Source: Gammaproteobacteria bacterium UBA2168
GTDB lineage: Bacteria > Pseudomonadota > Gammaproteobacteria > Pseudomonadales > Azotimanducaceae
Reading direction: 5' to 3'
Assembly (NCBI GenBank): GCA_002327525.1
Contig: DCWG01000158.1
Location: 1 to 44,134, forward strand
DNA length: 44,134 bases
Below, in pieces: positions 1 through 44,134 of this stretch. The position numbers were made by a program, and so were the translations under genes. Under the pieces are notes generated by a model. That model worked only from the letters and a program-made list of their open reading frames with translations. It searched no databases and was not told the origin of the DNA. Each line of letters starts with the position of its first letter. The first letter of the stretch is position 1.

Positions 1-1
1 C

Positions 2-715
2 GAGATTCAGTCTCTGTACGGGATCTGGGAGCGCGACGAAGTGGCACCCGCCACGGCGGACCCCGCGGCAAAACTTTCGAGGTTGGTCGAACAGAACATC
101 ATGAACATCGTGGACGAGAGCAACACCAACTTTCCTCGCCAGCGTGTGATAGAGGCCAGCGAAGTGGTTTATACGCCCGACGCCGGCAGCGAAGGCACCT
201 ACGGGTGGTACATCGACCTGGATGCTGTGCGGGCGACTACCACGCTCTCCGGCAATCCCAACTCGGATGATAGTGGACGGGCGCCGCCGGATCCTCAGTA
301 TCCGGGTGAACGGGCTGTCCGGCGTATCCTCGCACGCGGAGATGCGTTGATCATGACTACCGTAATCCCGCGTGATGCCAACACCTGCTTCCGCGCGCCG
401 CCGGGCTCCAGTTTTCCGATCGACCCGTTGACAGGGGGATCGCCGAAGCGGCCGATCTTCGATGTCAACAACGATGGCATCATCGACGACGCCGATCTTA
501 TCAGTTTGAACGGCGGCGAGTATGCCGCGGGAATCGTATTGGATACAGACGATTTGGACGGGACACTGGTGGATCCGTCGCTGCTGATAGGCAACGGTGA
601 TTCCGACTTCCTGTTCCTGAGCGGCGGTGATGATCAGCTCAGCATTCGTATCTCGGGATCGGGGGACGACAAGGTAGGACGTCTGTCCTGGCTGGAGTTG
701 ATCAATGCGAACTAG
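2..715 (+). CDS. pilY1: PilY1, C-terminal part (type IV pilus tip adhesin/biogenesis factor)
   Basis: The reading frame is already open at base 2, so only about the last 237 residues are present. The segment matches the end of the PilY1/PilC beta-propeller domain: a GWYIDLD stretch, a GERAVRRILARGDALIMTTVIP strand typical of the family, a Cys-containing loop, then an acidic D-V-N-N-D-G-I-I-D-D loop near bases 460-490. That loop has the spacing of the EF-hand-like calcium site known from PilY1. PilY1 sits at the pilus tip with minor pilins and is needed for pilus extension and twitching. The next gene overlaps its stop by 11 bases, so the two are probably translated together. Minor pilin genes would be expected just left of the window. 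The identification rests on the C-terminal domain only. Confidence 0.8.
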   Translation, partial: EIQSLYGIWERDEVAPATADPAAKLSRLVEQNIMNIVDESNTNFPRQRVIEASEVVYTPDAGSEGTYGWYIDLDAVRATTTLSGNPNSDDSGRAPPDPQYPGERAVRRILARGDALIMTTVIPRDANTCFRAPPGSSFPIDPLTGGSPKRPIFDVNNDGIIDDADLISLNGGEYAAGIVLDTDDLDGTLVDPSLLIGNGDSDFLFLSGGDDQLSIRISGSGDDKVGRLSWLELINAN

Positions 716-1049
716 AAGCTGCTACCGAGTGTGTCTGGCTTTGCTGGCTGCGCTGAGTGTGACGACCGCGCTGCCGGGTAGTGCCGCGTCGGTCAGCCGT
801 GTCGAGTTGGTGGAGGACACGGGAGTGATCCACGCGATCGACTATGGGCGCAATCAGATGATCATCGACGGGGTGCGCTTCTCGGTGTCGGCGGGAGCGC
901 GTATCCGTATTCGAGGAGATACTGGCACATTCACGGGGTTGGTCAAAGGCATGAAGGTATCGTACGTATTCGAGAACCGTTCGCGAACCAACCGGGTAAT
1001 CATGGTTCTGGAGCAGTTGCCGGACAACACTATAATCGAGCGCAACTGA
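705..1049 (+). CDS. Small secreted protein in the pilY2 position
   Basis: A 114-residue protein starting 11 bases before the end of pilY1. Residues 1-28 form a signal peptide (basic start, Leu/Ala-rich core, cleavage likely after GSA-AS). The mature part is about 85 residues with alternating beta-strand-like segments and no cysteine. In Pseudomonas aeruginosa a protein of nearly the same size, PilY2, follows pilY1 and precedes pilE; place and size agree here, but I cannot show homology by eye. No pilE follows; instead fimT comes in on the opposite strand 13 bases downstream. A periplasmic role in pilus assembly is inferred from context only. Confidence 0.6.
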   Translation: MRTRSCYRVCLALLAALSVTTALPGSAASVSRVELVEDTGVIHAIDYGRNQMIIDGVRFSVSAGARIRIRGDTGTFTGLVKGMKVSYVFENRSRTNRVIMVLEQLPDNTIIERN

Positions 1050-1062
1050 CACCGCGACGCGG

Positions 1063-1617
1063 TTAACAACGCAACGCTTTCCCGCGCGCATCTTCTGGAA
1101 TGCCGTCGCCATTGCGATCGTGTGCGTGACGAACGCGCCCGGTCGCGTTGACGATGATCTGCCGACTGAACAGAGGGTCGCCATCGGGGGGACAATACTG
1201 AAAGTGCCCGTTTTGCCAGTCGGTGAGGCCGTTGGCCCTGAATAGCAGGTACGAGCGATTTCTGAATGCGCGCCAGTAAATGCGCTCGCCACCCCGCATG
1301 GCCGGCAGGCGCGCGGTGATCTTGTCGGCACCGTCGACTCTGCGGTTGGCGTTGTGGTCGGTGAACACGAGGGCGCCCTCGTGCCAATGGTTGCGGTGGC
1401 CGCAGCGGTCGATGCCGGGGCACAGTGTTGCGTTGGTTCTGTGGACGATAGCGGTATGGCGGGCCGTCTGCACCGCGCCGATGATGGCGTTGATTCTGGC
1501 GCTCGCCGTCCAGGTGGCGAGCATATGTGGAAACTCCACCGTCGCCGCACGCACTACGACGGCCGCGATGGCGAGGGTTACCAGAAGTTCGATGAGTGTG
1601 TAGCCGCGCATGGACAT
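1063..1617 (-). CDS. fimT: FimT/GspH-type minor pseudopilin
   Basis: The protein opens MSMRG then YTLIELL, a type III prepilin signal: cleavage by PilD after Gly, with Glu at position 5 of the mature protein. The Met at 1617 is preferred because it leaves the short basic leader usual for this family; longer starts add WCAAY, which does not fit. After the hydrophobic helix come a GspH-like beta domain with VQTARHTAI and a C-terminal Cys pair region, about 184 residues in all. The helix carries an Arg (AVVVRAA), unusual in a segment that should sit in the membrane before assembly. It is the last gene of a minus-strand run bamD-pilS-pilR-fimT, the order seen in P. aeruginosa. FimT-type pilins act in pilus initiation or DNA uptake. 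Confidence 0.8.
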   Translation of the reverse strand: MSMRGYTLIELLVTLAIAAVVVRAATVEFPHMLATWTASARINAIIGAVQTARHTAIVHRTNATLCPGIDRCGHRNHWHEGALVFTDHNANRRVDGADKITARLPAMRGGERIYWRAFRNRSYLLFRANGLTDWQNGHFQYCPPDGDPLFSRQIIVNATGRVRHAHDRNGDGIPEDARGKALRC

Positions 1618-1701
1618 GTATGCAGCACACCACACCAACAAGCGTTGCGATGTCGGCCATCGGCCCGGGATGAGGTGCGAACAGCACCGATGGGCTGGTG
1701 C

Positions 1702-3093
1702 TTACTCGAGCTCGAGTTTCTTCAGTCGGTAACGCAGGGCACGAAATGTGATCCCCAGACGTTTCGCCGCCGCGGTCTTGTTCCAGCGGGTCGCCTCCAG
1801 AGCCGTGGTGATGAGACCGCGTTCGATGTTCTCCAGGTGCTCTTCGAGCGAGACGCCATCCGGCAGCGTGAGTGGTCGCGCATCATCTGGCATGTGCGGG
1901 TCGCTGGACGGATCTTTCGAATCGGCGGCCTGCTCTGGCGCCGAAAGATCGTGGGGTTCATCGGCAAGGCGCAGGTCGTGGATTTCGATGCACCCGTCAT
2001 CGCACAACGTAAAGGCACGCTCGAGGGCGTTCGCCAGTTCACGCACGTTGCCGGGGAAGGAGTAGGCCGTGAGCGCGCTCATGGCAGACTTGCTGATCTG
2101 CGGTTTATCCGTGCCGTAGCCGGCGGCGATTCGTGTGAGAATTTGTTCCGCGAGTTCGGCGATGTCGCCCGCTCTTTCCCGCAGGCTCGGCATGGGCAGT
2201 TCAATTACGTTGAGCCGGTAGTACAGGTCCTGACGAAATCGGCCCGCCGCGACCTCGCTGGCCAGATCCTTGTGCGTGGCGCAGAGGATACGCACGTCGA
2301 TGCTCGTCTCCGCGGCATCGCCCACCGCGCGCGCGGCTTTCTCCTGGATGGCGCGCAGCAGTTTCACCTGCATCGACAATGGCAGGTCGGCAACCTCGTC
2401 GAGAAACAGCGTGCCGCCTTCCGCAGCCTGAAACAGTCCCTGCTTGTCGGCAACCGCACCAGTGAAGCTGCCTTTCACATGTCCGAAGAACTCACTTTCC
2501 ATCAGTTCACTCGGAATCGCGCCGCAGTTCACGGGCACGAAGGGCGTTTCGCCGCGAGGCCCGAGTTCGTGGATCAAACGTGCCGCCACTTCCTTGCCGG
2601 AACCGGATTCGCCGCTGACGTAGATCGGTACCTGGCTGCGCGCGAGCTTCGCGATCTGCGCGCGCAGGCGTTCCATGACCTCTGACGTGCCGGTGAGCCG
2701 TGCACTGGTGTCGGTTTCGGGAACCGGCGTGACTTTGAGCGCGGCGTCGACCAGTGAGCGCAGTTGTTCGAGATCTACGGGTTTCTGCACGAAGTCGAAA
2801 GCACCGGCTTTCAGCGCGCTGATGGCGGTATCCATGTTGCCATGTGCCGTGATCACGGCGACCGGCAGGTTTGGTACGGATTGGGTGATGTGATCGACGA
2901 TCTCGAGACCGCTGCCATCCGGCAGTTTCATATCGGTTAGACAAAGATCGAACGACTCGTTGTTCAGGAGTTCGGTGGCGCGCGTGACGTTCTCTGCGGC
3001 GGTGGTATCGATGTTCATCCGGCCCAGTGTGATTTCGAGCAGCTCGCGGATGTCGGGTTCGTCGTCGATGATGAGCGCACGCTTATTGGTCAA
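1702..3093 (-). CDS. pilR: PilR, sigma-54-dependent response regulator of pilin transcription
   Basis: A 463-residue NtrC-family protein. It has a receiver domain (residues 1-120) with the acidic DDE pocket and phospho-acceptor Asp in LTDMKLPDGSG. An AAA+ domain follows (about 135-375) with Walker A GESGSGKE, the sigma-54 contact loop GSFTGA (a known variant of GAFTGA) and Walker B GGTLFLDEV. The C-terminal Fis-type helix-turn-helix ends in RALRYRLKKLELE. The start is TTG at 3093, with GGAG about seven bases upstream; no better start is in frame. With PilS it forms the two-component system that controls pilA. It lies 31 bases after pilS, so the pair is co-transcribed. Confidence 0.95.
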   Translation of the reverse strand: MTNKRALIIDDEPDIRELLEITLGRMNIDTTAAENVTRATELLNNESFDLCLTDMKLPDGSGLEIVDHITQSVPNLPVAVITAHGNMDTAISALKAGAFDFVQKPVDLEQLRSLVDAALKVTPVPETDTSARLTGTSEVMERLRAQIAKLARSQVPIYVSGESGSGKEVAARLIHELGPRGETPFVPVNCGAIPSELMESEFFGHVKGSFTGAVADKQGLFQAAEGGTLFLDEVADLPLSMQVKLLRAIQEKAARAVGDAAETSIDVRILCATHKDLASEVAAGRFRQDLYYRLNVIELPMPSLRERAGDIAELAEQILTRIAAGYGTDKPQISKSAMSALTAYSFPGNVRELANALERAFTLCDDGCIEIHDLRLADEPHDLSAPEQAADSKDPSSDPHMPDDARPLTLPDGVSLEEHLENIERGLITTALEATRWNKTAAAKRLGITFRALRYRLKKLELE

Positions 3094-3124
3094 TTCAGTA
3101 CTCCGGATTCAGGAGATGGGGAAC

Positions 3125-4750
3125 TCACGCCGTCAGGCGATCGGGGTGGGTGAAAGTGATCCTGAAGCAGCTCCCGTGTCCGCGAAGGGGAGAGTAGGAC
3201 AACCGCGCCTGGTTCGACTCACACAGCTCACGGGATACGTAGAGTCCCAACCCCGTACCCGAGGTCTCTGTCGTGAAGATGGGTTCGAACAGATTGGCTA
3301 CGTTCTCCGCCGGTACACCGAGGCCATCGTCCTCGATGCTCAGGTACGGGCGCTCGGTGAGAACATCGATGCCACCGGCAATTCTCACCCAGGAGCAGCC
3401 GGTGCGTTGTCGGCTGTAGCGGATACCGTTGGTAACGAGATTGGTCAGCACCTGGCGCAGCTGACTCGGGTCCATTCTTATCTCCGTTTCTGACGGGGAG
3501 ATGTCGATCACGATTTCGGCCTCCTTGGCGGTTTCTCTGAACTCGTCGCGGAAGTTCTCGACCTGGGCCTTCAGATTCATGCGCTCCGGGCTGGGTTTGA
3601 TGCGCCTGGACATATCCAGCACGTTCTCTATCACATCGTTCATACGGATGCAGTGGGCGTGAATGATCTCGGTGAGGCGTTCATCGCCCTGGTCGAGGCT
3701 GTCGGACTCGTGCAGCAGCTGGGCGGCGTGGCTGATCGCGCCTAGCGGATTGCGAATCTCGTGCGCGATACTCGCCGACAGGCGGCCGATCGAAGCCAGT
3801 TTCAGCTGCTGCGCCTGTTGCTGAATCTCACCGATGTCTTCGATGAAGATGGTGACGTCGCCGTAGGCATCGTTTGGCCGTACCGGCAGGAAGTTGGCGC
3901 GCACTTCCGGGGTAGCGGCATCCGCCTGAAAGGGCGGGCTGCGCATGGTGAGATCGTTGCGCCAGCGCTCCAGACGCTCGAGCAGCATTACCGGCAGGCG
4001 AGTGAGTTCGTTGTCCGGTCGCTCGCCGAGTAGACCCCGCGCGGATTGATTGGACATGCGGATATTGTTCTTGTGATCCACGAGGACGATGCCTGTTCGC
4101 ATACGCTGGACGATCAACCGGTTGATGCGCTCGAGATCGGCCAGTTCCGCGGCCTGGGTGAGGGCGCGTATGTCGTTTTCCCGGATACGGTTGGACAGGG
4201 TCTGGATGGTGTACCAGAAGGCGAAGTACAGGATACCGAGGATGCCTGCCTGGAAATAATCGTATTGCGCGGATGGTAGCGAGAGTGCGAGGTAGGATTC
4301 CTCGAACAGCACCGCGATGGAGGCGAGTGCGGGCACCAGAGGGGCCGCACGCCCGGTGACGATGATGGCGCCACAAGCGACGGTAACCAGAATCAGCACA
4401 CCGAGGCCACTCCCGACGCCCCCGCTCAGCAGCATCATGGTGGTGAGACTCGCGATGTCGTAGCACACGAGTAAAAAACTCAGACGCCGGTGGGAAATCA
4501 GCCTTGGTGGTAGAAACTGCAGCGCGACGGCGGAAATCAGATTGATCAGGGTATAGCCAATGGCCACCAGCACGAACAGCTCGCGATACACGATACCGAT
4601 ACGGGTCTCGATGGTAGCCTGGAAGAAGACCGCCAGCAGAGAAAGGCCCAAGAGTCCGCGGTAGTAGTTGTAGATCTTCAACAACCCTGCGCCGAGGCCG
4701 AACCTGCGCCGGTCTATTTCGGCGAGAATTTCCGCTCGATGGGTACTCAC
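3125..4750 (-). CDS. pilS: PilS, membrane sensor histidine kinase
   Basis: A 541-residue kinase starting at GTG. Residues 25-190 contain about six hydrophobic segments, as in PilS, which is held at the cell pole and senses pilin in the membrane. A PAS-like domain follows (about 205-320), then HisKA with the H-box SIAHEIRNPLGA, and an ATPase domain with N-box NLVTNGIRYS and G-boxes DDGLGVP and GTGLGLY. It phosphorylates PilR. It lies 24 bases downstream of bamD and 31 bases upstream of pilR, so a single bamD-pilS-pilR transcript is plausible, the same neighbourhood as in Pseudomonas. Confidence 0.95.
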   Translation of the reverse strand: MSTHRAEILAEIDRRRFGLGAGLLKIYNYYRGLLGLSLLAVFFQATIETRIGIVYRELFVLVAIGYTLINLISAVALQFLPPRLISHRRLSFLLVCYDIASLTTMMLLSGGVGSGLGVLILVTVACGAIIVTGRAAPLVPALASIAVLFEESYLALSLPSAQYDYFQAGILGILYFAFWYTIQTLSNRIRENDIRALTQAAELADLERINRLIVQRMRTGIVLVDHKNNIRMSNQSARGLLGERPDNELTRLPVMLLERLERWRNDLTMRSPPFQADAATPEVRANFLPVRPNDAYGDVTIFIEDIGEIQQQAQQLKLASIGRLSASIAHEIRNPLGAISHAAQLLHESDSLDQGDERLTEIIHAHCIRMNDVIENVLDMSRRIKPSPERMNLKAQVENFRDEFRETAKEAEIVIDISPSETEIRMDPSQLRQVLTNLVTNGIRYSRQRTGCSWVRIAGGIDVLTERPYLSIEDDGLGVPAENVANLFEPIFTTETSGTGLGLYVSRELCESNQARLSYSPLRGHGSCFRITFTHPDRLTA

Positions 4751-4774
4751 CCGCTGACCATGGCTATTACCGTC

Positions 4775-5821
4775 TCACGAGACGAAAGGCAGCCAGCTGA
4801 ACCAGCCTTTCCTGTCCTTCTTATCGCTATCCTTCTTAGCGTCATCGGATTGCTCTTGTGTACCCCTCTCGGGTGGCACGAACCCCTCCGGGTGTTCGAT
4901 CTTCAACGGCGGCGGTACCTCGGGTCGGTCCAGCAACCCCAGTGTGACCAGATTGGTCCAGGAACGGTCGCGATTTCTGATCCGCTCGGTGAGTACGATG
5001 CTGCCATCGGCGTTGAATGCCGGATGCTCGGGGTAGTTGATGGACAGGATGCGCATGTGATCGTTGGCGGCATCCGTCAGTCCCAGCTTGTAATTGGCTT
5101 CGATCAGCACGAGTAGGGCATCCGGGGTCGCCTGTGCGCCGGGGAAGTTCTCAAGCACATACTGGGCACGGTTCGCAGCCGCGATGTTGGCCCCTCTGCG
5201 CATGTAGTAGTCGGCCACGTGTATCTCCGCGCTGGCCATGAGGTTACGCAGGTAAACCATGCGCTGAGTGGCGTCCGGCGCATACTGGCTGGTCGGGAAG
5301 CGGGTCAGCAGCTGGGCGAAGTCAGCGTACGATTCCCGCGCCGAGGTTGTGTCGCGCTGCGACATATCGGTGGTGAACACACGATCTATCATCGAGCGGT
5401 TGCGGTCGAATGCGCCCAGACCCTTGAGGTAGTAGGCGTAGTCCACGTTTTTGTGTTGAGGGTGCAGACGGATGAAGCGATCGGCTGCGGTGCGGGCGGC
5501 ATCGATGTCGTACGACTGATAGCGTGCGTAGATGAGTTCCAGCTGTGCTTGTTCCGCATAGCGGCCGAATGGAAACTGGGCTTCCAGTACTTCGAGCTGG
5601 GAGATGGCCTGGTCGTAGTTGCCGGAACGCAGGTAGCGCTGAGCGTTGCGATACAGGAGCTGTTCGCTGGTGTTGGTGGATAGAATGTCTTCCTCATCGT
5701 CGTCGCCGAAAAACGGAATGATCGAACAACCCGTTGCATAGAGAGTGCTCGTGAGGATTACGGCGATCGGTACGATCGAAGAGATGATTCGTGTGATTGA
5801 AGAGATACGCGTGAATGACAT
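4775..5821 (-). CDS. bamD: BamD, outer-membrane assembly lipoprotein
   Basis: The N-terminus is a long lipoprotein signal with lipobox LYATGC, so the mature protein starts at Cys32 or nearby. It is followed by an acidic stretch (DDDEED) and five TPR-like helical pairs, with the family's NYDQAISQLEVLEAQFPFGRYAEQAQ region. BamD is the essential lipoprotein partner of BamA in inserting beta-barrel proteins. At 348 residues it is about 100 longer than E. coli BamD; the extra length includes a C-terminal tail rich in Lys, Asp and Gln that ends WFSWLPFVS. Divergence from rluD across 87 bases is the usual gammaproteobacterial arrangement. Confidence 0.93.
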   Translation of the reverse strand: MSFTRISSITRIISSIVPIAVILTSTLYATGCSIIPFFGDDDEEDILSTNTSEQLLYRNAQRYLRSGNYDQAISQLEVLEAQFPFGRYAEQAQLELIYARYQSYDIDAARTAADRFIRLHPQHKNVDYAYYLKGLGAFDRNRSMIDRVFTTDMSQRDTTSARESYADFAQLLTRFPTSQYAPDATQRMVYLRNLMASAEIHVADYYMRRGANIAAANRAQYVLENFPGAQATPDALLVLIEANYKLGLTDAANDHMRILSINYPEHPAFNADGSIVLTERIRNRDRSWTNLVTLGLLDRPEVPPPLKIEHPEGFVPPERGTQEQSDDAKKDSDKKDRKGWFSWLPFVS

Positions 5822-5859
5822 GTGCAGTTCGTGAGCCCGGGGGATGGAAAAACTTCGCT

Positions 5860-5887
5860 AATTTAATGGATTACAGTACGGTTGCAA
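5860..5887 (-). promoter_or_regulatory. Candidate sigma-70 promoter for bamD-pilSR
   Basis: Read on the minus strand, TTGCAA (5882-5887) and TAAATT (5860-5865) are separated by 16 bases. Each matches the -35 or -10 consensus at four of six positions. The site lies about 40 bases upstream of the bamD start in the bamD/rluD divergent gap. This is pattern matching only. Confidence 0.3.
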
Positions 5888-5908
5888 CAACGAGTTTGAC
5901 ATCCTCGC

Positions 5909-6865
5909 ATGCGTATTATCGAAACCGTCCTCGTGCCAGCGGAACTGGCGGGCCAGCGCACCGATAGGGCTGCCGCCGTGCTGTTTCCCGATTACTCGCG
6001 TTCTAACCTCGTACGCTGGCTGAAAGACGGCGGGCTGACCCTGGATGGTGCGAGGGTAAAAGCCAATCACAAAGTGATGGGTGGCGAGCAATTGTACCTC
6101 GATGTGGAGTCGGGCGCGGAAGCGGCCTGGGACGCGGCCCAGACGGTCGAATTCTCGGTGCTGTACGAAGACGATCATCTGCTGGTCGTGGATAAACCGG
6201 CACATGTGGTCGTGCACCCGGGTGCCGGTAATCCGGACCACACACTTGTTAACGGCCTGATCGCGCATCGAGAGGCACTGAAGCATCTGCCGCGCGCGGG
6301 TATTGTCCACCGCCTCGATAAGGATACCAGCGGTGTGATGGTGGTGGCGGCGAGCCTCGCGGCGCACAGGCACCTGGTGGACGCCATTCAGAATCGGGAG
6401 GTCCAGCGCGGTTATCTGGCCGTGGCGGAGGGACGCATGGTGTCGGGTCTCGACATCGATCGACCCATAGGCCGGGATCCGCGCCAGCGCACCCGACAGG
6501 CGGTGCGCGAGGATGGCAAACCGGCACTTACCCACGTGCGGGTCCAAGAACGCTTTCGGGTGCACACACTCATAAAGGCAGCACTGGCCACGGGACGCAC
6601 GCACCAGATTAGGGTGCACCTGGCAAGCATAGGGCACCCCCTGGTGGGCGATCGGCGCTATGGCGCACGTGGCCTCTTGCCGCGGGGTGGTAGCAGCGCT
6701 TTCGTGGAGAGGGTGCGCGCATTTCCGCGTCAGGCACTGCATGCGCACTCACTATCGTTCGATCATCCCGCCTCCGGGAAAACGCTCGATTTCAGCGCTC
6801 CGGTGCCTGACGACTTGCAGGGCCTGATTGATGCTCTGCGCGAGGATGCCGATGGCGCACGGTGA
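5909..6865 (+). CDS. rluD: RluD, 23S rRNA pseudouridine synthase
   Basis: A 318-residue protein with an N-terminal S4 RNA-binding domain (about 17-75, RSNLVRWLKDGGLTLDG) and a RluA-family catalytic domain. The catalytic Asp lies in the signature HRLDKDTSGVMVVA (about residues 133-146). Motifs GRTHQIRVHL and HPLVGDRRYG follow near 232-252. RluD makes the pseudouridines of helix 69 in 23S rRNA. It is divergent from bamD and overlaps the start of pgeF, the bamD/rluD/pgeF cluster shared by many Gammaproteobacteria. Confidence 0.95.
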   Translation: MRIIETVLVPAELAGQRTDRAAAVLFPDYSRSNLVRWLKDGGLTLDGARVKANHKVMGGEQLYLDVESGAEAAWDAAQTVEFSVLYEDDHLLVVDKPAHVVVHPGAGNPDHTLVNGLIAHREALKHLPRAGIVHRLDKDTSGVMVVAASLAAHRHLVDAIQNREVQRGYLAVAEGRMVSGLDIDRPIGRDPRQRTRQAVREDGKPALTHVRVQERFRVHTLIKAALATGRTHQIRVHLASIGHPLVGDRRYGARGLLPRGGSSAFVERVRAFPRQALHAHSLSFDHPASGKTLDFSAPVPDDLQGLIDALREDADGAR

Positions 6866-7601
6866 AGACCTTTCGGTGATTGAGGCGGATTGGCCGGTGC
6901 CGGGGAGTATTCGGGCGTTTACGACCACCCGGCAAGGTGGCGTGAGCCGGGGACGCTACGCGGGCCTCAACGTGGCCACACACACCGGCGATGTCAAAGA
7001 GGCGGTCGCGCACAATAGAGCCGCCTTGCTGACGGCGATGCCGGGCTGCAGGCACCTGCAGTGGCTTAAACAGGTGCACGGTGTGCGGTGTGTACGAGCG
7101 ACCCGCAAGAGCTGCATTGCGGTTCCGGAGGCGGATGCAGCCTGGACCGACGAGACGGGGCTCGGACTCGTGATTCAGACAGCGGATTGTGTACCGGTGG
7201 TTCTGGCGGAAGCATCGGGTGGAAAAATCGCGGCCCTGCATGGTGGGTGGCGTGGGCTTGTCGACGGCATCGTGGAGCGCACCGTGGAAGCAATGGGTGG
7301 TGAAAGTTTGACGGCGTGGGTGGGCCCATCGATCGGTGCACAAGCTTACGAAGTCGGTGTAGATGTTTTTGAGGCAGTCGCCGCGATCGTCGACGCCAGG
7401 CAGGTGATGCGAGAGACGGTGGCACAAGGCAAGTGGATGCTGAACCTGTTCGAGTTCACTCGCCTTCTGCTGCAGATGGCGTGCGTGCGGGAGGTCTGCA
7501 TATCCGGTGTGTGTACTCATACCGATGAGCGCTTCTATTCATACCGGCGCGATGGTGCCACGGGGCGTATGGCCACTGTGGTGTGGAAGAGCGAGGGCTA
7601 G
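6852..7601 (+). CDS. pgeF: PgeF/YfiH, multicopper-oxidase-like (LACC1) protein
   Basis: A DUF152/LACC1-family protein of about 249 residues. The metal-site residues are visible: His in KQVHGVR, Cys in TADCVPVVL and His in LHGGWRGLVDG. In E. coli the homologue (PgeF) is linked to editing of peptidoglycan precursors; purified family members also act on purine nucleosides. Several Met codons lie close together (6828, 6846, 6852). The one at 6852 is preferred because it needs the least overlap with rluD and leaves a normal N-terminus, MAHGEDLSVI. The gene is translationally coupled to rluD. Its 3' end overlaps the opposite-strand DUF4124 gene by four bases. Confidence 0.88.
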   Translation: MAHGEDLSVIEADWPVPGSIRAFTTTRQGGVSRGRYAGLNVATHTGDVKEAVAHNRAALLTAMPGCRHLQWLKQVHGVRCVRATRKSCIAVPEADAAWTDETGLGLVIQTADCVPVVLAEASGGKIAALHGGWRGLVDGIVERTVEAMGGESLTAWVGPSIGAQAYEVGVDVFEAVAAIVDARQVMRETVAQGKWMLNLFEFTRLLLQMACVREVCISGVCTHTDERFYSYRRDGATGRMATVVWKSEG

Positions 7602-8098
7602 GGAGCCGGGCTGCAATTCTCGATGATGTTGTCCTTGGCGTCGGCGATACGCTGCTGGCGTTCATCCTCGCCAACCACGCGTTCCGTACCGTCGCGGCTG
7701 CGCACCTTGATTCGATTGGAGTTTTGCAGTTTCTGCAAAACGGCGCGTGACTTCTCGCAGTTTTCGGCACGCACCCGGGCCAATTCCTCTTCTCGCTCGC
7801 GTTTATTGCGTTCGATGTCGTCGAGTATGGAACGCTGTTGCGGGCTGATAGCGTCCTGCTGAATGTCGGGTTCTTCGCGACCGTTGGAAGTTATGACATT
7901 GGTACGCAGGTTGGTGGTATCGAGGGTATCGGCCATGGCATTGCGCGGGGGCTTCTGAGAATAATTGACCACGCCGTTGGAATCGATCCAGCGATAAACA
8001 GTGGCGCCGAGTAGAAAAGGCAGGCAAACGATCAATGCGGTCCGTGTGGCTGTGCCAGAGCGTTTCGTCAATTTTGATGCTTGCCTTGTCGCGCGCAT
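7598..8098 (-). CDS. DUF4124-type envelope protein
   Basis: About 166 residues. A basic N-terminus precedes a hydrophobic segment (TALIVCLPFLLGATV) that looks like a signal peptide or anchor. VYRWIDSNGVVNYSQKPP follows, the hallmark of the DUF4124 domain, then a charged helical region (DDIERNKREREEELARVRAENCEKS, likely coiled coil) and a C-terminal Cys. ATG at 8098 is preferred over upstream starts because it places the hydrophobic segment near the N-terminus and has a GGCGGGA sequence upstream. Family members are exported proteins of unknown function. It is divergent from ilvB and convergent with pgeF. Confidence 0.75.
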   Translation of the reverse strand: MRATRQASKLTKRSGTATRTALIVCLPFLLGATVYRWIDSNGVVNYSQKPPRNAMADTLDTTNLRTNVITSNGREEPDIQQDAISPQQRSILDDIERNKREREEELARVRAENCEKSRAVLQKLQNSNRIKVRSRDGTERVVGEDERQQRIADAKDNIIENCSPAP

Positions 8099-8210
8099 CG
8101 CCAATCCCGCCTGAAAACGCCAGGTTATCAAAGGCACGGCACCGGTTCCCAATGAATTCGACGCTTCGAGCGGGTAGCCAGGAAGAATTGCCAGCAATGT
8201 CGCAGTTTCG

Positions 8211-8239
8211 TTGACATTGAGGTGTCATCCACCAACAAT
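8211..8239 (+). promoter_or_regulatory. Candidate sigma-70 promoter for ilvBNC
   Basis: A perfect TTGACA (8211-8216) is followed after 17 bases by AACAAT (8234-8239, four of six matches). Transcription would start near 8246, giving a leader of about 25 bases to the ATG at 8270. That is too short for a leader-peptide attenuator, unlike the ilv operons of enteric bacteria. Confidence 0.4.
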
Positions 8240-8269
8240 TGCGGGTTCTTTTGCGTGCGGAAAGGAGTC

Positions 8270-10038
8270 ATGTCGGAAGTACTGTCGGGCGGCGATATGT
8301 TGGTGCGTGCCCTGCAAGACGAAGGGGTGGAGTATCTGTTCGGGTACCCCGGCGGTGCCGCTCTGCATATATACGACGCCATTTTCAGGCAGCAGAAAGT
8401 GGAGCACATTCTCGTGCGCCATGAACAGGCTGCGACACATATGGCCGATGGGTATGCGCGTGCCACGGGCAAGCCGGGTGTGGTGCTGGTGACCTCGGGT
8501 CCCGGGGCGACCAATGCAGTAACGGGTATTGCCACCGCGTACATGGACTCTATTCCCATGGTCGTGATTTCAGGCCAGGTACCGAGCGATCAGATCGGCA
8601 CCGATGCATTCCAGGAAACCGACATGCTCGGTGTATCCCGTCCTGTGGTGAAGCATAGCTTCCTGGTGCGCGACTGTGGCGAGATTGCGGAAGTTGTGAA
8701 AAAGGCCTTTCATATTGCCACCACCGGTCGTCCCGGTCCGGTCGTCATCGACGTACCGAAGGATACGACCGATCCTGCCGTGACCGCCGAGTACTCGTAT
8801 CCGGACAGTGTGGAGATGCGTTCCTACAAACCGGCGGTACGCGGGAACGGGCGGCAGCTGCGCAAGGCGGTCGAGAAGCTGTTGTCCTCGAAGCGGCCGA
8901 TGATATACAGCGGCGGCGGGGTCGTGCAGGGCAATGGGGCATCGCGGCTCACCAGCATTGCGAGACGTCTCGGCTTCCCCGTGACCAACACCCTGATGGG
9001 GCTTGGTGGGTTCCCGGGTGACGATCCACAGTTCGTCGGCATGCTCGGTATGCATGGCACTTACGAAGCCAATATGGGAATGCATCACGCCGACCTGATT
9101 CTGGCGATTGGTGCGCGCTTCGACGACCGGGTCACCAACAATCCGGCCAAGTTCTGTCCCGATGCTACCATCGTGCACATCGATGCGGATCCCGCGTCCA
9201 TCTCGAAGATCATCAGCGCCGATATCCCGATCGTCGGTCAGGTCGCAAACGTATTGACCGAGCTCGACAAAATGCTTGAGACGGCACTGGAGAATCAACC
9301 GGATGCACTTGATAAGGACGCCCACAAGGCGTGGTGGGAGCGCATCGAGCAGTGGCGTGCCGCCCACGGCCTCAATCACGATATGAGACCCGAGGCCGGC
9401 AAGCCGATACTGCCACAGATGGTGATTCAGTCGCTGTACCGGGCCACTGGCGGCGATGCCATCGTGACCAGTGATGTGGGTCAGCATCAGATGTTCGCCG
9501 CTCAGTACTACAAGTTCTCGCAGCCGCGGCGCTGGGTGAATTCTGGCGGCCTCGGCACGATGGGATTCGGCCTGCCGTCGGCGATGGGGGCACAGTTTGC
9601 ATACCCAAACGAAACGGTCGCCTGCGTGACTGGTGAGGGCAGTTTTATGATGAACATGCAGGAACTGTCCACCTGCCTGCAGTACGGCCTGCCGATCAAG
9701 ATCGTGTGCCTCAATAACCAGGCTCTCGGCATGGTGAAGCAGTGGCAGGACATGCAATATGGGGGACGCCACTCCAGCAGCACCTATGCGGATTCGTTGC
9801 CGGACTTCAAAACCATCGCGGAGTCTTTTGGCCATGTCGGGTTTCGCATAGACAAGGCCGAAGATCTCGAAGGGGCGATGCGAGAGACTTTTTCAGCCGA
9901 GCTGAAAAAGCGTGTCGTGTTTCTGGATGTGTGGGTCGACAGCAATGAACACGTCTATCCGATGTCCATCAAGGGCGGGTCCATGCAGGACATGTATCTC
10001 AACAAGATTACGGATAGCCAGGCCGGAGATTACATGTG

Positions 10039-10039
<1 letters not shown>
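8270..10039 (+). CDS. ilvB: Acetolactate synthase, large (catalytic) subunit
   Basis: A 589-residue TPP-dependent enzyme of the IlvB/IlvI type. It condenses pyruvate with pyruvate or 2-oxobutyrate, the first common step of Val, Leu and Ile synthesis. The N-terminal TPP domain has FGYPGGA and the catalytic Glu in VRHEQAATHMADGYARATG. The C-terminal TPP/Mg motif starts GEGSF and ends CLNN; Glu in place of the usual Asp is also found in pseudomonad enzymes. GGRHSSSTY and the FAD-region motif GMLGMHGTYEAN are present. The ATG at 8270 sits just after AAAGGAG; a GTG at 8222 would add 16 residues not conserved in the family. Its stop overlaps the ilvN start. Confidence 0.95.
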
Positions 10040-11600
<1,561 letters not shown>

Positions 11601-12001
11601 TCAACCAACCGCTCGATGCCCATCGAGAGGAACGCTACGAGAAGTTCCTCCTTCGTGGGGAGTAGCGACCTACGCCGCTCTGGGTCGCTGGCGCGCCTGG
11701 CGATCGCTTCCTGGCCTCTGGACAGGCCTCCGGACACAGGTCTGTGAGGGCTGCACCCCGATACTATGCGCGCGCTGCTCGTCGTGGCTCGGCTTCTTGA
11801 GGCGGGCGGGATCGATGTTCAGGGAGCGGATTATGGGTTCGCGATTCGTGGCGAGTTCGCGTGGCAGTGCCGGAAAACCCGTCAATGCCGCTGTTCTGAC
11901 CTCAGGCATACGCCACCTTTCTCTTGGAACCCCACGACCTGTGGCTCCCTGATCCGCAGAAGAGAAAAAGGGTAATATGGGCTTTTTCCTGGTTGAGCGA
12001 A
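11601..12001. other. 400-base gap with five successive short hairpins
   Basis: No convincing gene lies between ilvC and pssA. The left half contains five inverted repeats in a row: 11612-11618/11621-11627 (7 bp), 11628-11633/11644-11649 (6 bp), 11664-11670/11683-11689 (7 bp), 11713-11717/11724-11728 (5 bp) and 11735-11739/11742-11746 (5 bp). None is followed by a T-tract, so they do not look like a standard rho-independent terminator. The right half holds a 79-codon minus-strand reading frame (11670-11909) with a good AAGGTGG sequence before its ATG, but its product is Arg/Pro-rich and unfamiliar. A structured mRNA segment or a decayed repeat are both possible. Confidence 0.4.
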
Positions 12002-12787
12002 ATGAGCGAGGAAAACCCGAAAGTACACCGGCTCAACGATTCGGACGAAGGTCCGGTTCGCCGCCGTGGTATCTACTTTCTGCCGAACCTCATCACAACC
12101 GGCGCGCTGTGCGCCGGTGTGTATGCCACGGTCGCCGGATTCAACGGCCGCTACGTGGCCGCCGCGTTCGCCATCTTCGCGGCCATGGCGCTGGATGCGG
12201 CGGATGGCCGCGTGGCTCGTTTTACCCGTACGGAGAGCAGCTTTGGCGCGGAGTACGACTCGCTCTCCGACATGGTGGCATTTGGTGTCGCTCCCGCGCT
12301 GCTGGTGTTCTCGTGGGGACTGTCAGCGCTCGGGCAGATCGGTTGGGTGGTCACTTTCGTTTACGTCGCATGTACGGCATTACGGCTTGCGCGCTACAAC
12401 GTCAAAGGCGACAACGAGACCTTCACCGGACTCGCCTCACCGGCCGCGGCAGCGGTGCTGGCCTGTGCCATCTGGGTCTGGGAAGAAACCATTCCCGGTG
12501 TCGAGCCCTCTCTGTTGGCAGCTTCCACAATGGGAGTCGTCACCACCCTCGTGGCACTGCTGATGGTATCCAATTTTACCTACTTCTCACCGAAACTCCT
12601 CAATATCCGCAACCGCGTGCCTTTCGTGGCGCTGGTACTGGTCGTGCTCGGATTTGCCGTGCTGCTGGCCAGCCCGCCACACGTGCTGGTGACGCTCGCA
12701 ATGCTGTATGCCCTGTCCGGGCCCGTACAGTGGGTGTGGGGTGTGCACAGAAGCAACTCGAATTCCGACCAGAAAAAGGAACCCTGA
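12002..12787 (+). CDS. pssA: CDP-diacylglycerol--serine O-phosphatidyltransferase
   Basis: A 261-residue integral membrane enzyme that makes phosphatidylserine, the precursor of phosphatidylethanolamine. The CDP-alcohol phosphotransferase signature is complete: DAADGRVARFTRTESSFG followed by AEYDSLSD, with the DG..AR..G..D..D pattern. There are about seven hydrophobic segments. The family motif FLPNLITTGALCAG lies at the N-terminus, so ATG 12002 (MSEENPK) is a sensible start. Many Gammaproteobacteria have ilvC-pssA-leuA; here leuA is replaced by msrP. Confidence 0.92.
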   Translation: MSEENPKVHRLNDSDEGPVRRRGIYFLPNLITTGALCAGVYATVAGFNGRYVAAAFAIFAAMALDAADGRVARFTRTESSFGAEYDSLSDMVAFGVAPALLVFSWGLSALGQIGWVVTFVYVACTALRLARYNVKGDNETFTGLASPAAAAVLACAIWVWEETIPGVEPSLLAASTMGVVTTLVALLMVSNFTYFSPKLLNIRNRVPFVALVLVVLGFAVLLASPPHVLVTLAMLYALSGPVQWVWGVHRSNSNSDQKKEP

Positions 12788-12796
12788 TGGGGTTTC

Positions 12797-13747
12797 ATGT
12801 TCCAACAATCCGAAGATCTCCAGGAGAGTGGAGTGCTCATTTCAAAACCCGCAGACATCGCCCCCTCGTGCATTACTTCTGAAACCGCCTTTCAAAACCG
12901 GCGTAAATTCGTTCAAACCCTTGGGCTTGCGAGTGGTGTAGCCCTCCTCCCGCGCGCAGCGGGAGCGTCACTGCAGGAGGAACTGACGCCCGAGCGAATC
13001 GTCACCAGCTACAACAATTTCTACGAGTTCGGCATGGACAAGACCGACCCTGCCGCGCATGCGCACGAGCTGACGGTCGCGCCATGGAGCATCGAGGTCT
13101 CTGGCGAGGCCAAGCGTACGGGCACATTCGCGCTAGAAGACGTGTTGAAAGGGCTCTCCGAGGAAGACCGCATCTACCGCTTCCGGTGCGTGGAGGCGTG
13201 GTCGATGGTCGTACCCTGGCGAGGTGTGCCGATGAAGACATTGCTCGAGAAGTTCGAGCCGACGGGCAACGCCAAATACGTGGAGTTCACCACCCTCAAG
13301 CGCCCCAGTGAAATGCGCGCGCAGCGCTCCTACTTCAGCGGTATCGACTGGCCGTATGTCGAGGGTCTGAGGATGGACGAGGCGTATCACCCACTGACGC
13401 TGATGGTAACCGGTGTGTACGGTAAGGCATTGCCGAAACAGAACGGCGCACCGTTGCGGCTGATGGTGCCTTGGAAGTATGGCTTCAAATCCGGAAAATC
13501 CATCGTGAAGATTCGGTTCTCCGCTCAGCGGCCCGTAACCACCTGGAACGTGCTGCAACCTGACGAATACGGCTTCTATGCAAACGTCAATCCGGCAGTC
13601 GATCATCCTCGCTGGAGTCAGGCTGTGGAACGACGGCTGCCGAGCAGCCTGTTCAGTCCCAATCGCATACCCACGCTGCCGTTCAACGGCTACGCGGAAG
13701 AAGTGGCGTATCTCTACGCGGGTATGGATCTGACCCGCCATTATTAG
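12797..13747 (+). CDS. msrP: MsrP, periplasmic molybdopterin methionine-sulfoxide reductase
   Basis: A 316-residue YedY-family protein. The N-terminus carries a Tat signal with the twin-arginine motif NRRKFVQTLGLASG near residues 34-47, so the enzyme is exported folded with its Mo-molybdopterin cofactor. The Mo-ligating Cys lies in RFRCVEAWSMVVPW. Other family blocks are YNNFYEFGMDK, YVEGLRMDEAYHPLT, VPWKYGFKSGKSIVKI and DEYGFYANVNP. It repairs oxidised methionines in envelope proteins using electrons from MsrQ. It starts nine bases after pssA and its stop overlaps the presumed start of msrQ. Confidence 0.95.
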   Translation: MFQQSEDLQESGVLISKPADIAPSCITSETAFQNRRKFVQTLGLASGVALLPRAAGASLQEELTPERIVTSYNNFYEFGMDKTDPAAHAHELTVAPWSIEVSGEAKRTGTFALEDVLKGLSEEDRIYRFRCVEAWSMVVPWRGVPMKTLLEKFEPTGNAKYVEFTTLKRPSEMRAQRSYFSGIDWPYVEGLRMDEAYHPLTLMVTGVYGKALPKQNGAPLRLMVPWKYGFKSGKSIVKIRFSAQRPVTTWNVLQPDEYGFYANVNPAVDHPRWSQAVERRLPSSLFSPNRIPTLPFNGYAEEVAYLYAGMDLTRHY

Positions 13748-14357
13748 ACACCTTCTCAAACCGGCGCTCGCCGTTGGCCTGAGTTTGCCTCTGGCGTGGC
13801 TTGCCTATGCCATCGCCCGCGAGGTGTCCGCCCCGGGCACCGTGCTCGGGGCCGATCCTGGGGAGGCGGTTGTGGAGTTTCTCGGTGAGTGGGGTATACG
13901 CATTTTGTTACTCACTCTCTGCGTTTCCCCACTGCGCCGCCTGACTGGAAATGCGCAGGTCGCCGGGGTGCGGCGCATGGTGGGGTTGTTTGCATTCGCT
14001 TACCTAGCGCTGCACTTTTCAGCCTATCTCGGATTTCTCGCCCTGTTCGACTGGGCTCTCATCGTGGAGGATCTTTCAGAGCGGTCGTACATCATGGTGG
14101 GTTTGCTGGCATTGATTATTCTGGCGTTGCTCTCCCTTACATCCACCCGCGGTTGGCAGCGCAGGCTGCGGCGCAACTGGCAGCATCTGCATTGGGGTAT
14201 CTATCCGGCCATGCTGCTCGGACTGCTGCATTTGTGGTGGCTCACCAAGGACGGTTTCGGCGATGTGGTGCTATACGGTACTTTGACACTGGTGCTGTTG
14301 GGAGAGCGCCTTGCGCTAAGCTGGTATACGTATTCGGGTGGAGAACGCAAACAGTGA
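13743..14357 (+). CDS. msrQ: MsrQ, heme b membrane electron donor to MsrP
   Basis: A ferric-reductase-like membrane protein with about six hydrophobic helices. Likely heme-ligand histidines lie in LALHFSAYLGF and in QHLHWGIYPAMLLGLLHLWW. It passes quinol electrons to periplasmic MsrP. The start is unclear. Coding similarity to E. coli MsrQ reaches back through RHLLKPALAVGLSLPLAW to the end of msrP, but that stretch has no ATG, GTG or TTG. The given start is an ATT (13743) overlapping the msrP stop, which yields 204 residues; E. coli MsrQ has 211. The first ordinary start, TTG at 13785, would cut the first helix in half. CTG at 13779 is another option. Confidence 0.85.
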   Translation: MRHLLKPALAVGLSLPLAWLAYAIAREVSAPGTVLGADPGEAVVEFLGEWGIRILLLTLCVSPLRRLTGNAQVAGVRRMVGLFAFAYLALHFSAYLGFLALFDWALIVEDLSERSYIMVGLLALIILALLSLTSTRGWQRRLRRNWQHLHWGIYPAMLLGLLHLWWLTKDGFGDVVLYGTLTLVLLGERLALSWYTYSGGERKQ

Positions 14358-14695
14358 ACAACCTCGCCAATGAGCGGTGCGAAGTGTGCACGGCGGAATC
14401 GGAGCCAGTCGCCTCAGTTGAGCAGCTAAGGTTGCTCGAAACGCTGCCCGATTGGCGGGTGGCCTCACGTGGCGAGGTGCCCGTGCTCATCGCGTCGTTC
14501 GATTTTACGGACTATGAGCAGACGCTTGCTTTTGTCAATCGCATCGGGGCGCTGGCGGAAGAGGCGGATCACCACCCGCGTATCGTGGTGGAGTGGGGCT
14601 CGGTGGAGGTTAGCTGGTGGACGCACGCCATCAATGGGCTGCACAAGAACGATTTCATCATGGCGGCACGGACCAGCGAGATTCTTCGCCCCTAA
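14354..14695 (+). CDS. phhB: Pterin-4a-carbinolamine dehydratase
   Basis: A 113-residue PCD/DCoH-family protein starting at GTG, which overlaps the msrQ stop by four bases. The active-site signature is clear: EEADHHPRIVVEWGSVEVSWWTH, including the His-His-Pro that binds the pterin. The N-terminus has the family pattern with LPDWRV. It dehydrates 4a-hydroxytetrahydrobiopterin after phenylalanine hydroxylase; in bacteria without that enzyme it may instead serve pterin or molybdopterin metabolism. An N-terminal extension with two Cys (CEVC) resembles the start of many gammaproteobacterial PhhB proteins. Confidence 0.9.
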   Translation: MNNLANERCEVCTAESEPVASVEQLRLLETLPDWRVASRGEVPVLIASFDFTDYEQTLAFVNRIGALAEEADHHPRIVVEWGSVEVSWWTHAINGLHKNDFIMAARTSEILRP

Positions 14696-14698
14696 GGG

Positions 14699-15757
14699 TC
14701 AACCAGCCATTCGAGCCGCGCTTGCTTGAGCCAGATTCTCGAGTACACCACAGGTGTCTTCCCAGCCGATACAGGCATCGGTGATGCTCTTGCCGTAGAT
14801 CATTTGCTCCGGAGTGCCGATTGGCTGACTGCCCTGTTCGAGGTTGCTCTCGATCATCACGCCCATGATGCGGGACTCGCCTTCGCGCAGCTGTCCGCAG
14901 ATGTCCTGTGCCACGTGAATCTGGCGGTGATAGTCCTTGTTACTGTTGGCATGACTCATGTCGATCATCACGCGCGGGCACACACCAGCTTGTTCCAGCA
15001 ACCGGCTCGCATAGTGCACGGACGGGTTGTCGTAGTTCGGTTTGCCACCGCCGCCGCGTAGGATCAGATGGCAGTCTTCGTTTCCGCGGGTCTGGAAGAT
15101 CGCCGAGTGCCCTTGCTTGGTGACGGACAGGAAGATGTGTGGGTGTTCCGCCGATTTCACGGCATCGGCTGCCACCTGAATGGAACCATCGGTCGAGTTC
15201 TTGAAGCCGGTAGGGCAGGAAAGGCCCGAGGCCAGTTGTCTGTGAATCTGACTTTCCGTGGTGCGTGCTCCGATGGCGCCCCAACTGACCAGATCACCCA
15301 CGTATTGCGGCGTGATGGGGTCGAGATACTCGGTGCCGGTACCGAGTCCGATATCGATGATATCGCGCAACAGCGTGCGCGCGATTCTGAGTCCGGTGTT
15401 GATGTCGTAGGAGTTGTTCAGGTTCGGATCGTTGATAAGCCCCTTCCAGCCGATCGTGGTGCGGGGTTTCTCGAAGTACACCCGCATGATGATGTGCAGG
15501 CTGTCGAGGTGGGTCTGAGCGACCTCTTGCAGACGCCGGGCGTAGTCGATGGCGGCTTCTGGGTCGTGGATCGAACAGGGGCCGACCACCACCAGGAGTC
15601 TGTGATCTTCATCGCGCAGAGTCTCGCTGATCTCGCGACGCGCGCTGAATATCAGTTTGGATCCGCTGGGCGAGATGGGAATCTCGTCGATGAGCGTTTC
15701 CGGCGCGGCCACCTCTTCCATACCGGTGATACGCACATCGTCAGTCAGGTATTTCAT
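14699..15757 (-). CDS. aroG: 3-deoxy-7-phosphoheptulonate (DAHP) synthase, class I
   Basis: A 352-residue AroG/F/H-family enzyme, the first step of the shikimate pathway. Visible motifs are VVVGPCSIHDPEAAIDYA (PEP and metal site, with the metal-binding Cys), YFEKPRTTIGWKGL, WGAIGARTTESQIHR, LSCPTGFKNSTDG, LRGGGGKPNY and MIDMSHANSNKD. Length and motifs are those of feedback-regulated enterobacterial-type enzymes; which amino acid inhibits it cannot be judged here, so the letter of the symbol is a guess. It is convergent with phhB (three-base gap) and divergent from the holD-like gene, with only 35 bases between the two starts. Confidence 0.93.
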   Translation of the reverse strand: MKYLTDDVRITGMEEVAAPETLIDEIPISPSGSKLIFSARREISETLRDEDHRLLVVVGPCSIHDPEAAIDYARRLQEVAQTHLDSLHIIMRVYFEKPRTTIGWKGLINDPNLNNSYDINTGLRIARTLLRDIIDIGLGTGTEYLDPITPQYVGDLVSWGAIGARTTESQIHRQLASGLSCPTGFKNSTDGSIQVAADAVKSAEHPHIFLSVTKQGHSAIFQTRGNEDCHLILRGGGGKPNYDNPSVHYASRLLEQAGVCPRVMIDMSHANSNKDYHRQIHVAQDICGQLREGESRIMGVMIESNLEQGSQPIGTPEQMIYGKSITDACIGWEDTCGVLENLAQASAARMAG

Positions 15758-15792
15758 CCGTGTTTCGATGTCTGAATAAAAGGCAGTGTAGA

Positions 15793-16395
15793 ATGCTACC
15801 AGATCAGTTCGTACCAGGAACCGAGCGCGTACCGCCAGTGCATGCCCGTCGCAGACAGATTCTCGAAGACATGGGTATCACCGTGTGGACCTTGCGCGGC
15901 GAGTCGGCGGGCGAGTACCAGATCCAGGCCGATCCGTCCGAGGAGCGGCCACGACTGGATTCGCCACCCCGATCGAATCCACAGGCGCAACCGGAAGCCA
16001 CCGGGCGCGTTGAGCCTGCAACCCATCGTTTTGTGATTCACGCATTGTGCGTGCCAGGCGTGGTGTTATTGAGCGATGCCATCACCCGGCAAAACCGAAC
16101 CCTTTTCTTCGATCTGTTGAGGGCGGCCGCCAGTGACTGGCAGGCAACTCCTGCGGCGCTCGAATTCTCCTGGCCCATCCCGGGGGCAAGCGGCGATGCC
16201 GGGCCGGCGCTCAATGCGTTCGTCGACAAACAAGTCTCCGACTTCGCGGCGCGGTTGGTGCTGGCGACCGAGAGCGCGCGTGATCACCTCGGGGCGGGGG
16301 CCATCTCCACTGAGACTGTCCCGGATTTCAGTCAATCCGGACAGCCGGAATCCAAGCTCGAGCTATGGCGACGCATCCAGAACGGCTGGAGCTGA
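15793..16395 (+). CDS. holD: HolD-like DNA polymerase III psi subunit
   Basis: A 200-residue protein whose residues 18-37 (RRRQILEDMGITVWTLRGES) resemble the start of E. coli HolD (LQQLGITQWSLRRP), the part that binds chi. A Pro/Glu-rich linker of about 35 residues follows, then a compact alpha/beta region (HRFVIHALCVPGVVLLSD onward). E. coli HolD has 137 residues, so this one is longer. Context supports the call: E. coli has holD-rimI-yjjG-prfC, and here the gene overlaps rimI by 31 bases with prfC next. Psi links the clamp loader to chi and SSB; a chi gene (holC) is also in this window. The family is weakly conserved, hence moderate confidence. Confidence 0.6.
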   Translation: MLPDQFVPGTERVPPVHARRRQILEDMGITVWTLRGESAGEYQIQADPSEERPRLDSPPRSNPQAQPEATGRVEPATHRFVIHALCVPGVVLLSDAITRQNRTLFFDLLRAAASDWQATPAALEFSWPIPGASGDAGPALNAFVDKQVSDFAARLVLATESARDHLGAGAISTETVPDFSQSGQPESKLELWRRIQNGWS

Positions 16396-16862
16396 GCTGC
16401 CGTGCCATGACGGCGGACGACCTGGACGCGGTGATCACCAATGAAACGCGTGCGTACGCCTTTCCCTGGCCCCGTGGCGTGTTCGCTGACTGCATCCGCG
16501 TGGGTAACGAGTGTCACGTGGGACTGCTGGGTGATGAGATTATAGGCCACGCGGTGCTCGCCACCGGTGCCGGTGAATCTCATCTGCTGAATGTCTGCAT
16601 CAGTCGCGACTACCAGGGATTCGGTTACGGCCGTGAACTGGTGGCGTACATGCTCACGCGGGCCGTGGCGCGTGATGCCCGGGTGGTGTTTCTCGAGGTG
16701 CGGCCGTCCAATCGCGTGGCGGTACAGTTGTACGAGTCCATGGGCTTCAGGGAAATCGGAGTGCGTAAGGGCTACTATTTCGCGCCTGTGGGCAACGAGG
16801 ATGCCCGTGTGCTGGCGCTTGACCTCGAAGCGCACTGGCCACCCGAAGAACGACCGTTATAA
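16365..16862 (+). CDS. rimI: RimI, N-terminal acetyltransferase of ribosomal protein S18
   Basis: A 165-residue GNAT protein. The acetyl-CoA loop is SRDYQGFGYGRELV; motif B has FLEVRPSNRVAVQLYESMGF, the typical RimI end of the fold, followed by GVRKGYYFAP. The start ATG at 16365 lies inside the upstream gene and gives the usual lead-in to AMTADDLDAVITNETRAYAFPW. RimI acetylates the N-terminal Ala of S18. Translation is probably coupled to the holD-like gene. Confidence 0.92.
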   Translation: MATHPERLELSCRAMTADDLDAVITNETRAYAFPWPRGVFADCIRVGNECHVGLLGDEIIGHAVLATGAGESHLLNVCISRDYQGFGYGRELVAYMLTRAVARDARVVFLEVRPSNRVAVQLYESMGFREIGVRKGYYFAPVGNEDARVLALDLEAHWPPEERPL

Positions 16863-16900
16863 TGCGCCACTTTTTTCTTACCTGAACCAACCGACTGCCG

Positions 16901-18493
16901 ATGTACGATCCCAAGGCGCTGAAGGCCCGGCGCACATTCGCCATCATCTCGCACCCCGACGCGGGCAAGACCACCATGACCGAGAAGCTGCTGCTGTTTG
17001 GCAACGCTATTCAGATGGCGGGTACGGTGAAGGCACGTAAATCCGACCGCCACGCCACCTCCGACTGGATGTCCATGGAGCAACAGCGCGGTATTTCGGT
17101 GACGACCTCGGTGATGCAGTTTCAGTACGCGCAGCGGGTGGTGAACCTGCTGGACACACCTGGTCACGAGGACTTCTCGGAGGATACCTACCGTACGCTC
17201 ACTGCCGTGGATTCAGCCCTCATGGTCATTGATGGCGCACGCGGTGTGGAACCGCGAACCATCAAGCTGATGGAGGTGTGCAGGCTGCGCGATACGCCGA
17301 TTCTGACATTCGTCAACAAACTCGATCGTGAAACCCGCGACCCCATCGAGCTGATGGACGAGGTGGAGGACATCCTGCAGATCCAGTGCGCGCCCATGAC
17401 CTGGCCCATCGGGATGGGGCGTCGGTTTCGCGGGATCTATCACCTCTACGACGACGAGATAATCCTCTACGAGAAGGGCCACGGTCATCATGTGCATCCC
17501 TATCGGGTGATCCGGGGGCTTGAAAGCGAGGAGGCCACCCGTGAGCTCGGTGATGACTACACGAATCTGGTGGATGAGGTGGAGCTGGTGCGTGGCGCCA
17601 GCCACCGGTTCGATCTCGACGACTTTCTCTCGGCAACATTGTCGCCGGTGTATTTCGGTACTGCACTCGGAAACTTCGGAGTGCAGCAGATGCTGGATGG
17701 ATTCGGTTGCAATGCACCCCCTCCCCAAGCCCGGGATGCCCTGACGCCCCAGAATGAGACGCGAACGGTTATGCCATCGGAAAGTGACTTCTCGGGTTTC
17801 GTATTCAAGATCCAGGCAAACATGGATCCAAAACATCGGGATCGCATAGCCTTCCTGCGCGTCTGTTCGGGCAGGTACGAACATGGCATGAGGATGCGTC
17901 ACGTGCGTCTCGGCAAGAATGTGAAGATCAGCGATGCCGTGACCTTCATGGCGGGCGATCGCGTACGGGCCGCAGAAGCCTACCCAGGTGATATCATCGG
18001 TTTACACAATCACGGCACCATTCAGATAGGTGATACCTTCACCCAGGGCGAAGAAATGCATTTCAAGGGTGTCCCGAATTTTGCCCCCGAGCTGTTTCGT
18101 GCCGTGCGCGTGTGGGATCCGCTGAAGACCAAACAGCTGGAGAAGGGCGTGGACCAACTCGCGGAGGAAGGTGCGACCCAGTTATTCAAACCACTGGCCA
18201 AAAACCAGCTCGTCCTGGGTGCGGTGGGTGTGCTGCAGTTCGAACTGGTGGCGCACAGGCTTCAGGATGAGTACCGGGCCGATTGTGTGTATGAGGACGC
18301 TGCCATATACACGGCGCGGTGGGTAGACGCGGACGATGCCAGGCTGTTGGAGGAATTTCGCCGCAAGAACGAAAATAACCTTGCACTCGACAGCGGCGGA
18401 TACCTGACCTACCTTGCACCAACGCGAGCCAACCTACAGCTCGCGCAAGAGCGCTGGCCCGACGTTCGCTTCAGCAAGACACGCGAGTACTGA
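16901..18493 (+). CDS. prfC: Peptide chain release factor 3
   Basis: A 530-residue translational GTPase. G motifs: [21 protein letters not shown] (G1), [16 protein letters not shown] (switch I/G2), [14 protein letters not shown] (G3), [10 protein letters not shown] (G4). The rest matches RF3, with [22 protein letters not shown] text (here [18 protein letters not shown]) and the C-terminal [10 protein letters not shown]3 recycles RF1/RF2 from the ribosome after termination. It follows rimI by 38 bases; the E. coli yjjG gene that normally sits between them is absent. Confidence 0.97.
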
Positions 18494-18494
18494 G

Positions 18495-19259
18495 GTGTCT
18501 GCGAGCCAAAGATACTTCGAAAACTACGAGCCCGGCGGTTCTGGGGGGGACGTCCTCGGAATCGCGCTGGCAGTAAACCGGGTACTCGATGAGCGCGTCG
18601 ACATCGAAGCGGTTCGCAAGTGTATCGATGGTCTCGCGGCAAGCAAGCCGACTGATCTCGCACCCTGGTGTTACCTCGGTGAGGAGGGATTCTGCGGCAC
18701 TCGCCGTGGTTATCGAGGTCTCGATGGCAGCCGCATGGACTGCGTGTTCGAGCAACGCAAAGGTATCCCCATTACGCTCGGAGTGCTGCTGGTGCACATC
18801 GCCGAATACGATGGGATGAGAGCGTGGGGCATTAACTTCCCCGGACACTTTCTCGTGCGTCTGGATGATCAGCTGGTAGATCCCTTCGAGATGAGGCCGA
18901 TAGAAGAGGCGGAATGCGTCGCGCGATTACCGGACGGGGTCGAGGCTGGTGATGACGCCTTTAAGGCAATGACCCCCGTCATGGTCGGTGTGCGTATGTT
19001 GAACAACGTCAAATACCACTACGTCGGTGCACGGCAGTGGGATCAGGCACTCGGGATTATCGACCATCAGATACGCCTGGTACCGCGTGAGGCGCTGTTG
19101 TTTTTCGAACGGGGCGAGTTCTGGCGCAATGCCGGATCCGCGGACATGGCGCGGGATGCCTATCTCAAGGCAGGTAAGCTGGCGCAAGATGCCGATCTGC
19201 TGCGCGCCATCGAGGCGCGGCTGGACGGCGTGCGACGAGGCTCAGACACGCTTCACTAG
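18495..19259 (+). CDS. SirB1/YchA-like transglutaminase-fold protein with TPR tail
   Basis: A 254-residue protein starting at GTG one base after the prfC stop. The middle has the SirB1 family block FGCxxRGYRGLDGSRMDCVFEQ-like text (here EEGFCGTRRGYRGLDGSR) followed by RKGIPITLGVLLVHIAE and INFPGHFLVRLDDQLVDPFEM. Residues 185-250 form two TPR-like helical hairpins (QWDQALGIIDHQIRLVPREALLFFERGEFWRNAG). The Cys and His of a transglutaminase-like site may be those in GFCG and PGHF. The family's cellular role is unsettled. Its stop overlaps the fabY stop on the other strand through a CTAG. Confidence 0.8.
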   Translation: MSASQRYFENYEPGGSGGDVLGIALAVNRVLDERVDIEAVRKCIDGLAASKPTDLAPWCYLGEEGFCGTRRGYRGLDGSRMDCVFEQRKGIPITLGVLLVHIAEYDGMRAWGINFPGHFLVRLDDQLVDPFEMRPIEEAECVARLPDGVEAGDDAFKAMTPVMVGVRMLNNVKYHYVGARQWDQALGIIDHQIRLVPREALLFFERGEFWRNAGSADMARDAYLKAGKLAQDADLLRAIEARLDGVRRGSDTLH

Positions 19260-21103
19260 CTACCGGTCATGTCCGGGTAGGGATTTTCCATGTTGAGGTC
19301 GACGGGCAGTGAGAATCCGGGCAGGCGTATGCCATCCGGTTGGATATCCAGATCCTCTCCCTCCAGCACGCCTTCTCCGAATTTGTAGATCGGTGAGAGG
19401 GTCTCTCGCTGCATCTGTTCATCGTAGGCGCGGGCGTTCTCGCGAACCGGCTCGTTGCGTGCACGGTATGCACTCATTGCGCGGGCTCCCCAGCGTTTCT
19501 CCAGCATCGTCTCGGTAAACTCCGGAGACAGGAAACAGCCGGTGGCGTTGTTGCCACCGAAGCCCTTGGAGTTGACGAAGGCGGCGGGTGTGGAACTGGC
19601 ATCGATGTCCACGTGATCGATGGGTAGTTGCAGGTTGGATCGGTACACGTCGTCCGCTATGTGGTCGATCGTGGTGATACCGGGCACCATGCCGTGATTC
19701 CAGGCGCCGAGTATTGCGGCCAGCTGGTCGCCACCGGCCGGGGCGAGTGTGTGGCCGACGTAAGACTTCACGGCGCCCACCAGCCAGCGATCGATACGGA
19801 AGGTTTTCGCCAGCTCGTTGAGAATGTGTGATTCCGTTACCCGATTCTGCGGTGTACCGGTGCCGTGCGCCTGCATGTAGGTTTGCTTGAGCGCATCCTC
19901 GCCCAGGATGCTGCGTGCATTCGCCATGGCCTTGGCCACGGTGACATAGTTGCCGACTCCCGGACCCGGAATAGACTTTTTGTAACCATCCGCGTTGACG
20001 TAGACGCCGGCTACCGAGCCGAGAACGCTGACGCCGAGTTCCAGGGCCAGTTCGTCATCGACGATCAGCGCGTAAATGGAGGCCTCGGAAATGGCAAAAC
20101 CGCAATTACTCGAGAAAGGCCGGCACGCGCGCCGGTGGTCGGGTGCGCTGCTGCCGTCGAGTTCCATGAGCACCTCGTCTTCGGCGAGCGCGCCCATGAT
20201 GCGGTACGACTCTATGACGTCCGGCAATACCGGCGCTTCGGCGTTACCTACCAGCACGGCGCGCTTCGCACCCGAGCGTATGTCGTCGATGCCGTGTTTG
20301 ACGTTGTACAGAAATGTAGCGCATGCACCGATAATGCCGGCGGTACCGCCGACTGAGCCGAGCACGTATGCGTTGATGAAATCGGCGGCCATTTCAGGCA
20401 GACCCAGCGGGCAGTTTTTCGACGTGGGCCGCTTGCCCAGCATCGGATTTTGCAGCATGCCGCCGTAGCCTTCCCGATCGAGCTGCGCCATCGCGCTGCC
20501 GGAATAGACGGCAAACTCATCCGGCGCGATGGTGTCTTTCAGCGTCTCGACGCTTATACCGGAGGAACGCAGCGCATCGGATGCGCCGAAAAGAGTCAGC
20601 TGCAAACCACGCGGGTGGTTGCGTGATGGGTAGATGGCGCCGGGGTCGAAACCGGTTGGCACCTGACCGGCACTGGAGACCTGCGAAACGCGTGTGTCGG
20701 GCAGCAACGTGGCGAGCTTGTCATCGATATCGACCGTGACGTCTTCGCCGTGGTCGGTGATGCGCCAGCCGTGGGGGAGTTCCTCCGGCAACTGCTTTTT
20801 CGAGAGTCTGAACGTGATCGGCTGATCCCCTGCCCGGAGGCTCAGGCTCCTGTTCCAACGCACCGCGTCGGGATCGAAAAGTTCCACCCGCCGCACCAGT
20901 GTATGAGCATCGATGTACTTGCGAGTATCGGCGAGATCCGGATCGGTGTGCAGGTTCATCAGCGTGGCGAGGCTGCGGTAGGTGCGGCTCTTGTCCGCTT
21001 CACCGAGCCGTTCAATGACCATGCGGCGATAGGCGTGATCGAAGGACACCCGGCCTGCCGGACTCACCCCTCCGAATCCCACGATGACGGGTAGTCGCGT
21101 CAA
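19256..21103 (-). CDS. fabY: FabY-type beta-ketoacyl-ACP synthase
   Basis: A 615-residue protein, far longer than FabB/FabF (about 410), matching the long ketosynthases typified by P. aeruginosa FabY. FabY starts fatty acid synthesis from acetyl-CoA and malonyl-ACP in place of FabH. It opens LPVIVGFGGVSPAGR and MVIERL, as FabY does. The Cys-His-His triad is visible: Cys261 in IIGACATFLYN, His413 in MQAHGTGTPQNRVTES and His451 in YVGHTLAPAGGDQ. A late NSKGFGGNNATG block completes the thiolase fold. The start must be TTG at 21103, since a stop lies just upstream. It begins six bases after the thiolase gene, so they are one operon. Confidence 0.88.
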   Translation of the reverse strand: MTRLPVIVGFGGVSPAGRVSFDHAYRRMVIERLGEADKSRTYRSLATLMNLHTDPDLADTRKYIDAHTLVRRVELFDPDAVRWNRSLSLRAGDQPITFRLSKKQLPEELPHGWRITDHGEDVTVDIDDKLATLLPDTRVSQVSSAGQVPTGFDPGAIYPSRNHPRGLQLTLFGASDALRSSGISVETLKDTIAPDEFAVYSGSAMAQLDREGYGGMLQNPMLGKRPTSKNCPLGLPEMAADFINAYVLGSVGGTAGIIGACATFLYNVKHGIDDIRSGAKRAVLVGNAEAPVLPDVIESYRIMGALAEDEVLMELDGSSAPDHRRACRPFSSNCGFAISEASIYALIVDDELALELGVSVLGSVAGVYVNADGYKKSIPGPGVGNYVTVAKAMANARSILGEDALKQTYMQAHGTGTPQNRVTESHILNELAKTFRIDRWLVGAVKSYVGHTLAPAGGDQLAAILGAWNHGMVPGITTIDHIADDVYRSNLQLPIDHVDIDASSTPAAFVNSKGFGGNNATGCFLSPEFTETMLEKRWGARAMSAYRARNEPVRENARAYDEQMQRETLSPIYKFGEGVLEGEDLDIQPDGIRLPGFSLPVDLNMENPYPDMTGS

Positions 21104-21109
21104 ATCAGA

Positions 21110-22267
21110 TTACCGTTGAAGTGCCACGGCCGTGGCTTCACCACCGCCGATGCATAGTGCGGCGATACCGCGCTGGAGGTCGTTGCGCTGCATCGCATGC
21201 GCAAGGGTTACGAGCAGGCGTGAGCCGGTGGAGCCGATCGGGTGGCCCTGTGCGCACGCGCCGCCGTAAATATTGACGCGCTCCGGATCGAGACCGCATT
21301 CCTGAATGGCGAGCATGGTCACCATGGCGAAGGCTTCATTGATCTCGAAGAGATCCACTTCATCGACACTCCAGCCGAGTTTATCGAGCAACGTGTTGAT
21401 CGCTCCCACCGGTGCGATGGTGAATTCACTCGGGTGGCGCGAGAATGTGGTGTGTCCGGCGATACGCGCCAGCGGTGCGCGTCCGGCAAGGCCCGCCTGG
21501 GATGAGATCACGAGTGCGGACGCGCCGTCGGAGATAGAACTGGAATTGGCTGCCGTAATCGTGCCGTCGGCCTTGAAGGCGGGTCTTAATTGCGGGATCT
21601 TCCCGAGGCGTGCGCGCCCGGGCTGCTCGTCGTCCGTGACCAGCTCACCGCCGATCTCCATCGGAGAAATCTCATCCGCCAGCGTTCCTGCTTCGATGGC
21701 GTGACGCGCACGCGTCACGGATTCGATGGCGTACGCATCCATTGCTTCGCGAGTGAGCTGGTACTCATCGGCGGTACCCTGTGCGAACGTGCCCATGGCC
21801 ATACCGGTCTCCGCATCTTCCAATCCGTCGAAGAACATCGAATCTTTCAGCTCCATGTGCCCCATGCGGGCGCCACTGCGCACCTTGGCGTTGAGGTAAG
21901 GCGTGTTGGTCATGCTCTCCATGCCGCCGCAGACCACGATTTCGGCGCTGCCCGCCCGGATCAGGTCGGCGGCGAGCATAGTGGTCTTCATACCCGAGCC
22001 GCAGACCTTGTTGACGGTAGTCGCACCGACCGCGTCCGGTAGGCCGGCCATGCGCATCGCCTGACGCGCAGGTGCTTGTTTAAGCCCGGCGCTGACGACG
22101 TTGCCGATGAACACCTCGTCGACATCGTCGCCACTGAGATCGACAGCGTCGAGGGCGGCTCGAATGGCGTGGGCGCCGAGTTCCGGCGCGGATTTGGTTT
22201 TCAGCGCACCCTGAAAGCTGCCGATAGGCGTACGGGCGGCGGAGAGGATATAGACTTCCTGACTCAC
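21110..22267 (-). CDS. Acetyl-CoA C-acetyltransferase (thiolase)
   Basis: A 385-residue thiolase II-type protein. The acyl-enzyme Cys lies in VNKVCGSGMKT, preceded by family text GNVVSAGLKQAPARQAMRMAGLP. The NEAFA motif and a QGHPIGSTGSR motif carry the catalytic His residues, and CIGGGEATA carries the second Cys; the last two differ slightly from the usual ALGHPIGASG and CIGGGQG. GTG at 22267 is preferred because AGGAG lies just upstream and the protein then begins VSQEVYILSAARTPIG. It could work in beta-oxidation or condense two acetyl-CoA. It is co-transcribed with fabY, six bases ahead of it. Confidence 0.88.
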   Translation of the reverse strand: MSQEVYILSAARTPIGSFQGALKTKSAPELGAHAIRAALDAVDLSGDDVDEVFIGNVVSAGLKQAPARQAMRMAGLPDAVGATTVNKVCGSGMKTTMLAADLIRAGSAEIVVCGGMESMTNTPYLNAKVRSGARMGHMELKDSMFFDGLEDAETGMAMGTFAQGTADEYQLTREAMDAYAIESVTRARHAIEAGTLADEISPMEIGGELVTDDEQPGRARLGKIPQLRPAFKADGTITAANSSSISDGASALVISSQAGLAGRAPLARIAGHTTFSRHPSEFTIAPVGAINTLLDKLGWSVDEVDLFEINEAFAMVTMLAIQECGLDPERVNIYGGACAQGHPIGSTGSRLLVTLAHAMQRNDLQRGIAALCIGGGEATAVALQR

Positions 22268-22347
22268 TGGGCTCCTCACGGGATTTCCTGAAGGGATGGT
22301 ACGTGGTTGAAAACGCGCCATTCTATCTCAGCACGGGTTGTGTTTGT

Positions 22348-22863
22348 TCACATTTCCCTGAACCGGGGAGAGAGCTCCGCAAAGTTGCAAGGCTTGTTGT
22401 TGATGTCGAGCTGGTTGCGGATGATTTGCTCCCAGCCGGTGCGCACCGCGTTGTTGGAACCCGGCAGCGCGAAGATCAGAGTGGCGTTGGCGAGTCCGCC
22501 CACCGCACGTGACTGAATGGTGGAAGATCCGATATCTTCCCAGGACAGCTGCCGGAACAACTCACCGAAACCCAGAATGGTCTTGTCGAACAGCGGTGTG
22601 AGTGCTTCGGGCGTGTTGTCGCGACCGGTGAAGCCGGTGCCTCCCGTGGTGAGGATCACCTCTATGTCCTCGCGGGCGATCCAGTCCGAGACCACCGCAC
22701 GTAATTGATAGACATTGTCTTTGCAGATGGTGCGCTCGATGAGGGTATGGCCTGCCTCGCTCACGAGGGTTTCGAGCAGATCGCCGGATGTGTCGTCTTT
22801 CGGGGTTCTCGTGTCGGAGACGGTGAGAACCGCGCAGGGCATGGATACGTGTTCTTGGGTCAT
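22348..22863 (-). CDS. moaB: MoaB/MogA-family molybdopterin adenylyltransferase-like protein
   Basis: A 171-residue protein. The core motifs are [21 protein letters not shown] near the N-terminus and [19 protein letters not shown], the molybdopterin-binding loop. [21 protein letters not shown] and [11 protein letters not shown] follow, as in MoaB. MoaB/MogA activate molybdopterin by adenylation before Mo insertion. The cofactor would be needed by MsrP at 12.8 kb, though that link is only inferred. ATG at 22863 matches the E. coli MoaB length; a TTG seven codons earlier is less likely. It heads the minus-strand run moaB-thiolase-fabY and diverges from the fused carboxylase over 64 bases. Confidence 0.87.
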
Positions 22864-22927
22864 GGATTGCTTGGAGGGGGGCAAGTGGCTAGAGTGGCGG
22901 CAATTCTACACCCAGACGCAATGATTA

Positions 22928-25900
22928 GTGGAAAAGCAACTCATCGAAGGGGATAGGCTGTTCCTCATCGCCGAAAACCTGGCACAGGACTTTTCCCTCT
23001 TTCCCACCAGCGTCGGGAGCGACGATGTGCTGCCCGGGCTCCTCACCGATTCGGAAATCACGCGGCGCGCGGAGCATCTTCAGCAGCTCGACATAGACTC
23101 CTATATCGAGTCGGTGGTCGCACCGGCCGAGAGCCAGGTGCGGCCGGCCGCGCCTGGCGTGATCCGGGAATTGGGTGAGGTCACTGAAGAAGCCTCGGAT
23201 GGACCTTTTTACTCCGCCGTCGTGATGATGGACTTCGACGGCGGCGACCGGCTCGTTGGATTCATCGCCCAGGACCGGTCTGTGGAAAACGGCATGTGGG
23301 GGCCGAGCCACCACATGCAGGCGGCCAAGAGCATCGAGCGCTATGCCACTCGTTCAATACCCATAGTAACCTTGATGGATACTCCCGGTGCTGATTCGCG
23401 GGAAGATGCCAATGCCAACAATCAGGCGCATAGTATCTCCCGGCTGATCGCCGAAGCGAGCAACGTGGATGTCCCCAATGTTGGCATCGTCTTTGGCATC
23501 GGCTACTCCGGGGGGGCGATTCCGCTCGCGGCCAGCAACATGATCCTGTCGGTGCGCGATGGTGTATTCAGTACCATCCAGCCACCGGGCCTCGCCAGCA
23601 TTGCGCGGCGTTTGAATCTGAGCTGGCAGGAGTGCGCCAAGTATGTCGGTCTGTCGCCCTACGAGCTCTATACTCAGGGCAACATCGATGGCGTGATCGA
23701 CTACAGTCCGATGGATCCGGACTCCGTGGAAAACCTACGCCGGGCCATTATCCACGGGCTTGTGAGTATCGAGACGGTGACCAAGGCGTTTGTCGCCGAG
23801 AATCCCTACATTCTCGATCACTACCGGCAGAGCATCCGCCGCTACCTCAATCCGTCCACCCAACTGCAGGCCATGCAAGCGAGCGCCGCGCTCAAACTCA
23901 CAAAAAACCCCACCGAATATCTGAACGTGTTCGGTGTTGCCTACAGATACCTGCGCTATCTGAAGGTTCGTCAGCGCATTCATTCCACCAGCTTGCAGCA
24001 ATACGGTCGCCTGGCGGATCGCGAACTGCCGACGGGTGAGTTGCAGACACGTGCCAACCTTGAACGACGGCGCACCTTTCTTAAGTGGCTGCAGGACCCG
24101 GACAAGGTGGTGTACGACGAGACGCTCACGAAGGCGTGGCGTAACTACAACGACAAGAAGCAGGCAGTACACGACGAGCGGGGGCGCATCGCCCAGCTCA
24201 TCTTCGGCGAGCCGAGGAAGAACTACGAACAGGCGCGCGACCTGCTGATCGCCACCGTGGGCGTATTCCTCTACAACCGCTGGAAGGCGGAAGCACCTGG
24301 TAATCTGAGGGCGCTCAAGGAGTTTCTGCACCGTCCGGACGACACCCGGCTCGTGTTCCAGACAGCGGATATTTCGAATCCGGTGGGGCTGGTCCAGGCG
24401 ATACGCTCGGACGCGGCTTTGCTGGACAGCATGCGTGATCGTTTCACGCACGAGGGCAAGAAACTGCTGCGCGAGGGCGGCACCGAGGAAAAGTCAGAGG
24501 CGTATCTCGCCAATCAGCTGACCTCGGAACTCAACCTGGTGCTGACGGGCGGTGAGCTTGCGAGTCTCATCGAAGATTCGCTGACTCCGGCAGCGCGTGC
24601 TCTGGTGCACGAGGCTTCGGAAATTCGGCTCAATCGGCAGATTCTCACCGACCGCTATACGGATTTCATTACCGCGAAGGAGATGGCCGGCACACTGGTA
24701 GCGTTCAGCGAAATGACCGTGCTCGAGTTGCTGGTCAACGACGAACTGCGCGAGGATTTCATTATTGAGTGCGAAAACCTGCTGATATTCGATTCGGTCT
24801 ACGACCAGGTGATCGCTAATCTCGATACCATTGCCGAAGAGGCTCAGGGTTCTCAGAGCATCTCCCGCGATTCCATGGGACGCCTGGTGGAGACGACGCT
24901 GAGCCTGGCCGCCAAGGGGCTGACCATTGGCAGCGTCGAGGAGATAGAGGCGCAAAACGAGGAGCAGGCGCTCGATCGCTTGCGCACACAGGTGCTCGAC
25001 TGGTATCGGCGTATCATAGATATGCCGAAGGGCAGCGAGTTCTTTCGTACCGTGGAGGAGTGGAAGAAAACTACCTTCTCGCATTTGTCGGATACCCTGT
25101 TCGTGGTGGTGACCTACCTGTTCGAGAGCCTTCTCAGTTCCTATATTCAGGCCGAGACCGGCGGTAGGTCGTACCAGGGACGTATAGCGCCCAAGAACAT
25201 CGGACGCCGCAAGGATTTCTGGTACCGATTGAACCTGGCCTATCGTGACCTGTTGATGCAAAACGTGCTTCGTCGCCTGGCTGCCAAGCACCGGTTCTCC
25301 TACGACGCCTTCGTGGATGCTTACTTCAGCGAGTGGGAAGAGAAGTTTGGCGACCTGCTGAGTTCGGATCCCTGTCAGTTTCCGGGATTTCGCATCTCCA
25401 TCGAGGATGCACTCAACCGGGAGCTGCCGCCGTGCGGAGTCGTCACCGGTTTTGCCCGGTTCAAGCGGGGAGAGATCGATTCACGCGTCGGGTTGGTGGT
25501 GTCCAATACCGCCTTTCAGGCCGGCTCCTTCGACATGGCGAGTGCCGAGAAAGTGTGCAAGATGCTGGTGGAGTGCGCGGAGGCTCACCTGCCCGTTGTC
25601 TGTTTCATTTCCTCCGGCGGTATGCAGACCAAGGAGGGTGCCGGGGCGCTGTTCTCCATGGCGGCGGTAAACGACCGCATCACGCGTTTCGTGCGTGACC
25701 ACGATCTGCCGGTGATCGTGTTTGGGTACGGCAATTGCACGGGCGGCGCGCAAGCGAGCTTCGTCACCCATCCGCTGGCGCAGACCTACTACCTCTCCGG
25801 TACGAGCATGCCTTTCGCCGGTCAGATCGTGGTGCCTAGCAACCTGCCGCTCAACTCCATACTCTCTAATTATCTGTCCCCCGATCCGGAGTCGATGCAG

Positions 25901-27832
25901 GGACTGGTAAAACACCCCTTCCAGCCGGAGCTCGATGACGAGCTGCGCAAGATCGACGCGGAAATCCCGATTCCGGAGGAGACGGTTCCCGAGGTTATCG
26001 AACGCGTGCTGTCCGGCGTGCTCAGTCAGGAACGGCCGGTCGTGGTCGCTCACCGGCCTCACTACACGGATGCCGACCTGGTCAAGCCGGTGCGCCGTGT
26101 GCTTGTTCACGCGCGTGGCTGTACCGCGGCCAAACTCATCCGCATCGCTCAGGCTCGCGAGCACGAGGTGGTGTTGGTGCAATCAGATCCGGACATGGAA
26201 TCCGCGGCGGTGGACCAACTCACCGAACGAGACACATTGGTGTGCATTGGTGGCAACACGCCAGATGAGAGTTATCTCAACGCCATGAGCGTGATGCGAG
26301 TCGCCGAACAGGAAGGGGTCGACGCACTGCACCCCGGTATAGGCTTTCTCTCGGAGAATTCACAGTTTGCCGAACTGGTGCGCTCGCACGGCATCAACTT
26401 CATCGGCCCGCCGGTGTCCAGTATGGAGACCATGGGCAACAAGTCGAATGCCATCAACACGGCACTCAGACTCGACGTGCCGGTGGTGCCCGGCAGCCAC
26501 GGAATCCTGACGAACGTCGACAGGGCTGCCGAGGTGGCGCTCGATATCGGTTACCCGGTCTTGATCAAGGCAGTACACGGCGGTGGTGGGAAAGGCATCC
26601 AGGTAGTGGAATCGGCTGCTGCATTCCACGAGCTGTTCCACCAGGTGCGTGCTGAGGCGCGCGCTGCCTTTGGTAATGGCGATGTGTATCTGGAGAAATA
26701 CATCACCAGTCTGCGGCACATCGAGGTACAGCTGCTGCGGGATACGCACGGCAACACCAGGGTATTGGGATTACGCGACTGCAGCGTGCAGCGCGATAAG
26801 CAGAAGGTATTCGAGGAGTCGGGCTCCACGATGTTGCCAGCGCACCTGGAGGAAGCCGTGTTCCGCCACACGGCGGCCATTGCGAATGAGGTGGGCTACG
26901 TCGGCGCGGGTACCGTGGAGTTCATCTACGATCTTGCCAGCGATGCCATCTACTTCATGGAGATGAATACGCGCCTGCAGGTAGAGCACCCGGTCACCGA
27001 GTGGGTGTCTGGTGTCGATATCGTGGGTGAGCAGTTCCGTATCGCATCGGGAGAGTCCATCGAATCCGTGGAAAGCGTACAAAATGGTTGCGCCATCGAG
27101 GCGCGCATCACCGCCGAGCGCATAGAGGTGAACGCCAGTGGCCAGCCGGTGTTTCGCCCGCAGCCGGGCGAGATACGCGAAGTGGAGTTTCCGCAGGAAG
27201 AGGGGGTTGAGATCATTGCCGCGGTCACCAGCGGCAAGTCCGTCTCTCCGTATTACGACAGCATGGTCGCCCAGGTGATCGTGCACGCGGCGGACCGGAA
27301 CGCGGCCATCGACAAACTGGCCGGTTATATCTCACGCATACGACTCTCCGGCATCAACACCAATATCGCGTTGTTGAAGCGTGTGCTTGCTGATGAAGTG
27401 TTCAGAAACGGGGAATACGACACCAACTACCTGCCGGAATTCCTTCGGCGCACGGACGTGGAGACACTCATCTCGGAGGCCGAGGAAGAGGCCGGTGAGA
27501 GAGGTGAGGTGCTCAGCCTGGAGAGCATTCAGATTGAGGACAGTGACGAGTTGAAAGTGCTTGCGCCAGCCAACGCCATTTTCTACTCCACACCCTCTCC
27601 GACAGAGCCGGAGTTCGTTGCCGTGGGCGATAAGATCGGCATAGATACCACACTCTGCCAACTGGAGGCGATGAAGATTTTCTCGCCTCTGGCGCTCAAG
27701 GACTTCAACACTGAAGTACTACTATACGAAGGCGGAAGGGAGTACGAGGTAACTCGTATCAACATGTCAAATGGTCAGCAGGTGAATAAGGGCAACCTGT
27801 TGTTCGTCGTCAAGCCGCTACATCGGGGCTAG
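22928..27832 (+). CDS. Single-chain acyl-CoA (acetyl-CoA) carboxylase: CT-alpha, CT-beta, biotin carboxylase and biotin carrier fused
   Basis: A 1634-residue protein starting at GTG. Residues 1-280 are AccA-like: MDTPGAD at 150-156, then GIGYSGGAIPLAASN at 190-204. Residues 280-815 are largely helical and match nothing I recognise. Residues 815-1040 are AccD-like: CFISSGG at 892-898, GYGNCTGGAQASF from 933; no AccD zinc-finger cysteines are seen. Residues 1052-1500 are biotin carboxylase, with the ATP-grasp loop HGGGGKG (1217-1223), LRDCSVQRDKQKVFEE, and EMNTRLQVEHPVTE from 1345. The C-terminus is a biotinyl domain with Lys1583 in LEAMKIF. All parts for carboxylating an acyl-CoA are on one chain. 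Known single-chain bacterial carboxylases start with BC, so this order is different. The substrate is inferred as acetyl-CoA from the AccA/AccD likeness and nearby fabY. The GTG has little Shine-Dalgarno support. Confidence 0.88.
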   Translation: MEKQLIEGDRLFLIAENLAQDFSLFPTSVGSDDVLPGLLTDSEITRRAEHLQQLDIDSYIESVVAPAESQVRPAAPGVIRELGEVTEEASDGPFYSAVVMMDFDGGDRLVGFIAQDRSVENGMWGPSHHMQAAKSIERYATRSIPIVTLMDTPGADSREDANANNQAHSISRLIAEASNVDVPNVGIVFGIGYSGGAIPLAASNMILSVRDGVFSTIQPPGLASIARRLNLSWQECAKYVGLSPYELYTQGNIDGVIDYSPMDPDSVENLRRAIIHGLVSIETVTKAFVAENPYILDHYRQSIRRYLNPSTQLQAMQASAALKLTKNPTEYLNVFGVAYRYLRYLKVRQRIHSTSLQQYGRLADRELPTGELQTRANLERRRTFLKWLQDPDKVVYDETLTKAWRNYNDKKQAVHDERGRIAQLIFGEPRKNYEQARDLLIATVGVFLYNRWKAEAPGNLRALKEFLHRPDDTRLVFQTADISNPVGLVQAIRSDAALLDSMRDRFTHEGKKLLREGGTEEKSEAYLANQLTSELNLVLTGGELASLIEDSLTPAARALVHEASEIRLNRQILTDRYTDFITAKEMAGTLVAFSEMTVLELLVNDELREDFIIECENLLIFDSVYDQVIANLDTIAEEAQGSQSISRDSMGRLVETTLSLAAKGLTIGSVEEIEAQNEEQALDRLRTQVLDWYRRIIDMPKGSEFFRTVEEWKKTTFSHLSDTLFVVVTYLFESLLSSYIQAETGGRSYQGRIAPKNIGRRKDFWYRLNLAYRDLLMQNVLRRLAAKHRFSYDAFVDAYFSEWEEKFGDLLSSDPCQFPGFRISIEDALNRELPPCGVVTGFARFKRGEIDSRVGLVVSNTAFQAGSFDMASAEKVCKMLVECAEAHLPVVCFISSGGMQTKEGAGALFSMAAVNDRITRFVRDHDLPVIVFGYGNCTGGAQASFVTHPLAQTYYLSGTSMPFAGQIVVPSNLPLNSILSNYLSPDPESMQGLVKHPFQPELDDELRKIDAEIPIPEETVPEVIERVLSGVLSQERPVVVAHRPHYTDADLVKPVRRVLVHARGCTAAKLIRIAQAREHEVVLVQSDPDMESAAVDQLTERDTLVCIGGNTPDESYLNAMSVMRVAEQEGVDALHPGIGFLSENSQFAELVRSHGINFIGPPVSSMETMGNKSNAINTALRLDVPVVPGSHGILTNVDRAAEVALDIGYPVLIKAVHGGGGKGIQVVESAAAFHELFHQVRAEARAAFGNGDVYLEKYITSLRHIEVQLLRDTHGNTRVLGLRDCSVQRDKQKVFEESGSTMLPAHLEEAVFRHTAAIANEVGYVGAGTVEFIYDLASDAIYFMEMNTRLQVEHPVTEWVSGVDIVGEQFRIASGESIESVESVQNGCAIEARITAERIEVNASGQPVFRPQPGEIREVEFPQEEGVEIIAAVTSGKSVSPYYDSMVAQVIVHAADRNAAIDKLAGYISRIRLSGINTNIALLKRVLADEVFRNGEYDTNYLPEFLRRTDVETLISEAEEEAGERGEVLSLESIQIEDSDELKVLAPANAIFYSTPSPTEPEFVAVGDKIGIDTTLCQLEAMKIFSPLALKDFNTEVLLYEGGREYEVTRINMSNGQQVNKGNLLFVVKPLHRG

Positions 27833-28152
27833 CTGTTCAGAGGCGCGAGTAAGTCGCCGAACCCTTTGTAGAGGCATGCCGCCGCGATTGTGAGAATTAC
27901 CCAACCGCTCACCTTTCGAAAGCGCGCGTCATCGAGACACTCCAATAGGCGCGTGCCTGCGATGGCTGTGAACATGGCCACGGGGTAGAACCGCCAGGTG
28001 AGCGTATCGGTGCTGCCTACGATCAGAGCGTAGTAGATGCGTTTGAGAACATGCCCCAGGGTCTGCGTGATCGCCTTGCTCGCGATGACCTGATAGCGGT
28101 TGAGTGGCGTGTTGAGGTAGAACACATCGAGCCCTCTGAGGCGATTACTCAC
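27829..28152 (-). pseudogene. TSUP (TauE/SafE) transporter remnant, C-terminal part only
   Basis: About 107 residues with the look of the second half of a TSUP anion exporter: LDVFYLNTPLNRYQVIASKAITQTLGHVLKRIYY, then a hydrophobic helix, GTRLLECLDDARFRKVSGWVILTIAAACL and a short end. Full proteins have about 250 residues and seven or eight helices. Upstream in this frame (to 28452) the translation is not TSUP-like, and neither other minus-strand frame supplies the missing half; the divergent LysR gene starts at 28349. The N-terminal half seems deleted. GTG at 28152 could still start a short product. Its end overlaps the carboxylase stop by four bases. The family assignment is by eye. Confidence 0.6.
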
Positions 28153-28348
28153 CCGTGCAAGCCATGGGAAGGCGCCGGTTACATGAAAAAAATGAATAGA
28201 TGAAATATGATGTGCGCCTGATTGGAATAGACCTTCATGGAATACGGTCGCGCGGGAGGTTGTCTGGCACCCTGCACTGCGCGCGGAAAAGAGAAGCACG
28301 TGTCTGCCGTGACAACGGTGCGATCGTGTGGTGCTGAGGGCTCCTGAG

Positions 28349-29200
28349 ATGATCGAAAACCTCGAAACGCTGGTGACCCTGTCCAAGACGGGCACCATGA
28401 TGGAAACCAGTACGCGTCTGAAGATCTCACAGTCGGCTGTGAGTAAACGCATCGCGGCACTCGAGCGTTACTACGATCGTGCCTTGATCGAGCGTAACGG
28501 CCGGCGCGTGGTACTCACCCACCACGGTACCCGGCTGGTGGAAAAGGTGACACCTTTGATATCGGAACTGCGCAGCGTGTTTCTGGAAAACAACGCCCTG
28601 CGCAAGGGCAAGATCATCATCGGCGTCTCGGAGGCCATCCTGGCGAGCTGGGGGCCGAAGCTGTTTGCCGAGGTTCGCAAACGACTGCCGGAGGTGGAGT
28701 TCACATTTCACGCACAGCGCTCGCCGGTGGTGCTCGATCGCATACGCTCGGGCGAGTACATGGTGGGGATCTGCACAGGATCGCCGGATGCGGACACCGA
28801 CCTCCAGAGTGAGACCATCCGGCTCGAACCCATGGTCATCATCCCCTCCGCGCTCGAGCCGCTGAGCTACCAGGTGGGCGAACGTCTGGATGTGATCACC
28901 ATCGAGTCGCGTTCAGGCGCCTGGCGGTCCATCGAAGACGATATGCGGCGCCTGAAGCTCAACCGCCAGGTTTCGTTGGAGTCGTTCTTCAGCGTCGCGC
29001 AGATGGCGCTGGCGGGATTCGGGCACGGCCTGGTACCCGTCGGTGTTGCTCAGACACTCGGTGTGCCGCAGGACAACCTGATCGCGCTGGACAGCTCCGG
29101 CCTCCATCGGCCGGTGCGATTCGTGGCCCGCAAGAGTATGTTCTCTCAACAGCTGGTGCGCAGTTTCTACGAAGAGGTTTCTCTGCTGGCGACAGCCTGA
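28349..29200 (+). CDS. LysR-family transcriptional regulator
   Basis: A 283-residue protein with an N-terminal winged helix-turn-helix (MIENLETLVTLSKTGTMMETSTRLKISQSAVSKRIAALERYY) and a substrate-binding domain (KIIIGVSEAILASWGPKLF through GFGHGLVPVGVAQTLG). ATG at 28349 gives the usual LysR start; a GTG/ATG seven codons earlier is possible. It diverges from the TSUP remnant, and LysR-TSUP pairs are common, so it may once have controlled that transporter. The gap contains a direct repeat TGGAATA at 28223-28229 and 28238-28244. The ligand is unknown. Confidence 0.88.
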   Translation: MIENLETLVTLSKTGTMMETSTRLKISQSAVSKRIAALERYYDRALIERNGRRVVLTHHGTRLVEKVTPLISELRSVFLENNALRKGKIIIGVSEAILASWGPKLFAEVRKRLPEVEFTFHAQRSPVVLDRIRSGEYMVGICTGSPDADTDLQSETIRLEPMVIIPSALEPLSYQVGERLDVITIESRSGAWRSIEDDMRRLKLNRQVSLESFFSVAQMALAGFGHGLVPVGVAQTLGVPQDNLIALDSSGLHRPVRFVARKSMFSQQLVRSFYEEVSLLATA

Positions 29201-29202
29201 GA

Positions 29203-30162
29203 TCAGAGCCACGTTTTCGATGCTTCGCCCGGCGTCTCCTTGACGAGCCTCGGCACCAGGTATCCGGGCAGGCGGATGCGCATGGCGTCGATAATTTTTC
29301 TACCGACATGATCGGGCACCGCGAAGTGATGAGTACCACGCACGGCATCGGGAAGGTGTATGTAGTAAGGCAGCACTGTGCAGTCGAACAACCGCTCGGA
29401 CAGATCGCACATTGCATCGACACTGTCATTCACGCCTTTCAACAACACGCTCTGGTTTAGAAGTGCTATGCCTGCCTCGGCGCAACGCCGAAGCGCCGTT
29501 TCCAGATCGCCTTCCAACTCGTTCGCATGATTGACGTGCACGACGACAGATATACGCAGCCGGGAAACTCGTAGGCAATCCACCAGCTGATTGGTCACCC
29601 TAGCGGGAATGACCACTGGCAGCCGGGTGTGAATTCGCAAACGGCGCAGGTGTCCGATAGCGTCCAGCGCCTCGACCAGTCGCCCGAGGTGCTCGTCGCT
29701 CAGCATCAGCGGATCGCCCCCCGATAGGATGATCTCGTGCAAGCCAGGGTCACTCTCGATGGCTCGAAGCGAGGAGGAGGCGATCGGCAGGCGATGATCG
29801 GCATAGGGAAACTCGCGCCGGAAACAGTAGCGGCAATGCACGGCGCAAACACCGGTCACGATGAGCAGCGCCCTATGTGCATATTTCTGAATCACTCCGG
29901 GAGTGAGCGTTGCCGAGCGTTCCTGCAGCGGATCGGATACGAAACCGGGCACGATGTGGCGCTCCTCGGCCAGCGGTAGCACCTGACGCAGGAGGGGATC
30001 GTGGAAGTCGCCCTTGCGCATGCGTTTTATATAGGCGAGCGGTACGCGCAGCGGGAAGGCGGGATCGGTGTCGATTCGAGCGTAGTCGGGATCGAGATCG
30101 AGCATGGCGAGCAGCCGCCCGGGGTCGTCGAGCGCGTGCTTGAGCTCATCCGACCAGCTCAC
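29203..30162 (-). CDS. epmB: EpmB, EF-P (R)-beta-lysine 2,3-aminomutase
   Basis: A 319-residue radical-SAM enzyme. The [4Fe-4S] cluster motif is CAVHCRYCFRREFPYA; IILSGGDPLMLSDE and IHTRLPVVIPARVT follow. The end GYLVPRLVKETPGEASKTWL matches the PLP-lysine region and tail of EpmB. It converts lysine to beta-lysine, which EpmA attaches to elongation factor P; neither epmA nor efp is in the window. GTG at 30162 is preferred because it overlaps the hemH stop as GTGA and gives SWSDELKHALDDPGRLLAMLDL, which aligns with the start of E. coli EpmB. Earlier ATG codons would lie deep inside hemH. Confidence 0.92.
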   Translation of the reverse strand: MSWSDELKHALDDPGRLLAMLDLDPDYARIDTDPAFPLRVPLAYIKRMRKGDFHDPLLRQVLPLAEERHIVPGFVSDPLQERSATLTPGVIQKYAHRALLIVTGVCAVHCRYCFRREFPYADHRLPIASSSLRAIESDPGLHEIILSGGDPLMLSDEHLGRLVEALDAIGHLRRLRIHTRLPVVIPARVTNQLVDCLRVSRLRISVVVHVNHANELEGDLETALRRCAEAGIALLNQSVLLKGVNDSVDAMCDLSERLFDCTVLPYYIHLPDAVRGTHHFAVPDHVGRKIIDAMRIRLPGYLVPRLVKETPGEASKTWL

Positions 30163-31163
30163 GTGCGCCGGACGCCGCACCAGTGAGCGATGGCACCTGC
30201 CCATTGCGGCGTGTCGTTCAGACAAGGCACAAGCGTGAAGCTGGTGCCACCTGCGGCGAGAAAGGTGTCGCGGCCACGCATACCGATCTCCTCGAGTGTT
30301 TCCAGATTGTCGGCGACGAATGCCGGACAGGCGATCACCAGATTTCTCACCCCCTCACCGGGCAGGCTTTGCAGCAGCTCTTCGGTGTAGGGTTTCAGCC
30401 ATGGTTCTCTTCCGGCCCGTGACTGGAAACTCACCGACCACTTCTCGGCGGGGATGCCGAGACGGTTGGCGATCTCCTCGGATGCGCTAAAGGCCTGATG
30501 TCGGTAGCAGGTTGCGTGCGCCGCAGAAGAAGTCTGGCAGCAATCCTCAGTGGCCAGGCAGTGACGATGGGTGGGGTCGGCCTTGCGCAGGTGGGCTTCG
30601 GGCAACCCGTGGTAGCTGAGCAACAGGTGATCCCAGTGTTGCGGCAGATGTCCGGCGATGAGGTCTGTTTGACAACTCAGATATCCCTCGTCGTCGAAGA
30701 ACGGCGGTTGCACCCTCATTCGGACGTGGTCTGGCAGTTGCGCCTCGACAGTCTCCACTATCGTGGTGACGGTAGAATCTGCGTATTGAGGGTAGAGGGG
30801 GATCAGCAGGATTTCGTCAGCGCCGGCCTCGATGAGTTGCGACACCGCAGCGTCGATGGAGGGCTCTCCGTAGCGCATGGCGATGGCGAGTGGCGTATCG
30901 ATGCGCCCGGCAACCGCATCGCGCAGGTGCCGCGTGTGCTGGATCAGCGGCGATCCCTCGGGTGTCCAGATGGCGGCGTAAGCGGCCGCAGTACGTTTCG
31001 GTCGAAAAGGCAGGATGAAGGCCGAGACGAGCAGACGCCGCAACGGCCTCGGCAGGCTGATGACGTACTCGTCCATCAGAAACTCGTCGAGATAGGAACG
31101 CACGTCCGCGACGTCCGGAGACGCCGGACTGCCGAGATTGACGAGCAGAATGCCGAGGGGCAT
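30159..31163 (-). CDS. hemH: Ferrochelatase
   Basis: A 334-residue protein from ATG 31163 (MPLGILLVNLGSPASPD). It inserts iron into protoporphyrin IX, the last step of heme synthesis. The catalytic His is in LLSYHGLPE and the Glu cluster in FVADNLETLEEI; IPLYPQYADSTV is also family text. After HGLPEAHLRKADP comes a Cys-rich segment, HCLATEDCCQTSSAAHATC, with spacing C-x5-C-C-x9-C. Some bacterial ferrochelatases carry a [2Fe-2S] cluster on internal cysteines, so this one may too. It is co-transcribed with epmB, which starts inside its stop codon. Confidence 0.93.
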   Translation of the reverse strand: MPLGILLVNLGSPASPDVADVRSYLDEFLMDEYVISLPRPLRRLLVSAFILPFRPKRTAAAYAAIWTPEGSPLIQHTRHLRDAVAGRIDTPLAIAMRYGEPSIDAAVSQLIEAGADEILLIPLYPQYADSTVTTIVETVEAQLPDHVRMRVQPPFFDDEGYLSCQTDLIAGHLPQHWDHLLLSYHGLPEAHLRKADPTHRHCLATEDCCQTSSAAHATCYRHQAFSASEEIANRLGIPAEKWSVSFQSRAGREPWLKPYTEELLQSLPGEGVRNLVIACPAFVADNLETLEEIGMRGRDTFLAAGGTSFTLVPCLNDTPQWAGAIAHWCGVRRT

Positions 31164-31240
31164 GCGGTGTCCTTGGTTGATCCGGGGACATGGGATAGTA
31201 TCCGCCGCCCTGAGCTTAGTCACTGAGATTGAAACCGACG

Positions 31241-31858
31241 ATGGCCGTGATCATCGACTACGACGCCGGAAACCTGCGCAGCGTCCAGCGCGCCTGTGCA
31301 GAAGTGGGTCTGGTGGCGGAGATCAGCAACGACCCGGCGCGTGTGCGCGATGCTGAACGCATCATCTTTCCCGGTGTGGGGGCAGCTGGTGCGGCCATGC
31401 GCAGCCTGACCGCGAATGGTCTCGACGAATCGCTCAAGGACGTGATTGCCTCGGGCCGTCCGGTACTCGGTATCTGTCTGGGCTGTCAGATCTCATTCGA
31501 TTATTCCGAGGAGAACGACACGAACACGCTGGGGATCCTGTCTGGGAAGGTGGTTCGCTTCGATTTCGACAAACCGGAGCTGAAAGTGCCGCATATGGGT
31601 TGGAACGAGGTACGGCCGGTCAAGGCGCATCCGCTTCTCGCCGGTATCGAGACAGGTGATGAGTTCTACTTCGTGCACGGTTACTATCCGGAGCCCGCCG
31701 ACGAGAGAGATGTCTACGCGATATCCGATTACGAACACGATTTCGCCTGTGCCGTGGGGCGTGGTAACTACTTCGCCACTCAGTTTCACCCGGAGAAGAG
31801 CGGCAGGGTGGGGCTGAGGTTGCTGCGCGCGTTCTCGGCGTGGGACGGTCGGCTCTGA
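31241..31858 (+). CDS. hisH: HisH, glutaminase subunit of imidazole glycerol phosphate synthase
   Basis: A 205-residue class I glutamine amidotransferase. The nucleophile Cys is in [16 protein letters not shown]; the His and Glu are in THFHPEKSG-like text (here [11 protein letters not shown]). The start [15 protein letters not shown] is typical of HisH. It supplies ammonia to HisF in histidine synthesis. Cys after CLG and the DYSEEND stretch differ from the common proteobacterial form. It overlaps hisF (TGATG) and diverges from hemH. No other his genes are nearby. Confidence 0.9.
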
Positions 31859-32637
31859 TGCTCAGCAAGAGACTGATCGCGTGCCTTGATGTGAGGGACG
31901 GCAAGCTGGCCAAAAGCGTGAAATTCGTCGACACCAAGGACATTGGAGATCCGGTGGAGAAGGCTCGCGAATACTACGAGGACGGACTCGATGAGCTGGT
32001 GTTCTACGACATCACCGCATCGAGCGATGCACGCAACATCATGCTGCACGTGGTGGAAGACGTTGCCGGCGAGGTGTTTATACCACTCTCCGTGGGCGGG
32101 GGGGTGCGCTCGGTTTCGGATGCCACCGACCTGCGCCTGGCAGGTGCCGAGAAGATCAACGTCAACTCGGCAGCCGTGAAACGCCCCGAGCTGATCAGCG
32201 AGTGCGCGCAGGCCATCGGCGATCAGAACGTGGTGCTGTCGATGGACATTCGCCAAGTTCCGGTATCGCCCGGGTTGCCATCGGGATACGAGATTGTCAT
32301 CAACGGCGGGCGCACGCCAATGGGCATGGATGCGCTGGCGTGGGCGTTGCAAGGCGAGCGCCTGGGTGCCGGTGAACTGGTTGTGAACGCGATCGATGCG
32401 GACGGTACGCGTGATGGCTACGAACTGAAGCTGACCAGGATGATCGCCGAGGCGGTGCGCATACCGGTGATCGCCTCGGGTGGTGCCGGCGTGCCGGAGC
32501 ACCTGGTCGATGCCCTGACCGAAGGTAAGGCCGATGCCGCGTTGGTTGCCTCGATGGTTCACTACGGCGATTACAGGGTCAGCGAACTGAAGCAATATCT
32601 TCACGACGCGGGTGTGAAGATGCGCATGTCCTGGTGA
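31858..32637 (+). CDS. hisF: HisF, cyclase subunit of imidazole glycerol phosphate synthase
   Basis: A 259-residue TIM barrel whose ATG shares a base with the hisH stop. Catalytic Asp11 is in [10 protein letters not shown]; the second catalytic Asp is in LSMDIRQV. Phosphate-binding loops are VGGGVR, ASGGAG and the [10 protein letters not shown] block. With HisH it makes imidazole glycerol phosphate and AICAR. It departs from the usual form (IPCLDV, MDRDGT) and has an insertion after MDIRQV ([13 protein letters not shown]), features I associate with a second HisF clade seen in some delta-proteobacteria-like lineages. All key residues are kept, so it is probably active. Confidence 0.9.
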
Positions 32638-32662
32638 CGGCGCAGTCTTTCGGGAGAGAGTG

Positions 32663-33628
32663 ATGAAAGCCATTGTGGTAGCGGGCGACGGACTCGTCTG
32701 GCAGGAAGTGGATGCCCCTCGGGTTGGCGTGGGAGAAGTGCGTATCGAGGTGGCAGCCAGCGCGATCAATCGCGCCGATCTCGCGCAGCGAGCCGGAGCG
32801 TATCCGCCGCCGCCGGGCGCGAGTTCGATCATGGGCCTCGAATGCTCCGGCGTGGTGACAGAGACGGGTGAAGGTGTACAGCGTGTCTCCGTGGGCGATG
32901 AGGTTTGTGCATTGCTCGCCGGTGGCGGGTACGCAGAGCAAGTTGTGGTTCCGGCCGGACAGGTGCTGAAAGTACCTCGTGGGCTCAGCATGGAGCAGGC
33001 GGCGGCAATTCCGGAGGTGTTCGCCACGGCGTACCTCAATCTATACATGGAAGCGAATCTGCAGCCGGGTGAGCTTGTCGTATTGCACGCCGGCGCCAGC
33101 GGCGTCGGCACTGCTGGTATCCAGTTGTGCAAGGCCACGCACAACCCCGTGTTCGTCACCGCGGGCAATGAAGAGAAGATTGCTCAGTGTGTCGGGCTCG
33201 GTGCCGATGCGGGCTGGGATCGCCATCAGGGATCGTTTCGCGACGCCGTATCCGCCTGGTCGCAAGGCCAGGGTGCGGACGTGATTCTCGACCCGGTTGG
33301 AGGCAGTTATCTGGCGGACAATCTGGCCTCTTTGCGGCTCGACGGACGGTTGGTGATCATTGGGCTGATGGGTGGGGCGACCAGCGAGGTGAACCTCGGG
33401 CTCATGATCATGAAACGGCTGCGCGTTATCGGCTCGACGCTTCGCGCGCGCACCATATCAGCCAAGGCAGCGGTGATGGATCGTCTGGCGCGCGATGTGT
33501 GGCCGAAGCTCGAATCGGGTGAGATTAGTGCCATCATCGAAGCAGTGGTTCCGATGCAGGAGGCCGGGCGGGCGCACGCGCTCGTGGCCGGCAACGAGAC
33601 TGTCGGCAAGGTGATACTCAAAGTTTGA
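32663..33628 (+). CDS. NAD(P)H quinone oxidoreductase, zeta-crystallin/PIG3 type
   Basis: A 321-residue zinc-free MDR-family protein. The N-terminal domain has AINRADLAQRAGAYPPPPGASSIMGLECSG, text typical of PIG3 (TP53I3)-like enzymes. The nucleotide-binding domain has HAGASGVGTAGIQLCK, followed by DVILDPVGGSYL and LDGRLVIIGLMGG. It likely reduces quinones with NADPH by one or two electrons. ATG at 32663 has GGGAGAGAG just upstream. It lies 25 bases after hisF and may share its transcript; no functional link to histidine synthesis is evident. Confidence 0.9.
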   Translation: MKAIVVAGDGLVWQEVDAPRVGVGEVRIEVAASAINRADLAQRAGAYPPPPGASSIMGLECSGVVTETGEGVQRVSVGDEVCALLAGGGYAEQVVVPAGQVLKVPRGLSMEQAAAIPEVFATAYLNLYMEANLQPGELVVLHAGASGVGTAGIQLCKATHNPVFVTAGNEEKIAQCVGLGADAGWDRHQGSFRDAVSAWSQGQGADVILDPVGGSYLADNLASLRLDGRLVIIGLMGGATSEVNLGLMIMKRLRVIGSTLRARTISAKAAVMDRLARDVWPKLESGEISAIIEAVVPMQEAGRAHALVAGNETVGKVILKV

Positions 33629-33638
33629 ACGCCGACTT

Positions 33639-36407
33639 CTAGTCGAACGAGGCTCGCTGGTCACGCAGAGCGGCTAGCGCCGATTCGATGTCCGCTGCTT
33701 TTGCGTGCTCCTTGTCGACCACTTCCGGGGGCGCTTTGTCGATGAAATTGGGGTTGCCTAGCTTCGCGCCGACACGCGCGAGTTCTTTTTCCCGCTTCTG
33801 AATTTCCTTGTCCAGACGTTTGATCTCGGCAGCCACGTCGATGAGTCCTTCCAGAGGCACCATCACCCTGAGTTCACCGACCAGTGCCAGTGCGTTGGCT
33901 GGTGGTTCGGCATCGTCGTCGATCCACGACAACTCACCGGCCTTTGCGAGTTTCTTTACCAGCAATTCACTATGACAAGCCAGTTCGTGATCTCGTTCGC
34001 TGCCGCCTTGTAGCAGAAGATTCACTTCCTGGCCGGGTTTGATGTTGGCTTCACCACGGATGTTGCGTACGCCGACGACAACGTCTTTCAACCACTCCAC
34101 CGCCTCATCCGCGTCCGCGTCCTGCGCGACGTCCCCGGTTCCGGGAAAGGGCTGCAACATGATCGTGTCCGACTGCTTGCCGAGGCGGGGTGCTACCTCG
34201 CGCCAGATGGTCTCGGTGATGTAGGGCATGATCGGATGGGCCACTCGCAGCAGTAACTCCAGCACTTCGAGCAGAGTGCGCCGCGTACCGCGCACGATTG
34301 CGGCATCCGCGTTCTCGTCCCAGAGCACTGGCTTGGTCAGTTCAACGTACCAGTCGCAGTACTCGCGCCAGACAAACTCATACACCGTGTTGGCATACAG
34401 ATCGAAACGGTAGGTGTCGATTGCGAGTGCGGAGGCCTGGATGAGGTGGTGTGCTTGCGAGCGTATCCACCTGTCTGCCAGGCCGAGTTGCGCTGGACCC
34501 TCGAGTTCCGCGTCTTCTGTGTTCATCAACGCGTAGCGGCTCGCGTTCCATAGCTTGTTACAGAAGTTGCGGTAGCCCTCGATGCGGTTGAGGTCGAAGC
34601 GTAGGTCGTGACCGGTGGATGCCAGTGCACAGTAGGTGAAGCGCAGGGCGTCGGTACCGTATGAGGGGATGCCGTCAGGGAACTCCTTGCGCGTTTTTTT
34701 CTCGATAATCCCGGCCATCTGCGGCTGAGTTAGGTTGACGGTGCGCTTGGTAACCAGCTCCTCGATGGTAACCCCGTCGATCAGGTCCAGCGGATCGAGT
34801 CCGTTACCCTTAGTCTTCGACATCTTATTGCCATCTGCATCGCGCACCAGGCCATGAATGTGCACCTGTCGGAAGGGGATCTCGCCGGTGAATTTGAGGG
34901 TCATCATGATCATGCGTGCGACCCAGAAAAACATGATGTCGTGTCCGGTGACCAGAACACTGGTCGGATGGAACTTCTCCAGAGCCTCGGTTTGTCCGGG
35001 CCAACCGAGAGTGGCGAAAGTCCAGAGTGAGGACGAGAACCAGGTTTCCAGCACATCCTCATCCTGTCGCAACGCCACGTCCTCGCCGAGGCCATTGTTC
35101 TCTCGTGCCTCCGCTTCGCTGCGCCCGACATAGATGTTGCCGGCTTCGTCGTACCAGGCGGGGATGCGGTGCCCCCACCACTGCTGGCGGCTGATGCACC
35201 AGTCCTGGATGTTGCGCATCCATGAGAAGTAGAGGTTCTCGTATTGCTTCGGCACGAACTCGATCGCACCGCTTTCCACCGCCTCGATGGCGGGCCTGGC
35301 AAGGGGTTCGATCCTCACGAACCACTGATCGGTGAGTAGTGGTTCTATGACCGCGCCAGAGCGGTCGCCCCTCGGGACCTGCAGCTTGTGATCCTCGACC
35401 CCCGCGAGCAGACCGAGTGCATCGAGGTCGGCGACGATACGCTCGCGGGCGTCGTAGCGATCCAGTCCCCGGTAGGCTTGTGGAGCGTTGTCATTGATCG
35501 CGGCCCTTTGCGTCATCACGTTGATCAGATCAAGGCCGTGGCGCTCGCCGACCTCGTTGTCGTTGAAGTCGTGCGCAGGCGTGATTTTCACACATCCAGA
35601 GCCGAACTCCGGATCCACGTATTCGTCCGCGATGATGGGGATGTCACGTTCTGCGAGCGGCAGGCGCACCGCGGCGCCGATGAGATGTTGATAGCGCTCG
35701 TCGTCGGGGTGTACGGCGACCGCCGTATCACCGAGCATGGTTTCCGGACGTGTGGTGGCCACCACCAGCCAGGTGTCCCCATTCGGGCCGGTCAGGCCGT
35801 CGTTCAGGGGATAGCGCAAGTGCCACAGATGGCCCTGTTCCTCTTCGTTTTCGACTTCCAGATCTGAAATGGCGGATTCGAGTTGCGGATCCCAGTTGAC
35901 CAGCCGCTGGCCTCGGTAGATCAGGTCCTCCTCGTACAGACGCACGAACACCTCAAGCACGGCATTGGAGAAACCTTCATCGAGTGTGAAGCGTTCGGTG
36001 TTCCAATCGACCGAGGATCCCATGCGGCGCAGTTGCTGGCAGATGTTTCCACCTGATTCTTCGCGCCATTCCCACACACGATCGAGAAACGCTTCGCGAC
36101 CGATATCGTAGCGGGTTTTACCTTCCGCGTTGAGCGCCCGCTCGATGAGCATTTGAGTGGCGATGCCAGCGTGGTCGGTGCCCATCTGCCACAGCGTGCG
36201 GTCACCCTTCATGCGATGGTAGCGGGTCAGCACGTCCATTAGCGTGTTCTGAAAAGCATGGCCCATATGCAGGTTGCCGGTGATATTCGGCGGCGGGATG
36301 GCGATGCTGTAGCCCTGGCCGTTGCCCGTCGGGGCGAAATAGTCCTGTGCCTCCCATTCCTGGTACAGGGGTTGCTCGATACTATGAGGGTCGAAGTTAC
36401 TTTTCAC
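33639..36407 (-). CDS. valS: Valyl-tRNA synthetase
   Basis: A 922-residue class Ia synthetase, close to the E. coli length of 951. The HIGH motif appears as [15 protein letters not shown] and KMSKS as [12 protein letters not shown]. The CP1 editing domain ([17 protein letters not shown]) and the C-terminal coiled-coil arm ([22 protein letters not shown]) are present. It begins 11 bases inside the upstream unknown gene and is the last gene of the pepA-holC-unknown-valS run, an order shared with Pseudomonas. Confidence 0.97.
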
Positions 36408-36915
36408 GGGTTGCGGTTCGGGTCTTCTCTGTGTCGTCTTGCAGGTGTTCTCGCAGTGCTGCGGTGAGTTCTTTCACCAACCCCGCGCGCAAACTCTCTA
36501 TGTTGGCCTCCACGAGTTCGCCTATCCAAGCGACGATGGCGTCGTCGATGCGAACCTTCAATGCCTCGTGCAACTCGTCGGTGTCCTGCGGCGCCCATCC
36601 AATGCGGTCGGCTCCGATTGCCGCCCGGACGGTATCCAGGATCTCACTCGTGCCCGCCTTCCAGGCTTCGCCGAGCAGCGCATCCATGGCCGCGTCGGGA
36701 AGTACCCCTTCGCTGCTGTCTCCGGGGTAGGCACGCGCATCGAGGCCTTGTTCAGACACACTGATCGCACCGTCGATGACCTCTTCGAGCACAGGCACGC
36801 CGTCCTCGGTGGATTCTGCGCTCTGTTCGTCTTCATCGAGCAGTTCGCGAATCTGCTCCAGCTCGCCGAGTAATTCCTCCGGCTGCTCTTTGGTTCGGTC
36901 GTTCACGTTTCCCAC
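36397..36915 (-). CDS. Unknown acidic protein between holC and valS
   Basis: A 172-residue, strongly acidic, cysteine-free protein. It begins with an acidic helical segment ([21 protein letters not shown]), then [10 protein letters not shown], a variable middle, and two amphipathic helices near the C-terminus ([41 protein letters not shown]). Pseudomonas has a hypothetical gene in this same place, so it is a conserved neighbour of chi. It overlaps both holC (13 bases) and valS (11 bases), which implies coupled translation. I do not recognise a function. Confidence 0.75.
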
Positions 36916-37334
36916 TCTTCGAGCTGGTGATGGAACAGGGGATATCCCCGGTCGCGATAGTACTTGTATCGCGTTCTTCCGTCCTCACGTGTGTTAGCGA
37001 GCACAATTTCTGCGACACGTTCGAATCGCGGGAAGAAGCCCGGAATCTCGTGTGCAAGGTTGACCAGTACGGCGTCGGTCTCGGGCGTGTCGCGATAACC
37101 GATGATCACCGGCGCACCGGCCGCCTCGGGTGTGCCGACGATACCGTGAGGAATCATGCGCCGTTCCGGGTACGACCACAGCAATTCGTCGAGCTGTTTC
37201 GCGCAAGTCTCATCCGCGACGTGCAGATAGGCATGCTGGCCGGCGCCGATCGCCTTGGCTGCCAATCGGCAGGCAAAGCGCAGACGCGCGCTCACGTCTA
37301 CATCCTGCAGCAGATAGAAGTCGATTCTGGTCAA
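36903..37334 (-). CDS. holC: DNA polymerase III chi subunit
   Basis: A 143-residue HolC. Family text includes MTRIDFYLLQ at the start, LACRLAAKAIGAGQHAYLHV, LDELLWSYPERRMIPHG and the RYKYYRDRGYPLFHH region. Chi links the clamp-loader psi subunit to single-stranded DNA-binding protein. It lies three bases after pepA, the usual gammaproteobacterial pepA-holC-valS order. A HolD-like (psi) gene is at 15.8 kb. Confidence 0.92.
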   Translation of the reverse strand: MTRIDFYLLQDVDVSARLRFACRLAAKAIGAGQHAYLHVADETCAKQLDELLWSYPERRMIPHGIVGTPEAAGAPVIIGYRDTPETDAVLVNLAHEIPGFFPRFERVAEIVLANTREDGRTRYKYYRDRGYPLFHHQLEEWET

Positions 37335-37337
37335 CGC

Positions 37338-38789
37338 TCAATCGTCCGTCAGCAGGTAACGGTAGAGCAATGCCACGGGACGCCCGGTGGCGCCTTTTCT
37401 CATGCCTCCGCGAAAACCCGTGCCGGCGATGTCCATGTGCGCCCACTTGAATCCTTCGGCGAAACGCGAAAGGAAACACGCGGCGGTGATGCTGCCGGCC
37501 TCACGTCCGCCGATGTTGGATACGTCGGCGAAACGGCTGGACAGCTGGACCTGATACTCGTTCCACAGCGGCATGTGCCAGGCACGATCTCCGCTCCATT
37601 CCCCTGCATCGATCAGGTCCCTGGCGAGCGTATCGTCGTTTGCGTAGACCGCACTCGCGTGTGAGCCGAGCGCGATGATGCACGCGCCGGTGAGGGTCGC
37701 CACGTCGATTACCACCTTCGGCTTGTAACGCGATGCGTAGCTGATGGCATCACACAACACCAGGCGTCCTTCGGCATCGGTATTGAGAATTTCCACGGTC
37801 TTGCCACTGAGCGATGTGACGATGTCACCCGGGTGGCTGGCGCGCCCGCTTGGCATGTTCTCCGCGGCTGCCACCATCACGATGAGGTTGATGGGCAGTT
37901 TGGCGGCAATGACGGCTTTCGCCGTGCCTAGCACGGCGGCGGCGCCGCACATGTCGAACTTCATCTCGTCCATGCCGGCGCCCGGTTTCAGGCTGATGCC
38001 GCCGCTGTCGAAGGTGATGCCCTTGCCGATCAACACCACCGGAGCGTCGGCGCGCTTCCCGCCCTTGTAGTTGACGATGATCATGCGTCCCGGCCGCTCG
38101 CTGCCCCGGGTCACCGACAAGAAAGCGCCCATGCCGAGCTCTTCCATGCGCCGTTCGTTCAGGGCGCTCACTGACACCTTGTCCTGCCTGCCAAGCTTGC
38201 GGGCTTCTCTGAGCAGATAATTGGGATCGCAGACATTCGGGGGTTGATTACCGAGATTGCGCGCGAAATCGAGGCCCTCTTTGAGCGCGTTGCCCTCGCG
38301 TACGGCGCGCGCGACGTTGGTGCGGCTGCGCGCGTCGGTGTGTACCTGCACGTTGGGCATGCGGCGGTTGCTTTTATTGCTCTTGTGCTGATTGAATTCA
38401 TAGAGGGACAGCGAGAGTTCGGTAATGCCGGCGGACGCGCGCCAGTATGGGTCGTGGTCTTCGACACCTACTGCGGTGAGTGCCCACAGCACGTTACTGA
38501 CTTCTAGTCTGGCGGCGGCGGTGGCGGCTGAGCGCACCATTTTGCGATAGTTGCTGGCGCTGACCGGGTCGTCACCGCCGCCGACCACGATCAGTCGATC
38601 GGCGTTGCAGCGTTTGGGCATGGCAAGCGTGATGGTGTTACCGGGCTTGTCCTTGAAGTCGCGCAATGCCGCATCGACGATCTCTGCACCTTTTCTCACC
38701 GGCACGGCCTTGCGCGCGATCTTTGCCGAGCAAACGAGTACGGGCGTTTTCAGATCTGGGAGGCTGCCAGTCTTGGTGGAATACTTCAT
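37338..38789 (-). CDS. pepA: Cytosol (leucyl) aminopeptidase PepA
   Basis: A 483-residue M17 metallopeptidase. The metal-binding Lys and Asp residues are in GKGITFDSGGISLKPGAGMDEMKFDMCGAA, and the signature NTDAEGRLVLCDA carries the second Asp/Glu pair and the catalytic Arg. SPSGRASHPGD-like text (MPSGRASHPGDIV) and the GxGFRGG end region are also present. It cleaves N-terminal residues from peptides; in E. coli PepA also binds DNA at cer and carAB. It diverges from lptF over 88 bases. Confidence 0.95.
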   Translation of the reverse strand: MKYSTKTGSLPDLKTPVLVCSAKIARKAVPVRKGAEIVDAALRDFKDKPGNTITLAMPKRCNADRLIVVGGGDDPVSASNYRKMVRSAATAAARLEVSNVLWALTAVGVEDHDPYWRASAGITELSLSLYEFNQHKSNKSNRRMPNVQVHTDARSRTNVARAVREGNALKEGLDFARNLGNQPPNVCDPNYLLREARKLGRQDKVSVSALNERRMEELGMGAFLSVTRGSERPGRMIIVNYKGGKRADAPVVLIGKGITFDSGGISLKPGAGMDEMKFDMCGAAAVLGTAKAVIAAKLPINLIVMVAAAENMPSGRASHPGDIVTSLSGKTVEILNTDAEGRLVLCDAISYASRYKPKVVIDVATLTGACIIALGSHASAVYANDDTLARDLIDAGEWSGDRAWHMPLWNEYQVQLSSRFADVSNIGGREAGSITAACFLSRFAEGFKWAHMDIAGTGFRGGMRKGATGRPVALLYRYLLTDD

Positions 38790-38877
38790 AATCTCGCGCG
38801 ACGGTTGAGTTGGCGCGCAATTATATGGAGTCTCTCACCGATTTGCCCCCTGATCGATGCAGGAGTTTTGAGCACCC

Positions 38878-39948
38878 ATGATCATCGCGCGCTATGTGAA
38901 CCGCGAGCTCGCCGCCATGTTCCTGGTGATCATGCTGGTACTTTTCGTGGTGGCGGTGGGAGGGCGCTTCATCGGTTACCTGCAGGATGCGGCTGCGGGG
39001 AAGTATACGGCCGATGCGTTGTTGACCATTCTCGAGCTGCGCCTGCCCGGTTTCATCCAGTTGCTCATTCCCTTCGCCGCATTTCTCGCCGTGCTACTCA
39101 CCTTTGGGCGCCTGTATGCCGATCAGGAAATGGCCGTTTTGCGGAGCAGTGGCGCGGGTCCGGCGCAAGCCATTCGCTGGATGCTGCTGCCGATGATCGG
39201 CCTGGTGGCTGTCGAAGGCTGGCTCACCACCGTTTACACGCCGAGTACCAATCTCGAATTCACCGAATACATGATCGAGCAGCGTGCGCGTCAGCGGGTG
39301 GACACGCTGACTCCGGGCGTGTTCAACGTGTTCGGCCGTGGTGACAGGGTGACTTATGCCGAAAGCATGAGTGAAGACGGTCGTACGCTGTACAACGTGT
39401 TCATCAGGCAACAGGAAGAAGACCTCCCATCGGTGAGCATCTGGGCCGAGCGGGGTGAGCAGTATGTCGACGAGCAAACCGGCAGTCGCTTCATGTTGTT
39501 GTTCAACGGCCGACGCTACGAGGGGACTGTCGGGCGCAAGGACTACCGGGTGATCGAGTTCGAGCAGCTCGGGCAGCGGATTTTGGTGGAAGAAGCGGTG
39601 CGTCAGGTCACCGAGGCAGAATCGCTGGGCACTGCGGTGTTGTTTGCCAGCTCTCGGCCGGAGGACATGGCCGAGCTGCATTGGCGCATCGCACTGCCGG
39701 TCTTCACGCTGGTCGGTATTCTGCTGGCAGTCGGCTTGTCCAGGGTGAAACCGCGTCAGGGCCGGTTTGCACGGGTTCTGCCCGCCATGGGCGTGCTGGT
39801 GATCTACTACTTAGCACTGCTGGTCAACCAGAACGCCATGCACGAGGGCAATTTCCCGACATGGGCGGGATTCTGGCTGGTGCACGGGGCTTTCGGAGGC
39901 GCGGCGCTCAGCCTGATCGTAGGTGTGGGGAAACCCGCCAAAGCCTGA
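38878..39948 (+). CDS. lptF: LptF, permease subunit of the LPS transporter
   Basis: A 356-residue YjgP/YjgQ-family protein. Its first helix region is MIIARYVNRELAAMFLVIMLVLFVVAVGGRF; two more helices lie near residues 55-75 and 98-125, then a periplasmic jellyroll (about 130-265) and three C-terminal helices (LPVFTLVGILLAVGLSRVKPRQGRF onward). LptF pairs with LptG and LptB to pull LPS from the inner membrane. Divergence from pepA is the standard arrangement, but lptG, which normally follows directly, is missing: a convergent thiolase starts 30 bases downstream. Confidence 0.93.
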   Translation: MIIARYVNRELAAMFLVIMLVLFVVAVGGRFIGYLQDAAAGKYTADALLTILELRLPGFIQLLIPFAAFLAVLLTFGRLYADQEMAVLRSSGAGPAQAIRWMLLPMIGLVAVEGWLTTVYTPSTNLEFTEYMIEQRARQRVDTLTPGVFNVFGRGDRVTYAESMSEDGRTLYNVFIRQQEEDLPSVSIWAERGEQYVDEQTGSRFMLLFNGRRYEGTVGRKDYRVIEFEQLGQRILVEEAVRQVTEAESLGTAVLFASSRPEDMAELHWRIALPVFTLVGILLAVGLSRVKPRQGRFARVLPAMGVLVIYYLALLVNQNAMHEGNFPTWAGFWLVHGAFGGAALSLIVGVGKPAKA

Positions 39949-39978
39949 CGTCGAACACGCGGGCTTCCCACGGTGTGA

Positions 39979-41430
39979 TCAGAAGCTGGCGGCATTACCC
40001 GCAAGCGTTACCCGGCGGCCGCAGAACTCTTCGGTGGTCATGGCCGAGGCGGTGTCGCGGTCGTTGCAGATGCCCCAAACGCGGGCGTCGTCGAGGCGTG
40101 CCGCGAGATAGGCAATGGCGGGACCATCGCCATCGTACATCACGGTGTAGCCCTCCACTTCGGCGGTGCCGAAGTGTTCATCGACCAGCTCCCGGGAGGG
40201 GGTCTGGTCCACTCGGTCCTGCAGATCCTCGTGGCGATAAGGCTCGGACGGCGGTTCCGTGGAATACACGCCGAATGCGTGCTTGGTGATGTAGCCGCCA
40301 TTGGCGGTGACAAGCCCGCGTTCACCGGGCTTCTCACGCAGCAATTCGGCCATGCGCGCGATGGAGTGCATGACGTAGTCGTTGAGAGGCCCACCGCCCC
40401 AGGTCATTCCACCGGTGACGGTCCATGGTAAGGCCGGATCGAGTCCGAGTTCGGCCGCGGATACCTGAACGGCGACGGGAAAGCAGCTGTAGAGATCCAC
40501 CATGTCGATGTCGGTCGGCTGAATACCGGCCATTTCCAGTGCGCGAGTGCCGGCGAAGCGGATAGCGGGTGAACTGTGCAGATTGTTGCGGTTGGAGACG
40601 AAATAGTGATCGTGTGCGTTGGTCCCGACCCAGGGATAGACCCACTTGTCCTCGGCGATACCGAGCGCGCGCGCCTTTTCGGTCGATGTGAGGATAAGCG
40701 CGGCGGCCTGGTCCACGTTGTTGTTGGAGTTCAGGAACTTGGGGTAGGGAAACGATACCGGCCGGTTGACGGTGGAAGGCGTGCGGATTTCCTCGGCGGT
40801 TTTCGCCTCACGTATCCATGCATGCGGATTGCCGGCCGCAACGACGCTGAAGCCCGCCCAGAGCTCCGAGATGTGCCGCAGGTGTTCGTCGATGCTCTGC
40901 CCGCGGTGGTGGCGCAGCGCGCTTTCCAGGATAGGGTACACCTGAATCGGCTGAATGATGTTCAGAGCTTCCTCGCGGGGATGCATCATCGGCGCGTCGG
41001 CGCCGATCATCCGGTCAGGTGTACCCTCCAGAGCACTCCATTGCGGTTTGAAGCCCGCGCGGCGTGCCTTGGCGCGTGTGTTGCCGCACTCGGCACCCGC
41101 AATGACGATGACCTCGTGCTTGCCGGACTGAACGTCGAGGCAGGACATATTCATGGTGGTCTGTACGAAATTGCCGCCGAAAGGCGTGAGACACGTCTCG
41201 GCACCCGGGCTGCCGATGACCTCGGCGATGGCCCGCCCGGGATCCTGGTAACGCCAGCCGCCCTTGATCACCCGGACCGAATCCACACGGGAGAGCAATT
41301 CGTGGCTACCGGCATCCTCGGCGGCCGCGCGGACCGCTTCGAGCATGAGCAGGTAAGGCTCCTTGCCGTCGTTGGGATCGTCAATGCGTTGGTTGAGTTG
41401 AGCGATGCCGACCAGAACCGGTGTTTGCAT
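39979..41430 (-). CDS. Acetyl-CoA acetyltransferase-like thiolase (SCP2/SCPx type)
   Basis: A 483-residue member of the divergent, non-decarboxylating thiolase group related to SCPx, usually annotated acetyl-CoA acetyltransferase. Family text: MQTPVLVGIAQLNQR, NFVQTTMNMSCLDVQSGKHEVIVIAGAECGNTR, DIDMVDLYSCFPVAVQVSAAELGLDP and a TANGGYITKHAFGVYS block with the conserved His. A C-terminal region of about 80 residues (TPSRELVDEHFGTAEVEGYTVMYDGD) looks like an OB-type DUF35 domain. ATG at 41430 follows AGGAGACACC, a strong ribosome site. The substrate, perhaps branched or sterol-derived acyl-CoA, is unknown. Confidence 0.82.
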   Translation of the reverse strand: MQTPVLVGIAQLNQRIDDPNDGKEPYLLMLEAVRAAAEDAGSHELLSRVDSVRVIKGGWRYQDPGRAIAEVIGSPGAETCLTPFGGNFVQTTMNMSCLDVQSGKHEVIVIAGAECGNTRAKARRAGFKPQWSALEGTPDRMIGADAPMMHPREEALNIIQPIQVYPILESALRHHRGQSIDEHLRHISELWAGFSVVAAGNPHAWIREAKTAEEIRTPSTVNRPVSFPYPKFLNSNNNVDQAAALILTSTEKARALGIAEDKWVYPWVGTNAHDHYFVSNRNNLHSSPAIRFAGTRALEMAGIQPTDIDMVDLYSCFPVAVQVSAAELGLDPALPWTVTGGMTWGGGPLNDYVMHSIARMAELLREKPGERGLVTANGGYITKHAFGVYSTEPPSEPYRHEDLQDRVDQTPSRELVDEHFGTAEVEGYTVMYDGDGPAIAYLAARLDDARVWGICNDRDTASAMTTEEFCGRRVTLAGNAASF

Positions 41431-41519
41431 GGTGTCTCCTGAGCGACCGGGAAACCGGCAATCATACTGAAGGCAGACTATAAATAGTGGGGTTTGTGGC
41501 CTGTGTGCAAAAAATGGGC

Positions 41520-41539
41520 AGGGTGTTTCGCAGCACCCT
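41520..41539. promoter_or_regulatory. Inverted repeat between thiolase and HTH regulator
   Basis: AGGGTG (41520-41525) and CACCCT (41534-41539) form a perfect 6-bp inverted repeat around an 8-base loop, 24 bases before the start of the HTH gene. It could be an operator for that regulator. Read on the minus strand it is followed, after five bases, by six T residues, so a terminator reading leftward is the other option. Confidence 0.35.
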
Positions 41540-41563
41540 CTTTTGAACAACCGCGGGTGATGC

Positions 41564-42016
41564 ATGGACGAGTGTCGCGATATAGCCAGCCGAGCGACGG
41601 ATGGGGGGCAAGTGGTGCATCCTTTTCGTGCGCTCGGTGGCTTCGTGAACGTCAACGGACAGTGGTATTTCTCGTCTCGGGAAGGTGATTACGGACCCTT
41701 CTCCTCGAAACGAGAAGCAAACGATGCACTGGAGCGCTGCATCGAAGCGCAACTCTTCGCAATCGGGGATGGTGAGAAGGAAGGAGAAACGTGCGAGCCC
41801 CGCAGACTCCACGACCTCACACCCGAAGACGTGAAACGTATCCGGTCGCAGACCCGTCTATCACAGGCCCACTTCGTTAGTGCCTTCAACATCAGCATTT
41901 CCACGCTGCGCAGTTGGGAGCGCGGCAACGCCACCCCTAACCGGACCGCGACCGCCTATCTGCGTGTGATCGAGCGGCATCTGGGTCTGGTGTTTGAGGT
42001 ATTGAACAGCGGGTAG
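41564..42016 (+). CDS. HTH regulator with an N-terminal DUF6316-like domain
   Basis: A 150-residue two-part protein. Residues 20-65 (FRALGGFVNVNGQWYFSSREGDYGPFSSKREANDALERC) resemble a small beta-rich domain often found alone in gammaproteobacterial proteins (DUF6316-like, from memory). Residues 85-150 are an Xre/HigA-type helix-turn-helix: LTPEDVKRIRSQTRLSQAHFVSAFNISISTLRSWERGNATPN, with an end (AYLRVIERHLGLVFEVL) typical of NadS/HigA-like antitoxin regulators. No toxin gene is beside it: the flanks are a thiolase and an SDR. An inverted repeat at 41520-41539 may be its operator. Confidence 0.75.
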   Translation: MDECRDIASRATDGGQVVHPFRALGGFVNVNGQWYFSSREGDYGPFSSKREANDALERCIEAQLFAIGDGEKEGETCEPRRLHDLTPEDVKRIRSQTRLSQAHFVSAFNISISTLRSWERGNATPNRTATAYLRVIERHLGLVFEVLNSG

Positions 42017-42214
42017 GGCTGGCCGTCGTTTAAGACGTTTCTGCGGAGACGTCTCTGGACGGGTTGACTCTGCGCACGAAGGACCAAACACCAAGGCCCG
42101 ACCATTACCATATCGCCTGGGTGCTCAGGGGGACACTCGGGGGACCATAGTGCAATGGATGCGCGTCGGCCTATGATGTGTGTTTTCTTCAAAGTATGTC
42201 TCGAGGGAGGCAGT

Positions 42215-43003
42215 ATGGAATTGCAGGACAAGGTCGTTGTCATTACCGGTGCCGGTTCTGGCATCGGCCGTGCGCTGGCAATCGGCCTGGCGGCGGTTGG
42301 TGCGAAAGCGGTGGTTTGTACCGATCTGAACGGTGACAGCGCTGCGGAGACGGCAGCGATGATCGGGTCCGCCGCTTCATCGGCGGCACTGGATGTTGCC
42401 GATGAGGCAGCGATCGAGGCGCTGGTTGCGCAAACGCAAGTGCAGCACGGTGGTATCGATATCTTCGTCTCTAACGCGGGGTACGCACTTCCGGGGGGAC
42501 TTGAGTTAGCCACCGAAGACTGGCAGCGCATGATGAATGTGCACACCTGGTCGCATCTGGCAGCTGCGCGAGCGGTGATTCCGGGAATGATCGAACGCGG
42601 GGGCGGATACCTCTTAAGTACAGCATCGGCCGCGGGTCTGCTCACGCAGATGGACTCGGGCCCATACGCCGTGTCGAAGCATGCGGCGGTCGCGCTCGCG
42701 GAGTGGATTGCGATCAACTATGCAGATCAGAACATCAAGGTGTCGGTGCTGTGTCCCCAGGCGGTGCGCACTAACATTGGCGGTCCGAGAAAACCAGGGG
42801 AGCAGACGAAGGGACAGGCGAGCTTCGACGGGGTGCTGGAAGCGGATACCGTGGCGGATGCCTGCATCGAGACCATTCGCGAGGAACGCTTTCTGGTGCT
42901 GCCGCACCCCGAGGTGGAGACCTATTTCCAGCGCAAGGCGAGCGACTACGATCGCTGGTTGCGTGGGATGCGTCGTTTCAAGGAGCGTATCTCGGCTGGT
43001 TGA
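42215..43003 (+). CDS. Short-chain dehydrogenase/reductase
   Basis: A 262-residue classical SDR. The cofactor loop is VITGAGSGIGRALA, with acidic Asp in VCTDLNG suggesting NAD preference. NAG appears as FVSNAGYALPGG; the catalytic Ser is in LSTASAAG and Tyr/Lys in GPYAVSKHAAV. ATG at 42215 is preferred because GAGGGAGG lies just upstream; an earlier ATG at 42155 adds 20 residues unlike the family. The substrate is unknown. It is the last ordinary gene before the accessory-looking end of the window. Confidence 0.9.
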   Translation: MELQDKVVVITGAGSGIGRALAIGLAAVGAKAVVCTDLNGDSAAETAAMIGSAASSAALDVADEAAIEALVAQTQVQHGGIDIFVSNAGYALPGGLELATEDWQRMMNVHTWSHLAAARAVIPGMIERGGGYLLSTASAAGLLTQMDSGPYAVSKHAAVALAEWIAINYADQNIKVSVLCPQAVRTNIGGPRKPGEQTKGQASFDGVLEADTVADACIETIREERFLVLPHPEVETYFQRKASDYDRWLRGMRRFKERISAG

Positions 43004-43031
43004 GGTTCAGTCATTCGCTGCGAAGAGAAAA

Positions 43032-43265
43032 GGGGACAGGTACACTTTTCGACGAGAACTAACCCTGATGTAGCAATCCTGGGTGAGCGCAGACGCGTTA
43101 GAACGGGCAATTCACGAGGGGATGCATACGCACATCTACGATGGCACTACCATATGTGACCTGAGCGAAAAGCGAGCGAGCGCTTAGTTTGCCCGCTATA
43201 ACGCGAGCCGTAGGTGCTGTGAGCCACGTAGGATTGCTACATTAGGGCTAAGTGTACCTGTCCCC
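43032..43265. mobile_element. MITE/REP-like element with nested inverted repeats
   Basis: The ends are an exact 16-bp inverted repeat: GGGGACAGGTACACTT at 43032-43047 and its reverse complement at 43250-43265. Inside lie two more inverted pairs: 43061-43080 with 43230-43249 (18 of 20 match), and 43095-43110 with 43189-43204 (14 of 16). The whole 234 bases can fold into one long imperfect hairpin. It encodes no protein. The GGGGACAGGTACACTT motif is, from memory, common in proteobacterial genomes near REP-associated Y1 transposases; none is in this window, so the element would be non-autonomous. Confidence 0.7.
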
Positions 43266-43812
43266 ATTTCCTGTCGAAGTGGTAGATCCATTAACGGGTG
43301 AGTCTTTACAGACGGTGTGGCACCCGATTGGATTAAGTGTGCAGGGTATTACCTCGATGCAGGATATTAGTGGTAACGGTATCCCTGAGTTAGTGACACT
43401 GGTGACACGTAAATCAGACGGGCTCATTGGTGCGCGTTTAAGTGATCTGGAATCAGGTAAGTCCTTTAAGCGTATGTGGTATCGGGCGAACTCAAAAGTG
43501 GTCTCTCCTGTATCATTTGCAATCTTTGATGATGTCTCGGGTAACGGTATCCCGGAAGTCGGTGTTGCCGTGATGCGTCAGACGGATGGACGTCAAGTGG
43601 TGCAGTTACGTGACCCTGATACGGGCCGCCTAGCAACCAATGTCTGGCTTGCACCCGGCTTTATGGCGCAGAGGATTGTAGTGATGCCTGCTGTCGATGG
43701 CGTACAGGGTGTGGGTGTATTGGGTTATACACGCAAGGCTAAGTATCAGGCACGTATCTATAATGCTGAGACCGGCCAACAGAGGGCGTCTGCTTACTAT
43801 CCGATGTTCTGA
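43252..43812 (+). pseudogene. 5'-truncated FG-GAP/VCBS-like repeat protein remnant
   Basis: An open frame of 186 codons that begins with a GTG inside the right inverted repeat of the element, directly after an in-frame TAA. The product has repeats of about 70 residues: QDISGNGIPELVTLVTRK, then DDVSGNGIPEVGVAVMRQ, each followed by a strand and an LxDxxxG turn, ending LGYTRKAKYQARIYNAETG. The D-x-SGNGIPE text resembles calcium-binding FG-GAP/VCBS propeller repeats of large surface proteins. There is no signal peptide or proper start, so it seems to be the tail of a longer gene lost by insertion or deletion. Its codons are AT-richer (TTA, CGT, ACA, GGT) than those of its neighbours, suggesting transfer. 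Confidence 0.6.
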
Positions 43813-43831
43813 TTGTTAGGCTAAAAGTGTC

Positions 43832-43924
43832 ATGAATCGCTTATTCGAATCATCGCTTCTGATCGGCGCATTTATGTTCCTTGCAGCAACGATCGAACTT
43901 GCGCTGGATAGTGTCAGAAAATAG
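43832..43924 (+). CDS. Possible 30-residue hydrophobic peptide
   Basis: ATG to TAG encodes a 30-residue peptide with one hydrophobic stretch (LLIGAFMFLAATIELAL) flanked by charged ends, the form of a small membrane peptide. No Shine-Dalgarno sequence precedes it, and it lies in decayed intergenic DNA 20 bases after the repeat-protein remnant. Chance is a fair explanation. Confidence 0.15.
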   Translation: MNRLFESSLLIGAFMFLAATIELALDSVRK

Positions 43925-44068
43925 AGCGAACTCGGCAATGCTACCAGAGGCTTTTGTGGCTTGCCTACCGGCTGCTCAGATCACTCCGAAATGTAGCCCC
44001 CGTGTAGCCCCGAGGAAATTTGAAAGCGATGCTGGTTAGCTAATGATCTCTGAAGCCTGTATTTTGCT
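43925..44068. other. Intergenic DNA with tandem repeat beside the tRNA-Leu 3' end
   Basis: This stretch has no gene. It contains a tandem direct repeat, TGTAGCCCCCG (43992-44002) and TGTAGCCCCG (44003-44012), about 57 bases from the 3' end of the tRNA. Short tandem repeats of this kind are expected at arm-type sites for tyrosine integrases that use tRNA 3' ends. No integrase gene is visible, so this is a possible att flank of a lost or decayed element, not a demonstrated one. Confidence 0.3.
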
Positions 44069-44134
44069 TGGTGCCTGGGGTGGGAGTCGAACCCACACAT
44101 CATTGCTGATACCAGATTTTGAGTCTGGCGCGTC
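44069..44134 (-). tRNA. tRNA-Leu (anticodon CAA), 5' part cut by window end
   Basis: On the minus strand the visible part runs from the end of the D-arm through the 3' CCA. The anticodon stem CCAGA/TCTGG encloses the loop CTCAAAA, giving anticodon CAA (complement of 44119-44121), which reads UUG. A long variable arm (TATC..GATG stem) marks a class II tRNA, as expected for Leu. The T-arm GTGGG-TTCGACT-CCCAC is intact, and CCA is encoded (44069-44071). The acceptor 5' strand lies beyond the window. Confidence 0.93.

Follow-up and report, generated by a model that had tools for sequence, protein, structure and literature searches.

The gene at positions 22928..27832 (+) of the 44,134-nucleotide stretch of DNA analysed here (the window) very probably encodes a complete homomeric acetyl-CoA carboxylase (ACC) of the AccS (AccADCB) type, which has taken the place of the four-subunit complex; fatty-acid synthesis in this cell most likely draws its malonyl-CoA from it. 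The protein belongs to the long form of an enzyme type that is already characterised; its own activity, substrate and assembly are predicted, and the enzyme is probably essential to its host. What is added here to the known AccS is its spread, the long form, a retained AccB and a linked LysR-type gene.

Domain architecture of the window protein

The gene, identified from its open reading frame, profile matches, the match to PDB 9kkm and relatives in the protein database, is a single stop-free frame of 1634 codons with a GTG start. Inspection by eye revealed no strong Shine-Dalgarno sequence before this GTG, and the ATG located just 5' of it is out of frame; the GTG start is therefore provisional. 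The original prediction of a single polypeptide carrying CT-alpha, CT-beta, biotin carboxylase (BC) and biotin carboxyl carrier (BCCP) domains is confirmed by the open frame and by Pfam and NCBIfam profiles, the profile search that it had called for having matched AccA-, AccD-, BC- and BCCP-like domains in the claimed order, with a central region between the two CT halves.

The CT-alpha (AccA-like) domain occupies residues ~58-300 (23099..23827, +), with a Pfam ACCA match at residues 121-258 (E 1.2e-22), and includes Gly195-Gly196 within the motif GIGYSGGA (23510..23515, +), which align to Gly206-Gly207 of E. coli AccA and to which we ascribe, by presumption, an oxyanion role. The CT-beta (AccD-like) domain covers residues ~801-1040 (25328..26047, +) and was matched by the NCBIfam accD profile at residues 803-947 (E 3.6e-10), at 39.7 bits versus a cut-off of 317.45; its Gly939-Gly940 (25742..25747, +) align to E. 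coli AccD Gly204-Gly205. The stretches originally assigned as AccA-like (150-204) and AccD-like (892-940) were thus correctly identified, but represent only the cores of these larger domains. No CxxC pair is present in the 1634-residue protein, and the alignment contains no counterparts of E. coli AccD Cys27/30/46/49, the four N-terminal cysteines that we take to form a zinc ribbon.

The BC domain spans residues 1053-1507 (26084..27448, +), and the Pfam domains Biotin_carb_N, CPSase_L_D2 and Biotin_carb_C together cover residues 1055-1503 (E 5.5e-28 to 2e-62), in good agreement with the originally proposed 1052-1500. It is followed by the BCCP domain at residues 1532-1631 (27521..27820, +; NCBIfam match at 1532-1629, E 1.5e-10), in which Lys1583 (codon 27674..27676, +) of the motif LEAMKIF, aligned to E. 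coli AccB Lys122, is the predicted biotinylation site, as had been proposed. When profiles built from aligned relatives were compared with the four E. coli subunits, each domain retrieved the expected partner, i.e., CT-alpha matched AccA (73.7 bits), CT-beta AccD (29.9 bits), BC AccC (431.8 bits) and BCCP AccB (52.8 bits), while the profile of the middle region returned no positive score against any of the four.

This middle part, an all-helical region at residues ~301-800 (23828..25327, +), is known only from AccS-type enzymes. According to the original prediction, nothing recognisable matched the approximately 500 residues that separate the CT halves, which holds for Pfam, where no family was found at E<=0.001, but not for solved structures, among which 9kkm is the only clear match.

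Conservation of catalytic residues

Conservation was assessed in an alignment of 79 rows comprising the query and 78 relatives of at least 1500 residues; 95 matching frames had yielded 85 of this length after exclusion of the window copies and two contig-cut frames, and discarding duplicates over the last 1300 residues left 78. At 18 of the 24 E. coli AccC positions checked, the E. coli residue is present in all 79 rows, namely K116, K159, G163-G166, E201, H209, E211, Q233, K238, E276, E288, N290, R292, Q294, E296 and R338. The six positions at which this is not so throughout (169, 204, 236, 278, 287 and 295) were counted against the preferred interpretation: position 295 deviates in one row, positions 169, 204, 278 and 287 mainly exchange one aliphatic residue for another or for Met, and position 236 is variable, with N in 36 rows and K in 33. 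The equivalents of AccA G206-G207, AccD G204-G205 and AccB K122 (Lys1583) are likewise kept in 79 of 79 rows. The functional roles of the checked AccC, AccA, AccD and AccB positions are presumed to be those described in the E. coli enzyme literature.

In the reaction cycle that these domains suggest, BirA would biotinylate Lys1583 in the C-terminal BCCP domain, the BC domain would carboxylate this biotin using ATP and bicarbonate, and BCCP would swing to a CT module that the N-terminal AccA-like domain forms together with the AccD-like domain in the middle of the chain, where acetyl-CoA would be converted to malonyl-CoA. Joining the two CT halves and bearing dimer contacts is the most likely role of the central helical region, and the AccS-type enzyme as a whole would stand in for the canonical four-subunit complex.

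Relationship to known carboxylases

The best solved relative is PDB 9kkm, a full-length match (1669 bits) which is titled, in Foldseek, as an acetyl-CoA carboxyltransferase holoenzyme dimer of Shewanella oneidensis, mutant E1238A, released 2025-11-19. The alignment runs in two stretches, 8-468 and 593-1631, thereby skipping an insert, and the CT module and central region of the window protein also match 9kkm structurally. By simple offset, Glu1238 of that entry would lie near E1353 of the window protein, the counterpart of E. coli E296.

The novelty of architecture implied by the original prediction does not hold, because the same arrangement is already characterised under another name, that of S. 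oneidensis AccS/AccADCB (SO_0840; 9kkm, 9w4a; PMC4793157 and PMC11602165); the architecture being both known and solved, it is not new as a headline. According to PMC4793157, AccS (SO_0840) comprises 1517 residues, homologues of AccABCD were not found in S. oneidensis, AccS being said to replace them, and an additional AccB, SO_0511, is present; for the S. oneidensis homologue, biotinylation and ACC function have been shown in vivo by others. The window protein is collinear with SO_0840 (CT-alpha, central region, CT-beta, BC, BCCP), the homology extending over the full length with 50.5% identity over 463 N-terminal residues, and the central helical region is common to both. However, the window protein is longer, at 1634 versus 1517 residues, and carries an extra helical insert of ~110 residues at ~480-592 (24365..24703, +), which is clade-specific and was delimited from the break in the 9kkm alignment and from the alignment columns.

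Each domain of the window protein is homologous to one subunit of the heteromeric E. coli ACC (AccA, AccD, AccC, AccB), which consists of separate subunits, whereas the window protein is one chain that lacks the AccD zinc-ribbon cysteines and has the added central region. Single-chain biotin-dependent acyl-CoA carboxylases also include the eukaryotic-type multidomain ACC, Saccharopolyspora SACE_4237 and bacterial LCC. In these, BC stands at the N terminus and the beta-like half of CT precedes the alpha-like half. The literature gives the eukaryotic order as BC-BCCP-CT. The contrast originally drawn with such BC-first enzymes stands, the BC domain of the window protein lying at 1055-1503 with the CT halves N-terminal of it, alpha then beta.

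Distribution of AccS and its long and short forms

Among 7996 scored candidates in the protein database, 1348 proteins matched at E<=0.001, the best 120 of which (the window's own protein included) measure 1573-1671 residues, with 96-100% query coverage and 67-100% identity. A scan of GTDB genomes returned 107 relatives, of which the best 80 were kept as loci; these belong mostly to gammaproteobacterial MAGs, with further representatives in Psychromonas isolates, Arenicella, Acidobacteriota MAGs and SAR324 MAGs. The range of AccS seen here, including Acidobacteriota and SAR324, is wider than previously described. One acidobacterial copy is located on a 3.9-Mb contig (L097), which makes a binning error unlikely for that copy. 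A quick tree of the 79 rows, rooted at the midpoint only and subject to the risk of long-branch joins, contains a single branch (support 99) that has all 14 Acidobacteriota rows on the same side, and it groups the four SAR324 rows together.

The columns of query residues 470-592 divide the alignment into a long form, with 107-133 residues in 48 rows, and a short form, with 7-20 residues in 31 rows. The long form, to which the window protein belongs, has an insert that is mostly helical in structure models, while the short form includes the Psychromonas, Arenicella, Acidobacteriota and SAR324 rows and, judging by the break in the 9kkm alignment between 468 and 593, S. oneidensis AccS.

Replacement of canonical accA and accD

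A search for separate subunit genes, as the original prediction had suggested, returned no match over cut-off for accA, accD or accC and one match for accB in the window's own genome, an assembly of 165 contigs that is 91.39% complete and also encodes PCC/MCC-type carboxylases. The comparison was extended to 38 related genomes, i.e., 25 of the window's family (its own included) and 13 of other families. AccS was found in the family as 21 full copies and two cut by contig ends (G009, G022), and was not found in G002 and G019. Over cut-off, accA was present in none of the 25 family genomes versus 12 of the 13 from other families, the thirteenth (G036) having an accA cut by a contig end and 0.7 bit under the cut-off, and accD in none of the 25 versus all 13. 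Neither accA nor accD exceeded the cut-offs in any of 30 further AccS genomes, which are those behind 30 of the 80 loci and all of the short form (completeness not stated; two are only 1.5-1.7 Mb in size). Canonical accA and accD over cut-off are therefore absent from 53 of the 54 genomes seen to hold AccS, and AccS stands in their place in the window's own genome, 22 further family genomes and 30 others. The exception is G030, of another family, which possesses a divergent AccS-like protein of 1527 residues together with all four canonical subunits (accA, accB, accC and accD). The AccS-like gene of G030 (L104 2045-6610) adjoins a trans-2-enoyl reductase gene of FabV type.

In G002 and G019 (L105, L106, L121), accB-accC is present while AccS, accA and accD do not exceed the cut-offs; in G002, two CT-like genes (516 and 518 residues) have a 94-residue BCCP-like frame next to them.

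Alternative explanations

That the fusion is an assembly artefact, an idea that the 165-contig state of the genome might have encouraged, is already refuted: the 1348 matches, the best 120 of which are similar in length at 96-100% coverage, exclude chance or misassembly, and single frames occur in Psychromonas isolates and a solved homologue exists. A relic or auxiliary copy devoid of ACC activity is highly improbable, as the frame is open, the catalytic residues are conserved in 79 rows and no other AccA or AccD exceeds the cut-offs in the same genome; nothing speaks for it directly, the nearest point being that this genome keeps an AccB without accC beside it.

The most serious competitor, which we nevertheless regard as unlikely, is that the protein carboxylates a different acyl-CoA or a broader range of them, such as propionyl- or longer-chain acyl-CoA, the malonyl-CoA for fatty acids then being supplied by another enzyme. 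Sequence cannot fix the acyl-CoA substrate, the CT halves are distant from E. coli AccA and AccD, and the weak CT-beta signal (39.7 versus 317.45 bits) means that the substrate could have drifted; moreover, the PCC/MCC-type carboxylases of the same genome might make some malonyl-CoA, and the family may have a further route to malonyl-CoA, since neither AccS nor accA or accD exceeds the cut-offs in G002 and G019. Against this, the CT halves are of AccA/AccD type, as in the S. oneidensis ACC, and accA and accD over cut-off are missing from every AccS genome other than G030, which favours the acetyl-CoA carboxylase proposed above.

Retention of accB

An accB over cut-off was detected in 16 of the 25 family genomes, and all 16 AccB proteins have kept the biotin motif ESMKMM. 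Five of the 16 (G001, G002, G008, G014 and G019) show the order aroQ-accB-accC-prmA, while in the remaining eleven, the window's own genome among them, accC is missing from the stretch that separates accB from prmA; G011, one of these eleven, also showed no aroQ next to accB. On contig C58 of the own genome (L101 1-1530) the order is aroQ-accB-prmA, with accC absent in between. The best accC score in the own genome, within a 688-residue frame, is 603.6 versus a cut-off of 626.5, yet this cut-off is no clean test because the accB-adjacent accC genes of G001, G008, G014 and G019 also fall below it. Frames with a BC domain in the own genome are mostly 640-701 residues long, with one of 535 residues on contig C9, and BC frames of ~440-535 residues occur elsewhere in several of the eleven, i.e., in the own genome (C9), G004, G011, G012, G015, G016, G017 and G020; AccB may thus have another partner, and in the own genome may be served by another BC.

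The wider spread, the loss of accA and accD and the keeping of AccB after accC had gone from the operon amount to a natural experiment in which one chain replaces a four-subunit complex. A more far-reaching interpretation, tentative and on balance doubtful, would make AccS, instead of a curiosity confined to some gammaproteobacterial genera, a widespread third class of ACC (Pseudomonadota, Acidobacteriota, SAR324) that displaces accA and accD wherever it has settled; in the window's family the old operon would decay in order, accC first, and a biotinylatable AccB, no longer coupled to the carboxylase it once served, would be kept as a free biotin carrier charged by the BC of AccS, or as a biotin/BirA sensor.

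Genomic neighbourhood and a linked LysR-type gene

In Shewanella the divergent neighbour of accS is accR, whereas in the window this place is taken by moaB (22348..22884, -; TIGR02667, 254 bits) and a gene for a LysR-type regulator (28328..29200, +; Pfam HTH_1 and LysR_substrate) is found downstream in the same direction instead. A LysR gene so placed was observed in 31 of the 80 loci (frames >230 residues), or in 32 of 80 by tblastn (60-84% identity), with more than 1.5 kb of downstream sequence available in 69 of the 80. The downstream LysR is a candidate regulator of accS, and as such a second one; PMC11602165 remarks on such a LysR gene without assigning it a role, and the LysR of the window, which fits that description, may be its second LTTR.

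Divergent moaB upstream of accS is found in 32 of the 80 loci. Upstream of accS in the window, positions 19256-22321 encode a FabF-like ketoacyl synthase of 615 residues and a thiolase; behind moaB and on its strand, the former occurs in 37 of the 80 loci (two more weak matches lie on the other strand) and the latter in 34 of 80. A short minus-strand frame (27829-28452) has no NCBIfam or Pfam match; similar frames occur in 23 of the 80 loci, two of these matches being short and lying over the LysR gene.
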